Of a stretch of 48,782 nt of DNA, positions 1 to 48,782 are shown in pieces. The notes below the pieces were generated by a model that saw only the letters and a program-made list of their open reading frames with translations, was not told the DNA's origin and did no database searches. This stretch comes from Armatimonadota bacterium. GTDB lineage: Bacteria > Armatimonadota > Fimbriimonadia > Fimbriimonadales > Fimbriimonadaceae. Position numbers and translations under genes: made by a program. The stretch covers positions 64,001 through 112,782 of the forward strand of contig DAIDHV010000008.1 in the NCBI GenBank assembly GCA_027451905.1. The letters are read 5' to 3'. Position 1 is the first letter of the stretch. Each line of letters starts with the position of its first letter.

Positions 1-943
1 CCCGAATTGTTTCACCCATTTTGATCATGAGAGGATCCGTCATCGGATAAGCCTTCCCGTTAATCATAAAGTAGTTAGGCTTCATCGGCTTAACCAGTCC
101 CGTGTTGGCCTGCATGTAAGGAGGCACATACCCCTTCTTAATCGCATCCAAAAAGGCTTGCTTGTTGGCAAACCAACCCATCATGCGTCCGTTCATCTCT
201 GCCATCATCCTTGGATTTTTGTTCATGGCTTCCATTTGCTTATCCATAATCGCCATTTCATTCATGGCATTGCGGATGAAGTTGGTATCGCACTCGCTCA
301 GAGCCATCACATACTCTCTGGTGTAAGGAAAGGTCTTTTTTACGGGGTCGTCATCACTTTCAACAACAAGGGGGCCCATCAGCCCAGCCTGAACGTGGAG
401 AGTGGTCATATAATGGCAGTGATAAAAGTGGGTTCCAGCCGGCTGGGCCCGAAATAGGTACCGAAATTCCTGATTTGGGCCCACCGGCCACTGGGTTCCC
501 AGCGGAACCCCATCCATTTCACAAGGAACTTGGATTCCGTGCCAGTGGATGGTATGAAACTCTAGGCTCTTATTTTTGAGATTGACCTGAACCCATTCTC
601 CTTCTTTCACCCTGATTTCAGGACCCGGGTAGTTGTCGTTGTAGAGAAACATTGGCACCTCGACTCCTGGCAAAATCTCGTGGACACCGGTAACAACTTC
701 CATATCAAATACGGTGATCAGGTCATTAGCCTTTGGGAGGTCCCTCGGATAAAAGGCGGGCCTCGTTGCAGCCGGATCAAACTGGCCCGGCCATTGGGCA
801 GGATCGGATGTTGCCGCGAGGTGCTTTGAAGTCAAATCTCCCCAAGCCCAAACCGACCCCAGTGCCGAGGTCCCCGCTCCGAGAGCAATCCCCTTCAACA
901 GACTGCGTCGATTAAGGGCCGAAGAATGCGTCTTGTTTTCCAT
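1..943 (-). CDS. Multicopper oxidase, Tat-exported (3' end outside window)
   Basis: The frame opens with ATG at 943 and is still open at base 1, so about 314 N-terminal residues are visible. A twin-arginine signal (NRRSLLKG, residues 12-19) is followed by a hydrophobic stretch, so the folded enzyme should be exported by Tat. A tatC gene lies at 22909-23745. The first cupredoxin domain shows HWHG and a HFYHCHY block, which supply ligands to the type 2/type 3 copper centre in multicopper oxidases. A Met-rich segment (MDKQMEAMNKNPRMMAEMN) resembles the Met-rich inserts of CopA/CueO-type cuprous oxidases. The last visible motif, YFMINGKAYPMTDPL, is typical of the next cupredoxin domain. The gene starts 13 nt after the stop of the cupredoxin gene and is probably the last visible gene of a copper operon. 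The C-terminal T1 site cannot be checked, so a laccase-like role on another substrate remains possible. Confidence 0.9.
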   Translation of the reverse strand, partial: MENKTHSSALNRRSLLKGIALGAGTSALGSVWAWGDLTSKHLAATSDPAQWPGQFDPAATRPAFYPRDLPKANDLITVFDMEVVTGVHEILPGVEVPMFLYNDNYPGPEIRVKEGEWVQVNLKNKSLEFHTIHWHGIQVPCEMDGVPLGTQWPVGPNQEFRYLFRAQPAGTHFYHCHYMTTLHVQAGLMGPLVVESDDDPVKKTFPYTREYVMALSECDTNFIRNAMNEMAIMDKQMEAMNKNPRMMAEMNGRMMGWFANKQAFLDAIKKGYVPPYMQANTGLVKPMKPNYFMINGKAYPMTDPLMIKMGETIR

Positions 944-956
944 GATTTCTTGCTGA

Positions 957-1508
957 TTAGTCTATGTTGATTTTGCCAATCATGCCACCTGGTGCGTGCC
1001 CCTTCACAGTGCACAGGTACGTTGCGGCTCCCTTTTTGTTAGGAACCTTAATCGTCATTTCTTCCGCATTTGCCATTGACTTGCCATGAGGGTCTAGCAT
1101 TTTCGATCCCACCCCAAAGTTTGGTGGCACATGACTAGCCTTGGTAAGAGAACCCATCACAAACCGAATGTCATGCTTCATATCATCATCCATATTGATG
1201 AACACGATGTGGAGGGTTGCCCCGTGAGGGATATCAAGCAGAGGGTTTCGGTGGCCATCAATTCGGTAAGAAAGCATGTCGTTGGATGGGCCAGTCAGCA
1301 CCACCAAGTGGATGTTTTTGGTCATGTACATGAACTCTTTGCCGTGATCCATGACCATAGGTGATGTTCCTTTTAGCTTGGCCGCTTTAGCCAAAGAGAC
1401 TTGCTTGAAGCTAGTTTTTAGAATCTGGAAGTGGTTTGGAGTTGCCAAAGCAGATGACGAAATGGCGGCAATAATGCCGCCGATGATGATTCGATTTTTG
1501 ATGTTCAT
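957..1508 (-). CDS. Secreted type 1 copper protein (sulfocyanin/rusticyanin-like cupredoxin)
   Basis: This is a 183-residue protein with a signal peptide at about 1-22 (cleavage near SSSALA). The C-terminal half is a cupredoxin: His112 in KHDIRF, then Cys166-x4-His171-x4-Met176 in the stretch CTVKGHAPGGM. These four residues match the His/Cys/His/Met ligands of a mononuclear blue copper site, with the spacing of rusticyanin/sulfocyanin-type proteins. It probably carries electrons or copper in the periplasm. It lies between a Cys-rich secreted protein and a multicopper oxidase on the same strand, so a role as redox partner or copper donor of the oxidase is a reasonable inference. The start at 1508 is the only ATG before the signal peptide. 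No clear ribosome binding site is seen. Confidence 0.85.
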   Translation of the reverse strand: MNIKNRIIIGGIIAAISSSALATPNHFQILKTSFKQVSLAKAAKLKGTSPMVMDHGKEFMYMTKNIHLVVLTGPSNDMLSYRIDGHRNPLLDIPHGATLHIVFINMDDDMKHDIRFVMGSLTKASHVPPNFGVGSKMLDPHGKSMANAEEMTIKVPNKKGAATYLCTVKGHAPGGMIGKINID

Positions 1509-1559
1509 TCTGTTTCTGAAAATGTCCTTTGCGCTTGGACTAAGCGCGTGGCGTCGATT

Positions 1560-1585
1560 CCTACCTTTTCACTTCAAAAGGCAGG
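1560..1585. other. Inverted repeat between copper genes
   Basis: CCTACCTTTT and AAAAGGCAGG form a 10-bp stem with one mismatch and a 6-nt loop. It lies between the stop of the Cys-rich gene (1602) and the start of the cupredoxin gene (1508). No T-run follows on the minus strand, so an mRNA-processing or attenuating hairpin is more likely than a full intrinsic terminator. Confidence 0.4.
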
Positions 1586-1601
1586 CAAAGGGAGGTTATT
1601 T

Positions 1602-2099
1602 TCAGGCAGACGGGGGCCCTCGAAGCGGGTTGACCGCCCCAAGGTGTAAAGAGATTGTTGGAGGGATTGCAAAGCGAAAACTGGGCTCCCGCTGTCTCAA
1701 AATCAGTCCAAACGGGATTGGCACTGGCAGGGCGATCTGTGAGGCCCCACTGGTGAAAATGGCACCCAAAGGGCGATGGGGGCTTGATGCCTTAGAAGAA
1801 AGCGCACAGGGGCAAGATTGCCCAGCAATTCCAGCCGAGTGGCCTAACCGACTCTCCCCTTTTGACTCGGAAACATTGGGGTTGCAAGCCATTTGGCAAG
1901 TGGCTGCCTTGCCAACGCGGTGCCGGCAGCAGGGCATTTGGCAAGTGGCAACACAAGGCGCCTTCTTGACCATCTTAGGGCTAGCTAAGATTGGGCATTG
2001 CGGTTGCGGAGGGCAAAAAACTGGCGTGCGGATGCCTGCAATCCCCAAAACTTGGCAGATTGTGAGCAAAAAGGCAACAAAAACTGAACTTGCCTGCAC
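1602..2099 (-). CDS. Cys-rich secreted protein of the copper operon
   Basis: This 165-residue ORF starts at GTG 2099. An AGAGG ribosome-binding-like sequence lies a few bases upstream, which supports the start. Residues 1-22 form a plausible signal peptide. The mature N-terminus has clustered cysteines in CxxxC spacing: C29, C35, C49, C53, C57, C58, C68, C72, then C96/C98 in a CPC motif. Several lie in the repeated block ATCQM. The remainder is Pro/Ser-rich and ends LRGPPSA. I do not recognise a named family. The layout (signal peptide, short Cys/Met/His part, Pro-rich tail) resembles small secreted proteins often found beside copper-efflux or copper-oxidase genes. Position upstream of a cupredoxin and a multicopper oxidase on the same strand suggests periplasmic metal binding. 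A longer plus-strand ORF covers the same DNA but lacks these features. Confidence 0.6.
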   Translation of the reverse strand: MQASSVFVAFLLTICQVLGIAGIRTPVFCPPQPQCPILASPKMVKKAPCVATCQMPCCRHRVGKAATCQMACNPNVSESKGESRLGHSAGIAGQSCPCALSSKASSPHRPLGAIFTSGASQIALPVPIPFGLILRQREPSFRFAIPPTISLHLGAVNPLRGPPSA

Positions 2100-2166
2100 T
2101 TGTCCTCTTTATACAAGATTTTTTATGCAAAAGTTCTTTGGCTAGCGCCATATGAGGAACTTTACG

Positions 2167-2186
2167 ATACTCCAGTAGAGTATAAT
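2167..2186 (+). promoter_or_regulatory. -10 element with overlapping dyad (divergent promoter region)
   Basis: TATAAT at 2181-2186 is a perfect -10 hexamer 14 nt before the ATG of the TonB-dependent receptor. A dyad, ATACTC-CAGTA-GAGTAT (2167-2183), overlaps it and could bind a dimeric repressor or activator. On the other strand TATAAA (2108-2113) lies 8 nt before the GTG of the Cys-rich copper protein. The 101-bp gap therefore seems to hold two divergent promoters. No convincing -35 box was found for either. Confidence 0.5.
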
Positions 2187-2200
2187 AGTTCATTCACGAG

Positions 2201-4702
2201 ATGCCGATTCTTCCGTTAAACCTGCCCATAGCCATCGGAACGAAGAGGACGCCGGACCCCGTCCAGATTTCTCCGGCTCAAGAAGATACGGGAAGAATTG
2301 CCTTTCAAGTTCACAACCGCGCCAACAACCATGCGGTAGCCAACGCCAAGATTCATATCAAGGAATCTGCCACTCAAGATATCCAAGTGCTGCAATCCAA
2401 CCGTCAGGGCAGAGCCACTTCCAAGGGGCTCCAGCCCGGCCAATGGCTGATTGTGGTGCTTGCCAAAGGGCTTGTTCCCGCCGCCAAACTCATCACAGTC
2501 GAGGCAGGAAAAACCGTGAGCGTAGACATCCAAATGACAGAGCCTAAAGAGACGGTTTTGGTCATCAATGCCTCCAAACTTGTGGTGGTCTCGGCGGGAA
2601 AATCCGGCGTGACCCGTGGCAAGCAATTTATTAAGAAATTTGGCACGGGAGGCGGCAATGGCCAGTCCCTATCTAACATTCTCAAGACCAATCCTGGCCT
2701 TGCCACCGATTCCGGCGGTCAAGTCCACCCCGTTGGAGAGCATGCTGCCACCTCCATCATCATTGATGGTTTCCAAATTCCTGGCTCGATCCCTGGCCGC
2801 CAAGGGCAGCCGATCGTCCCCTCCGTCATGAATTCGATTGACGTGATGACCGGGAACTATGCCCCCAAATACGGAAGAGAGACGGCTGCCATTTTGGATG
2901 TAGACCTTGCCGAAGGAGGACCAAAGCCAGACGCAAGAATAAGCCAAACCTACGGAAGCTATTCCACCGCCGAGACCAGCCTTTTGCTCAGCGGGCAGCT
3001 GGGACCAATACATGGCATGCCCCTCAAAAGCGGGCTCCATGACCGAAAGCTTAGCTACCTCCTAGATTTTGATGTTCGATCCACCCAGAACGCATTAGAA
3101 CCACCCCAGCCATCACCTCAATCTGACCATAACGGGCAGACCGCAACCTACCTTTTTGGCCATTTTAGCTACTGGCTCAACCCTGCTTCAACCGTTCGGT
3201 TTACGGTCGGCTCCAACCCAGTTGAGACTGAAATAGCCAATCGGGCAGGGCTTCCTGCCTCTTATATTCCCTTCGGCCAAGGTTATGGTTTTGGCGGACA
3301 GCAGCCAGCGTCTTCTGGGCTTCCAAGCCAGCAACAGTTGGGCCAAGATGTTTATCAAACCGATTACAACGAATTTGGGGTTGCCAGTTTCATCCACAAA
3401 TTTGGGAAATCTAACGTTTTTTCGGCCGCCTTTGGGCTGACCCACAACGGGCTCAATATTCTCAACAACAACCCCTCCATCAACCTCAACAACCTGCCTG
3501 CCGACAATTCGATTGAATACAATCCAACCCTCATCCGAAACCAAAGAGACGCAGAAGGCAGCACCAGCCTCAAGCTCAATTCTGGTCACCACCACCTAGA
3601 ATTTGGGTTGACCTACGACGGCCAAGAAGGCAACGACAGCTATCAACTGATTCCAGCTAGCCAAGCTGCCCTCAACAACCTGCTAAGTGGTGATCCCACC
3701 AACCCCACCCCCGATCCGACGAACCCTCTTTACACCTTGGCTCCTGTGAACGGGGCACCGTCAACCGTGGTTGTTTCAAGAACCGGCTCTTACAAAGCCG
3801 CCTATGCCCAAGACACCTGGCAGATCTCCAAAAAGTTCTCTATGAACTACGGCGCCCGCTGGGAGCAGTACATCCAGCACGAGTTCATCCAGCAAAATGG
3901 AAATCCGGCAACCCCTGCCAACGAAGCCCTTGCCGAATTAGAACCCCGAATCAACCTTGCCTACGAGCTTGATGCCAAGTATCAACTGGCCGCCTCGTTC
4001 AACCGGTTGATGATTATTCCCCCAACCCCACAGGGGCTAAGCGTCAACGTGAACTCCAATCAATCGCCACTTGCCCCGCCAGAAACCGTCAGCCAATTTG
4101 GGACCGGTACCGCCATGAACCTGGGCCGACACCAAAGTTTGACCCTCAACTACATCTATAAAGAGCTTTCTGACCAATTAGACACCGGCCTTTTGGTTCC
4201 CGGCGCGCAGATTGGATCTTACGCCAGTGCGTCCATCCCCGGAGACACGGTTCGAGCGTTTGAGGTTGGGTACCAGGTTTCGTCTGGTCATCCCACCGGT
4301 TTAGAGGGATACGTTAGCTACCAAAACGCTCTGGCTACCATCAAGCAAATCCCAGGAAATATCTACTTTGGAGTGCCTTATAACGATCACGACCAGCTTC
4401 ACACCTTAACAATTGGGCTGGATGACACCTTTAAGGGAGGCGCCACAGCCGGAATCACTTACTCTTATGGCAGCGGATTTTTTTCCAGCACTTTGCCCAA
4501 CCAGACCAACCGCCATCCTCACGATCAATTCGACCTATCTGCCAGCACCCCATTCAGAATTGATGGGCAAAAATGGACCCTTTCCATGAGCATTTTGAAC
4601 ATTTTTAACAAGAACAATGAACTCAACTTCCTTTCCGGATTTGATGGAACTCGATTTCAACAGGGAAGGCGACTTGCCTTGACCATCAACGGCAAATTTT
4701 AG
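2201..4702 (+). CDS. TonB-dependent outer-membrane receptor with N-terminal carboxypeptidase-regulatory-like domain
   Basis: The 833-residue protein begins with a carboxypeptidase-regulatory-like beta-sandwich (about 31-112). A TonB-box-like ETVLV follows (117-121), then a plug domain (about 135-240, with IIIDGFQIPGS and SIDVMTGNYAPKYGRETAA), and a long beta-barrel ending in Phe (LALTINGKF). Such receptors move large or scarce substrates across the outer membrane using TonB energy. The exbB, exbD and tonB genes follow at once, so the four genes look like a self-sufficient uptake operon. The substrate cannot be read from the sequence. Divergence from a copper operon hints at metals, but sugars or peptides are equally possible. 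Oddity: no classical signal peptide is visible, the N-terminus being MPILPLNLPIAIGTKRT. An in-frame TAG at 2186 rules out a longer ATG-started form. Either this short hydrophobic stretch suffices, or the true 5' end is damaged. Confidence 0.88.
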   Translation: MPILPLNLPIAIGTKRTPDPVQISPAQEDTGRIAFQVHNRANNHAVANAKIHIKESATQDIQVLQSNRQGRATSKGLQPGQWLIVVLAKGLVPAAKLITVEAGKTVSVDIQMTEPKETVLVINASKLVVVSAGKSGVTRGKQFIKKFGTGGGNGQSLSNILKTNPGLATDSGGQVHPVGEHAATSIIIDGFQIPGSIPGRQGQPIVPSVMNSIDVMTGNYAPKYGRETAAILDVDLAEGGPKPDARISQTYGSYSTAETSLLLSGQLGPIHGMPLKSGLHDRKLSYLLDFDVRSTQNALEPPQPSPQSDHNGQTATYLFGHFSYWLNPASTVRFTVGSNPVETEIANRAGLPASYIPFGQGYGFGGQQPASSGLPSQQQLGQDVYQTDYNEFGVASFIHKFGKSNVFSAAFGLTHNGLNILNNNPSINLNNLPADNSIEYNPTLIRNQRDAEGSTSLKLNSGHHHLEFGLTYDGQEGNDSYQLIPASQAALNNLLSGDPTNPTPDPTNPLYTLAPVNGAPSTVVVSRTGSYKAAYAQDTWQISKKFSMNYGARWEQYIQHEFIQQNGNPATPANEALAELEPRINLAYELDAKYQLAASFNRLMIIPPTPQGLSVNVNSNQSPLAPPETVSQFGTGTAMNLGRHQSLTLNYIYKELSDQLDTGLLVPGAQIGSYASASIPGDTVRAFEVGYQVSSGHPTGLEGYVSYQNALATIKQIPGNIYFGVPYNDHDQLHTLTIGLDDTFKGGATAGITYSYGSGFFSSTLPNQTNRHPHDQFDLSASTPFRIDGQKWTLSMSILNIFNKNNELNFLSGFDGTRFQQGRRLALTINGKF

Positions 4703-4714
4703 CAAAACATAACT

Positions 4715-5377
4715 ATGGATAAACTTCTTAACCTCTTTCACGCTGGTGGCTTCATGATGTGGCCGCTCCTCGTCTTATCTCTCATTGCCTTTTACACTAT
4801 TGTGGATAGGGTGATCACCTATAGATCGATCCGTGGCAAAGCCAATGGACTCTTAGACTTAGTGCTAGAACCCATCCAGAACGGTGACATTACCGGCGCG
4901 GCTCAGGCCCTAGAGAAGAAATCTGGGGTCATGGCCGACTGCCTAAGAGTGGCCCTAGAATATAGACACCTGCCGGTGCCTCAGGTGGAAAGAATTATCC
5001 AAGAAGTTGGAGAAGAGCAATTTAATCAGCTTGAAGAAAAACTGCCAATCCTTGATACCACCACCACCATTTCTCCCCTGTTGGGCTTGCTGGGAACCTT
5101 GGTTGGAATGATTGCCACCTTTCAAGCCATTTCTGCCAGCCACAACTCAGCCGATAACAACGCGATTCTTGCCGGAGTTGGAGAAGCCTTATACGCTACC
5201 GCAACCGGCTTATCTATTGCCGTTATTTGCTTTATTGCTTACAACTATTTTTCTGCAAGGCAGCGCGCCATTGTTGGAGAAACTGAACTAGCCACCACAA
5301 AACTCATCAACGTTTTAATTGAGGCCAAGGCGATTGGCTATGGGCCAGAACCAGAAAAAGAAACGGTTAAGATATAG
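4715..5377 (+). CDS. exbB: ExbB/TolQ-family proton channel subunit
   Basis: This 220-residue inner-membrane protein has three transmembrane segments, near residues 12-32, 115-140 and 160-182. It carries the MotA/TolQ/ExbB signature around ISPLLGLLGTLVGMI and ATATGLSIAVICF. With ExbD it forms the proton-driven motor that energises TonB. Length is normal for ExbB without the long N-terminal periplasmic extension. It starts 13 nt after the receptor stop and ends 2 nt before exbD, so it is part of one transcription unit with receptor, exbD and tonB. A TolQ assignment is less likely because TonB and a receptor are adjacent and no tolA/tolB/pal is seen. Confidence 0.9.
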   Translation: MDKLLNLFHAGGFMMWPLLVLSLIAFYTIVDRVITYRSIRGKANGLLDLVLEPIQNGDITGAAQALEKKSGVMADCLRVALEYRHLPVPQVERIIQEVGEEQFNQLEEKLPILDTTTTISPLLGLLGTLVGMIATFQAISASHNSADNNAILAGVGEALYATATGLSIAVICFIAYNYFSARQRAIVGETELATTKLINVLIEAKAIGYGPEPEKETVKI

Positions 5378-5379
5378 CC

Positions 5380-5796
5380 ATGGAATTTAAGCGTCGACGC
5401 CAAATGAAAAGGGCAAAGATCGAGATCATTCCGATGATCGATACCATGTTCTTTTTGCTCGTCTTTTTTATGCTCAGCAGCCTTGCCATGTCTCATATGT
5501 ATGGGATGAACCTTCAGCTACCTAAAGCCTCAACCAGCACCGAAGAAACCAAAGTCAACCTAACCATTACCATTGACCGACTAGAAAACGTATACGTCAA
5601 CAACCAAAGGGTTCTTGTTCCTGCCGTTGCTGGTGCCCTTCAGAAGGCGGCTGGCAATGCCGACCTCTCTAAGCAGACCGTGGTCATCAACGCCGATGGC
5701 AGTGTTCCTCATGGGCTGGTTGTGGAATGTATGGACGAAGCCCGCCAAGCCGGTGCCGTTCATTTTGCAATTGCAACCACCGCCCCCAACGGCTAA
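5380..5796 (+). CDS. exbD: ExbD/TolR-family motor subunit
   Basis: The protein has 138 residues: a short basic cytoplasmic N-terminus, one membrane span (about 19-38) and a periplasmic C-terminal domain. Asp21 in PMIDTMFFLLVFFM is the conserved protonatable aspartate of the ExbD/TolR family. The C-terminal part (VVINADGSVPHGLVVECMDEAR) matches the usual ExbD periplasmic fold. It starts 2 nt after exbB, consistent with translational coupling, and is followed 34 nt later by tonB. It should form the proton channel with ExbB and pass energy to TonB. Confidence 0.9.
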   Translation: MEFKRRRQMKRAKIEIIPMIDTMFFLLVFFMLSSLAMSHMYGMNLQLPKASTSTEETKVNLTITIDRLENVYVNNQRVLVPAVAGALQKAAGNADLSKQTVVINADGSVPHGLVVECMDEARQAGAVHFAIATTAPNG

Positions 5797-5830
5797 AAAG
5801 GTCCAGCAGCCAACAAAACCCTAAACAGCA

Positions 5831-6622
5831 ATGAGACGAGGAGTACAGACCAAAAAGAAGAAGAATGGCGCCACCATCCTGATTGCGGTGGGCCTAAATG
5901 TTATTGTTTGGGGCGGCCTTGCCTTGCTTTTTACAATCCATAAAATTGCCCAAGAGCGATCCTTTGATGTCACGATGGTGGCGATGAAACAAGCCGCATT
6001 TAAGCCCATCAAACAGCCCCCCGCTAAAAAGATCAAAGCCAAGACTAAACCCCAGCCCAAGGCATCTAAAGGCGGAAAAGCCCACAAAGCCTCGGGTCCG
6101 CCGCATCCCCACTTTATGGCCAGCGCCCCTAGCTCCAGCGGAGGCAGCGGCGGTCAGACCGTAGCCGCCGGTGGCAGCGGAAAAGCCGGTCAGCTGTTTA
6201 CTAACAAGCCACCTGTGACCAAGCAGCAGCAGCCCAAGCCGGTTGAAACGCCATCCATCCCTCCCAAAACCATCCCCAAGAAAAAGGCCATTCCAGAAAC
6301 GAAGCCCTTGGATAAGGCTCCCAAAATTGTTTTTCATCAGGCCCCTTCCGGTCGCACGCGCGAGGCGTCTCCAGTTGCCCCTCTATTGCCCAAAATTCCA
6401 ACCAGCCTGCGGTCAGAAACCTTTGCTGCTTCGATGGTTGTTCAGGTCTCTTTGGATGAGCAAGGCAACAGCACCGTCTCGCTTCTGTCTTCTAGTGGCA
6501 ATGCCCAGTTGGACAAATTGGTGATGAGTGCGATCCAAAAATGGAAGTGGAACCCAGCCACCGTGGACGGAGTGCCAATCCCTGCCCTTTTCAACTACAA
6601 AGTTGAACTCAATGTCAACTGA
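5831..6622 (+). CDS. tonB: TonB energy-transducing protein
   Basis: The 263-residue protein has a basic N-terminus (RRGVQTKKKKN), one membrane anchor (about 14-38), and a long Pro/Lys/Gly-rich periplasm-spanning linker (about 50-190, many KP, PK and QP pairs plus a Gly/Ser patch). The C-terminal TonB domain is about 195-263, with VQVSLDEQGN, LDKLVMSAIQKWKWNPA and a final beta strand FNYKVELNVN. This is the standard TonB layout. It closes the receptor-exbB-exbD-tonB operon and probably serves the adjacent receptor, perhaps others too. Its last codons and stop lie inside a perfect 17-bp inverted repeat (6601-6636). Confidence 0.9.
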   Translation: MRRGVQTKKKKNGATILIAVGLNVIVWGGLALLFTIHKIAQERSFDVTMVAMKQAAFKPIKQPPAKKIKAKTKPQPKASKGGKAHKASGPPHPHFMASAPSSSGGSGGQTVAAGGSGKAGQLFTNKPPVTKQQQPKPVETPSIPPKTIPKKKAIPETKPLDKAPKIVFHQAPSGRTREASPVAPLLPKIPTSLRSETFAASMVVQVSLDEQGNSTVSLLSSSGNAQLDKLVMSAIQKWKWNPATVDGVPIPALFNYKVELNVN

Positions 6623-6636
6623 CATTGAGTTCAACT
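6601..6636. repeat. Perfect 17-bp inverted repeat over the tonB stop codon
   Basis: AGTTGAACTCAATGTCA at 6601-6617 and its exact reverse complement at 6620-6636 are separated by only AC. The tonB stop TGA is 6620-6622, so the left arm is coding and the right arm is the 3' UTR. No T-run follows. It could end or protect the operon transcript, or act as a binding site. Confidence 0.8.
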
Positions 6637-6728
6637 TAGGCCGCCTATCAGAACCTGATCAGCAGCGGGGCCAAGCCCTTTCTTGTTAAGATATTCCCGA
6701 ACCTTAAACTGGTATCCTTGAACCTAAT

Positions 6729-7166
6729 ATGTGCCGAGTGTTGGTCATTGACGACGAAGAAGACGTCGTGAAAGCGGTTGCAAGACGCTTAGAGCGAGAT
6801 GGGCTCCAGGTGGATTCTGCAACTTCGGCCTCAACTGGCATCGACAAAATATCTTCTGCAGAGAAGCCTTACGACGTCATTGTGAGCGATATGAGCATGG
6901 ACGACGCCAACGCGGGTTTAAGGGTCCTCCATTCTGCCTTTGCAAGAGACCTTTTTGCGGAAGTGATTGTGATGACGGCGTACGGAAACGTTGCCAACGC
7001 GGTAGAGTGCATGCGTCGAGGCGCGTTTGATTACATCGAGAAGAACAAGCCCGATGTGGATGTGTACGAGTTGCTTGCCAAGAAGGTCAATGAAGCGATT
7101 GAGCGTCGGCGTCGAGATGTCCGTACGGTTGAGTTGTGGGAACGCGTCGCCAAAGTCAAGCAGTAA
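6729..7166 (+). CDS. Stand-alone response-regulator receiver protein
   Basis: The 145-residue protein is a single REC domain plus a short basic helix. The acidic pocket is D8/D9 (LVIDDEED), the phospho-acceptor is D54 in VSDMSMDD, and the conserved Thr and Lys are T83 (MTAYG) and K105. There is no DNA-binding or enzymatic output domain, so it may act by protein-protein contact like CheY or Spo0F, or shuttle phosphate. No histidine kinase is adjacent, making it an orphan. It starts about 107 bp after tonB, and whether it shares that transcript is uncertain because of the inverted repeat in between. A possible hairpin (7170-7191) follows the gene. Confidence 0.85.
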   Translation: MCRVLVIDDEEDVVKAVARRLERDGLQVDSATSASTGIDKISSAEKPYDVIVSDMSMDDANAGLRVLHSAFARDLFAEVIVMTAYGNVANAVECMRRGAFDYIEKNKPDVDVYELLAKKVNEAIERRRRDVRTVELWERVAKVKQ

Positions 7167-7284
7167 CCTGGCCTTGTCTAGCCTGAAGGCCGGCGCCTTG
7201 CTTATAGGCATAGTCGGCACGTCTTGCTGCTGTACCTAGACCTCGCCTGGGATCGCCGCTTCATTGGACAAAAGCAACCTAAAG
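7167..7284. other. Intergenic stretch after the receiver gene
   Basis: GGCCTT (7170-7175) and AAGGCC (7186-7191) can form a short hairpin just after the receiver stop, but no T-run follows. Nothing else is recognisable up to 7284. From there to 7753 the only content seen is two weak minus-strand ORFs. Confidence 0.4.
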
Positions 7285-7470
7285 CTAAACTACTTCTCCG
7301 TCCGCTGGGTTTTGAAATCCGTCTTTGGCCGTCTGAGCTACCTCCAGAGCGGGCACCTGATCGGCGCGCCAATACTTAACTCCCACCGCTAAACCAAGTA
7401 TGGCCGCACAGAACCAAAGTCCAATCGCTCGATTGGTAAACGGTCTTGCTTTGTCAACTTTAGTCCTCAC
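7285..7470 (-). CDS. Small putative membrane protein
   Basis: This 61-residue ORF starts at GTG 7470. It has a basic N-terminus, one predicted transmembrane helix (about 16-32, IGLWFCAAILGLAVGV) and a hydrophilic tail. An AGGAAGG sequence lies about 10 nt upstream, overlapping the end of the preceding ORF, so the two could be translationally linked. I recognise no family. The region between the receiver and GH44 genes is otherwise empty, which slightly favours a real gene, but length and GTG start keep confidence low. Confidence 0.35.
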   Translation of the reverse strand: MRTKVDKARPFTNRAIGLWFCAAILGLAVGVKYWRADQVPALEVAQTAKDGFQNPADGEVV

Positions 7471-7476
7471 AATGGC

Positions 7477-7677
7477 TTACCTTCCTGCCACCAGAATTTG
7501 TCGACCAACGAGCCCCGATCCGAATACCCTTACGCCATCGCCCAGAACCATTTCTGCCCTACTCGATCCAAGTATAGCCCCTTCCGTGTCGGCTGGGAAA
7601 TCATGGCGTCGGTGACAAAAGAAGTATGGCTGCAAGGCTCGTTGAGAACCTTGTAGCCCCGTCCTTGACCTACTCAA
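7477..7677 (-). CDS. Small hypothetical protein
   Basis: This 66-residue ORF starts at TTG 7677 and ends 6 nt before the GTG of the next minus-strand ORF. The C-terminal part (GDGVRVFGSGLVGRQILVAGR) looks beta-rich, and there is one CHRRH motif. No signal peptide or known domain is seen. It would be transcribed divergently from the GH44 gene. The lack of an ATG and its short length make it doubtful. Confidence 0.25.
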   Translation of the reverse strand: MSRSRTGLQGSQRALQPYFFCHRRHDFPADTEGAILGSSRAEMVLGDGVRVFGSGLVGRQILVAGR

Positions 7678-7753
7678 TATCCAATTCGAAGCTTTGCGTT
7701 TCTACAGCACGCCCCTGATTCTGCGCTTAAGACCTCCTGCCTACCAGCCTGAC

Positions 7754-7782
7754 TTGCATCTTTGGCACTTTTCGGTGATAAT
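7754..7782 (+). promoter_or_regulatory. Sigma70-type promoter of the GH44 gene, probably leaderless
   Basis: TTGCAT (7754-7759) and GATAAT (7777-7782) are separated by the optimal 17 bp. Transcription would start about 6-8 nt after the -10, almost exactly at the ATG at 7790. No Shine-Dalgarno sequence fits in between, so the mRNA should be leaderless. This also decides the start codon of the gene. Confidence 0.7.
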
Positions 7783-7789
7783 ACGTTTA

Positions 7790-9328
7790 ATGTTAGGTTT
7801 TCTTATGCTCTCGCCCCTGCTTAGGCAAGGGGCTGCCGATGTCACCGTAAACGCCAGCCAAATCACACCCATCTCAAAATACATCTATGGAGTCAACTTC
7901 CCCGATTGGAACACTATGAACCTGCCATGGCCCCTAGCCAGGCAAGGGGGAAACCGTATGACCGCCTACAACTGGGTGAACAATGCCAGCAATGCAGGCA
8001 ACGACTACTTTAACCAAAACGATGGCTACTTGGGCACAAGTAACGTACCGGGATGGACAGTCTCTCAATTTCTTAAGCCATGCCAAGCCCATGGGGCAGC
8101 CGCCCTCCTAACCGTTCCCATCCTAGGTTACGTGGCGGCCGATAAAGACGGAGGTGGCGACGTGGATAAAACTCCAAATTATCTGCAAACCCGATTCGAT
8201 AAGTCTTACGCGGTCAAGCCAGGAGGTCACTTTATTTACCCTCCAAACTTGAATCATCATGCTGTGTATCAAGATGAGTTTGTTCATTGGGTAGAGTCGA
8301 TCAAGGCATCCAACACCCCTGTATGGTTTGCCCTTGATAATGAGCCTGATATTTGGTCCAGCACCCATTCCCGAATCCACCCCCAAAAACTCACCTACGC
8401 CGAAATCATCCATAAGGATTCAGAGTACGCAACTGCCATCAAAGCCCAAGCTCCCAACACCCTCATTTTTGGCCCGGTTAATTATGGCTGGGCCGGATTT
8501 ATGGGGCTTCAGGGCGCGCCAGATGCAGATGGCCGAAACTTTCTGAATGTCTATTTGGCAGCCATGCGCCAAAAGCAAGCCGAGACCGGCAAAAGACTGC
8601 TCGACGTCCTTGATATTCACTGGTACCCAGAAGCAAGAGGAGGCGGCCAGCGCATCACCGATGCCGACAAGCCCGGCACCGCGTCGGCCAGAATCCAAGC
8701 ACCACGGTCCCTGTGGGATCTCACCTATGTAGAAAACAGCTGGATTTCAGATTCCATTGGTCATAAGCCAATCCAACTTTTGCCGATGATTATGGGCAAG
8801 ATCAGCAAGTATTACCCTGGCACCAAATTCGCAATCACAGAATACAACTACGGCGGAAACAAAGAGATCAGCGGAGCCATTGCCCAAGCCGATGTCCTTG
8901 GCATTTTTGGCAGATACGGAGTGTTTGCGGCTTGCAATTGGGGAATCACGGCTGCCGACACGGGGGAAATGGCAGGATTTCGGGCCTTCTTAAACTACGA
9001 TGGCAAAGGGGATCAGGTTGGGAATCGAATGTTGGGGGTCACTGGTGGCGATCCTGCCAAAATGTCGGTTTATGCCATGTTGGATACCCACCATCACGGA
9101 CGGTTGACTCTTGTTTTAATCAACAAAACCAAGCACACTCTACCGTTTCGGGTTGCGCTGCCGGTGCCGACCGGCAGCGTTGCTCAAGCCTGGAGGATCG
9201 ACTCTGAATCTTTGCAAAAATCGGTTCCTCAGTCTGTAGACATGGGAAGCGGCAAACTGTTTGTAGATGCCCCTGCCCTTTCGATTATTACGGTGGAAAT
9301 TGATCACCAAATCGCCTCCAGCAACTGA
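7790..9328 (+). CDS. Secreted glycoside hydrolase family 44 (endoglucanase/xyloglucanase type)
   Basis: The protein is 512 residues from ATG 7790, chosen because an upstream ATG at 7694 would put the promoter inside the gene and bury the signal peptide. Residues 1-16 are hydrophobic and serve as signal sequence. GH44 hallmarks follow: YIYGVNF (31-37), RQGGNRMTAYNW with NNASNAGNDY (51-73), ALDNEPDIW with Glu185 as acid/base, DIHWYPEA (275-282) and AITEYNYGG with Glu351 as nucleophile. A beta-sandwich domain closes the protein, as in other GH44 enzymes. The expected reaction is internal cleavage of beta-1,4-glucans such as xyloglucan or carboxymethylcellulose outside the cell. No carbohydrate-binding module is visible. 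It fits with the esterase, deacetylase and sugar ABC importer elsewhere in the window, but it is transcribed alone. Confidence 0.9.
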   Translation: MLGFLMLSPLLRQGAADVTVNASQITPISKYIYGVNFPDWNTMNLPWPLARQGGNRMTAYNWVNNASNAGNDYFNQNDGYLGTSNVPGWTVSQFLKPCQAHGAAALLTVPILGYVAADKDGGGDVDKTPNYLQTRFDKSYAVKPGGHFIYPPNLNHHAVYQDEFVHWVESIKASNTPVWFALDNEPDIWSSTHSRIHPQKLTYAEIIHKDSEYATAIKAQAPNTLIFGPVNYGWAGFMGLQGAPDADGRNFLNVYLAAMRQKQAETGKRLLDVLDIHWYPEARGGGQRITDADKPGTASARIQAPRSLWDLTYVENSWISDSIGHKPIQLLPMIMGKISKYYPGTKFAITEYNYGGNKEISGAIAQADVLGIFGRYGVFAACNWGITAADTGEMAGFRAFLNYDGKGDQVGNRMLGVTGGDPAKMSVYAMLDTHHHGRLTLVLINKTKHTLPFRVALPVPTGSVAQAWRIDSESLQKSVPQSVDMGSGKLFVDAPALSIITVEIDHQIASSN

Positions 9329-9492
9329 TGGCTGCTTGTGGCAATAAGATTGGTGGGAAACGTGTGGGCAGGCTAGCTACCACTTCATGCTCACCCTTAG
9401 CTTTCCGCTTCCTGATCAAACAAGGGGGCGGATCAGCTAACCATGAACCCATCCATTGTGGTAGAAACCCCTGAACTGGATTGGTCTCTTGT

Positions 9493-9522
9493 TTGACTTT
9501 CTTAGGTTCAAAAACCTAACGA
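9493..9522 (+). promoter_or_regulatory. Possible promoter with internal inverted repeat
   Basis: TTGACT (9493-9498) matches the -35 consensus well. TAACGA (9517-9522) is a weak -10 at 18 bp. A perfect dyad TTAGGTT-CAAA-AACCTAA (9502-9519) fills the spacer and could be an operator. The J-domain gene starts about 75 nt downstream. Confidence 0.35.
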
Positions 9523-9595
9523 ACAGCTTAAAGTCTGCCGAAAGGTAAAACAGTGATATTGCTTTCATCGCAGTGAGGTGAGGGCTAAAAAATGA

Positions 9596-10804
9596 ATGGC
9601 GAAGACGCATTACGAGACGCTTGGAGTTCCTGCCCGCTGCACTCAGGATGAAATCCGCACTGCGTACCGTAAAATTGTGCTGCAGCACCACCCCGATCGG
9701 TCTAATACCGAGCAATCTCACGCCATTTTTATTGCCGCAACCGAGGCGTATGAGGTCTTAAGCGATGCCTCGCGAAGGCGCCAGTACGATGAACTTTTGC
9801 GCATGGATCGTCTACGCAAAGAGCAAGATCGGTACAAGACATCTCCTTACTCCAACGGTTCTGGCCGCAGTCAGACCAACCCTGCTAAGCCCTCCCACTT
9901 TGGGTCAACAAGAACCGCTAGTCAACGTCAGCAGGAGTCTTCCGGCGAGCCTACCGTGCCTAAAGGCACCGGCATTCCCAGCAGTGCAAACTACAAAGCA
10001 AGCACCGGCAGTGTTGCCACCACCCTTGAAGTCACAAGGCTCACTATGCTTTTTAATCGGGGCCAGCTGTTAGAATCCGAGAAGCTTGCCCGTCAAATTC
10101 TTCAAACCGATCCAAGGCAGCCGATTCCCTATGCGGTTTTAGGCGACCTTTACAAGCAGCGCGGCGACCTTGTTCGTGCCGCCGAGAAATATGCAATTGC
10201 AAGCCAAATGGATCCTGGCAACGACATTTACCGTTTGCGCCACGAAGAGCTTCTCACCGCTATATACCCCTCCTCATCTTCTCAGGTTGTGGAGCCGGGC
10301 AAAACTCCGATGGGCCCAGTTCTTATTGCTTCGATGGTGGTTCTTATCGGAACTGGGTATCTTGGCATCAGCCATGAGCAGCCGGTTATGCCAGGCGTAT
10401 TTTTGGTGAGTCAATGGACGCTTGGCCTTATCGCCATGCTCGTTGCGTCGGGGGTAGCGATAGGCGCCGGCCTTAGTGCCGGCAAACTGCTTGATCGGCA
10501 CTCCCTCATCAGCAAAAGTGCAACCAGCGGAGTGAGTTTCAACCAAGTTTTGCAGGCAATTTCCATTATCTTTTTTTGGGCAGGGGCCATCTTGTACTCG
10601 GTTCGGGGTATGGCTCAAGATGGATTCAATAAGTCTTATAGCCGCATCTATTCTGCGGTTTCTGCAACTGTCCTTTTAGATTGCCTTGCTATCGCCGCTA
10701 CCGGAAATGGCAGCGTCCTTCAAACTTTATTATGGGGTGGCAACCTCACTTATGCCAGCGCCCTTGTCGGCTGGATTGTAGCCGATAACCTCCGCCATTC
10801 TTAG
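9596..10804 (+). CDS. J-domain protein with TPR-like segment and C-terminal membrane region
   Basis: The 402-residue protein starts with a J domain (about 4-70) carrying the HPD motif at 32-34, which stimulates DnaK/Hsp70 ATPase. A low-complexity Ser/Gln-rich linker follows. Two TPR-like helical hairpins come next (about 150-220, including AVLGDLYKQRGDLVRAAEKYAIA). About five hydrophobic helices lie between 235 and 402. DnaJ zinc fingers and the client-binding C-terminal domains are absent, so it is not canonical DnaJ. A membrane-tethered co-chaperone recruiting Hsp70 to the inner membrane is the simplest reading. A GAGG element lies about 13 nt before the ATG, rather far. It is transcribed alone, between GH44 and the prepilin gene. 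Confidence 0.8.
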   Translation: MAKTHYETLGVPARCTQDEIRTAYRKIVLQHHPDRSNTEQSHAIFIAATEAYEVLSDASRRRQYDELLRMDRLRKEQDRYKTSPYSNGSGRSQTNPAKPSHFGSTRTASQRQQESSGEPTVPKGTGIPSSANYKASTGSVATTLEVTRLTMLFNRGQLLESEKLARQILQTDPRQPIPYAVLGDLYKQRGDLVRAAEKYAIASQMDPGNDIYRLRHEELLTAIYPSSSSQVVEPGKTPMGPVLIASMVVLIGTGYLGISHEQPVMPGVFLVSQWTLGLIAMLVASGVAIGAGLSAGKLLDRHSLISKSATSGVSFNQVLQAISIIFFWAGAILYSVRGMAQDGFNKSYSRIYSAVSATVLLDCLAIAATGNGSVLQTLLWGGNLTYASALVGWIVADNLRHS

Positions 10805-10866
10805 GTTGAAATGGCTGATTCTAATGCAGGCTTGAGTGCTCCTACGCATAGCTCCCAAAATATGTG

Positions 10867-10895
10867 ACTCTCACTGACAGCATGCCTGTGAGAGT
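10867..10895 (+). terminator. Possible weak terminator hairpin
   Basis: ACTCTCAC and GTGAGAGT form a perfect 8-bp stem with a 13-nt loop, followed by TTCTT, about 60 nt after the J-domain gene. The U-tract is poor. A second hairpin (AGGGTCT/AGACCCT, 11009-11030) lies in the leader of the following prepilin gene. Confidence 0.35.
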
Positions 10896-11075
10896 TTCTT
10901 GAAGTACTGTCCTAACATGGATGCCTGCGCAGTGCCAATTCCAATCCAATGGCTGAGGCCGGAAAAGCGGTATTTTAAGAGTATGAACCCCTCCAATCTT
11001 GCCACCACAGGGTCTTAAGAAGCAGACCCTCGCAATGAGAGTTATCTATCGGCAATTTAAAGCACCCAACTCACC

Positions 11076-11707
11076 ATGAAGAAGCAAGAGCCTTTACCTT
11101 AATAGAACTACTTGCCGTGATAGGAATTATCTTGGCCCTAGCCGCTATCCTATCTAGTGCCATAGCCGATGGAATCTACAGCGGACGCAATGCAGCTTGT
11201 GCCTCAAACTTGCAGCAGATTTACCTAGCCATGAATATGTACTGGCAAGACAATAACGGATATCTTCCTCCTCATCCGTTTAACAATGACTTTCATCCTG
11301 ATTCCGTCAAGCCATCTGGTGCGAAGAAGTATGAACTTACCGAGACAAAGCTATTTATCGAAGACGTCGGTCCGTATGCTAAATCAAATGCGATTTGGTA
11401 CTGCCCACTAGATGCTCATGCAAAGGAAGATTTTGGTTATCCAAGAGACCACTTACTGACCTCCTATCAGGGCTCAATCAGAATTGGCATCTTCAACGGC
11501 ACTGTTTTTCCGGCCCAAGTCTTTAACGCCGATAATCCGGACGCAAGTACGGTCGGCCCCAAATTAGCAGCTGGGAACGACGGCTATGGCATTGTGCAAG
11601 ACATCTTTGAAGGAGAAGGCACCGACGGTTCTCCCTTTGAAAGTGCCCACGGGAGCCGCATCAACTGTCTCTTTTTGGATGGTCATGTTCACATCAAAAC
11701 TTTCTGA
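11076..11707 (+). CDS. Prepilin-like H-X9-DG protein with apparent frameshift after codon 4
   Basis: The main frame encodes AFTLIELLAVIGIILALAAI, a textbook prepilin-peptidase signal and hydrophobic helix. It continues to HGSRINCLFLDGHVHIKTF, which contains the H-X9-DG motif of prepilin-type secreted proteins common in Planctomycetes, Verrucomicrobia and Armatimonadota. In this frame there is no ATG, GTG or TTG before the signal. The frame runs back to a TGA, and the first GTG (11117) would remove half the signal. ATG at 11076 reads MKKQ in another frame. Inserting one base around 11087-11089 would give MKKQRAFTLIELL, a perfect prepilin start. So one base is missing: a real frameshift (pseudogene or phase variation) or an assembly error. 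An intact product would be a pseudopilin-like protein of about 210 residues, processed at the inner membrane by a PilD-type peptidase. Confidence 0.8.
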
Positions 11708-11899
11708 ACTCGTTTGAAGTTGACCTCGTCAGCGTCCGCCTTTGTCTCTCCATTTGTCCTGACTCCTGCCCCATGGCATGATGGGTTAAGCCACTTTTTC
11801 CGAACCCGTCAACTGCTCAATGGTCAAGCCCATTGAACCTACTCTTTAGCAGCTTAAAATTGAAAGACTAGGCCTAACACTCTAGCAACCCTGTCCCGA

Positions 11900-13102
11900 T
11901 CAAGGAAGCATGTGGCCAAGCTTATCCCTCTTGGTTGCTAAATACCTTTCGCGGGCCTCACAAGGCGGTGAAACTAAAGGGACATGTTCTACAATTTCTA
12001 GCCCATAACCTTGGAGTCCACTGACCTTCTTGGGGTTATTGGTCATAAGTCGTAATTTCCTGAGACCTAAATCGGCTAGCACTTGGGCACCAAGACCATA
12101 ATCTCTTAGATCTGCCTTAAAGCCTAATGCCTCATTGGCTTCAACCGTATCCATCCCTTGATCCTGAAGCTCATAAGCTTTTAGCTTGTTGATCAGGCCA
12201 ATTCCTCTGCCCTCTTGAGCAATATACAAAACAACACCCTTTCCAGCTTCCTCAATTGCTTTAAGAGCCGCTTCTAGCTGATCACCGCAATCACAGCGCA
12301 ATGATCCAAGTAAATCTCCTGTTAGGCAAGAGGAATGGATACGGGTGAGAACCGGCTCCTCTGTGCAAACATCACCTTTCACAATCGCGACATAGGGATG
12401 GGGCTCGACGGTTGGTTCGTAGGCATAAAGAGTGAAATGGCCAAACTTGGTTGGAAAGTCAATGGGGCCAGCCGCCCTTGTGACAAGCTTTTCATTTTTG
12501 CGGCGGTAAGCAATAAGGTCGGCAATCGTAACAATGTTCAGATTGTGAGTTTTCGCAAACGGTACCAGATCATCCAGCCGCATCATCGTTCCGTCTTCCT
12601 TAAGAATTTCGCAGCCCACCCCAGTAGGTTTGAATCCGGCAAGAATGCACAAATCAACGATGGCTTCGGTGTGGCCGGCTCTTTTCAGGACGCCCCCCTT
12701 TTCGGCGCGAAGAGGAATAATGTGGCCCGGACGCCCAAGGTCTGCTGCCGAAGCAAGGTCATCCACAAATACGGAAACTGTCGCCGCACGATCGTGGGCG
12801 GAAACTCCCGTCGTTGTGCCCCGCAGAGCATCCACGGTTTCGGCCATTGCCGTGCCAAGCCTTGCTGTGTTTTGCTTGGTCATCATGGGGATGCCCAACT
12901 GAGCAAGCCGCTCGGCGGTGGTGGGAATGAACGGCACCCCTCCTCCAAACCGAATCATGAAGTTCATGATTTCTGGTGTGCAAGTCTCTGCAGCGCAAAC
13001 CAAATCTCCCTCGTTTTCTCGATCGGGATCATCAACAACAATGATCATTTTTCCTTGGCGCAGATCATCGATTGCTTGGGGGATGGCTGCAAATTGGCTC
13101 AT
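11900..13102 (-). CDS. ribBA: Bifunctional 3,4-dihydroxy-2-butanone-4-phosphate synthase / GTP cyclohydrolase II
   Basis: The 400-residue fusion supplies both early precursors of riboflavin. Residues 1-205 are the RibB domain, which converts ribulose 5-phosphate to dihydroxybutanone phosphate plus formate. It contains VVDDPDRENEGDL, GTTTGVSAHDRAATV and RAGHTEA. Residues 210-400 are the RibA domain, which opens GTP. It carries zinc ligands in CLTGDLLGSLRCDC and the YIAQEGRGIGL motif. Length is normal for RibBA. The segment around FGGGVPFIPTTAER is somewhat divergent from common RibB sequences, but the metal- and substrate-binding motifs remain. A -10 hexamer lies 6 nt before the ATG, leaving no room for an FMN riboswitch. 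No other rib gene is in the window. Confidence 0.95.
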   Translation of the reverse strand: MSQFAAIPQAIDDLRQGKMIIVVDDPDRENEGDLVCAAETCTPEIMNFMIRFGGGVPFIPTTAERLAQLGIPMMTKQNTARLGTAMAETVDALRGTTTGVSAHDRAATVSVFVDDLASAADLGRPGHIIPLRAEKGGVLKRAGHTEAIVDLCILAGFKPTGVGCEILKEDGTMMRLDDLVPFAKTHNLNIVTIADLIAYRRKNEKLVTRAAGPIDFPTKFGHFTLYAYEPTVEPHPYVAIVKGDVCTEEPVLTRIHSSCLTGDLLGSLRCDCGDQLEAALKAIEEAGKGVVLYIAQEGRGIGLINKLKAYELQDQGMDTVEANEALGFKADLRDYGLGAQVLADLGLRKLRLMTNNPKKVSGLQGYGLEIVEHVPLVSPPCEARERYLATKRDKLGHMLP

Positions 13103-13108
13103 GATACT

Positions 13109-13114
13109 ATTCTA
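13109..13114 (-). promoter_or_regulatory. -10 hexamer adjacent to ribBA start
   Basis: TAGAAT on the minus strand ends 6 nt before the ribBA ATG and no Shine-Dalgarno sequence is present. This fits a leaderless transcript. No clear -35 box is seen. Confidence 0.45.
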
Positions 13115-13502
13115 CGGAATTTGCGAGTTGATGACCCATTTTGAGTGCATCGCACAAACTGGATACTATGTTATGGCGGCCGTGGACACCATGTTATGGC
13201 GGCGCACGTGACATTCAAACTCGGACTAAAATTACCCTCCTGCGGGGTGGCGACGCAGTCGACGGTTGTGGACGGTCACCACAATTTGGTCAATGTCCGT
13301 CTTGACCTTCGACCAGGAACCAGCTAAATTCTTTGCGATACTTTGCGGCTTTGCGGAAGTATTTTTCACGCCAAGAACGCCAAGCCGCCAAGAGACTAGT
13401 CAAACAAGTAAAGTTGGGGAAGGAATTTTATTTTGTGTTTTCCCCATCCGCCCCACGCTAGCGCTTCTGGGGCACCTTCCCAAACTTCCATCTGTGAATT
13501 TA
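13115..13502. repeat. Gene-free intergenic region with direct and inverted repeats
   Basis: No credible gene is seen here. ATGTTATGGCGGC occurs twice (13168-13180 and 13191-13203, 23-bp period). Further on, three copies of CTTTGCG (13331, 13341, 13349) face three copies of CGCCAAG (13369, 13378, 13386). The second heptamer is nearly the reverse complement of the first, so the block can fold as an imperfect hairpin around a 12-bp centre. The structure resembles dispersed intergenic repeats rather than an operator of one gene. GGGGAA...TTCCCC and a GC-rich stretch (13445-13480) lie close to the end of the next gene. Confidence 0.6.
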
Positions 13503-14435
13503 TTAGCCCGATCCCTTCCTTAAAAATCCAATCGCCTCTTGCCACTTGGTATGGACGTATCGATTCACGGCAAAGATATTAACCGACCTTTGCGCCGGCT
13601 CCTGATGCTCACAAAAGGCCATAAGATAGCCTGCTTTCTTGGCGGCTTGTTCATCTTCCACATCAAACTTGCCATTGGGATACGCAAGCCACCGAACCGG
13701 ATGATGAAAGTGATCTTCTAGGGCCTCTCTGGAATCAACCATCTCCTTCATCAGTCGGGCACCGTGAAGCAACCGTAGATCCAGAGGGTGGGTTACAGTT
13801 TGCGATCCAATCGTCACCCAAGGCAACTTGTCCAGTGATTCCAACTGCTGCCACGTCATTTTGGGCCGACCGATAGGGCTGCCCACATAGCCAGTATGAA
13901 CAAATTGGGCAACCGGGATATGCCGACGCTTTAGCATCGGAATTCCATACTTAAAAAAGCCCTCGTAGCCGTCGGCAAAGGTAATTGCCACTGGCTTCGA
14001 TGGTAATGGTGCCCCTTTTGTAAGATAGTCATAAAGCTGTTGGATGGAAATAAAATGACACCCAAACTTCTTCATTGCTCCTAACTGGTCTCGGAACTCC
14101 TGGATTGAGCAATCAAACCAAAGGGATTGTGCGGTCCTTTTGGGGATGATGTCGTGGTAATTCACCAACACCACCGACTGCTTGAGTCCCCTTAGCATCG
14201 GCATGTACTTGGCAGTTGGCCGATCTCGGTCTGGAAATGGGTCAAGAGGCTTATAGGATGCGGCAGTGACGCCAATCGCAGGACTTCCCTTGGCCGTCGA
14301 CAGAGCCCCGCCACGAGTCGAAACGTTTGTTTTTGGTCCTCCAACGCACCCCGCAATGCAGCTGACAACAGTGGCAATCCCCAACAAAACCAGCCCCACC
14401 TTCGAACCGACTTGAGTGGGTTGGCTTAGGCTCAT
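13503..14435 (-). CDS. NodB-like lipoprotein lacking key deacetylase residues
   Basis: The 310-residue protein has an N-terminal lipoprotein signal (IAGC near residue 30) and a NodB-type polysaccharide deacetylase fold. Landmarks include VNYHDIIP, VAITFADGYEGFFKYGIPML and LAYPNGKFD. The canonical TFDDG motif reads TFADG: the catalytic-base aspartate is alanine (codon GCC) while the metal-binding aspartate stays. The second motif, normally HTxxH, reads SQTVTH, losing its first metal-binding histidine. The active deacetylase at 44227 in the same window keeps TFDDG and NHTITH. This copy is therefore probably inactive and may bind polysaccharide or have a structural role. The ATG directly follows the TAG of the prenyltransferase gene, with AAAGGA upstream as ribosome binding site, so the two are co-translated. 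Confidence 0.8.
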   Translation of the reverse strand: MSLSQPTQVGSKVGLVLLGIATVVSCIAGCVGGPKTNVSTRGGALSTAKGSPAIGVTAASYKPLDPFPDRDRPTAKYMPMLRGLKQSVVLVNYHDIIPKRTAQSLWFDCSIQEFRDQLGAMKKFGCHFISIQQLYDYLTKGAPLPSKPVAITFADGYEGFFKYGIPMLKRRHIPVAQFVHTGYVGSPIGRPKMTWQQLESLDKLPWVTIGSQTVTHPLDLRLLHGARLMKEMVDSREALEDHFHHPVRWLAYPNGKFDVEDEQAAKKAGYLMAFCEHQEPAQRSVNIFAVNRYVHTKWQEAIGFLRKGSG

Positions 14436-15365
14436 CTACAATTGTCCTTTTGCCCGCAGCCATATCTGCAGGGACATTCCTGCTGCCATCAAGATTCCAA
14501 AGAGTCCGTCCAGCCTCGCCGCGATCGGGACAATCCCTTCATATCTTTTGGTACGCACCCGCTTTAGGAGTTCTAGGGCAATTGGCAGAGTCAGAAAAAC
14601 AAGTAGCAGGGGCCAAGCCGCGGTGCGAAATCCTATCATTCCCACCACAATCAGATACGGCAAAAAGACCAACCCCAAAAGGTAGATCTGACTAGAGTTA
14701 TAAGAAAGGATATTGGCTACGGTTTTGCCTCCAAACTGAGCATCTTTATCTCGATCACGATGATTATTTGTCTGGAGGATAGCCACCACTAGGAGGGCAG
14801 AAGGAATGGAATAGATAAAAAGTTCCGTCAATCGGCTCGCTTCAAGCCACCCTCCAAGAAAGTAGGTTTGAACCATGTAAGAGCCGAAGCTCATCCCCAA
14901 CCCAAAGCACAAAAAGACACCCAAATCTCCCAATCCGTGGTACTTAAGCTTCAATGGTGGTGCGGTGTACTCTATCGAAATGATCGCACCAAGTGCCACT
15001 AATGCAACCATAGGCAAGCCGATTTTAAGGGCAAAATAGATGCCTATCAGAGCCGCTCCCGCGCAGACAATCAGAGTTGCCCCAAGCATTTGCTGAAAGC
15101 TAAGGTCGCCAGAGACAAGAGCGCTCTTCCTGCCAGGAACTCCCTCATGATCAACTCCAAACTTAAAATCGGCAAGATCGTTGACAAGGTTCGATATCCC
15201 TTGGGCAAGCACACATCCCATCACAACCAAAACCAAATTCCACCAGTTCAAGTGCAGGTTGCTGAAGGTCCACTTGGCAAATGCGGCTCCGATTAAAACC
15301 GGTACAACCGCGGCAGGATAAGAATAGGGCCTTGAAGCCTTCCAGTATGTGCCTATTGCTGCCAC
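14436..15365 (-). CDS. menA: UbiA-family prenyltransferase, probably 1,4-dihydroxy-2-naphthoate polyprenyltransferase
   Basis: The 309-residue integral membrane protein has about eight to nine transmembrane helices. The two Asp-rich motifs of the UbiA family are present: NLVNDLADFKFGVD (first, NDxxD) and QTNNHRDRDKDAQFGGKT (second). The second motif with its NNxRDxxxD form and the following GKxT are characteristic of MenA, which attaches the isoprenoid tail to dihydroxynaphthoate in menaquinone synthesis. The start is GTG 15365 with an AAGG element about 9 nt upstream. It ends directly against the NodB-like gene. Other men genes are not in the window, so substrate assignment rests on motif similarity alone. 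Confidence 0.85.
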   Translation of the reverse strand: MAAIGTYWKASRPYSYPAAVVPVLIGAAFAKWTFSNLHLNWWNLVLVVMGCVLAQGISNLVNDLADFKFGVDHEGVPGRKSALVSGDLSFQQMLGATLIVCAGAALIGIYFALKIGLPMVALVALGAIISIEYTAPPLKLKYHGLGDLGVFLCFGLGMSFGSYMVQTYFLGGWLEASRLTELFIYSIPSALLVVAILQTNNHRDRDKDAQFGGKTVANILSYNSSQIYLLGLVFLPYLIVVGMIGFRTAAWPLLLVFLTLPIALELLKRVRTKRYEGIVPIAARLDGLFGILMAAGMSLQIWLRAKGQL

Positions 15366-15430
15366 ATCTTAACCTTACTCTCTATTTGACAAAGTTTATT
15401 CAGCGGAAAAGAGAACTTGAGGTTGAGGGC

Positions 15431-16195
15431 TTAGGGAATTGAGATCGTAGATTCTTCACCAATTGCTGCTTCAAAGACGGGGATTTGTACCCCTAAGTCT
15501 TGAAGGGCAGTAGAAAACTCGGCAGGGCTTCCGTTGATGACGGGGAACGTGCCAAAGTGGTTAGGAACCGCCACCTTGGGTTGAATTCGTTTCATCGCTT
15601 CCGCCGCCTCTTGGGGACTCATCGTGTAGTGACCTCCAATGCAAACAAAACTGATTCCAATCTTGTCTTGAGCAAGTTCGCCCATTTCATCGTAAAGGTG
15701 GGTGTCACCAGTGAAATGAAGAGTCGGTCCGTTCTTCATGCTGACCACAAAGCCAACTGGTTCTCCGGCTTGAATTTCCTCGCCGCTGGCAGGGTCTTTG
15801 ATTGAAGAACCATGCACTGCCTTCACAAACTTGACCTCCAGTTCTCCATCCAGAACTTTGACAACGGATCCCACCGTGCCTTTGTGAATCTTAGAACTGG
15901 TCGGAAAGTCCAGATACTTCACAAGGGCATCTGCCAACTCAGTCACCGTTACCAGCTCCGCGCCGGTTCTCTTTGCAATTTCTGGAGTATTGGCAGAGTG
16001 ATCAAAATGACCGTGAGTCAGAAGGATGAGGTCGACCTTGCCAAGCCGGTCCCATTCTTCGTCCTTATGAGGATTCGAAGGGCAATCTAGCCAAGGGTCC
16101 ACCAAAAAGACTTTGCCACTAGGAGTTGTGAACTTATAGCCTGACTGGCCATACCAAATGAAATTCGCCGAAGAGACTGCGGAATCTTGATTCAT
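15431..16195 (-). CDS. UPF0173-type metallo-beta-lactamase-fold hydrolase
   Basis: This 254-residue cytosolic protein has a metallo-beta-lactamase fold. It shows LTHGHFDHSANTPEI (the HxHxDH zinc motif), LHFTGDTHLYDEM (metal-bridging Asp) and a C-terminal VPNHFGTFPV with the last His ligand. These are the marks of the UPF0173/UlaG-like group of metal-dependent hydrolases, whose substrates are mostly unknown. Length is close to the family norm, with a small N-terminal extension. On the minus strand TATTTT lies 5 nt before the ATG without a Shine-Dalgarno, consistent with a leaderless transcript. The menA-like gene follows after 65 nt and may be co-transcribed. Confidence 0.85.
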   Translation of the reverse strand: MNQDSAVSSANFIWYGQSGYKFTTPSGKVFLVDPWLDCPSNPHKDEEWDRLGKVDLILLTHGHFDHSANTPEIAKRTGAELVTVTELADALVKYLDFPTSSKIHKGTVGSVVKVLDGELEVKFVKAVHGSSIKDPASGEEIQAGEPVGFVVSMKNGPTLHFTGDTHLYDEMGELAQDKIGISFVCIGGHYTMSPQEAAEAMKRIQPKVAVPNHFGTFPVINGSPAEFSTALQDLGVQIPVFEAAIGEESTISIP

Positions 16196-16251
16196 GATAA
16201 AAAATACGCATTTCGTGCCGCCCTTGTCTTCCGATGAGGTTATTGTTTGCT

Positions 16252-16290
16252 AAAAAACAAGGGTCGAATCTCAAATTGAAATTCGACCCT
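16252..16290 (-). terminator. Intrinsic terminator
   Basis: On the minus strand AGGGTCGAAT (loop of 11) ATTCGACCCT forms a perfect 10-bp stem (16260-16290), followed by TGTTTTTTAG. It should end the transcript of the ceramidase-like gene, including the small ORF in between. Confidence 0.8.
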
Positions 16291-16316
16291 GTGTTTGAGG
16301 AGAGGATGGTACACCT

Positions 16317-16427
16317 CTATTGACGTCCACCGCCAACTTTGAGTTCCTCAAGACCGGTAGTTTTTCTTTTCCCTTTCTTATTTTGGGCACAAGAATCGGG
16401 GGCGAAGTGACTTCCATGCTTTGGCAA
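16317..16427 (-). CDS. Possible 36-residue basic peptide after the ceramidase-like gene
   Basis: A TTG-started frame begins 6 nt after the TGA of the ceramidase-like gene and is in the same frame as it. It reads LPKHGSHFAPDSC, then the basic stretch KKGKRKTT, and ends GLEELKVGGGRQ. A strong terminator follows 26 nt after its stop. The frame could be a separate small protein or a read-through extension of the upstream protein. No ribosome binding site is seen and no family is recognised, so this is a candidate only. Confidence 0.3.
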   Translation of the reverse strand: MPKHGSHFAPDSCAQNKKGKRKTTGLEELKVGGGRQ

Positions 16428-16433
16428 ACTCGG

Positions 16434-17714
16434 TCATCGAGTTTTGATCCTTGGTTTTAACTTCTCAACTGCCTTCACTACGTTTTCTCCGCTTTGCCGC
16501 CCATAGAAGTTCAAATTGGCTTCATACCCCCCTCGATCATAATCATTGGGAGTCAGCAGATAGCCGATCCAGTGGTTGCAATGGCTGATCGCTAAGCAGT
16601 CTGAATATCCTTTGGCTCTACCCTTTTGCTCCATTTCTAACCCAATTTTGGAGCTTGGTTCACCAGGGGCTCCCAACAGGCAAAGCTTTCCTAAGGTCAC
16701 CGCAGAAACCGAGGCTTCCTTGGGCGCAAACATCGTCACCAAAAGTTGGGCTAGGCCCTTAGAAATCTTATACGTTTTGGCAAATTCTGGATTGGCAGAC
16801 GGCTTCCCCAATGAAACAGGCAGCCTTTCGAAGCCAAGCCTACCCAGAGAGGGCTGCCATACGGTGGTCGATTTTGAATGGGCTCTTGCCATCAACATTT
16901 CCTGCCAAAAGAGGGCAATTTTTTGCTTTGGGCTATCACCTTTTGATCCTGGCGCAAAAGGAGAAACGTCCCCTAAAGCACCTTGGATCAGTTCGAACCC
17001 AACCTTACCTACCCCGCCTGGCCAATCTTCTTTGGTTTGAAGTTCTTTAGCCCCATAGAAAGTAGCATGAGCCGTGTACCAAAAGAGGTTCGTTTCTCCG
17101 CCTTTGGTCTCAAAATGGATGAGATGGGCAGTTTGATCTGGCTTGGCAAACTTGCGCCTGCCTCGGTTGCAATCTGCTAACCACGTTTCATCAACTACCT
17201 TTCTAACGGTCACGGGTTTGGCACTAAGGGCTTTATCAATCGAGTTTGCAATCCGGTCTGCATACCAGCCCAGCCAATACGGCTTAAAACTTGCAATGCC
17301 AGGAATCTTGAAGGTCATCTTGCTGTTCAGCATCTGACTGTCAGGAGCTGAATGAGTATGAGTTGCACAAAGAAGAACATGAACCGATCGAGGAATTCGG
17401 GCTCGGACCGCTTCGGTTAGGCTTGTCGGCACCGTCAGCATTTCTAAAGACGTGATCGCAACCCTGACCTTTCCCTGACTCAGCAAAATTGTTTTGGCGT
17501 AAAGATGATCACCCCCTAAAACCGATTTTTGATCCTGCCTTTCCGTGTAGCCCCCTAAAGGCAAGCTGACGGTTGGTGTGATGTCTTGCACGCCGGTAGA
17601 AAGAGTCAACCGCTTTTGCAATCGGCTCAAACTGGCCCCATCCACCTTGGGGGGGCTGAATCTGACATGGGAAGGGCCCCAAGATAAGATGAGTGCAGAA
17701 AGTAAAGTTATCAT
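16434..17714 (-). CDS. Secreted neutral/alkaline ceramidase-like protein
   Basis: The 426-residue protein has a short hydrophobic N-terminus (MITLLSALILSWG). A domain resembling the N-terminal part of neutral/alkaline non-lysosomal ceramidases follows: GVQDITPTVSLPLGGYTER, GGDHLYAKTILL, RVAITSLEM and LCATHTHSAPD. THTHSAP corresponds to the zinc-binding His cluster of that family. It is shorter than true ceramidases (about 650 residues or more) and lacks their C-terminal domain. Amide hydrolysis of a lipid or other substrate is thus only suggested. Many bacteria have such short paralogues of unknown role. TATAAA directly abuts the ATG. The ppc gene ends 53 nt upstream, so co-transcription is possible. 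A terminator lies at 16252-16290. Confidence 0.75.
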   Translation of the reverse strand: MITLLSALILSWGPSHVRFSPPKVDGASLSRLQKRLTLSTGVQDITPTVSLPLGGYTERQDQKSVLGGDHLYAKTILLSQGKVRVAITSLEMLTVPTSLTEAVRARIPRSVHVLLCATHTHSAPDSQMLNSKMTFKIPGIASFKPYWLGWYADRIANSIDKALSAKPVTVRKVVDETWLADCNRGRRKFAKPDQTAHLIHFETKGGETNLFWYTAHATFYGAKELQTKEDWPGGVGKVGFELIQGALGDVSPFAPGSKGDSPKQKIALFWQEMLMARAHSKSTTVWQPSLGRLGFERLPVSLGKPSANPEFAKTYKISKGLAQLLVTMFAPKEASVSAVTLGKLCLLGAPGEPSSKIGLEMEQKGRAKGYSDCLAISHCNHWIGYLLTPNDYDRGGYEANLNFYGRQSGENVVKAVEKLKPRIKTR

Positions 17715-17767
17715 TTTATAGCCACATGTTCCCTAGCGATCTCAAGACAAAGAAAGGCTGCCAAATA

Positions 17768-20539
17768 TCAGCCAGTGCTTTGCATGGCAGCTGCGATCCC
17801 CGCAATGGTTTGCAGCATGGCTGCCCGCCATGGTCCGGCCTGCTCTTCTTGGCTTAACCCTTCCCACGCATTCATCACCGTTCTTTGCAAAATGCCAAGG
17901 GGAACCACGGCTGGGTTTCTCATCAAAACCGTTCTCCTCACCGCCTGGGCGTTTTGCAAAGGTTCTTTTTGACCGGTCACAACCAAAGCCCAATGCAGGG
18001 TTCGATCATATTCCGCACGGAGGGCGTCATGAAATCTCTGGGCGGTCACCTGGTCCACCATTCTCTTTGCATACGCCTCTGCGGTAGCAAAATGAGCCCT
18101 CATCAGCTCCAACTGGGCGTTTTCTAAAACCGTCTGAAAGAATCCCCAATCGGCTGCCATTTGCTTTAAGACCTGCAGGTTCGAGGGGCTATCGTTGGCA
18201 AAGGTTTCAAGCGCAGTTCCTAGCCCGTACCATCCAGGTGCCACATACCGAGACTGCACCCAGGCGAAGTTCCAAGGAATTGCACGGAGGTCTTCTAGGC
18301 TTTTCAAGGCCCTACCAGGCCGAAATACAGGCCGAGACGCAATCGGCAGCAGCGCGATATATTCGATGGGAGTTGCATTGGTATAGAACTCCCAGAACCC
18401 CTCCGTCTTATACACTAGCTCTCGATAATGACGAGTTGAAATCTCACCAAGCCGATTCATTGCCTCCCTCCATTCTTGACGCATCTGGGTTGGCTGGATA
18501 GAGGAAAGGGCAAGCAGAGCGGAACTGACAATTTGCTCGAGGTGTCGATGACCAATCGGCCTTAATCCATACCGGAAGGAGATAACTTCACCCTGCTCCG
18601 TAAATCGAATTCGGCCAGAAAATGCCCCCGCCGGTTGATTAAGAATCGCCTTGCCAGCCCTGCCACCACCCCTGCCAACCGTTCCGCCTCGACCATGAAA
18701 TAGGCGCAGCTTTATGCCAAACCGTTCTGTAATCGCGGCAATCGAGGCCTGAGCCTTGTAGAGTGCCCAGTTTGCCGACAGATATCCGCCATCCTTACTG
18801 CTATCGCTGTAACCAAGCATGACCTCTTGAAAATTCTTGCGAAAGCTCAGATGACGCTTGTAGACAGGATCACTATACAGCCGCTCTAAGAAACTCTCCG
18901 CCTGATCTAAGTCTTCAATAGTTTCGAACAAGGGCGCCACATCCAATCGGCAAGATTCTGCGGTTGGTTCAAGACTCCATAAGCCACACTCTTTGGCAAG
19001 CAACAGGACCTCCAGAATGTCGCTGGTTTGGTGGGTCATTGAGACAATGTAAACCGAACATGCCGCTTCTCCTGCGCTAGTTTGCCCGCTTGCCATTGCA
19101 TCCAGCGCACCTAGAACGTCAAGGGTTCCCGGCTGGCACCGGTTGCGCACCCTCAAAAGGGGCCTAGGATTCTGCAATTCTGCATGGAGGATTTCCAACC
19201 TCTTTGGTTCTGGCAAGGCTTTGTAATCTGCAGTGACCCCTGCCAGATTCAGCAGATCGGCAACCGCATCCGCGTGGCGATCAGAATGCTGGCGGATATC
19301 CAAAGAAAGCCCGAACGACGCAAACTGACGAAACTGAGTGATCAGGTGAGCAAGAGGCCCTGTATCGGCAAGATCACCTACTCCGCTGGCGCGAAAGCTG
19401 TCTTGAACCGCGAGGAGCCCAAGGATCGTCTCTTCTGAAGAAACGGTGTCGCGCTGATAAGCGTCGGCTAGGGCAAGAATCACCTGAAGATAAATTTGAT
19501 CACCCTCTGGAACACCAAGAGAACTGGCAAGCTTGCTCACGGCTGCGGACGGATGGACACTGTGCGAGCTTTGGGTCAGGGTTGCGGCCGCATCCTCCAT
19601 CAAACCCACCAAGTATTTGTCTAAATCTCTATGCTTCTGAAGAGCCGCTTTTGTTATTTCTGGGCTCACATTTGGGTTGCCGTCTCGATCTCCACCTACC
19701 CAGCTGGCAAACCTCAGGTTGAGCAGTGGAACTTGATTGCGGTCAGGATAGTGGGCCCTTACCGCGCGGACAAGGTCGTCCTGCAGTTTAGGAACGATAT
19801 GAAAAATGGTGCCTCGAACAAAGTAAAGGGTGTTCTCCAACTCTTCCAAGGGGCTTAGGGAAGACTCTGCCATTTCATCTGTCTGCCATAGAGCGGTCAG
19901 CATCCGTTCAAGTTCTTCCTGAAGAACATCGGTGCCATCTAAGCCATCACTGAGGGGGGCCGGTGATTCAATTCGAGACAAAATTCTTGCAATGGCAAGA
20001 ATCTTATCAAGCACCGCCTTGCGCCTCGCCTCGGTCGGGTGGGCAGTCAGGGTTGGGACAATCTCTAAAGAAGAAATGGCAGCCGATAAGTCGTCAAAGC
20101 TGATCCCTTCGCTCGACAGCAGTCCAATGGTTTGGTGCAAAGACTCGGCCCGAGATTTTCCTTTGTTGTGATTGGCACGGATGATGTCTAGCTGCTCGCA
20201 CAGGTTTAAAAGTTGGAACAAAACTGTAAACGCGCGGGCCAGATTGGTGACAAAGTTGGGATCTCCCAAGCCTTCAATCTGCTGGACAGCTACCGCGTCG
20301 TTTGGCGGCTCTTCGACTTGATCAGGGCGATACAAGACTCTTCCTGCTTCCAGAACATCATGAAGGCCCAGCCGAATAAGCACATTGCCAATGGCGCAAT
20401 CCACCAGTTTTATGCGGGCGCACAAGGTTTCGCTGAGCCCATATTGACTGCCATCCAAGCCTAAAAACGGATTGGGATGCATTGGCATTTGTTCGCTCAC
20501 GGTTAACCTAAAAGAAGCTGCTGATCGCAACTCCATCAT
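17768..20539 (-). CDS. ppc: Phosphoenolpyruvate carboxylase
   Basis: The 923-residue enzyme carboxylates PEP with bicarbonate to oxaloacetate, replenishing the TCA cycle. Signatures are complete: TAHPTE (165-170, catalytic His167), VGGDRDGNPNVS, GYSDSSKDGGYLSANW, and FHGRGGTVGRGGG followed by AILNQPAGAFSGRIRFTEQGE. The C-terminus ends QSTG, close to the usual invariant C-terminal Gly. Length matches bacterial PEPC. Two ATG codons are adjacent (20539 and 20536). TATTAT on the minus strand ends 5 nt before the second, which fits the leaderless spacing seen elsewhere, so MELRS may be the true N-terminus. The helicase gene lies 127 bp upstream on the same strand. Confidence 0.95.
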   Translation of the reverse strand: MMELRSAASFRLTVSEQMPMHPNPFLGLDGSQYGLSETLCARIKLVDCAIGNVLIRLGLHDVLEAGRVLYRPDQVEEPPNDAVAVQQIEGLGDPNFVTNLARAFTVLFQLLNLCEQLDIIRANHNKGKSRAESLHQTIGLLSSEGISFDDLSAAISSLEIVPTLTAHPTEARRKAVLDKILAIARILSRIESPAPLSDGLDGTDVLQEELERMLTALWQTDEMAESSLSPLEELENTLYFVRGTIFHIVPKLQDDLVRAVRAHYPDRNQVPLLNLRFASWVGGDRDGNPNVSPEITKAALQKHRDLDKYLVGLMEDAAATLTQSSHSVHPSAAVSKLASSLGVPEGDQIYLQVILALADAYQRDTVSSEETILGLLAVQDSFRASGVGDLADTGPLAHLITQFRQFASFGLSLDIRQHSDRHADAVADLLNLAGVTADYKALPEPKRLEILHAELQNPRPLLRVRNRCQPGTLDVLGALDAMASGQTSAGEAACSVYIVSMTHQTSDILEVLLLAKECGLWSLEPTAESCRLDVAPLFETIEDLDQAESFLERLYSDPVYKRHLSFRKNFQEVMLGYSDSSKDGGYLSANWALYKAQASIAAITERFGIKLRLFHGRGGTVGRGGGRAGKAILNQPAGAFSGRIRFTEQGEVISFRYGLRPIGHRHLEQIVSSALLALSSIQPTQMRQEWREAMNRLGEISTRHYRELVYKTEGFWEFYTNATPIEYIALLPIASRPVFRPGRALKSLEDLRAIPWNFAWVQSRYVAPGWYGLGTALETFANDSPSNLQVLKQMAADWGFFQTVLENAQLELMRAHFATAEAYAKRMVDQVTAQRFHDALRAEYDRTLHWALVVTGQKEPLQNAQAVRRTVLMRNPAVVPLGILQRTVMNAWEGLSQEEQAGPWRAAMLQTIAGIAAAMQSTG

Positions 20540-20666
20540 TCATAATACGCAAATTGAACTTGTGGAATTGTAACCCCGCAATACAAGGATGGACTTTTGA
20601 GGGTTGTAGAGCGGTCCGATTTTGACGAATCTGCCCAATTTTTGCCATCAAGATCCTGTACGCTTG

Positions 20667-22868
20667 TTAAGAGCCAGACAGCAATTCCTTAAAAAACTGG
20701 ATCGCCCTTGGCTTATCCAAAAGCGCATTTCCATGAATGCACCGAGCATCAAAGAGGCAAGACGGACAGCCGGTAAAGCATGGGCAATCCGTAAGTAGGG
20801 TCAAGCTTCGCGAGATCCATTCCTTCCTAACTTCATAAAGCCTTTGGCAAAGTCCTACCCCTCCTACCGCCTGATCATAGACCCAAACACAGGCCCGTCC
20901 TGAATCGGAACTTTTAACATCCCAGGCAGAACCTAGATCCAGCCGATCGCATCCTGCCATCAGAGGGGCAATCGCCATCAAGGCATGCTCTACACTGTGA
21001 ACCCCGGCCGCAAACTCTGAAGTAAGGTCGTCCTGTGGCGTTTCAAAGGAAAGCCGAATGGCCAAAGTTTCAAAAACTTGGTCTGGCATTTCCAACTGCT
21101 CTTGACCCATGGACCTTCCGTGATCGGTTGATCTTTTTAGGTAACCGGTCACGCTTTGCCTTACCACCACCGATAGCAATTCAGCCGAATCGGTCGTTGT
21201 TGATGGCGTGATGAGAAAAGAAGACCGAATTGACGTTTGCACAATCGGAAATGTGAGGTATTCACTAAGGCAGGGTTCTAACTGAATCTGAAGAGCGGCT
21301 TCGTCAAAGGATTCCACCCGAAACATAGAGCCTCGGTGCAAATAGATGGCACCAGGGTGGGCATATTGAGTAGCCCTCCACTTTTCCATTTCTCCAATCG
21401 TTTGCCCGCTGGCAACTAAAGACATGGATTGGTTGGTCGACCCTCGCAGTGAGGTTCTGAGAGCGGGGGAATCAAACCCTTTGTAAAAGAATCTGCCACT
21501 TCCAAAGCCAACATTGCCGGTTTCTTCTAAAGACTCTGCAACTTTAATTGCGGTTGGCCCAAATCGGTCCAAATCGGTCAGGCTCAAGCCCCGTTCGTAG
21601 GCTGCGCACTCCAGCTGAGATGCCAAAATAGAGGGATTGCTTTGATCAAGCACGGATGGCTCGATCCCTTGATCCAAAACCACTTGGGGATGAGAAATTA
21701 GGTACTGCTCCATTGCATCGTTATGGCCCACAAAGGCAGCCAGCCCCTCGGATTGACCCCGTCCTGATCTTCCTGCCTGCTGCCAAAAGCTGCTGATGCT
21801 GCCCGGAAACCCGTTGAGGATGACGGCATCTAGTCCGCCAATATCCACTCCAAGTTCCAGCGCGTTGGTTGAACTAAGTCCCCTGAGATCTCCCCCAAAC
21901 ATCTTCTTTTCGATTTCTCGCCTTTCGCGAGGCGTGTAACCGCCTCGGTAGCTATCAACCACACCTTGATCGAGTCCTAGACCTTCAATTTGTTTTCTGG
22001 TTTCCAGCAAAACTTGCTCTGCCGCTGGTCGACTGCGGCTAAAGGCAAGAGTTTTGGCTCCTGACGTAATCAGGTTCGCCATGAGGCTGGCGGTTGCAAC
22101 ATTTGCCGAGCCACGAATCCCTTCTCCGATCCGAGGCGGGCTGCAAAACAGAACCGTTTTGCCCATTTGCGGAGAACCATCTTCATCGACAAGCACCGCA
22201 TCTTGCCCAGTCAGAGCCCTAAAGTGATCTAAAGGGTTGGCAATAGATGCGCTGCTCCCAATCAAGGTTGGCAAGGCTCGGTGCCATTCACACAGGGTTA
22301 GAAACCTTCTCATGACCCCAGAAAAGTGAGAGCCAAAGACGCCACGATAAACATGAATTTCATCAAGGGCCGCCACCCGCAGCGATCGAAGAAATGGTGC
22401 CCAATGCTCATGTTGAGGCAAAATCCCCACATGGAGCATGTCGGGATTGGTTATCACAATATGGCAAGATTTGCGAACTGCCGACCTTTGCGGCTTTGGC
22501 GTATCCCCATCATAGACTCCAATTTTGATGTCTGAATCTGGCTTGAGCTTCTCTAGCCTTTCTGCTTGGTCCCTTGCCAATGCCTTTGTAGGAAACACAA
22601 AGAGGGCACGCGCCATTGGTTCTTTGAGGATCGCGTTTAAAGCAGGAAGGGTGTAACAAAGGGATTTTCCAGAATTGGTGCCAGTCACCACCAAAACATT
22701 GGAACCAGCCGAGGCTGCATCGTAGGCATGGGCCTGATGAGCGTAAAGATCGGGACTGCCTAGTTTTGTGAGGTGAGCTGCAAGCGACTTTGCGATTGGC
22801 GCCTTGATGGCGGCAAATTTGGCCTCTCGGCTTGGCATCTGCAAAACACCTTCAATTTGCTCGCTCAA
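20667..22868 (-). CDS. DEAD/DEAH-box helicase with DUF1998 zinc domain (MrfA/YprA type)
   Basis: The roughly 733-residue superfamily 2 helicase has LYAHQAHAYDA (Q-motif region), VTGTNSGKSLCYTLPA (Walker A), ALDEIHVYRG (DEIH Walker B), GSSASIANP (motif III), LELGVDIGGLDAVI and QQAGRSGRGQ (motif VI). The C-terminal DUF1998 domain holds a Cys cluster (CPCFTGCPSCLFDARC). This architecture is that of Bacillus MrfA (YprA), a 3'-5' helicase for repair of mitomycin-type DNA damage. Its partner MrfB is not seen nearby. Start is uncertain: TTG 22868 is the first accepted codon, but the frame stays open upstream with plausible coding sequence (NWIESIASDPRL) that has no ATG, GTG or TTG. tatC ends 40 nt upstream, suggesting one operon. 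Confidence 0.9.
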   Translation of the reverse strand: MSEQIEGVLQMPSREAKFAAIKAPIAKSLAAHLTKLGSPDLYAHQAHAYDAASAGSNVLVVTGTNSGKSLCYTLPALNAILKEPMARALFVFPTKALARDQAERLEKLKPDSDIKIGVYDGDTPKPQRSAVRKSCHIVITNPDMLHVGILPQHEHWAPFLRSLRVAALDEIHVYRGVFGSHFSGVMRRFLTLCEWHRALPTLIGSSASIANPLDHFRALTGQDAVLVDEDGSPQMGKTVLFCSPPRIGEGIRGSANVATASLMANLITSGAKTLAFSRSRPAAEQVLLETRKQIEGLGLDQGVVDSYRGGYTPRERREIEKKMFGGDLRGLSSTNALELGVDIGGLDAVILNGFPGSISSFWQQAGRSGRGQSEGLAAFVGHNDAMEQYLISHPQVVLDQGIEPSVLDQSNPSILASQLECAAYERGLSLTDLDRFGPTAIKVAESLEETGNVGFGSGRFFYKGFDSPALRTSLRGSTNQSMSLVASGQTIGEMEKWRATQYAHPGAIYLHRGSMFRVESFDEAALQIQLEPCLSEYLTFPIVQTSIRSSFLITPSTTTDSAELLSVVVRQSVTGYLKRSTDHGRSMGQEQLEMPDQVFETLAIRLSFETPQDDLTSEFAAGVHSVEHALMAIAPLMAGCDRLDLGSAWDVKSSDSGRACVWVYDQAVGGVGLCQRLYEVRKEWISRSLTLLTDCPCFTGCPSCLFDARCIHGNALLDKPRAIQFFKELLSGS

Positions 22869-22908
22869 TCTGGGATCGGAGGCAATGGATTCAATCCAGT
22901 TCTGACAA

Positions 22909-23745
22909 CTAAAGCTCGGGTACTTCAGCTTCGTCCTCGTCCAGCGTCAGTTCTGCTTTTCGCTTCTTTTTTTGGGTGTAATTGACGGCAAAAATGCTGC
23001 CAATGAATAAAAGAGTCAGCGGAATTGCCATCAGCAGCATGCTAAACCAGTCATTTGATGGGGTCACCACCGCGGCAAGCACAAAGATTCCGACCGCTCC
23101 GTGCCTCCAGTATTTGATCAGGGTTTCTGCACTTAAGAATCCAATGGCACCGAGGATGTAAACCACTAGAGGAACCTGAAACCCGACCCCAAAGGCAAGC
23201 AACATTTTGAGGCAAAAGAAAACCATGATCCCTGGCTCTTGAATAACGGAAACCCCCGGAAAATCAAGAACATAAAACGTGAACCAGCCAATTGCGTACG
23301 GCAAAACTTCCCAGCAAAAAAAGGCGCCGGTCGCAAACAACAGCACCGAAATCGGGGCGACCCGCTTCAGCGGTTTGCGCTCATTTGGCTTTAAGCCAGG
23401 CTCTATAAACTTCCATAGCTGAACGACTATAAACGGAAACGCAAAAACGAGCCCAATGATAAACGACAGTTGAAGTTTGAGGAGAAAGGCTTCTGTAAGG
23501 TTTCGGAACGCCTCTTGGTAATGAACATTGGTGCCATGAAGCTTGCTGTTAGCCGCCTTCACAACCATGCCGTTGAGATAGCCATAAAGGGTTGGCTCTA
23601 AAAACCAACCGGCAATCCAGCCAACAACTAAGAAACCAAGGGCACGTATAACGCGATCGCGCAACTCTTCGAGATGCTCGACAAGAGTTGCGCGAAAGTC
23701 TTCCGGATCTTCAGGAACCGTCCTTCTGGTTTTTCGTTTTGGCAT
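22909..23745 (-). CDS. tatC: Sec-independent protein translocase TatC
   Basis: The 278-residue protein has six transmembrane helices and the TatC signature near the N-terminus: VEHLEELRDRVIRAL (about 24-38). It also has FAFPFIVVQLWKFIEPGLKPNERK, LLAFGVGFQVPLVVYILG and the late VVTPSNDWFSMLLMAIP. TatC receives twin-arginine signal peptides, such as that of the multicopper oxidase at 1-943. tatA/B genes are not in the window. It starts 32 nt after the secreted protein gene and is followed by the helicase. A charged C-terminal tail (KKKRKAELTLDEDEAEVPEL) is longer than in many homologues. Confidence 0.95.
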   Translation of the reverse strand: MPKRKTRRTVPEDPEDFRATLVEHLEELRDRVIRALGFLVVGWIAGWFLEPTLYGYLNGMVVKAANSKLHGTNVHYQEAFRNLTEAFLLKLQLSFIIGLVFAFPFIVVQLWKFIEPGLKPNERKPLKRVAPISVLLFATGAFFCWEVLPYAIGWFTFYVLDFPGVSVIQEPGIMVFFCLKMLLAFGVGFQVPLVVYILGAIGFLSAETLIKYWRHGAVGIFVLAAVVTPSNDWFSMLLMAIPLTLLFIGSIFAVNYTQKKKRKAELTLDEDEAEVPEL

Positions 23746-23777
23746 TAGAGGCGGCGAAACGCCGGTGCCCTAACAGT

Positions 23778-25262
23778 TTACTTTTCCAGAGTGTAAATGT
23801 ATTCGATGACAACGCGAACGAATCCAGTTTGGCTTGTTCCAGTTGGGGCACCGCCTCTTCCGAAACCACCGAACCCGCCTGGGCGTCCACCCATTCCGGT
23901 TGGAGGAGCTCCAGCGCCGCCGGTCGGTCCTGACATTCCACCGCCGCCTTTGAACTGATTGTATCCAATGGGACCATTCACGTCGCTACTACTGCTTCCA
24001 CCCCCTGGTCCGCTTGGAGGGCCAGCAGGGCCGCCACCAGGACCATTGGGGCCGCCGGGGCCCATGGGTCCGCCAGCACCAGGACCCATCGGTCCGCCAT
24101 AACCAGAGTTAGAAGTCACCGCTCTTTGTTGAAGAGTCACTAGCTGATCAATCTTCACCACTTGGTGGGTATCCAAGGCAAACCAAACCGTCTGATTCAG
24201 TTTAATTTTGTCTCCCGTGAAGTTTGCACTTTTCTTCTTAAGCTCTTTGGATTCTAAGCTTGATTCGCCAACCGCAATCGTATTCTCAATCTTGGCGCAA
24301 GGATGACCACCTTCCCACTCGACATCCACAAACTGACCACGGCACGGGAAAGATTCGGTGACCTTGTTGGTGGTCAGAAGTTTCGCCATGTCCAAAACAC
24401 CGTTTTGGAATCTTCCTGGCCAGGAACTCCCCAGTTTGACTCTCTCGTACGGCAAAACCGGAAGCGGAAAATCAGCATAGAGGTCTAGCAAATTGGTTGA
24501 TGCTCCCGAACCATCAAAAGGAACTGCAAACGGAACCGCACCCCACTTCGATATTCCCAAAGGCGTGAGCTTCATAAACACGTTCGACATCATATCGGTT
24601 GTGTACAGCCGTGGTTGGGTGTCTCCCGCTAACTGCAGATAAACCGAATTGTGCCCTGCTGGCGGAAGCGCCTGCATGCTGACGATTCCATCGCCATTGG
24701 CATCTCTGCCCACGCACGTGTACTTCATTTGAATGTGCTGCAAATCTTGAGACTGCTCCGCTGGCCTTGCCCCCAACTGGTTTTGAGTGGAAGAACCCGA
24801 CTCTTCACGAAGCTTAATCGAAACGTCGTAAAGCGAATAAGTATCGGGAATCCACTTGTAGCGCAGATAAATGCCATTATCTGGAATCCACTTAGCGGCA
24901 CTGTTTTCCAAAGTCACATTAACACTGGATCGAGCCACAACGCGGGTCACGTTATCGTACTTTTGGTACAAAACCGCTTCTAAGGAAAGGGGACCATCTG
25001 GCAGTTTCAGTGCCTTGGTGTTGATGTCATAAATATCAAACTTCCCTTTCTTTTCTGATGGCTCCGAGGTTGCAATGATGAATTTGCCCCCCGCATACAA
25101 GCCAACATAAGCTCCATCAGGAACAGAACCCTTGGGCACCATTAAATGAATGGTTTCCCTGACCCGAGAACCATCTGATGGCCTAACAATTGTAAACGGA
25201 GCCTGAGCAAACACGCTGCTAGCCGCCGCAATACAGATAACACTTCCTACTATTCGATTCAT
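23778..25262 (-). CDS. Secreted protein with Gly/Pro-rich collagen-like segment
   Basis: The 494-residue protein has a signal peptide (1-20, ending VFAQ) and an Ig-like N-terminal part (about 22-118, beginning FTIVRPSDGSRVRETI). A mixed beta region continues to about 382, with four Cys in the mature part (183, 307, 322 and none beyond). Residues 385-476 are Gly/Pro-rich (GGPMGPGAGGPMGPGG, GPAGPPSGPGGG). A final beta strand FVRVVIEYIYTLEK (480-494) follows. It looks as though the Gly/Pro tract is inserted in a loop before the last strand. No known family is recognised. GAGG about 9 nt before the ATG is a good ribosome binding site. It heads a minus-strand unit with tatC and the helicase. Confidence 0.75.
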   Translation of the reverse strand: MNRIVGSVICIAAASSVFAQAPFTIVRPSDGSRVRETIHLMVPKGSVPDGAYVGLYAGGKFIIATSEPSEKKGKFDIYDINTKALKLPDGPLSLEAVLYQKYDNVTRVVARSSVNVTLENSAAKWIPDNGIYLRYKWIPDTYSLYDVSIKLREESGSSTQNQLGARPAEQSQDLQHIQMKYTCVGRDANGDGIVSMQALPPAGHNSVYLQLAGDTQPRLYTTDMMSNVFMKLTPLGISKWGAVPFAVPFDGSGASTNLLDLYADFPLPVLPYERVKLGSSWPGRFQNGVLDMAKLLTTNKVTESFPCRGQFVDVEWEGGHPCAKIENTIAVGESSLESKELKKKSANFTGDKIKLNQTVWFALDTHQVVKIDQLVTLQQRAVTSNSGYGGPMGPGAGGPMGPGGPNGPGGGPAGPPSGPGGGSSSSDVNGPIGYNQFKGGGGMSGPTGGAGAPPTGMGGRPGGFGGFGRGGAPTGTSQTGFVRVVIEYIYTLEK

Positions 25263-25454
25263 TTGATCGCCTCGAAAAGGGGTGCCTAACCCCTCGACAA
25301 ATTCGCAGTCTCAACTATTATGACGCGATTTGATTGCCTCTGCGTTACATTTCCTCAACAGAATCCAACACAACTTTGCCAAGGTGCATTTCACATCGCC
25401 ATTTAGATCGTCGCATGTCCACATATCTAGAGGCCGGTTGGGCGGTGAGGGCGT

Positions 25455-25460
25455 CATAAT
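25455..25460 (+). promoter_or_regulatory. -10 hexamer adjacent to pcrA start
   Basis: CATAAT ends 5 nt before the ATG at 25466, with no Shine-Dalgarno sequence, again consistent with a leaderless transcript. No good -35 box is seen at 16-18 bp. Confidence 0.45.
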
Positions 25461-25465
25461 AAGTT

Positions 25466-27718
25466 ATGGCCGATTCCGTTGATCTTCGTTCGCTCAATCC
25501 AGAGCAAAGGTCAGCAGTTGAGCACTCGGCAGGGCCCCTTCTTATCTTTGCTGGCGCTGGGTCTGGCAAAACAAGGGTCATTACTTTTCGGATTGCCAAG
25601 CTCATTCAAGATGGCGTTCCTCCCTACAGAATTCTCGCTGTCACCTTTACCAATAAAGCGGCAAGAGAAATGAAGGAAAGGGTGGAAAAGCTTATTGGCG
25701 AAGAGGCAGCAAGATCACTTTGGATCGGCACGTTTCATGCACTCTGCGCAAGAATTTTGCGGATTGATGGCAAAGAAATTGGAATTTCGCCTCAGTTTGT
25801 GATCTACGATGACGCTGATCAGATTTCGCTGATCAAAGACATCCTCAAGCCAATGAATATCGACGTCAAGGTGATGGCGCCCCGAAGCATCCTGAGCGAA
25901 ATCTCCCGTGCCAAGGAAAAACTGCTGAGCCCATCAAAATATGCCGAACAAGCCAGCAGCTATTTTGAAAGGACAGTTGCCGAAATCTACAAAAAGTATC
26001 GGGACAGCCTTTTCCACGCCAGTGCCTTAGATTTCGATGACATTTTGTACTTCACCGTGCGCCTCTTTGAACAACGAGCCGAAGTGCTGCAGAAGTACCA
26101 AACAAGGTTCCTTCATGTCATGGTGGACGAATACCAAGATGTCAATTTGGCCCAATACAAAATTGTTCAGGCCATTGCCGCAGGTCATAGAAACGTCATG
26201 GTGGTTGGAGACGATGATCAGTCCATCTATGCGTGGCGGGGAGCCGACGTGAACCTCATCCGCAAGTTTGGATCCGATTTTCAGGATGCGGTGATCGTCA
26301 AACTAGAACAAAACTACCGCTCGACCAACAACATTCTTAACGCTGCCTACGAGGTCATCCGCCACAATCGGGGCCGCGCCGATAAGCGACTTTGGACCGA
26401 TTCTGAAGGAGGCGCCATGGTGACCGCAACCCAAGCCGGAACCGATCGAGATGAAGCGATGCTGGTCATCGACATCATCAAGAAAGATGTTGGCAAAGGA
26501 AGAAGAAAATTTAGCGATTTTGCCGTACTCTATCGCACCAACGCTCAGTCCCGCGTTTTTGAAGAATCGATGATCACAAGCCGAATCCCCCATGTGTTGA
26601 TTGGGGGCCAAAGGTTTTATGAACGTAAGGAAATCAAAGATATGGTGGCTTATCTGAGATTAGTTTGGAATGATCAAGACAACATTGCATTCAAAAGGAT
26701 CGTCAACGTGCCAGCGAGAGGCATCGGCCCCACAAGCATCCAAACCATCGAGGAATTTGCCGGCAACCAAAACCTTTCGATGCTGGCCGCGGTAAGAACC
26801 CAAGAACTTCAATCTTTGCTACAAAAGAAGGCGGTTGGAGCAATCCACGGCCTGCTTGACGCGATTGATCAGGCAAGAGACCTTTTGCAAGGAGGCAAAA
26901 TCACTGCGATTCTAGAGTCCTTGTATGAATCCACCGGCTATCTTGCCAGCCTCAAAGAGGACCATTCGCAAGAATCGGCAGAACGGCTGGAGAACCTCCA
27001 AGAGCTCCATTCTGCAACCCTAGAATTTGACCTGGTTGAACCAGAGCCTTCTCTAGGCCTATACCTAGAAAGGCTTTCGCTAGAGGCAGATGTGGACTCA
27101 TTGCAAGATAAAAACAATGCGGTGACCCTGATGACCCTTCACAGTGCAAAAGGGCTGGAGTTTTCTGTTGTCTTTTTGGTGGGAATGGAAGAAGGCGTCT
27201 TTCCTCATAGCCGATCTTTGCAAGATGACGAGCAGCTTCAAGAAGAACGAAGATTGGCGTATGTGGGGATGACAAGAGCCAAAGAAGAGCTTCACCTGCT
27301 TTTTTGTCAACGCCGGTCTTTGTACGGCACTCCGAATTTTAACCGTCGAAGTCGGTTTTTGGATGATATCCCTCAGGAATCTCTTTCTTCGCTCAATTAC
27401 AGCCAATTTGCGATGAAGGGTGACCCCTATGATCACCAAGACCGAAGCGGAGCGTTTGGATTTGAACGCGGCGAAAGCACCTCTTCTGGCCGATTCACAA
27501 ACCTCACTGCTTCCTCGAAATCCCCCAGCTCCGAAAGGGGGCCTGCATGGAAGGCGCCTTTTCAGGTGGGTCAGCAAGTCAAACATTCTAAATTTGGGGT
27601 TGGCCTAGTGATTGCTTGTGTCCCGGTGACAGGGGATACCGAAGTCACGGTTGCCTTTCCCGGAGAAGTTGGAGTGAAAAAACTGGTGCAAAAATTTGCC
27701 AAACTTGAACTGGTCTGA
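25466..27718 (+). CDS. pcrA: UvrD/PcrA-type superfamily 1 DNA helicase
   Basis: The 750-residue 3'-5' helicase is used in repair and removal of protein roadblocks. Motifs in order: LNPEQRSAV (Q motif), FAGAGSGKTRVITFRIA (Walker A), VTFTNKAAREMKERV (Ia), VDEYQDVNLAQ (II), VGDDDQSIYAWRGA (III), LEQNYRSTNNIL (IV), VTLMTLHSAKGLEF (V) and RRLAYVGMTRAKEELHL (VI). The C-terminus (QVGQQVKHSKFGVGLVI ... KKLVQKFAKLELV) matches the small tudor-like RNA-polymerase-contacting domain of PcrA. Length is typical. A lipoprotein gene follows with a 3-nt gap, so they are almost certainly co-transcribed. Confidence 0.95.
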   Translation: MADSVDLRSLNPEQRSAVEHSAGPLLIFAGAGSGKTRVITFRIAKLIQDGVPPYRILAVTFTNKAAREMKERVEKLIGEEAARSLWIGTFHALCARILRIDGKEIGISPQFVIYDDADQISLIKDILKPMNIDVKVMAPRSILSEISRAKEKLLSPSKYAEQASSYFERTVAEIYKKYRDSLFHASALDFDDILYFTVRLFEQRAEVLQKYQTRFLHVMVDEYQDVNLAQYKIVQAIAAGHRNVMVVGDDDQSIYAWRGADVNLIRKFGSDFQDAVIVKLEQNYRSTNNILNAAYEVIRHNRGRADKRLWTDSEGGAMVTATQAGTDRDEAMLVIDIIKKDVGKGRRKFSDFAVLYRTNAQSRVFEESMITSRIPHVLIGGQRFYERKEIKDMVAYLRLVWNDQDNIAFKRIVNVPARGIGPTSIQTIEEFAGNQNLSMLAAVRTQELQSLLQKKAVGAIHGLLDAIDQARDLLQGGKITAILESLYESTGYLASLKEDHSQESAERLENLQELHSATLEFDLVEPEPSLGLYLERLSLEADVDSLQDKNNAVTLMTLHSAKGLEFSVVFLVGMEEGVFPHSRSLQDDEQLQEERRLAYVGMTRAKEELHLLFCQRRSLYGTPNFNRRSRFLDDIPQESLSSLNYSQFAMKGDPYDHQDRSGAFGFERGESTSSGRFTNLTASSKSPSSERGPAWKAPFQVGQQVKHSKFGVGLVIACVPVTGDTEVTVAFPGEVGVKKLVQKFAKLELV

Positions 27719-27721
27719 CCG

Positions 27722-28324
27722 ATGAACTCAAGGTCTTTTTGCAATTCTCGGAACTTGGCTGTCCTGCCTTTGATCCTTGTACTACTGCCCGGTCTTGCTG
27801 GGTGCAAGAAACCCAGCACCGCCTTGATGCCCCTGAAAAGTGGAGAGCATTGGGCGTATGTTGTGCGCAACGCGCGGCAATCCTTGGTTGGAGACGTGGA
27901 TGTGGCACGCCAAGTTGCGGTGGACGGGGTGATGGGCTGGGAGCTGCATGGACCAAGCGGAATTAGCCGATTGGCATGGAAAAATGGCACCTTGGTTGCC
28001 TCAATTCTTTCCGGAACCCGATACTCGCCGCCCCTTGTTTTGGTGATTCCAAACTCGGTTGGCAAAACCCTCAACTGGAAGGGAACCGTTTTCACTCCCC
28101 TGCACTCGTTTCCCGCAGTTGCCACAATGACTTGGCAGTCTCAAGACGTGCAGTTAGGGGGCAAGATATTTCATACTGTCCGCCAAAACTGCCAGCTCAA
28201 CCTCTCTTCTGGTACTCAAATTGCCCTCACAACTTGGTTTTCTTCCCAAGTTGGCATTGTAAGGCAAGAGCAAAGAACCAATGGGGTTCAGGTATTGGCT
28301 TTAGAAAGGCTAAGCGGACCGTAG
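27722..28324 (+). CDS. Small lipoprotein of unknown function
   Basis: The 200-residue protein has a lipoprotein signal (VLLPGLAGC, Cys28) and a mature beta-rich domain beginning LMPLKSGEHWAYVVRN. It later contains GKTLNWKGTVFTP and a repeated pattern of alternating hydrophobic residues. Similar lipoproteins starting with xPLxxGxxWxY are common in Gram-negative bacteria but without assigned role. ATG lies 3 nt after the pcrA stop. It is probably exposed on the periplasmic face of a membrane. Confidence 0.75.
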   Translation: MNSRSFCNSRNLAVLPLILVLLPGLAGCKKPSTALMPLKSGEHWAYVVRNARQSLVGDVDVARQVAVDGVMGWELHGPSGISRLAWKNGTLVASILSGTRYSPPLVLVIPNSVGKTLNWKGTVFTPLHSFPAVATMTWQSQDVQLGGKIFHTVRQNCQLNLSSGTQIALTTWFSSQVGIVRQEQRTNGVQVLALERLSGP

Positions 28325-28393
28325 ATAAAATAGAATTTGGCAATTGCCGTCTTTAAGTCGCAGCAAGTCACCACAATAGAAAAAGAAGGATCG

Positions 28394-29092
28394 ATGGAAC
28401 ACTCACTTCCCAGAAGCAAAACCGTAACCATAAAGGACATCCGCAGCAACCAAAAGGTTAAAAAGCTGATTGAAGGCGCCAACGAGGTTATGAAGGCAAT
28501 GGGCTATACCGAGCACGGTCATCGCCATGCGGGGGTTGTTTCCAGCATTTCTCGTTACATTCTTGAAAGTGTTGGTGCGCCTGCCCGAGAAATTGAGCTG
28601 GGGCAGATTGCCGGTTACCTGCACGATATTGGCAATGTCATCAACCGGATCGACCATCCTCTTCATGGAGCGACCCTTGCCTACAGCCTTCTTGATGAGA
28701 TGGAAATGGACACTGCCGAAATCAGCCCGATCCTTGGGGCGATTGGCAATCATGAAGAAATGGTTGGCCAGCCAATCTCGATTATGAGCGCCGCCTTGAT
28801 CATTGCCGACAAAAGTGATGTCCACTTTAGTCGAGTTCAAAACCCAATTCAAGAGAGTTTCGACATTCATGACCGCGTCAACTATGCGGTTCAGAAGAGT
28901 CGGGTTGAAGTCCGCCCCGCAACGGATACCCACGCCCAGGCAATTGATCTGGCCCTAGAAATTGACACACGGTACGCATCCGTGATGGAATACTTTGAAA
29001 TCTTTTTGAGCCGCATGGTCATGTGTCGAAAGTCAGCGGACCTGCTTGGTTACAAATTCACACTCAATGTCAACGGCACCAATCTTGAGTAG
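28394..29092 (+). CDS. HD-domain phosphohydrolase (COG2316-like)
   Basis: The 232-residue protein starts at ATG 28394, chosen because AGAAGGA sits just upstream. A longer frame from 28337 has a non-ATG start and no ribosome binding site. The HD domain shows HGHRHAGVVSS (first His), YLHDIGNVINRIDHPLHG (HD pair) and GAIGNHEEMVG, plus ALIIADKSDVHFSRV with the last Asp. These residues bind metals in HD phosphohydrolases. The group resembles COG2316 predicted phosphohydrolases, for which no substrate is firmly known. It lies 69 bp after the lipoprotein, and its 3' end converges on the MFS gene with a 23-bp gap. Confidence 0.85.
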   Translation: MEHSLPRSKTVTIKDIRSNQKVKKLIEGANEVMKAMGYTEHGHRHAGVVSSISRYILESVGAPAREIELGQIAGYLHDIGNVINRIDHPLHGATLAYSLLDEMEMDTAEISPILGAIGNHEEMVGQPISIMSAALIIADKSDVHFSRVQNPIQESFDIHDRVNYAVQKSRVEVRPATDTHAQAIDLALEIDTRYASVMEYFEIFLSRMVMCRKSADLLGYKFTLNVNGTNLE

Positions 29093-29115
29093 ATTCCCTT
29101 TCTTGACTTTTAGGC

Positions 29116-30402
29116 TTAGCTGGCGTTTGAAGTGACGCTGGGAAGAATAAAGCTTGCCAAAAGGCTGGCAGCAAGTGCGGCGGCAGCTCCGACCCAAAAC
29201 GCCAAGCTGGGGCTAAATTTGGCCCATAAAACTCCGGTCAAAACGCTTCCCACAAGGGCAGAAAGCCCCGTCACCATATAAAAAATTCCAAGCCCAGTCC
29301 CACGGATCGCCTTAGGAGTTAAGTCGGCGGCAAGAGCCTTGCTAACCCCATCTGTTAGCGCAATGTAAATACCATAGAACCCAAAAAGGGTCCAAAGCAT
29401 CAGCATGTTATTATTAGAAAGTAAGGCAAAACCCGCATAAACCGCCGCATAAATAAGCCACCCAAAAACAATGACCTTTCTTCTTCCCAACCGATCACTA
29501 ATCACTCCTGCCGGCTCACTGATCAGGGCATAAATGATATTGTAAAACGCATAGGCAAGCACAACTGCCCAAGGCGAAAGGCCGGCTTTATCGGCTCTTA
29601 GCAAAATAAATGTATCGCTGCTGTTGGCAATTGCAAACAAAGAAAGGACTCCAACCGCAATCCAGAACAGCTTTGGCAGTTTGACCTTCTCCCCATGATC
29701 AGAAACCGCTGCCTGGCTGACCGGATGAGGAGTCTCTTTGACGGCAAGGGTGAAACCAAGCGAAGCAAGACCCATGATGGCAGCAACCGCAAAAACTATC
29801 CGAAACGCATTGGCCTGAGACGGGTTGGCAAGATGTGCCGCATCAGAGGTCAGCCGAGGCATGCCGGTAAGCACCCAAAGCAAGACTGCCGAAACCAAAA
29901 CGCCTACGGTTGCCCCCAAAGTATCCATCTTGCGATGAAATCCAAAGGCTCTGCCTCTCATTTCGATAGGAGCCGCTTCCGAAATCAAGGCATCGCGGGG
30001 ACTGCCTCGAAAGCCCTTTCCAGTTCGGTCTACAACTCTTCCGACCAACACAAGCGGCCAAGATCCTGCTGCTGCCACAATCGCCTTTCCCGCAACTGGC
30101 AGCCCATATCCCCAACGCACCCAAGGCACTCGGCTGGCGGCTTTTCCTTTTCTGGCATCACTCCTTTTTCCGCTAAGGGCGGTCAAAAAAGCCACACATG
30201 CCGCCGCAATTCCTTCAATCCAACCCAGGGTCATTGGTGAACCTTGCAAAACCCCCACAATAAAAAGGGGAAGCAGCGGATACATCATTTCACTGGAGAC
30301 GTCGGCAAAGAAAGAAACCCAGCCTAACAGAATAACGGTGGCGGGCAATGGCTGCTTAATGGAGGCGCTTTCTTCCATGGGGCTAAAATCATCATGACCC
30401 AT
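29116..30402 (-). CDS. Major facilitator superfamily transporter
   Basis: The 428-residue protein has about twelve hydrophobic helices. The first half carries LGWVSFFADVSSEMMYPLLP and GRVVDRTGKGFRGSPRDALI, the second PAGVISDRLGRRKVIVFGW, which corresponds to the MFS loop 2/8 motif (GxxxDRxGRR). This subfamily of inner-membrane transporters is widespread, with no firmly known substrate. Resistance-type efflux is one possibility. Start may be ATG 30402 or the Met eight codons later (MEESASIKQ): a TTAAAAT sequence abuts the first ATG, and if that is the -10, only the second would have a leader. It is flanked by the HD gene (convergent) and the ABC importer (divergent). Confidence 0.85.
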   Translation of the reverse strand: MGHDDFSPMEESASIKQPLPATVILLGWVSFFADVSSEMMYPLLPLFIVGVLQGSPMTLGWIEGIAAACVAFLTALSGKRSDARKGKAASRVPWVRWGYGLPVAGKAIVAAAGSWPLVLVGRVVDRTGKGFRGSPRDALISEAAPIEMRGRAFGFHRKMDTLGATVGVLVSAVLLWVLTGMPRLTSDAAHLANPSQANAFRIVFAVAAIMGLASLGFTLAVKETPHPVSQAAVSDHGEKVKLPKLFWIAVGVLSLFAIANSSDTFILLRADKAGLSPWAVVLAYAFYNIIYALISEPAGVISDRLGRRKVIVFGWLIYAAVYAGFALLSNNNMLMLWTLFGFYGIYIALTDGVSKALAADLTPKAIRGTGLGIFYMVTGLSALVGSVLTGVLWAKFSPSLAFWVGAAAALAASLLASFILPSVTSNAS

Positions 30403-30503
30403 ATTTTAAGAAGGGATCATGCCAAGTTCAAAAATGTTCTTCTTGAAAAAACCTTTCCTCTCCCAGTCAGCCCACTTCTTCGAAGGGCAGCCAAACCGAT
30501 TTG

Positions 30504-30509
30504 TATACT
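30504..30509 (+). promoter_or_regulatory. -10 hexamer of the ABC importer operon
   Basis: TATACT ends 9 nt before the ATG at 30519. The expected transcription start would leave only a 2-3 nt leader, and no Shine-Dalgarno sequence exists. This argues against the TTG at 30501 as start codon. Confidence 0.5.
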
Positions 30510-30518
30510 GATAGAACG

Positions 30519-32963
30519 ATGAATCAAAGCCAAATAAGATGGTGCCATGTTGGGCTTAGATTCCTCTTGTTTGCCACGTTACTGCTCCATTCCGCGCTCG
30601 GATCCTGCTTTGCTGGCCAAATTATTGAGAACAAGACCTTTTCCGGTCCCAAAGTTACGATCAAATATGCCCAGTGGGGTGGGGCCGATGATGTTCAGGA
30701 AACGATTAAGATTTGTAAAACTTTTATCCTTAAATATCCTAATATCCGCGTTGAGGTGGACGTCTACCCGTGGGGACAATATTGGACGAAAGTACAAACC
30801 GAGATGGCGTCTGGCATTGCCCCAGACGTGATGTCTTTTTACTCCGGCTCTTTTGGAGTTTGGGCGCAAAGGGGAGCTTTATTGCCCTTAAACACCTATC
30901 TCAAAAGCGCTCATTTTGACCTCAAAAGCCTGTATCCAGCGGCGGTTAAAAACTGTGAATGGAACCAGCAACTGTACGCAATGCCCAACAACATTGCCAT
31001 TTGGAGCTTAGTGTATTCAAAGGATCGGCTTGAAGAAAGCGGCATCCCTGAATCCCAATGGCCAAGCCCCGATCATCCCATGAAGTGGGCTCAGTTTCTC
31101 AACCTATCTCGGCGGCTCACCTTAAGAAACCCAGACGGTACTTTCCGCCAATACGGAATGTCGGCTGGGCAAAACTGGGAACAAGCCATGGCTTCGATGG
31201 AGGGCGGAATGTTTGTCAACCATCAAGTTCAACCAACTCGGCCAACATTGACCGGCAACACCCAGCTTCTGCAAGGATTAACCAACTTGTTTCAAGCGGA
31301 ATACGCCGATCGGTCAATCCTAGGAGCCACTCCTATTTCTTCTGATTCTTCTGTCAACAACACCGACACCATCCTCACCTCACCTCGATATGCCATGGGG
31401 ACAACCGGCCCTTGGGCATTGCCGCAACTAAAGCAGGCGGGCGTGAGATTTGGGGTTAGCCCTTTGCCAGAAGCTAGCTTTCCGATAAACCTCATCAACG
31501 TCAACTCAGTTGGCATCTATGCTTACTCTAAGCATCCTCAAGAAGCCTACGATTTTATCCAGTTCCTTACTTCCCTCAAGATGCAGCAGCTTATAGGAAG
31601 CAAGCTTAAAGGAGTGCCCGTTCTCAAGGCTGCGGTGGGAGCTTTCATCCACAACTCGTATCACATTCCCGATTGCCAAGCCTTTGTGTATGACGTTCAA
31701 ATTGCTAAGCCATCGATTACCACCAACATCACCGAAGTCAACACAGACTTTACTAATTTTTTTAATGATTTAGGCCAAAAGTTAGATACTTTGTACGATG
31801 CGCAACTGTCAAGGGTCAAGCGCACCAATGGCACCATTTCTTCGGCTGATTATAAGGTATTTGAGAACAAAATGAAGGCGTCGGTTGCCGCCCTCTGCGC
31901 TTCTAGTCTGCACAGTTTGGACCGGCAGATGAAGATTTCGTTTTCTCAGGCTCATTTGCCGCCTCCAACATTTTCTCAAAAATATGTCTGGCCAGTCATT
32001 ATTTTGGCGGGGATGGCTGCCTTTTTAACCGCCTACCTTTCCTTTGCAAAACGTCAAAGGAGTTCACCAAGCGGGACGGGCATTTCAGCCTCTTCCAAAA
32101 CCGGGCTTGCCTTTTTATCCCCTTGGCTTTTTGGACTTGTCTTCTTCACACTGGGTCCCCTTCTTGCCGCCTTGCTCCTTTCTTTTACTCACTGGGATAT
32201 GATCCGCCCACCCGAGTGGATTGGCATTCAGCACTACGCGCTTTTGCCATCCTATCAATTCTTTTGGATGGGGCTATGGAAGACCTTATTGTATGCGGTT
32301 CTCGTGATACCCATATCCCTGATCGGAGGCTTAGCAACCGCAGGATTACTCACTTGCAAAATTAAGGGAGGGCCTTTTTTTAGGGCGATTATCTATCTGC
32401 CAAGCCTGTTTACTGGGGCAGAAGCGGCTGTACTGTGGACCCACATGCTCAACAAGGATCACGGCATCCTTAATGAGATTTTGTCTTGGCTGCACATTGC
32501 GCCGGTTTCTTGGCTAGATGCAACCCATGCCTTCTATTCGGTGGTTATGATGAACCTGTTTTGGATTGGCAGTTCCATGATCATCTACTATGCGGGCATG
32601 AAGCAGATTCCTGCTTCTCTCTACGAAGCCGCCGATCTAGACGGGGCCGGCGCCTTGCGCAAGTTCTTCCGCGTCACGGTTCCTTTGCTGTCACCAGTTA
32701 TCTTGTTTCTTGTCATCATGACCACGATCGGTGCCTTTCAGGTTTTTACTCCCGCCTTATTCTTTGCGTCTTCAAGCTACAGCATAGGTGATCCCGATAA
32801 CTCACTAAGGTTTTACGCGGTGAATATCTACGACGCGGCTTTTAACAAGCTAGAAATGGGAACCGCCTGCACCTACGCCGTGATTCTCTTCCTCTTGATT
32901 TTCTTAATCACAATGGTCCAGATGAGGCTCTCCAAGCGATTTGTTTACACGGATGGTGCCTAA
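30519..32963 (+). CDS. Fusion of extracellular sugar-binding protein and MalF-type ABC permease
   Basis: The protein has 814 residues from ATG 30519. After a signal sequence (about 1-31) comes a family 1 solute-binding domain (about 40-470) with KYAQWGGADDVQETIK, YPWGQYWTKVQTEMASGIAPDV and HPQEAYDFIQFLTS. Near 488-510 a membrane helix (YVWPVIILAGMAAFLTAYL) and a Ser-rich linker lead into a complete MalF-type permease (about 525-814). This begins GLAFLSPWLFGLVFFTLGPL and carries the EAA loop EAADLDGAGALRKFFRVTVP, which docks the ATPase. Normally these are two proteins; here the receptor is tethered to the transporter in a fixed 1:1 ratio. An upstream LGSC might be a lipobox but is unconvincing. 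The stop overlaps the next ATG (TAATG), giving tight coupling. Substrate is likely a sugar or oligosaccharide, not determinable here. Confidence 0.88.
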   Translation: MNQSQIRWCHVGLRFLLFATLLLHSALGSCFAGQIIENKTFSGPKVTIKYAQWGGADDVQETIKICKTFILKYPNIRVEVDVYPWGQYWTKVQTEMASGIAPDVMSFYSGSFGVWAQRGALLPLNTYLKSAHFDLKSLYPAAVKNCEWNQQLYAMPNNIAIWSLVYSKDRLEESGIPESQWPSPDHPMKWAQFLNLSRRLTLRNPDGTFRQYGMSAGQNWEQAMASMEGGMFVNHQVQPTRPTLTGNTQLLQGLTNLFQAEYADRSILGATPISSDSSVNNTDTILTSPRYAMGTTGPWALPQLKQAGVRFGVSPLPEASFPINLINVNSVGIYAYSKHPQEAYDFIQFLTSLKMQQLIGSKLKGVPVLKAAVGAFIHNSYHIPDCQAFVYDVQIAKPSITTNITEVNTDFTNFFNDLGQKLDTLYDAQLSRVKRTNGTISSADYKVFENKMKASVAALCASSLHSLDRQMKISFSQAHLPPPTFSQKYVWPVIILAGMAAFLTAYLSFAKRQRSSPSGTGISASSKTGLAFLSPWLFGLVFFTLGPLLAALLLSFTHWDMIRPPEWIGIQHYALLPSYQFFWMGLWKTLLYAVLVIPISLIGGLATAGLLTCKIKGGPFFRAIIYLPSLFTGAEAAVLWTHMLNKDHGILNEILSWLHIAPVSWLDATHAFYSVVMMNLFWIGSSMIIYYAGMKQIPASLYEAADLDGAGALRKFFRVTVPLLSPVILFLVIMTTIGAFQVFTPALFFASSSYSIGDPDNSLRFYAVNIYDAAFNKLEMGTACTYAVILFLLIFLITMVQMRLSKRFVYTDGA

Positions 32964-34279
32964 TGCGCAAACTTGTTCTTGTTCCCGTTTATCTGTGCTT
33001 GGCCGCCATTTGCCTACTCTTTGTTTTTCCCTTTTATTGGGTGGTTGTCAGCTCTTTAGAAACCATCTCGGGGCTAAACCTAAAACCTCCTGCCCTCTAT
33101 CCTGCCGTGCTTCTGACCACCAAGGCCGTGCTTCCCCTATCCAACAATATTGTCCAGGCAGGGGCGGATTTTTATGCGGTACTGCCGACTAGGAATGGTC
33201 CAAGCCAGGGCCAAACGGTAGATCCGCACTCGGTTTGGATGCTCAAATTAGAACAGAAAGTTCAAGGCAAGGGTGCCAACCAATCCTCTTATTTAGAGCC
33301 GACTCGCCTGGTGCGAACCTTGGCATCAATCCAAACCAGCCCTATCAAGCTGATCCCAGTTTCTGTTCCTCAGAAATCCATTATCTTTCCCAAAATGGCA
33401 ATTGAATCAGTCAATGGACAGACCAAGGGAATTGTGGCGGATCAAATTCGAGGCAGTGGAGATCATTACCAAGAAGTCCTGCTGACAATCAACCGAGTGC
33501 AAGAGGGCAAGACTGCCACCGTAACAAACATTTCCGTGCTCCGAAATCCCCAGCATGTTCGACTGTTGAAATTTCACGCCGAGTGGAGCAATTACCTCAA
33601 GACCCTCAAAGGGCCCGAGGCGACGATTGGGGGCGCGTCGGATGGATTTCTCCTCTTCATGAGGAATAGCCTCTTTCTGGCTTTCTTCGCGGTTTTTGCC
33701 CAGCTTGCCTCCAGCAGCCTTGTGGCGTATGGGTTTTCGCGGCTTCAGTTTAAGGGCAGGAACTTCCTGTTCATTGTTTTGCTTTCAACCCTGATGATTC
33801 CTGGCCAGGTCACAATGATCCCCCTCTTTTTTGTCTTCAAGGCTCTTCACTGGGTGAACTCATTTTTGCCCCTTATGATCCCCCAGCTGACGGCTGGCGC
33901 ATTCAACGTGTTTTTAATCCGGCAATTCCTGCTGACCTTCCCCAAGGATTTGGATGAATCGGCCACGATTGATGGCGCAAGCCACTGGCGAATCTATCGC
34001 AACATCATTTTGCCAAACCTAACCCCCGTCTTTATCGTGGTAGGACTCTTTACTTTTATTGCCACTTGGCAAGACGTTTTGGGCCCCCTGATCTACTTAG
34101 ACAGCCCATCCCTGCGCACGGTGACGCTGGGGCTGGAGTACTTCCGATCACCTTACGTTGATAATCGCCCCCTCCTTTTGGCAGGTGCGGTTCTTTCGAT
34201 TCTGCCCGTCTTTGCTTTATTCTTGGTTGCCCAGAAGCACATCCTGTCTGGGATCGCAACGACCGGCCTCAAAGAGTAA
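32963..34279 (+). CDS. MalG-type ABC sugar permease with large periplasmic insertion
   Basis: The 438-residue protein is much longer than the usual 270-300. TM1 (about 5-29, VYLCLAAICLLFVFPFYWVVV) is followed by about 180 extra residues predicted to lie outside the membrane (about 33-215, beta-rich). The normal MalG core then runs to the end: NSLFLAFFAVFAQLASSSLVAYGF, LSTLMIPGQVTMIPLFFVF, the EAA loop ESATIDGASHWRIYRNIILP and FTFIATWQDVLGPLIYL. The insertion sits where it could contact the fused binding domain of its partner, which is inference. No ATPase gene is adjacent, so a shared MsmX/UgpC-like ATPase encoded elsewhere is expected. A terminator follows immediately. Confidence 0.88.
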   Translation: MRKLVLVPVYLCLAAICLLFVFPFYWVVVSSLETISGLNLKPPALYPAVLLTTKAVLPLSNNIVQAGADFYAVLPTRNGPSQGQTVDPHSVWMLKLEQKVQGKGANQSSYLEPTRLVRTLASIQTSPIKLIPVSVPQKSIIFPKMAIESVNGQTKGIVADQIRGSGDHYQEVLLTINRVQEGKTATVTNISVLRNPQHVRLLKFHAEWSNYLKTLKGPEATIGGASDGFLLFMRNSLFLAFFAVFAQLASSSLVAYGFSRLQFKGRNFLFIVLLSTLMIPGQVTMIPLFFVFKALHWVNSFLPLMIPQLTAGAFNVFLIRQFLLTFPKDLDESATIDGASHWRIYRNIILPNLTPVFIVVGLFTFIATWQDVLGPLIYLDSPSLRTVTLGLEYFRSPYVDNRPLLLAGAVLSILPVFALFLVAQKHILSGIATTGLKE

Positions 34280-34283
34280 AGAA

Positions 34284-34314
34284 GGGACCGCACAAGCTGT
34301 GCGACCCCTTTTTT
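34284..34314 (+). terminator. Intrinsic terminator of the ABC importer operon
   Basis: GGGACCGCACA and TGTGCGACCCC pair through a 6-bp inner and a 3-bp outer helix with two mismatches and a 3-nt loop, followed by TTTTTT (34309-34314). It lies 5 nt after the permease stop. Confidence 0.7.
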
Positions 34315-34335
34315 GACATCGATTTTGAATCAAAC

Positions 34336-34776
34336 TTAATTCTTAGTGAGGCTAAGCGAATCGGTTGCGCTTGCAATAGGCGAGCCTTCCGTAATGTCCA
34401 ACGTCAGGGTAACTGGGCTAGCCGCAGTATTCAGTCCACCAGTGCCAGAACACTGGGTTACAGTGCTTCCCGCAGTGAGGGTGCCGATAAAATGGCCCTG
34501 ATTATTGATGGTTCCCGACAACGTCTCCGTGACCCCAGAAGGAGTCAACGTCACGCTTCCGCCTACGTTTCCATTCTGGCTTATCTGGACCGTCACAGGT
34601 CCCGTGTTGGAGTTAGGCGTTGGAGGAATCGAGTTGTTGGTCCAAGTCCCGCTAAATGTTCCCGCAAAGTTACTTGGAAAATTCACGCCGTTTCCAGATC
34701 CTCCGCAGCCAACAAGCATGAAACCAATCGCCATGACTATGGGCGCGGCTATCGCCTTAATTCTCAAATTCTTCAT
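34336..34776 (-). CDS. Small lipoprotein with Gly/Thr-rich beta domain
   Basis: The protein has 146 residues from ATG 34776; a TTG four codons upstream is less likely. The signal peptide ends in a lipobox (MLVGCGGSG). The mature part is beta-rich with repeated GTFSGTW, GGSVTLTPSG and GTINNQGHFIGTLT strands, which resembles small beta-barrel or calycin-like lipoproteins. There is no recognised family and no clear operon partner: the M42 peptidase gene ends 126 bp upstream on the same strand and may be read through. It converges with the ABC operon terminator. Confidence 0.7.
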   Translation of the reverse strand: MKNLRIKAIAAPIVMAIGFMLVGCGGSGNGVNFPSNFAGTFSGTWTNNSIPPTPNSNTGPVTVQISQNGNVGGSVTLTPSGVTETLSGTINNQGHFIGTLTAGSTVTQCSGTGGLNTAASPVTLTLDITEGSPIASATDSLSLTKN

Positions 34777-34901
34777 GTGTAAAGTCAAACCTCAAGCGAA
34801 GCCCACTGGACCTGCCAATGCTTCGATTATTACGTATTATTGGCAGTTTTGCAAGAAAACTCAATTGATAAGACTGGCCTTGCCCGCCGAAAGTTGCAAT
34901 T

Positions 34902-35975
34902 CTAATTGCGACGAGGGGTAAAGTCGGTCTTAGCCGTCACCAATCGGCAATAACCTGCCATAAGGGCCGCGCAATCTTCCACATCCTTCAAAGACAGCAC
35001 TTCACAAGGTGTGTGCATGTACCGAAGCGGCACTCCCAGTAAACCAGTTGCCATTCCCGATCGGTTGATTTGCATCGCATTGGCGTCGGTACCGGTTCCG
35101 GCAGGAGAAACCGAAATCTGGTAAGGCAATTTTGCTTTAGCTGCTGCCTCTTCGATCATCTGAAAAACAATGGGATTGATGTTAGCCCCCCGGGTTACAG
35201 AGGGTCCTTTGCCAATCACCAATTCTCCATGCTTGCTTTTGCTAACGGAAGGATAATCGGTGGCATGGTTAACATCCACTGCAATTCCAGATTGGGCGTT
35301 GACGGTGTAGGCGCTTGTCCGCGCCCCTCTCAGCCCTATTTCCTCTTGAACGGTGGCAACCGCATAGACTCCCACTTTTGAATCCAGCCCTCCATCTTCT
35401 TTGAGTTGCCTCAGAGCTTCTGCAACGATAAAGGCACCCATTTTATTATCGAAACCTCTGGCTGCAACCCGATCACCTTGCAAAGGTTGGTATTCAGCTT
35501 GATAAGTCACGGGGTCTCCTAATTTGACCAATTTTTCGGCCTCTTCCTTAGAATTCACCCCGATATCAATCCACATTTCTTCTAACTTGGGCTTGGCTTC
35601 TCGCTCTTTAGAATCTAACAGATGGATGGCCTTGCGTCCAATAACTCCAGGAATCCGCTCTTTGCTATGAATCCAAACCCGCTGACCAATAACAATCGCG
35701 CTATCATGGCCGCCAACTTGGCTAAAGTACAACAATCCTTCTGGTGAGATGTAATGGATCACAAAACCAATTTCATCCATGTGCCCTGCCAACATGATCT
35801 TCATTGAAGCCTTAGGGTTGAGAACCGCAAAAACATTCCCATGACTGTCGGTGGAAACTTCATCTGCGAATCCAGAAGTGAACTGCCGGTAAAGCTCGGC
35901 CGCGCCTTCCTCGTATCCACTGGGCGAAGGTTCGTTGACGATTGATTTGAAGAATTCTAAGGATTTCTTTTTCAT
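34902..35975 (-). CDS. M42-family metallo-aminopeptidase
   Basis: The 357-residue cytosolic enzyme of the M42 (glutamyl aminopeptidase/cellulase M-like) family has MLAGHMDEIGFV (first His ligand), GFDNKMGAF (bridging Asp), TVQEEIGLRGA (catalytic Glu-Glu pair), IAVDVNHATDYP (Asp ligand) and PLRYMHTPCEVL (last His ligand). These enzymes form dodecameric tetrahedral shells that trim peptides. Length is normal. It starts 22 nt after the acyltransferase stop, so it is probably the last strongly linked gene of the carotenoid operon by position, though unrelated in function. Confidence 0.92.
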   Translation of the reverse strand: MKKKSLEFFKSIVNEPSPSGYEEGAAELYRQFTSGFADEVSTDSHGNVFAVLNPKASMKIMLAGHMDEIGFVIHYISPEGLLYFSQVGGHDSAIVIGQRVWIHSKERIPGVIGRKAIHLLDSKEREAKPKLEEMWIDIGVNSKEEAEKLVKLGDPVTYQAEYQPLQGDRVAARGFDNKMGAFIVAEALRQLKEDGGLDSKVGVYAVATVQEEIGLRGARTSAYTVNAQSGIAVDVNHATDYPSVSKSKHGELVIGKGPSVTRGANINPIVFQMIEEAAAKAKLPYQISVSPAGTGTDANAMQINRSGMATGLLGVPLRYMHTPCEVLSLKDVEDCAALMAGYCRLVTAKTDFTPRRN

Positions 35976-35997
35976 GGGTTTTTACAGAGATTACCGG

Positions 35998-36741
35998 TCA
36001 GCGAGGTTTGAAACGGGGCTTAGGGATTGAGCGCCCTTTGAATCCATACCGTTCGTTGACATCGAGAGTTCCGCCGTACAAGATGGGGCCGTGCTTTCCG
36101 AGTCGAAAATCATTGCGGGTTTGCTCTAGTAGGGTTGCAAGTTCGGCTTGGACCTTAGTCGCCGTCTCCATTCTTTGCGGGCCGGTTGCAGAAGGATTCA
36201 GGTCGATCGGAGAGCCAAGACTCACCACAACTTCCGGGCGCTCGTGGATGGATTGCTCATAAACAAGGGCAACGGGGGTAATCGACTTTGCCGGCAACAC
36301 CTTAAGCAAGTTGGCGAGCCCATCAGAAAATGGCAAAATATGGGGCCCTCTGTGCAGTTTGCCTTCTGCAAACAGTAGCAAACTACACCCTTGCTTCATC
36401 CTCTTGATGGTTGTTCTTACGGATTTTGCTCGGAGGCTGCTGTCGTTTTTAGGAAACGGCAAGCCCCCTATTTTTCCAAATAAAGGAAAGGCGTGATACT
36501 CTTCAATCCAGTCGGAAACCACAATCCCTAGCTGCTTGGCAACCAAATACATAATGTAGCCATCATGCCAGCCGTGATGATTACAAACAAAAATCGTAGG
36601 CGACTTTTGGCTTGTCATTGGGTTTGGACTGCATCCCCAATAAACGTTGTAAAAACGGGCGTGAACGGTTCGGCGGATCATGGCTCCAACCGCCTTACCA
36701 ACAACCCCTTGCTCTTGCACCGATGGGTTAAACAAGTCCAT
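35998..36741 (-). CDS. PlsC-like acyltransferase, probably for carotenoid or lipid acylation
   Basis: The 247-residue protein shows the PlsC acyltransferase motifs: NHHGWHDGY (the catalytic HX4D), LFGKIGGLPFPKND and LLFAEGKLHRGP (FxEGxxxR-like, acceptor binding), then ITPVALVYE. The reaction is transfer of an acyl chain to a hydroxyl group. Its start overlaps the last 14 nt of the CrtI-family gene, so it is translationally coupled to it. Acyltransferases coupled to carotenoid genes often acylate glycosylated carotenoids (staphyloxanthin-type pathways); that is the favoured inference here. A housekeeping lysophosphatidate acyltransferase is the alternative. Confidence 0.82.
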   Translation of the reverse strand: MDLFNPSVQEQGVVGKAVGAMIRRTVHARFYNVYWGCSPNPMTSQKSPTIFVCNHHGWHDGYIMYLVAKQLGIVVSDWIEEYHAFPLFGKIGGLPFPKNDSSLRAKSVRTTIKRMKQGCSLLLFAEGKLHRGPHILPFSDGLANLLKVLPAKSITPVALVYEQSIHERPEVVVSLGSPIDLNPSATGPQRMETATKVQAELATLLEQTRNDFRLGKHGPILYGGTLDVNERYGFKGRSIPKPRFKPR

Positions 36742-38221
36742 CTTCTTCCAACCGTTTCTCCACCAATTCGGCAGAAATAAGGGTCATTGGCAAACCATTG
36801 CCGGGCGTTGTGCTTGCCCCCACAAAGTACAACCCCTCCACCGACTTTGAACGATTTGAGGGCCGAAAACAAACGCTCTGAAAGAAATCATGGCTCAGCC
36901 CAAAAGCAGCCCCTTGGTTCAAGGAGAACTCTTCCTTCCAATCGGCAGGTCCCCGAGACTTTTTCACAAGAACCTTGCCGCGGTCAAAGCCAAATTCGGA
37001 TTCTAATCTGGCATAGACCTTGCCTTCGAGAGTATCCACGCTTTCTTGATCCCAATTGTAATCCAGATTGGGGCATGGAATAAGAACAAAAATGTTTTGG
37101 CACCCGTCTGGCGCCATGCAAGGCTCCGTACGTGAGCTCATCGCAACATAAAAAGACGGGTCGGAAGGCAGGGTCCTTTTTACAAAGATTTCCGATAGAT
37201 TTTGGTTGAAGTCTCTGCTTAAAGCAATATTGTGATGAGAAAAAGCAGGCAAATCTCCTTGGTAGCCCAGATACATCATTGCCGCCGAACAAGAGTAGCG
37301 ATACGGCTTCTTTTTGGCATGGTTTAGTTGCAGACCCGTAGAAAGGAAGTGAGCCTCGGCAAAAGGTAAATCCACGTTGCAGACAATGGCGTCGGCTTGA
37401 TGCTTGGTCCCGTCCACTAGCTCGACTTCTCGACCCCGAATCTGGCCAACTTCGGCATTAAGAATGATATTAACCCCCTTCTTTTCTGCCAAATTGGCAA
37501 CCGCCTTAGGGATGGAATTAAGCCCACCCTTGGGGTACCAAATCCCCTGCCCATATTCCATGTAGGTCAGCACTCCGTAAACGCTGGGCGCCTCCCATGG
37601 GCAAAGCCCCAAATACATGGTTTGGAGGCAAAAGAGGTTCTGCAGCCTTGGGTCTTGAAACCGCTTCTTCATCACCTTGTCTAATCTTCCCAGCATTCCG
37701 TGGCGGATTGCAGTCCAAGCCGTTTTTGGGGAAGCCAAATCCAAGACCGAGTTGTAATTTCTACGCACAAAATTGGGGATGCTGGCCTCATAGAGATCGG
37801 CAAGTTCTGTCAGCATCTTGGGATAGGCCTTGGCATCCTTGATTCCCGAGATTTTTTGAATCTGGCTGACCATTTGATCGAGGCTGGTTGTTGCATCGAT
37901 TTGGGTTCCATCTCCAAAAAACACTCGATTGCTTGGCTCGCAGAGTTGGCAGCTGACGTGATCTTCAAAGTGCTCTCCAACGTCTTGAAATAGCTTTCGG
38001 AAAGGATCCAGCATCATCAGCAAAGTTGGCCCGCCATCAAAGTGGAAATCACCCAAGTCGATTTGGTGACATCTTCCCCCTACAAAGCCGTTTTTTTCAA
38101 AGATGGTTACGGAGTGGCCCCGATGGGCCAAGCGAAGGGCAGTTGCCAGCCCGCCAAGCCCTGCACCGACCACGATAAATGACTTTGGAGACATCCTTTC
38201 AGCGTCTACGTTCCTTGCCAT
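36728..38221 (-). CDS. CrtI-family FAD-dependent carotenoid desaturase/oxygenase
   Basis: The protein has 497 residues from ATG 38221. A longer frame begins 18 codons upstream, but GATAAT ends 6 nt before ATG 38221, which would place the promoter inside it. FAD binding: FIVVGAGLGGLATALRLA (GxGxxG at 19-24), IFEKNGFVGGRC and FHFDGGPTLLMM. The C-terminus has GLYFVGASTTPGNGLPMTLISAEL, the CrtI/CrtN signature. It may be a phytoene or diapophytoene desaturase, or a terminal carotenoid oxidase of the CrtP/CrtNb type. The sequence alone does not decide. Coupled to an acyltransferase and downstream of a CruF-like gene, it belongs to a carotenoid pathway. No phytoene synthase is in the window. Confidence 0.88.
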   Translation of the reverse strand: MARNVDAERMSPKSFIVVGAGLGGLATALRLAHRGHSVTIFEKNGFVGGRCHQIDLGDFHFDGGPTLLMMLDPFRKLFQDVGEHFEDHVSCQLCEPSNRVFFGDGTQIDATTSLDQMVSQIQKISGIKDAKAYPKMLTELADLYEASIPNFVRRNYNSVLDLASPKTAWTAIRHGMLGRLDKVMKKRFQDPRLQNLFCLQTMYLGLCPWEAPSVYGVLTYMEYGQGIWYPKGGLNSIPKAVANLAEKKGVNIILNAEVGQIRGREVELVDGTKHQADAIVCNVDLPFAEAHFLSTGLQLNHAKKKPYRYSCSAAMMYLGYQGDLPAFSHHNIALSRDFNQNLSEIFVKRTLPSDPSFYVAMSSRTEPCMAPDGCQNIFVLIPCPNLDYNWDQESVDTLEGKVYARLESEFGFDRGKVLVKKSRGPADWKEEFSLNQGAAFGLSHDFFQSVCFRPSNRSKSVEGLYFVGASTTPGNGLPMTLISAELVEKRLEEDGLV

Positions 38222-38227
38222 GATCCT

Positions 38228-38233
38228 ATTATC
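38228..38233 (-). promoter_or_regulatory. -10 hexamer of the CrtI-family gene
   Basis: GATAAT on the minus strand ends 6 nt before ATG 38221. No Shine-Dalgarno sequence is present. It supports the shorter protein start and a leaderless transcript, although no clear -35 box is seen. Confidence 0.45.
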
Positions 38234-38359
38234 CAAGCCCGAACCTTGGCGCTTCTCTTTGGCCGGTTCTGGCAAATCTGAAAGCTAATTTCCTGAAGGT
38301 CTTCTCTGACGTCATTGCCAGAAATGGGTTGGAATTGGGAGCCGATTGCTGCTGTTCTT

Positions 38360-39097
38360 TCAATGAATTTGGCTCAGAGTCCACAAAAAAACAAGATGGC
38401 AAAGGGGCACAACCGCCGCCGGAATCGGAGTGGATTGCTTGGACTGCCTCGAAAAACCAGTTGGCTGCCGAGTATGACCCATCACAATCACGGCAATGAT
38501 GGCAGAGACCATAAGCCAGCCCACGAAATTAGAAACGGGGGCTCCGCCCGGCAACGGGCCTGATAATTGCCATTTCCAATACCCCAGGCGGCTGACCGCG
38601 ATGGGCTCCATCACAAGATCGGTCATCGCACTGGCAAACGCTGCAAAAAGGATTTGCCAAAGTTTGGATTTAGGAATCCAGGCTGCTGCCGTCGCGCTCC
38701 ATGAACCGGCAATCATAACCCACGCCAGCCCAACAAAGGCAGGAATCACCTGGTGGGGCTGAATGGTGACATACGGAATCCAATGGTGGGTGTAAGAGTA
38801 GTTTCCAAACGGGAAACCAGTCAAAACCCCTATGAACTCTGCAAGAGTGCCTACCACCGCAACGAGAATGACGACTCTGAACCCAACTGCGGCAGACTTG
38901 AACTGACCGAAATCGAGAAGGCTCAAACTGCCCAATCCGAGCATGATTGGACCAAAAACCTGTCCTCCTGCACGGAGGCTTTGCGGGTGCCCCTGAGCAG
39001 CCCTGGTTCCTAGCAAGGAAAGGACGATGAGCACCAAATAGCCCAAAAAAAAGTACGGCAGATTGCGTTTTGCCGATTGGGCATCAAGAACTGCCAT
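38360..39097 (-). CDS. CruF-like carotenoid biosynthesis membrane protein
   Basis: The 245-residue integral membrane protein has about seven hydrophobic helices. Motifs typical of the carotenoid hydratase family (CruF, DUF422) include LAEFIGVLTGFPFGNYSYT, TDLVMEPIAVSRLGYWKW and GGAPVSNFVGWLMVS. CruF adds water at the 1' position of an acyclic carotenoid end group before glycosylation, as in myxoxanthophyll-like pigments. The CrtI-family gene starts 138 bp downstream with its own -10. A glycosyltransferase partner (CruG) is not in the window. No clear promoter is seen for this gene. Confidence 0.85.
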   Translation of the reverse strand: MAVLDAQSAKRNLPYFFLGYLVLIVLSLLGTRAAQGHPQSLRAGGQVFGPIMLGLGSLSLLDFGQFKSAAVGFRVVILVAVVGTLAEFIGVLTGFPFGNYSYTHHWIPYVTIQPHQVIPAFVGLAWVMIAGSWSATAAAWIPKSKLWQILFAAFASAMTDLVMEPIAVSRLGYWKWQLSGPLPGGAPVSNFVGWLMVSAIIAVIVMGHTRQPTGFSRQSKQSTPIPAAVVPLCHLVFLWTLSQIH

Positions 39098-39301
39098 TTA
39101 AGAAATCCAACACTTAAGTTTTAGTTTATCGGTTGCAGCTTCCCCATCTCCATCCGAGGCAGAAACCGGCATGAGGTCAGTAGTTTAAGAATGTCCTAAG
39201 ACAGTGCAATCGGCATTCTCGAAAAGAAAACCCGCCCCCTCTTCTAGACAATCCTAACAACTTTTCATGGCTCGGGGCTGAAAAGGCACCGGAATTATGG
39301 C

Positions 39302-39307
39302 TATACT
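39302..39307 (+). promoter_or_regulatory. -10 hexamer of tRNA-Ser gene
   Basis: TATACT ends 12 nt before the tRNA 5' end. CTGAAA (39278-39283), 18 bp upstream, is a weak -35. Confidence 0.45.
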
Positions 39308-39319
39308 AAGAGAGTTCAC

Positions 39320-39411
39320 GGAGAGATGGCTGAGTGGACGAAAGCGCCCGCCTGCTAAGTGGGTAGGTGACGAAAGTCGCCTCTCGGGTTCGAATCCCGA
39401 TCTCTCCGCCA
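39320..39411 (+). tRNA. tRNA-Ser (anticodon GCU), CCA encoded
   Basis: The acceptor stem GGAGAGA (39320-39326) pairs with TCTCTCC (39401-39407). The discriminator G at 39408 is followed by genomic CCA (39409-39411). The anticodon stem CCCGC/GTGGG encloses CTGCTAA with GCT at 39354-39356, which reads AGC/AGU codons. A long variable arm (GGTGAC-GAAA-GTCGCC) marks a class II tRNA, as expected for serine. The T arm TCGGG-TTCGAAT-CCCGA is canonical. Confidence 0.97.
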
Positions 39412-39626
39412 CTAGGTTCAAAATGGGTCTAGCTGGTGTGTCATCTTGGTGTGTCGGTGGATGGATCAAGACCTGGTCATCATGCTAGCTTAATGTGGTT
39501 CCCTGCGCATGACCGGCCTAAGACCTTGGCGAGTTTGTCGGCAGGTTCGGTCATTCAAGCGTCAGAAACTGCTGTGTCAAGTTAGACCAAGGGCCTAAGC
39601 AACGGCTACAAGCGAAGAAGAAAGTT

Positions 39627-40880
39627 TCACAGCAAGAGTTCCCTCATGGCAGCAAGTGCCGACTGCACCACCCTTGCCCGGATATCCTCTCGAATGCCCC
39701 TGAACTGATGCTCGAACACCCGAACTCCGCTTTGATCCGCTATCCCAATATAAACCAGCCCAACCGGTTTTCCGTCAACATCCGCAGTGGGTCCTGCATT
39801 CCCGGTAGCGGCAATTGCAAAATCTGTATTTAATTTAATCCGGCAATTTGCGGCCATTGCCATCGCAACGGACTTGCTCACCGGTCCGTACTGATCAATT
39901 AAATCTTGCTCGATGCCAAGCAAATCTCTTTTTGCGCTTGGGTTGTAAACCACAAAACCACCCACATAAGCCCCGCTTGACCCAGGCACCGAGGTCAATG
40001 CCTCCCCGATTTTTCCTCCTGTGATACTTTCTGAAGTTGCCACGGTTTGGCCCCTTTTCAGAAGCAATTGGACCACCGCATATGCCAAAGTTTCTTCATC
40101 CACTCCGTAAACGGCGGGGCCAAGGAGCTTGCGGACCTCTTGCTCCACTGGCTGAATAATCCTGTTGGCTTCTTCTATGGACTCCGCTTTGGCGGAAAGC
40201 CTAATATGAACTTCCCCGACCTTTGCATACGGTGCCAATGTCGGATTTTGAGAGTCCATTAAGTGTTTAATCCTTGCTTCTGCCGAGCTTTCACCGATCC
40301 CAATGAGCCTTAGCGTGCGAGAGTGGATGATGGATTGCCCAGCTCTATCTGAACCCTTCTCATAGAGAGTTGACAGATAGTCACGGACGGGACCGCTGGC
40401 CATGGGGTTGAACTCACCGGGAGGGCCAGGTAAAGCAATCACAACTTTGCCATGCTTCTCGCAGATTAAACCAGGGGCAGTACCGTTGGGATTGGGAACA
40501 AATTGGGCCGATTCTGGCCTTTGTGCCTGGCGCAAATTGGATTCCACCATTTCAATCCCCCTGCTTTGAAAGAATTGGATTAACTGCTGCCGTGCCTCCT
40601 CCGATTCCAACAAGGAATCACCAAGTGCAGCCGCAATCGCATCACGGGTCAAGTCGTCACCAGTGGGGCCCAGGCCCCCAATCGTGATCACGATATCGGA
40701 CCGCGTCAACGCTTCCTCTATGGCAGATTGGAGGCGCTGAAAATTGTCGCCAATCGTAGTTCGACGTTGGCAATTAATGCCGCATTCGGCAAGGATGCGG
40801 GCCATTGTTGGCGCGTCCGTATCAATAATCTGCCCGAGAAGCAATTCGGTTCCAACCGAGAGTATTTCTGCACTAGCCAT
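39627..40880 (-). CDS. cinA: CinA-family nicotinamide-nucleotide amidase
   Basis: The 417-residue two-domain protein has an N-terminal MoCF-like domain (about 1-170) with ILSVGTELLLGQIIDTDAPTMARIL, TIGGLGPTGDDLTRDAIA and ALPGPPGEF. A C-terminal CinA amidase domain (about 258-417) shows ATSESITGGKIGEALTSVPG, YVGGFVVYNPSAKRDLLGI and AATGNAGPTADVDGKPVGL. The amidase removes the amide from NMN in the pyridine nucleotide cycle; the N-terminal half is linked to ADP-ribose pyrophosphatase activity in homologues. Length is the full-size form. It is transcribed alone, downstream of the PEP-CTERM gene and its terminator. Confidence 0.93.
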   Translation of the reverse strand: MASAEILSVGTELLLGQIIDTDAPTMARILAECGINCQRRTTIGDNFQRLQSAIEEALTRSDIVITIGGLGPTGDDLTRDAIAAALGDSLLESEEARQQLIQFFQSRGIEMVESNLRQAQRPESAQFVPNPNGTAPGLICEKHGKVVIALPGPPGEFNPMASGPVRDYLSTLYEKGSDRAGQSIIHSRTLRLIGIGESSAEARIKHLMDSQNPTLAPYAKVGEVHIRLSAKAESIEEANRIIQPVEQEVRKLLGPAVYGVDEETLAYAVVQLLLKRGQTVATSESITGGKIGEALTSVPGSSGAYVGGFVVYNPSAKRDLLGIEQDLIDQYGPVSKSVAMAMAANCRIKLNTDFAIAATGNAGPTADVDGKPVGLVYIGIADQSGVRVFEHQFRGIREDIRARVVQSALAAMRELLL

Positions 40881-40923
40881 TTTAGATTTTCATGGTCCGC
40901 CCACTCTAGTATTTAGTGTGAAA

Positions 40924-40958
40924 TAAAAAAAGGTTCAGCTGGCTTGCAGCTGAACCTT
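40924..40958 (-). terminator. Strong intrinsic terminator of the PEP-CTERM gene
   Basis: AAGGTTCAGCTG (40930-40941) and CAGCTGAACCTT (40947-40958) form a perfect 12-bp stem with a 5-nt loop. On the minus strand the stem runs into TTTTTTTAT. It lies 23 nt after the PEP-CTERM stop. Confidence 0.92.
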
Positions 40959-40981
40959 GATTGATGTGAATTTTGAAGAAC

Positions 40982-41701
40982 TTAGCTCTTTCTGCGTCTT
41001 GCAATGAGGCCCACAAGCCCGATGCCGAGAGCGGCAAAGCTGGCTGGTTCCGGAACGGATTGAACCGTGCCCTGGATGTCAATTCCGCCGTAGATTGGCC
41101 CACTGCCCAAAGTTGACCCTGCATCCATCCAGCCGCTGCCCATACCAAACCCATTGCCAGGATTTTGGAAAGCGTCTCCATAATTGGCACCGGCGGCATT
41201 TGTGCTTGTATAAACCTCATCAATAGACCCATAGACGCCAAAATCGGAACTCGGCGTTAGCCCGATCCAATATTCTCCTTTCGAAAGGTTTAAATTAAGG
41301 CCAGACAATGTCATTGTGTAAAAATTGCCAAGGCCAGCGCCTGTGTTTTGAGTAAAGGTGACCGTGCTTGTCGTTCCAGAAGCCGGATTGTTGGCTGCAC
41401 TTGGCAATGCTCCCGAATTCTGGAAAATGTTCAAGAGGGCGGATGCCTGGGTTCCGGTAGGAATCAATCCGCCGGCATCCAAAACTTGAATGCTGATGGA
41501 ATTGACCGTCCAATTTTGCGAAGCAACCACGTCGCTCACAATGAAACTTGCGCTTGTCATATTGGCAGCATCGGTAAAGTTGTCATTGAGGATGCCAATA
41601 GAATTGGCGGTGACCGTCTGGGTTTGGTTCCATAGATCGCTTGCAAAAACATGGCACGCCCCAACTGCCATGATGCTCAAGATCAAAAGTGTTCTCTTCA
41701 T
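40982..41701 (-). CDS. PEP-CTERM sorting-signal exported protein
   Basis: The 239-residue protein has a signal peptide (1-20, ending CHVFA), a beta-rich Asn/Ser/Gly/Thr-rich body and a C-terminal sorting signal: VPEPASFAAL, a hydrophobic helix (GIGLVGLIA) and RRRKS. This is the PEP-CTERM tripartite motif, recognised by exosortase (EpsH/XrtA) and linked to exopolysaccharide-producing Gram-negative bacteria. The body resembles PEP-CTERM proteins that describe choice-of-anchor type beta domains, but no domain is named with certainty. It is transcribed alone, with a strong terminator. No exosortase gene is in the window. Confidence 0.9.
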   Translation of the reverse strand: MKRTLLILSIMAVGACHVFASDLWNQTQTVTANSIGILNDNFTDAANMTSASFIVSDVVASQNWTVNSISIQVLDAGGLIPTGTQASALLNIFQNSGALPSAANNPASGTTSTVTFTQNTGAGLGNFYTMTLSGLNLNLSKGEYWIGLTPSSDFGVYGSIDEVYTSTNAAGANYGDAFQNPGNGFGMGSGWMDAGSTLGSGPIYGGIDIQGTVQSVPEPASFAALGIGLVGLIARRRKS

Positions 41702-41770
41702 TATTCGTAATCCAATTAGTGTAGTTCGTGTTCTAGGCAGAGTGGGTTAAATCCCGTTTTGCTTACTTAC

Positions 41771-41798
41771 AGTATAACAAGACGCGCTTAAATTCAGG
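41771..41798 (-). promoter_or_regulatory. Possible promoter of the PEP-CTERM gene
   Basis: On the minus strand TATACT (41771-41776) is a good -10, with a weak CCTGAA (41793-41798) 16 bp upstream. The leader to the ATG would be about 65 nt, unlike the leaderless pattern of other genes here. Confidence 0.35.
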
Positions 41799-41959
41799 CA
41801 AAGTTCGGCATCTTTTAATGCCAAGTCTACTAAAAACCAGTATAAATACTAGTCGCAAGCTGGCTCTTTGCTCATTCCTTAGTCTTGCACCTTTTGTTGC
41901 ATGCGCCATGAAATTGCCCCTGGTGCGGCTTTGCTTTCATCCCTACGTCCTTGCGGATT

Positions 41960-42802
41960 CTACGCAGATCCGTGGGGCCTGCTGAAGGCAATCATGCGAG
42001 GGATCAGGCCCAAATCATCCCTGGTTGCAACATGCTGCCATTCAGCTTCCAGAAATAAGTCCAACACCGGTCCAACCTGCCCCGCACCCAGCTCCACAAC
42101 CAGTTGGCCACCTGCGTTTTCTAAAAAATCGGCGGCTTCTTCAGCAAGCCGACGGTAGATGTCTAAGCCATCATCCCCGCCGTACAGGGCAACAGAAGGT
42201 TCAAAATCTTTCACCTCCTCGCTCAAATTATCATCACTGGCAACATAAGGAGGGTTGGAGACAATCCAATTGAACTTCTGACAGCGAAACCCAGACAGCA
42301 AATCTGACTCTACAAACTTCACTTTGGCGCTAAGACGCTCGCTATTTCCTGCGGCCACGGCAAGGGCATCTGCAGAAACGTCGGAGGCCACAACCTGCAA
42401 ATCTGGCCTTTCGAGGGCTAATGTAATGCCAATACACCCGCTTCCGCAGGCCAAATCCAAGACCGATTGACCAAGCTGGCAATGGGCAAGAACATACTCC
42501 ACCAGAATTTCGGTTTCCTGTCGAGGAATCAGCACTCGAGAATCAACTATAAAGTCACGACCGTAAAACTCTCTCTTGCCAACAATATAGGCCAAAGGTT
42601 CATGATTGAGGCGTCGAACCAGCAAACCTTCAAGTTGTTGAATTTGTTCGATCGAAAGAACGCTTTCTCCATGGCCGATCAGCCAGGCTCTGGATTCACC
42701 CAGCCCTTTGCATGCTAATATTTGGCTTTCTAAAGAGGAGCTTTTTAGCCCCAGTTTTTGCAGCCGAGATCGTGCCTGCCCAATCCAATCGGAAACCGTC
42801 AT
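41960..42802 (-). CDS. prmC: Release factor glutamine methyltransferase
   Basis: The 280-residue SAM-dependent methyltransferase modifies the GGQ glutamine of RF1/RF2. The N-terminal helical domain (about 1-75) is followed by DSRVLIPRQETEILVEYVL and VLDLACGSGCIGITLALE (SAM loop). The catalytic NPPY motif lies in WIVSNPPYVASDDNLSEEVKDFEPSVALYGG, of which the first part is diagnostic. Length is standard. Its ATG overlaps the hflX stop (ATGA), so it is translationally coupled to hflX. prfA, its usual neighbour, is not in the window. Confidence 0.94.
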   Translation of the reverse strand: MTVSDWIGQARSRLQKLGLKSSSLESQILACKGLGESRAWLIGHGESVLSIEQIQQLEGLLVRRLNHEPLAYIVGKREFYGRDFIVDSRVLIPRQETEILVEYVLAHCQLGQSVLDLACGSGCIGITLALERPDLQVVASDVSADALAVAAGNSERLSAKVKFVESDLLSGFRCQKFNWIVSNPPYVASDDNLSEEVKDFEPSVALYGGDDGLDIYRRLAEEAADFLENAGGQLVVELGAGQVGPVLDLFLEAEWQHVATRDDLGLIPRMIAFSRPHGSA

Positions 42803-44064
42803 TGAATTGCGTACTTTTTGAGTTTTTGGCTCATTTCCATGACAAGCTCCGCTTCTAAATAGATGCCTTCATCTCGGTAGTCAACTTGGATAACCCGACC
42901 GTAATCGTAACACTCTTGGACTAAATTGGATTCAGAATAGGGCAAAAGCGCCTTTGTGTAGCCCAGCAAATCTCTGACTTGGCGGAGCATTTTCTGCATC
43001 ATCTCATCAAATCCCAAACCGGTTTTGGCACTGATTGCAACGGAATGAGGAAATTGAGCCACGACCTCAGTTAAAACCGAGTGGTCTTTCACTAGGTCGC
43101 ACTTATTAAAAACCGTCAAGCATGGCTTTGTTTCAGCACCCAAAGTTGCCAAAGTTTCATGAACCGCGTCGGCTTGGGATTCCCACCCCGGATGGGATAA
43201 ATCCACCACATGGATTAAAAAGTCGGCATCGGTCACTTCCTCTAGAGTTGCTCGAAAAGCGGCAACTAAGTTGGTCGGCAAATTACGGATAAACCCCACC
43301 GTATCCGTTAAAAACAGAGAATAGCCGTTGGGAAGTTCGACCTTGCGGGTGGTGGGATCAAGAGTTGCAAACGGCATAGAATCTGCCAAAAGCTGAGTCC
43401 CCGCGACCCGATTCATCAAGGTCGATTTTCCAGCCGATGTATAGCCAACCAGAACCGCAAAAGGAAAGGGAATCTTGCGCCTGGTTTGACGCTGCTGCTG
43501 CCGGATTCTTCTTACGTCCTCTAGCTCTTCTTTGAGCCTTGCAATGCGGTCTTTGACAAGGCGCCGATCGCTCTCCAACTTTGTTTCACCAGGGCCCCTC
43601 ATGCCAATTCCACCCTTCTGGCGCTCAAATTGAGTGTAGACCGCCATCAGCTTTGGCATTGTATAGCTTAGCTGAGCAAGTTCCACCTGCAACGCGCCTT
43701 CCTTTGTTCTTGCCCGCCTTGCAAAGATGTCTAGGATCAGCTGAGTGCGGTCTATAATCCGCACTCCACAAATTTCTTGCAGGTTCCTCTGCTGGACCGC
43801 GTTGATTTCACCATCAAACAAGATGATGTCGGCACGGGTCTCCTTTGCCATCATGGCAACTTCTTCGGCTTTGCCAGAACCGATAAAAGTTTTGGCATAA
43901 GGCCGATCTAGCCTTTGGCGGACCGAGGCAACCGGTTCCACCGAAGCCGCCTCGCACAAGCCCACCAGTTCGTCTTCAACCAAAGAATCTTCCGAATCGT
44001 CAAGGTTGATGTAGACCAAAACCGCGCGCTCGATAGGAGTTGCCACTGCTGCGGTTTTAGACAT
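42799..44064 (-). CDS. hflX: GTPase HflX, ribosome-associated
   Basis: The 421-residue GTPase splits or rescues stalled ribosomes under stress. The N-terminal HflX domain has PYAKTFIGSGKAEEVAMMA and FDGEINAVQQRNLQEI. A coiled-coil linker (about 165-195) precedes the G domain: VGYTSAGKSTLMNRV (G1), DTVGFIRNLPTNLVAAF (G3), FNKCDLV (G4) and SAKTG (G5). GPGETKLESDRR is the usual HflX signature. CATAAT ends 8 nt before the ATG on the minus strand, with no Shine-Dalgarno, so a leaderless or near-leaderless mRNA is likely. It heads a two-gene unit with prmC. Confidence 0.95.
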   Translation of the reverse strand: MSKTAAVATPIERAVLVYINLDDSEDSLVEDELVGLCEAASVEPVASVRQRLDRPYAKTFIGSGKAEEVAMMAKETRADIILFDGEINAVQQRNLQEICGVRIIDRTQLILDIFARRARTKEGALQVELAQLSYTMPKLMAVYTQFERQKGGIGMRGPGETKLESDRRLVKDRIARLKEELEDVRRIRQQQRQTRRKIPFPFAVLVGYTSAGKSTLMNRVAGTQLLADSMPFATLDPTTRKVELPNGYSLFLTDTVGFIRNLPTNLVAAFRATLEEVTDADFLIHVVDLSHPGWESQADAVHETLATLGAETKPCLTVFNKCDLVKDHSVLTEVVAQFPHSVAISAKTGLGFDEMMQKMLRQVRDLLGYTKALLPYSESNLVQECYDYGRVIQVDYRDEGIYLEAELVMEMSQKLKKYAIQ

Positions 44065-44072
44065 CTTTGCTC

Positions 44073-44078
44073 ATTATG
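44073..44078 (-). promoter_or_regulatory. -10 hexamer of hflX-prmC
   Basis: CATAAT on the minus strand lies 8 nt upstream of the hflX ATG. No -35 of quality is seen at 16-18 bp. Confidence 0.4.
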
Positions 44079-44226
44079 GAGGAAAAACCGGTGGACCTCA
44101 TGAATTTGTAGCTAAGCACCGGTCTTGATTGGCAGTTCAATTTGATATAAGGAATTTTATCAAGATGAAGAAAAGTTAAGTCAATTCCCCCAAATTCAAT
44201 CCAAATTCGCCTCAAAAACGTTCACA

Positions 44227-45216
44227 ATGAGTACAATGCCTTTTCGAATCGTTCTCGCCGCCTCGTTGACAGCCGCTGTTTTTGCAGCTGGCTGCGGTGG
44301 ATCTCCTACTTCTGGCAACAGCGCCACCAATATGGGGGCGATGTCTCAGGTTGGAGGCAACCAAAACTCAACTTCCGCATCGCGGTCGGCAGCAGATTCA
44401 GCTGCTCAATCTGGCCCTCCTGTGACCAATCGCCACCCCGATCCCAATGGTTTTGTTTTTGTCCCCATGTTTCACCATCTGGGAACCAAGAAAAACCCGA
44501 TGTTTTGCACCCCTCAGCAATTTACCTATTGGCTGGCAGAGATGGACAAAATGGGGATGCGGCCCGTCACCGCTCAGCAGTATTTAGAAAACAAAATGAA
44601 CCTTCCGGTTGGGGCCACCCCAGTTGTGATGACTTTTGATGATGGGAACCCCGATCAGCTTCAACTGGATGCCAAAGGTAATGTGACTCCCGACTGCTTT
44701 GTGGGGCTGTGGGAAAAATTCGCCAAGGATCACCCCGAGTTCCCGGTCCGTGCCACATTCTTCGTGCTCCCTGTCTTTTTTGGGCAGCCTAAAGATCAGG
44801 CCAAAAAGCAAAGCATCTTAGAGGGCCTCGGTTGCGAAATTGCCAACCACACGATTACTCATCCCGATCTTGCTAAGCTCAACGACCTTCAGGCCGAGGA
44901 AGAAATTGGTCAGGCTCAGCTTCGATTGGTCAACATGGGGATTCAGCCTCCCATTCCCCTTGCCTTGCCTTATGGCATCCGCCCAAGGAACCATAAGCTC
45001 CTAGAAGGTTTCCAGTACAAGGGGCAAATGGTCAAGCCAGAAGGCGTCTTTATGGTTGGAGCGGGACCTGCGCCATCACCCAATAGTCCTCATTTCGACC
45101 GTTACAAATTGCCACGGATCGCGGCAAGCAACGAGCCCTTTGGTTTAACGTACTGGCTTGATCTGGTTAAGAAAAACAAGGTTCATTTGTACGTTCAGGG
45201 ACCTACCAAACCCTAA
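44227..45216 (+). CDS. Polysaccharide deacetylase lipoprotein
   Basis: The 329-residue protein has a lipoprotein signal (AAVFAAGC, Cys near residue 23) and a Ser/Asn-rich linker. The NodB domain (about 75-320) carries VVMTFDDGNPD (both catalytic/metal aspartates), IANHTITHPDLAKL (HxxxH metal ligands) and LALPYGIRP. It should remove N- or O-acetyl groups from a cell-surface or imported polysaccharide. All key residues are kept, unlike the related lipoprotein at 13503-14435. A possible promoter TTGATT-15 bp-TATAAG (44125-44151) would give a leader of about 70 nt. The phosphoesterase gene follows after 5 nt, so they form one unit. Confidence 0.9.
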   Translation: MSTMPFRIVLAASLTAAVFAAGCGGSPTSGNSATNMGAMSQVGGNQNSTSASRSAADSAAQSGPPVTNRHPDPNGFVFVPMFHHLGTKKNPMFCTPQQFTYWLAEMDKMGMRPVTAQQYLENKMNLPVGATPVVMTFDDGNPDQLQLDAKGNVTPDCFVGLWEKFAKDHPEFPVRATFFVLPVFFGQPKDQAKKQSILEGLGCEIANHTITHPDLAKLNDLQAEEEIGQAQLRLVNMGIQPPIPLALPYGIRPRNHKLLEGFQYKGQMVKPEGVFMVGAGPAPSPNSPHFDRYKLPRIAASNEPFGLTYWLDLVKKNKVHLYVQGPTKP

Positions 45217-45221
45217 GCGTC

Positions 45222-45971
45222 TTGCCAGAGTTCACCATCCTCCATACAAACGATCTCCACAATCAGATGGAAAAGGTGGAGGGTGCCTTGCAAGAGCTTA
45301 GGCCTCAGCATACGGTTTACTTCGATTCCGGCGATTCGGTTGGATATGGCAATCTTGCCGTGCCTTTGCGCGCCGATCCTTGCTGGCCTGCCTTTGAAAG
45401 ATTGCGGTGCACCGCCAGCGTGCTTGGCAACCGAGAGAGCCATTTTCAGCCCAAAATTCTACAATCCAAGTTAAGCGGGCTTAACCATCCAGTTGCGGTT
45501 TGCAACCTCTTCGACAAATCCAACCGCACGGTTTTTCCCCCAAGCCTGACCTTAGACTCCTCTTCGGTTCGCGGTTTGGAGGTCACGGTGGGGGTCATTG
45601 GGGCGATGATTGAGATCACACCAAAGGATCAGGCCCTTCTCGGATTCAAAATCGGAGAACTGTCTGCATTGCACTGGCAAAAGGCAGAACCCCTTGTGCA
45701 GGCCGAGGCAAAGCAACTGAGGTCTACTTGCGATGTCGTGATCCTTCTAAGCCATCTCGGGCTGAAAAGAGACTTGGCCCTTGCCGAATCGACACCTGAG
45801 ATTGACATCATTCTTGGCGGTCATAGTCACAATGTTCTTGAGACCCCTCTTCAAATTGGTCACACTTATGTGGCTCACGGAGGATCTCATGGCTTCTATG
45901 CTGGTACTTATTGTTGGACCGGTTCTCGGCTGGAGGGTGGGCTGGTTCCTTTACGCCCGAAGCCTAGCTAA
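45222..45971 (+). CDS. 5'-nucleotidase/UshA-type metallophosphoesterase, catalytic domain only
   Basis: The 249-residue protein starts at TTG 45222, 5 nt after the deacetylase stop. The metal-binding motifs of the 5'-nucleotidase family are present: ILHTNDLHNQ (DxH), YFDSGDSVGYG (GDxxG-like), VLGNRESHF (GN[HR]E), VILLSHLGLKRDLALA and IDIILGGHSHNVLE. It ends soon after, so the C-terminal substrate-binding 5'-nucleotidase domain of UshA (about 550 residues in total) is missing. No signal peptide is visible, hence a cytosolic location is likely unless the start lies elsewhere. Expected reactions are nucleotide or cyclic-nucleotide phosphoester hydrolysis. Coupling to a deacetylase has no obvious functional meaning. 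Confidence 0.85.
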   Translation: MPEFTILHTNDLHNQMEKVEGALQELRPQHTVYFDSGDSVGYGNLAVPLRADPCWPAFERLRCTASVLGNRESHFQPKILQSKLSGLNHPVAVCNLFDKSNRTVFPPSLTLDSSSVRGLEVTVGVIGAMIEITPKDQALLGFKIGELSALHWQKAEPLVQAEAKQLRSTCDVVILLSHLGLKRDLALAESTPEIDIILGGHSHNVLETPLQIGHTYVAHGGSHGFYAGTYCWTGSRLEGGLVPLRPKPS

Positions 45972-46036
45972 CCGCGCCTTTTCTTATTTTTATTGGTTAG
46001 ATCCTGCCCTCATCGAAGTTTAAAAATTGCTCTCCT

Positions 46037-46061
46037 CCTTTCATCGCATAGCGTTGAAAGG
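46037..46061. terminator. Hairpin between convergent genes
   Basis: CCTTTCATCGC and GCGTTGAAAGG pair over 11 positions with one mismatch and a 3-nt loop. It lies between the phosphoesterase and HNH genes, which converge. The T-run is lacking on both strands, so it may be a weak bidirectional terminator. Confidence 0.4.
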
Positions 46062-46151
46062 AACGGTTGAAGATGAAGAGCAGACGCTTAAGGACATTCA
46101 AAAAGGACGAGGCTCTCATTTTTTGCCCCGTTGCAGGATATTTAAGGATTC

Positions 46152-47117
46152 TTACGCCTTATCAAAGATGTTTTTCATATGCCATTCTAGATTCTCGCGA
46201 GACGGTTTCTTATGAGGATGCTCAGGGATGAACCTAAGCTCTGAGTTGGCAAGGTCGTAATACCGTTTGCCATTGTTGTACCGCTCACGAATCCGGTCGC
46301 TGATGTGAATCCGATAATCGGGATCAATGCCTATGAACCCCCGATCAAAGAGCACATGAAAGTCAGAACGCAAGACCAAGCCATTGGAAACCTCGTGGCG
46401 TCCCTGGCTTGCCACGGGCATAATGTGAGCCGCTTCCAAGACCGGTCCGGTTGTTTCGCCAGTGATGCAGCAGTGAGATTGATATGCATCCAGTAAAATG
46501 GCTCGAAAGCCGCCCTGACCAAGCCTGACTTGGCGTCCTGATTCTATGAATTCCACTCCAGTTGAGTAGCCGATTCCAAGATCATAAACAGCTCCCACCG
46601 GAGGTTCTGCTTGTCGCCCCTGTAGCCGGTCCGAAACTTGTTTCCAAATCTTTAATCCCAAGGGGTCTTGAGTGCTGTACTTCTTGCCTTGGACGATGCA
46701 ATCTTGCCAAAAATCGTCGACCGAAATCCAGTCAGACTCAGCAAAGAACACAGGGTCAAACAAAATGATATTGCCAATCTCAAGATCTTCGGCTCCTAAG
46801 CCATGAGGTGCGTCCTGAGGGCGAATCCGCCTCTTCATACGGAGAGCCGACTCGGCGAAGTGCTGAAAGTCTTGATATCCGTTGGCCTGACCAAAACAGT
46901 CCCATGCCATGCCAAGGTTCACCTGAGAAAACCCGCCAAAGAACCCGACCCCCGCGATGACATTGTGGGGTTTGTGCAGTTTGAGCAGAAAAGGACTCCC
47001 GGGTAGAATTGCCTGAAATCGCGTGGATGTGGGTCTCCAGAAATTCACTTCCGAGAAGTGCTGATGAGAAAGGAATTCAAACCACCGATTTTCTGTAACA
47101 CCAACATAGAATTCCAT
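46152..47117 (-). CDS. HNH endonuclease with N-terminal EVE/PUA-like domain
   Basis: The 321-residue protein has two parts. Residues 1-150 begin FYVGVTENRWFEFL, with EVNFWRPTSTRFQAI, GSPFLLKLHKPHNVIAGVGFF and AWDCFGQANGY. This resembles the EVE/PUA-like domain that reads modified bases in modification-dependent restriction enzymes. Residues 200-265 are an HNH_2-type nuclease: LDAYQSHCCITG, VLEAAHIMPVASQGRHEVSN (His231, Asn245) and GLVLRSDFHVLFDRGFIGID (His254). The architecture suggests a single-protein, type IV-like restriction enzyme that cuts DNA carrying modified bases. There is no adjacent methyltransferase, which fits such a role. TACAAT ends 10 nt before the ATG. The domain match is by eye only. 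Confidence 0.82.
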   Translation of the reverse strand: MEFYVGVTENRWFEFLSHQHFSEVNFWRPTSTRFQAILPGSPFLLKLHKPHNVIAGVGFFGGFSQVNLGMAWDCFGQANGYQDFQHFAESALRMKRRIRPQDAPHGLGAEDLEIGNIILFDPVFFAESDWISVDDFWQDCIVQGKKYSTQDPLGLKIWKQVSDRLQGRQAEPPVGAVYDLGIGYSTGVEFIESGRQVRLGQGGFRAILLDAYQSHCCITGETTGPVLEAAHIMPVASQGRHEVSNGLVLRSDFHVLFDRGFIGIDPDYRIHISDRIRERYNNGKRYYDLANSELRFIPEHPHKKPSRENLEWHMKNIFDKA

Positions 47118-47258
47118 GGCTAACGCTATTGTACATACGAAAGTCAGCCTTGGGGCTTAGGTCGGCGCTAGGTCGATCATCGGTAACCAGCCGAGAACCA
47201 ATTCAAGAACCCTAAGACCAATGCCTTGATTAACCCTTTCCGGCAATTGCCGCCTCAA

Positions 47259-47288
47259 TTGACGATCTCATCTAAATCGGTGTAGAGT
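47259..47288 (+). promoter_or_regulatory. Sigma70-type promoter, probably leaderless, of the SGNH gene
   Basis: TTGACG (47259-47264) and TAGAGT (47283-47288) are 18 bp apart, and the ATG follows 5 nt after the -10. A 12-bp palindrome CGGCAATTGCCG (47241-47252) lies just upstream of the -35 and could be an activator or repressor site. Confidence 0.65.
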
Positions 47289-47293
47289 CTAAC

Positions 47294-48571
47294 ATGCATC
47301 TCCGAATTCGCTCATGGCTTTATCGCCGCCAATTGTTCACCAGCCTCATCACGGCTTCTTTCGCTGTGGGCTCGTTGGCTGCCAATAGACCTTTGTTACC
47401 CAAAGAGCCAGCTGCACGCCCTCTGATGGTCATCATCATGGCTGGGCAATCCAATATGCAGGGTCATGCCCAAATCTCAACCATCGCCTCCATGGCAAAA
47501 GATCCTCAAACCGCGGCTCTGTACCATGAAATGATGCATTCCGATGGCTCGCCTCGAATCATCAAAGATGTCTACATCGCCTCGATTGGCTGTGGTGGAA
47601 ATCAATATGATGACATGATTTCTAGGCATGGGCCCCTCACTGTGGGATACGGGGCTTCTCGCCAGCAAATTGGACCCGAATTGCCATTTGGAATCACGGT
47701 GGAAAAGGCGCTTCATCAACCCATTTTAATCATTAAAACCTCATGGGGTGGCAGGAGCCTCATGACCGATTTTAGACCACCGAGTGCGGGCCCCAGAGTA
47801 TATGGAACTTATATTAGGTCTCAATGGAAAAATAGAGGTCTAGATGTTTCCCAAGAAGAAGCCAAGACCAATGCCCAATGTGGAGTTTATTATCGCAGCA
47901 TGATGGACTATGTGCACAAGGTTCTTGGAAATATTGCCCACTACGACCCACAGTACAACCCAAGGCTGGGTTATCAACTGGGAGGTTTTATTTGGTTTCA
48001 GGGATTTAATGACATGATTGATAGCTGGTCTTACCCAAATCGAAATCAACCTGGAGGCTATGACGACTACGCTAAGCTCATGATTGACCTTATCAGCGAC
48101 GTCCGTGGCGATCTCAAGGCTCCGCAATTGCCAATGATTATTGGCGTGATGGGTATTGATGGCACCTCTGCCGGCCAAAGTCCGCCTCAAAAATACTTTA
48201 GAGAAGCAGAAAGGTACCCAAGTACCTTGCCTCAATATAAGGCAACTGTGGCGGCGGTCAGAACCTCGGGATTCTGGGATGATCACCTCTACGATCTATC
48301 CAAGAGGTATGAGAAGCTCCAACAGCAAGTCAATCGCACTATCAAAAACAGTCCCGGGATGTCTCGGCAAGAAAAGCGAGAAGCCTTAGCCCAAGCAAAG
48401 GCAAATGCCTTTACACAGCAAGAGCTTGAAGATCTTAAATCCATTTCTAATGGGGACTATCATTATTTAGGTGCTGCCAAGATTTTGGCTCCGATCGGTC
48501 AAGCTTTTGCAAAGGCTTTGCTGAGCGTCCAACGGCAAAATCCCAAGCCACCAATAAGACATGGATCTTAG
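47294..48571 (+). CDS. Secreted SGNH-type esterase (sialate O-acetylesterase/acetylxylan esterase-like)
   Basis: The 425-residue protein has a basic N-terminus and signal sequence (about 1-30, SLITASFAVGSLAA). SGNH blocks: IIMAGQSNMQGHA (block I, catalytic Ser of GQSN), IIKTSWGGRSL (block II), GGFIWFQGFNDM (block III) and DYHYLGAAKIL near the C-terminus (Asp-x-x-His dyad). This is the pattern of the sialate O-acetylesterase/CE6 group, which removes acetyl groups from sialic acid or xylan. A charged helical stretch (about 340-395) is inserted before the last block. With GH44 in the window, deacetylation of plant polysaccharide is plausible, but the substrate is not proven. A close -35/-10 pair decides the ATG. 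Confidence 0.85.
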   Translation: MHLRIRSWLYRRQLFTSLITASFAVGSLAANRPLLPKEPAARPLMVIIMAGQSNMQGHAQISTIASMAKDPQTAALYHEMMHSDGSPRIIKDVYIASIGCGGNQYDDMISRHGPLTVGYGASRQQIGPELPFGITVEKALHQPILIIKTSWGGRSLMTDFRPPSAGPRVYGTYIRSQWKNRGLDVSQEEAKTNAQCGVYYRSMMDYVHKVLGNIAHYDPQYNPRLGYQLGGFIWFQGFNDMIDSWSYPNRNQPGGYDDYAKLMIDLISDVRGDLKAPQLPMIIGVMGIDGTSAGQSPPQKYFREAERYPSTLPQYKATVAAVRTSGFWDDHLYDLSKRYEKLQQQVNRTIKNSPGMSRQEKREALAQAKANAFTQQELEDLKSISNGDYHYLGAAKILAPIGQAFAKALLSVQRQNPKPPIRHGS

Positions 48572-48782
48572 TTTCTGCATTGAGGTCTTCAGGCTACGGC
48601 ACAGGATAAGGCAATACTAGGGCTCGTGATTTTGAGGCGATCCCGTCGAGCATAGTTTTTATCTGAAGGCTAAATAATAGTGGTCGCCAAATGGCTACTG
48701 ATCAAATGACCTGCCCCTTTTATTGAAGTCAGTTTAAATAGAGTTCTCCTTTGATGATATCTGGTTACTGTGAACGAGGGAG

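Follow-up and report, generated by a model that had tools for sequence, protein, structure and literature searches.

A CUT1-type importer of an Armatimonadota bacterium with its receptor fused to MalF and a periplasmic insertion in its MalG

Where the receptor of a sugar importer is part of the same chain as one permease subunit, and the other permease subunit carries a large extra periplasmic segment, the issue is whether the two peculiarities belong together functionally or are found side by side through common descent. It is raised by two genes, here termed F and G, in a window of 48,782 nucleotides (positions 64001-112782 of contig C8 of a genome whose 37 contigs amount to 2.87 Mb), for which a preliminary description proposed a co-evolved assembly. 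The reading favored here, with a probability of about 0.7, is that F and G form a CUT1 importer with a tethered receptor and a remote, shared MalK, the insertion serving as a docking or spacer module.

The two chains and the site of the insertion

F (30519..32963, forward strand; ATG start at 30519, stop codon at 32961-32963) encodes 814 amino acids in an uninterrupted frame, with zero stops between its receptor and permease domains. The Pfam families SBP_bac_1 (PF01547, residues 72-356, E 1.7e-29) and BPD_transp_1 (PF00528, residues 621-808, E 1.1e-12) both match it above cut-off, and the latter family also matches G above cut-off; together with the CUT1-type relatives of both chains this bears out the assignment as a sugar ABC importer. 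The order of parts in F begins with a signal-peptide-like N-terminus (residues 1-34, 30519..30620; helix at 15-33, by hydropathy and alignment) that is probably cleaved rather than being that of a lipoprotein, because relatives show sites like those of signal peptidase I (..ARAEIVEN). The solute-binding domain that follows (residues 35-415, 30621..31763), delimited by Pfam and by relatives among PDB sequences, has as its nearest solved relatives the arabino-oligosaccharide-binding protein 6rjy (E 2.9e-19) and MBP1 4r9f (E 7.4e-19). Next come a C-terminal tail of this domain recognizable by its low conservation (residues 416-488, 31764..31982), an extra transmembrane helix, TM0 (residues 490-511, 31986..32051; hydropathy, and found in all aligned relatives), and a cytoplasmic Ser-rich linker (residues 512-528, 32052..32102; sequence and hydropathy), the helix and linker being as originally described. 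The permease domain (residues 529-814, 32103..32960; helices from 537) is of MalF/UgpA type: its best NCBIfam relative is UgpA (E 1.4e-27, below the equivalog cut-off), MalF 2r6g_F aligns to residues 584-805, and the EAA motif is YEAADLDGAG. A domain like the P2 domain of MalF is absent from F, the loop at that place being short. Mean identity among relatives is 0.30 for the tail, TM0 and linker, 0.50 for the solute-binding domain and about 0.7 for the permeases.

G (32963..34279, forward strand, 438 amino acids) shares bases with the stop codon of F as TAATG, the overlap previously pointed out. Its best NCBIfam relatives are MalG (E 1.6e-26) and UgpE (E 1.3e-26), both below equivalog cut-offs, and its EAA motif is ESATIDG. 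After TM1 (residues 4-30, 32972..33052; hydropathy, and aligned with TM1 of MalG in model comparison) lies the periplasmic insertion (residues 42-211, PPALYP...EWSNY; 33086..33595), defined by AlphaFold2 and a nine-member alignment and bounded by a PP..YP motif after TM1 and a W.NY motif before TM2. The permease core (residues 212-438, 33596..34276; Pfam and alignments) opens with a short clade-specific segment, KGPEATIG, ahead of TM2, and the core of MalG aligns from about residue 229. By one and the same measure the gap between TM1 and TM2 is about 14-39 residues in normal MalG and about 169-184 in the window's clade, which leaves a surplus of about 150 residues and not the 180 first given; placement of the insertion in the periplasm between TM1 and TM2 stands. 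(One member of the clade has a gap of 312 residues, due to an internal repeat.)

The predicted structure of full-length G (pLDDT 71.5) matches MalG 3puv_G with Z 20.3 (residues 2-437 with 9-292) and MalF 3pv0_F with Z 14.3 (residues 1-423 with 58-505, the P2 region being spanned). Superposition of TM1 and the core on MalG, and also on MalF 58-505, places the insertion at the pseudo-symmetric equivalent of MalF P2, in the periplasmic loop that links the first two core helices, which are pseudo-equivalent in the two proteins.

As was noted early, no ATPase gene is adjacent to the F/G pair in the locus neighborhood examined. The sole OB_MalK-type match in the genome is on another contig (C3:225952) and probably encodes the ATPase that powers the importer, sharing being the simplest reading for one such ATPase versus approximately six CUT1 sets; ATPases common to several importers are known, as with MsmX (PMC7658222). 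The genes around F and G in the window (a helicase, an HD protein, an MFS transporter, an M42 peptidase and carotenoid genes) include no CAZyme genes beside the pair and were rejected as a clue to substrate. Orthologues have GH130, GH35, GH4 and arabinofuranosidase neighbors, and from these and the oligosaccharides bound by relatives of the solute-binding domain, the substrate is presumably an oligosaccharide.

Occurrence of fusion and insertion together and apart

A scan of a genome collection yielded nine full-length relatives of F, 45-51% identical and all nine fused, in addition to partial ones. The metagenome-assembled genomes (MAGs) with relatives of F are labelled Fimbriimonas, Fimbriimonadales, Armatimonadetes, Planctomycetota, Ignavibacteriales or unclassified, with Omnitrophota and Lentisphaerae among the labels for partial relatives; full F/G pairs of about 50% identity are in MAGs of Armatimonadota and Ignavibacteriales. 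By its relatives the window's genome belongs towards the Fimbriimonadales side of Armatimonadota. An insertion-bearing G adjoins F in all eight loci in which the downstream gene is included, which is the two-protein layout that had been suggested as worth seeking. In a Planctomycetota MAG an unrelated gene follows F and an insertion-bearing G of the window's type is on another contig, as expected for obligate partners. A G of this type is present in an Omnitrophota MAG also; none was seen in the MAG L026, whose F contig is truncated and which is possibly incomplete. With the frame open, the same fusion in nine independent MAGs and an adjacent insertion-bearing G in eight, a stop/start between the domains of F, or an artefact of sequencing or assembly, is excluded, and that receptor and MalF-type permease are one 814-residue chain is secure.

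The genome itself is instructive, as four of its approximately six CUT1 sets have the receptor fused to MalF. Besides that of the window, one at C8:32.8k has a fused F of 812 amino acids and a G of 286 amino acids without insertion, and one at C1:505-509k, with a rhamnosidase-like gene beside it, has a fused F of 820 amino acids and a G of 593 amino acids, which is extended by a membrane region at its N-terminus and has a loop of 143 residues. The third, on C5 (826 amino acids), has no adjacent G and perhaps pairs with an orphan G on C14 (522 amino acids, 280-residue loop). C12 and C2 have ordinary trios of separate receptor, F and G.

For a broader view, loop length between TM1 and TM2 and partner architecture were measured at each of 80 loci around MalG-type matches from across the phylum, together with the loci from the same genome and from orthologues. 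Loop lengths cluster at 14-44, 82-98, 138-160, 169-184 and 280-342. With the window itself left out, fused systems with an insert number 24 (and one more in which an apparent frame problem divides F) and those without it 13; unfused systems comprise five with an insert, one of them uncertain because the locus ends within F (L098_8031), and 38 without; orphan G genes with and without an insert number 13 and five, respectively. The raw two-by-two table of fusion against insert gives a Fisher p of 2.6e-7, but on a tree of the MalG core, from which the insert columns were removed, fusion changes about four times and insertion about eight, and of five independent pairs on supported branches with a difference in insertion, four to five are the same in fusion state (a test of low power, on a quick tree with some long branches). 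Fusion and insertion thus share deep clades, with joint change not visible at that power. Each occurs alone (13 fused systems with normal MalG; four to five unfused systems with an insert) and the tree pairs lend no usable support, so that the proposed co-evolution of insert with fusion does not hold generally. What stands of that proposal is confined to the window's own clade, in which the two are together wherever both genes are visible and where a specific partnership may exist.

The fusion was at first taken to be unusual in having the receptor at the N-terminus, a view that finds no support in view of the paralogues in the same genome, the many Armatimonadota counterparts, the characterized MalE-MalF fusion and GlnP. 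In importers of the OpuA/OpuF type the receptor domain is attached to the permease at the end opposite to that in F. These osmoprotectant importers, with receptor tethered to permease (PMC11065425), have a homodimeric membrane domain, unlike the window's pair. GlnP, of the GlnPQ system of Lactococcus lactis, has its receptor domains N-terminal to the membrane domain in one chain (PMC8025302). That arrangement is as in F; GlnPQ differs in belonging to an amino-acid family, in having two receptor domains per chain and a homodimeric membrane domain, and in lacking a partner insertion. A fusion of MalE with MalF is reportedly from Bdellovibrio bacteriovorus. This maltose transporter has been characterized (Licht 2019, Res Microbiol 170:1-12, as cited in PMC9045158 and PMC7756565), and the fusion is reported in the latter to be transport-competent. 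As far as such citations go, it is likewise of CUT1 type and has one solute-binding domain, joined to MalF in a single chain; the substrate of the window's importer is probably another, and the window has the insertion in MalG P1. Fusion of receptor to MalF is then of a known kind and common in Armatimonadota. In the open-access literature searched, no description of the Armatimonadota fusions was found, and no paper on a MalG P1 beta-domain combined with a fusion; the novel element is that beta-domain together with the fusion.

Fold and divergence of the insertion

Predicted on its own by AlphaFold2 from the nine-member alignment, the insertion is modelled with confidence as having twelve beta strands (pLDDT 83.7, pTM 0.77) and in the model is an independently folding, all-beta domain. 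No Pfam family matched it above cut-off, no sequence relative was found in the PDB, and no fold match was significant (best Foldseek E 0.73; best Z 4.6 in the VIA second look). An SH3-like fold for its C-terminal half was considered and set aside, the similarity being weak (Z up to 4.6) and the arrangement a common one. With MalF P2 it gave no significant structure match and no sequence match.

Other inserts at the same MalG site are built of a different small module, present in one copy in the 82-98 class and, by inspection, in two in the 138-160 class. The one- and two-copy forms are homologous to each other and to the inserts of unfused systems (hhalign probabilities 95.8% and 97.8%), while homology of the window's insertion to them was not detected (0.2% and 0.1%); remote homology beyond the reach of profiles is possible. 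Armatimonadota fusions with such modules (the C1 locus of the same genome, L010, and L099, L116, L127 and others) thus share with the window's pair both the fusion and the MalG position of the insertion. What differs is the insert, which consists of one or two units of a module family with an hhalign probability of 0.2% or less to the window's; the two-module forms also carry an extra N-terminal membrane region, unlike the window's G. (In another clade, an insert of one module matches CE2_N of Pfam weakly and below threshold, E 0.02, and the insert of the orthologue L018 has within it a long low-complexity repeat.)

The insertion and the receptor tail are the fastest-diverging parts, with mean identity of the insertion among relatives at 0.32. 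Between the window and its orthologues the insertion is 20-26% identical versus 61-70% for the MalG core, and invariant residues in the nine-member alignment are few. Such poor conservation would be no less natural for a spacer, or for a surface that is peculiar to each species, than for a precise docking face. In a mirror-tree analysis, divergence of the insertion beyond that of the core did not significantly track that of the solute-binding domain (r 0.22, p 0.14); with the tail the partial r was 0.56 (permutation p 0.0003), in a set of nine taxa and ten comparisons in which saturation of fast-evolving segments could produce such a correlation. The correlated divergence of insertion and tail is suggestive of contact and may instead reflect saturation.

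Roles for the insertion

In the reading favored here, the N-terminal domain of F would capture an oligosaccharide in the periplasm, and TM0 would return the chain to the cytoplasm, letting the MalF core begin with its N-terminus inside, a topology that is proposed to fix one receptor per transporter. F and G together would form the translocation pore, probably powered by a MalK-type ATPase whose gene is at another place in the genome and which is common to the approximately six CUT1 systems. Most probably the insertion, a predicted periplasmic beta-domain in the P1 loop and pseudo-symmetric to the P2 site of MalF, is a docking surface or spacer; it would stand in for the P2 domain missing from F by keeping the receptor held or positioned above the pore. 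The pertinent reference is E. coli MalFGK2-MalE, in which MalE touches both MalF P2 and MalG P1 (going by the title of Daus 2007 in the references of PMC3150292). Permease fold, receptor class and receptor-contact site at MalG P1 are alike in the two, while E. coli has free MalE, the extra periplasmic domain on MalF and a dedicated malK. Tethering as such evidently does without an insertion, given that many Armatimonadota tethered receptors, and the paralogue at C8:32.8k, use a normal MalG. Small inserts of other kinds at the P1 site of unfused systems also speak against the favored reading, as does the lack of CAZyme neighbors in the window.

A quite credible alternative, somewhat under an even chance, is that the insertion has no part in receptor function and is a lineage-variable periplasmic spacer or makes contact with something else in the diderm envelope, such as peptidoglycan, an outer-membrane porin or another envelope protein, its joint occurrence with the fusion being due to descent. 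P1 inserts of several size classes in both fused and unfused Armatimonadota systems, the near-absence of fusion change in the independent insert changes on the tree, the poor conservation of the insertion and the repeat within the L018 insert are all as this alternative would have it. It has more difficulty with the reported contact between the P1 loop of E. coli MalG and the receptor, with the presence of both features in every member of the window's clade where both genes are seen, and, saturation permitting, with the tracking of tail divergence by the insertion. Sugar binding by the insertion itself, or a role for it as a second receptor-like domain in capturing or filtering substrate, is improbable: an independently folding beta-domain is predicted beside the pore entrance and the CE2_N match exists in another clade's insert, but the domain is without Pfam family above cut-off, PDB sequence relative or convincing fold match, and has few invariant residues. 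Decay of the gene pair, or an artefactual fusion, for which the fragmented genome and the distance from CAZyme genes might be adduced, is scarcely tenable given open frames, conserved EAA motifs and gene junction, and the occurrence in independent assemblies of relatives that are about 50% identical and have this architecture too.

A further step from the docking or spacer role, tentative and short of an even chance, is that MalG-type permeases of Armatimonadota and some other phyla represented by MAGs repeatedly gained different P1 beta-domains, that of the window's clade having become an obligate receptor clamp, with the docking domain having swapped subunits relative to E. coli.

The impression of fusion and insertion as a rare matched pair is corrected by these comparisons. 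Tethered receptors, with their fixed stoichiometry and the diffusion step removed, are natural tests of docking in type I importers, and paralogues in the phylum with zero, one or two modules at MalG P1 are a ready comparative series. A P2-like domain on MalG, opposite a fusion of receptor and MalF, could show whether the docking function moves between pseudo-symmetric subunits.

Layouts of the MalG-type insertion

In a MalG paralogue of 593 aa from the source genome (L010, 5237-7018, minus strand; contig C1, 505-507k), the insert in P1, the periplasmic TM1-TM2 loop, is of the two-module type and is accompanied by an additional N-terminal stretch of ~190 residues with many membrane helices, a layout also present at loci L116, L123, L127, L134, L141, L143 and L145. 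Within the insertion of a window-pair orthologue (L018, 7571-8416), a low-complexity repeat (SGPAPRPSEGEVGEERTGRGG...) occurs three times, its copies almost doubling the insertion's length.

Orphan permeases and fusions

The source genome also has an orphan MalG whose P1 loop is 280 aa long (L014, 5429-6997, plus strand; contig C14) and an orphan SBP-MalF fusion (L011, 4816-7296, plus strand; contig C5); encoded on separate contigs, the two are possibly partners. P1 inserts about as long as that of L014, with no F gene adjoining, are present at L076 and L135. MalG proteins at L079, L088, L090, L103 and L104, near-identical across several genomes of a single genus (genus group g12), have a one-module insert and no adjoining MalF.

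Substrate and ATPase

Close to the orthologous importer in both Ignavibacteriales MAGs is a GH130 mannooligosaccharide-phosphorylase-type gene (L024, 741-1829; L025, 3884-4858; both minus strand), a possible clue to substrate. Since the sole OB_MalK-type ATPase match in the source genome (L017, 1261-2514, minus strand; contig C3, 226k) is located outside the detected CUT1 loci, the arrangement suggests that a single ATPase is common to its about six sugar importers.
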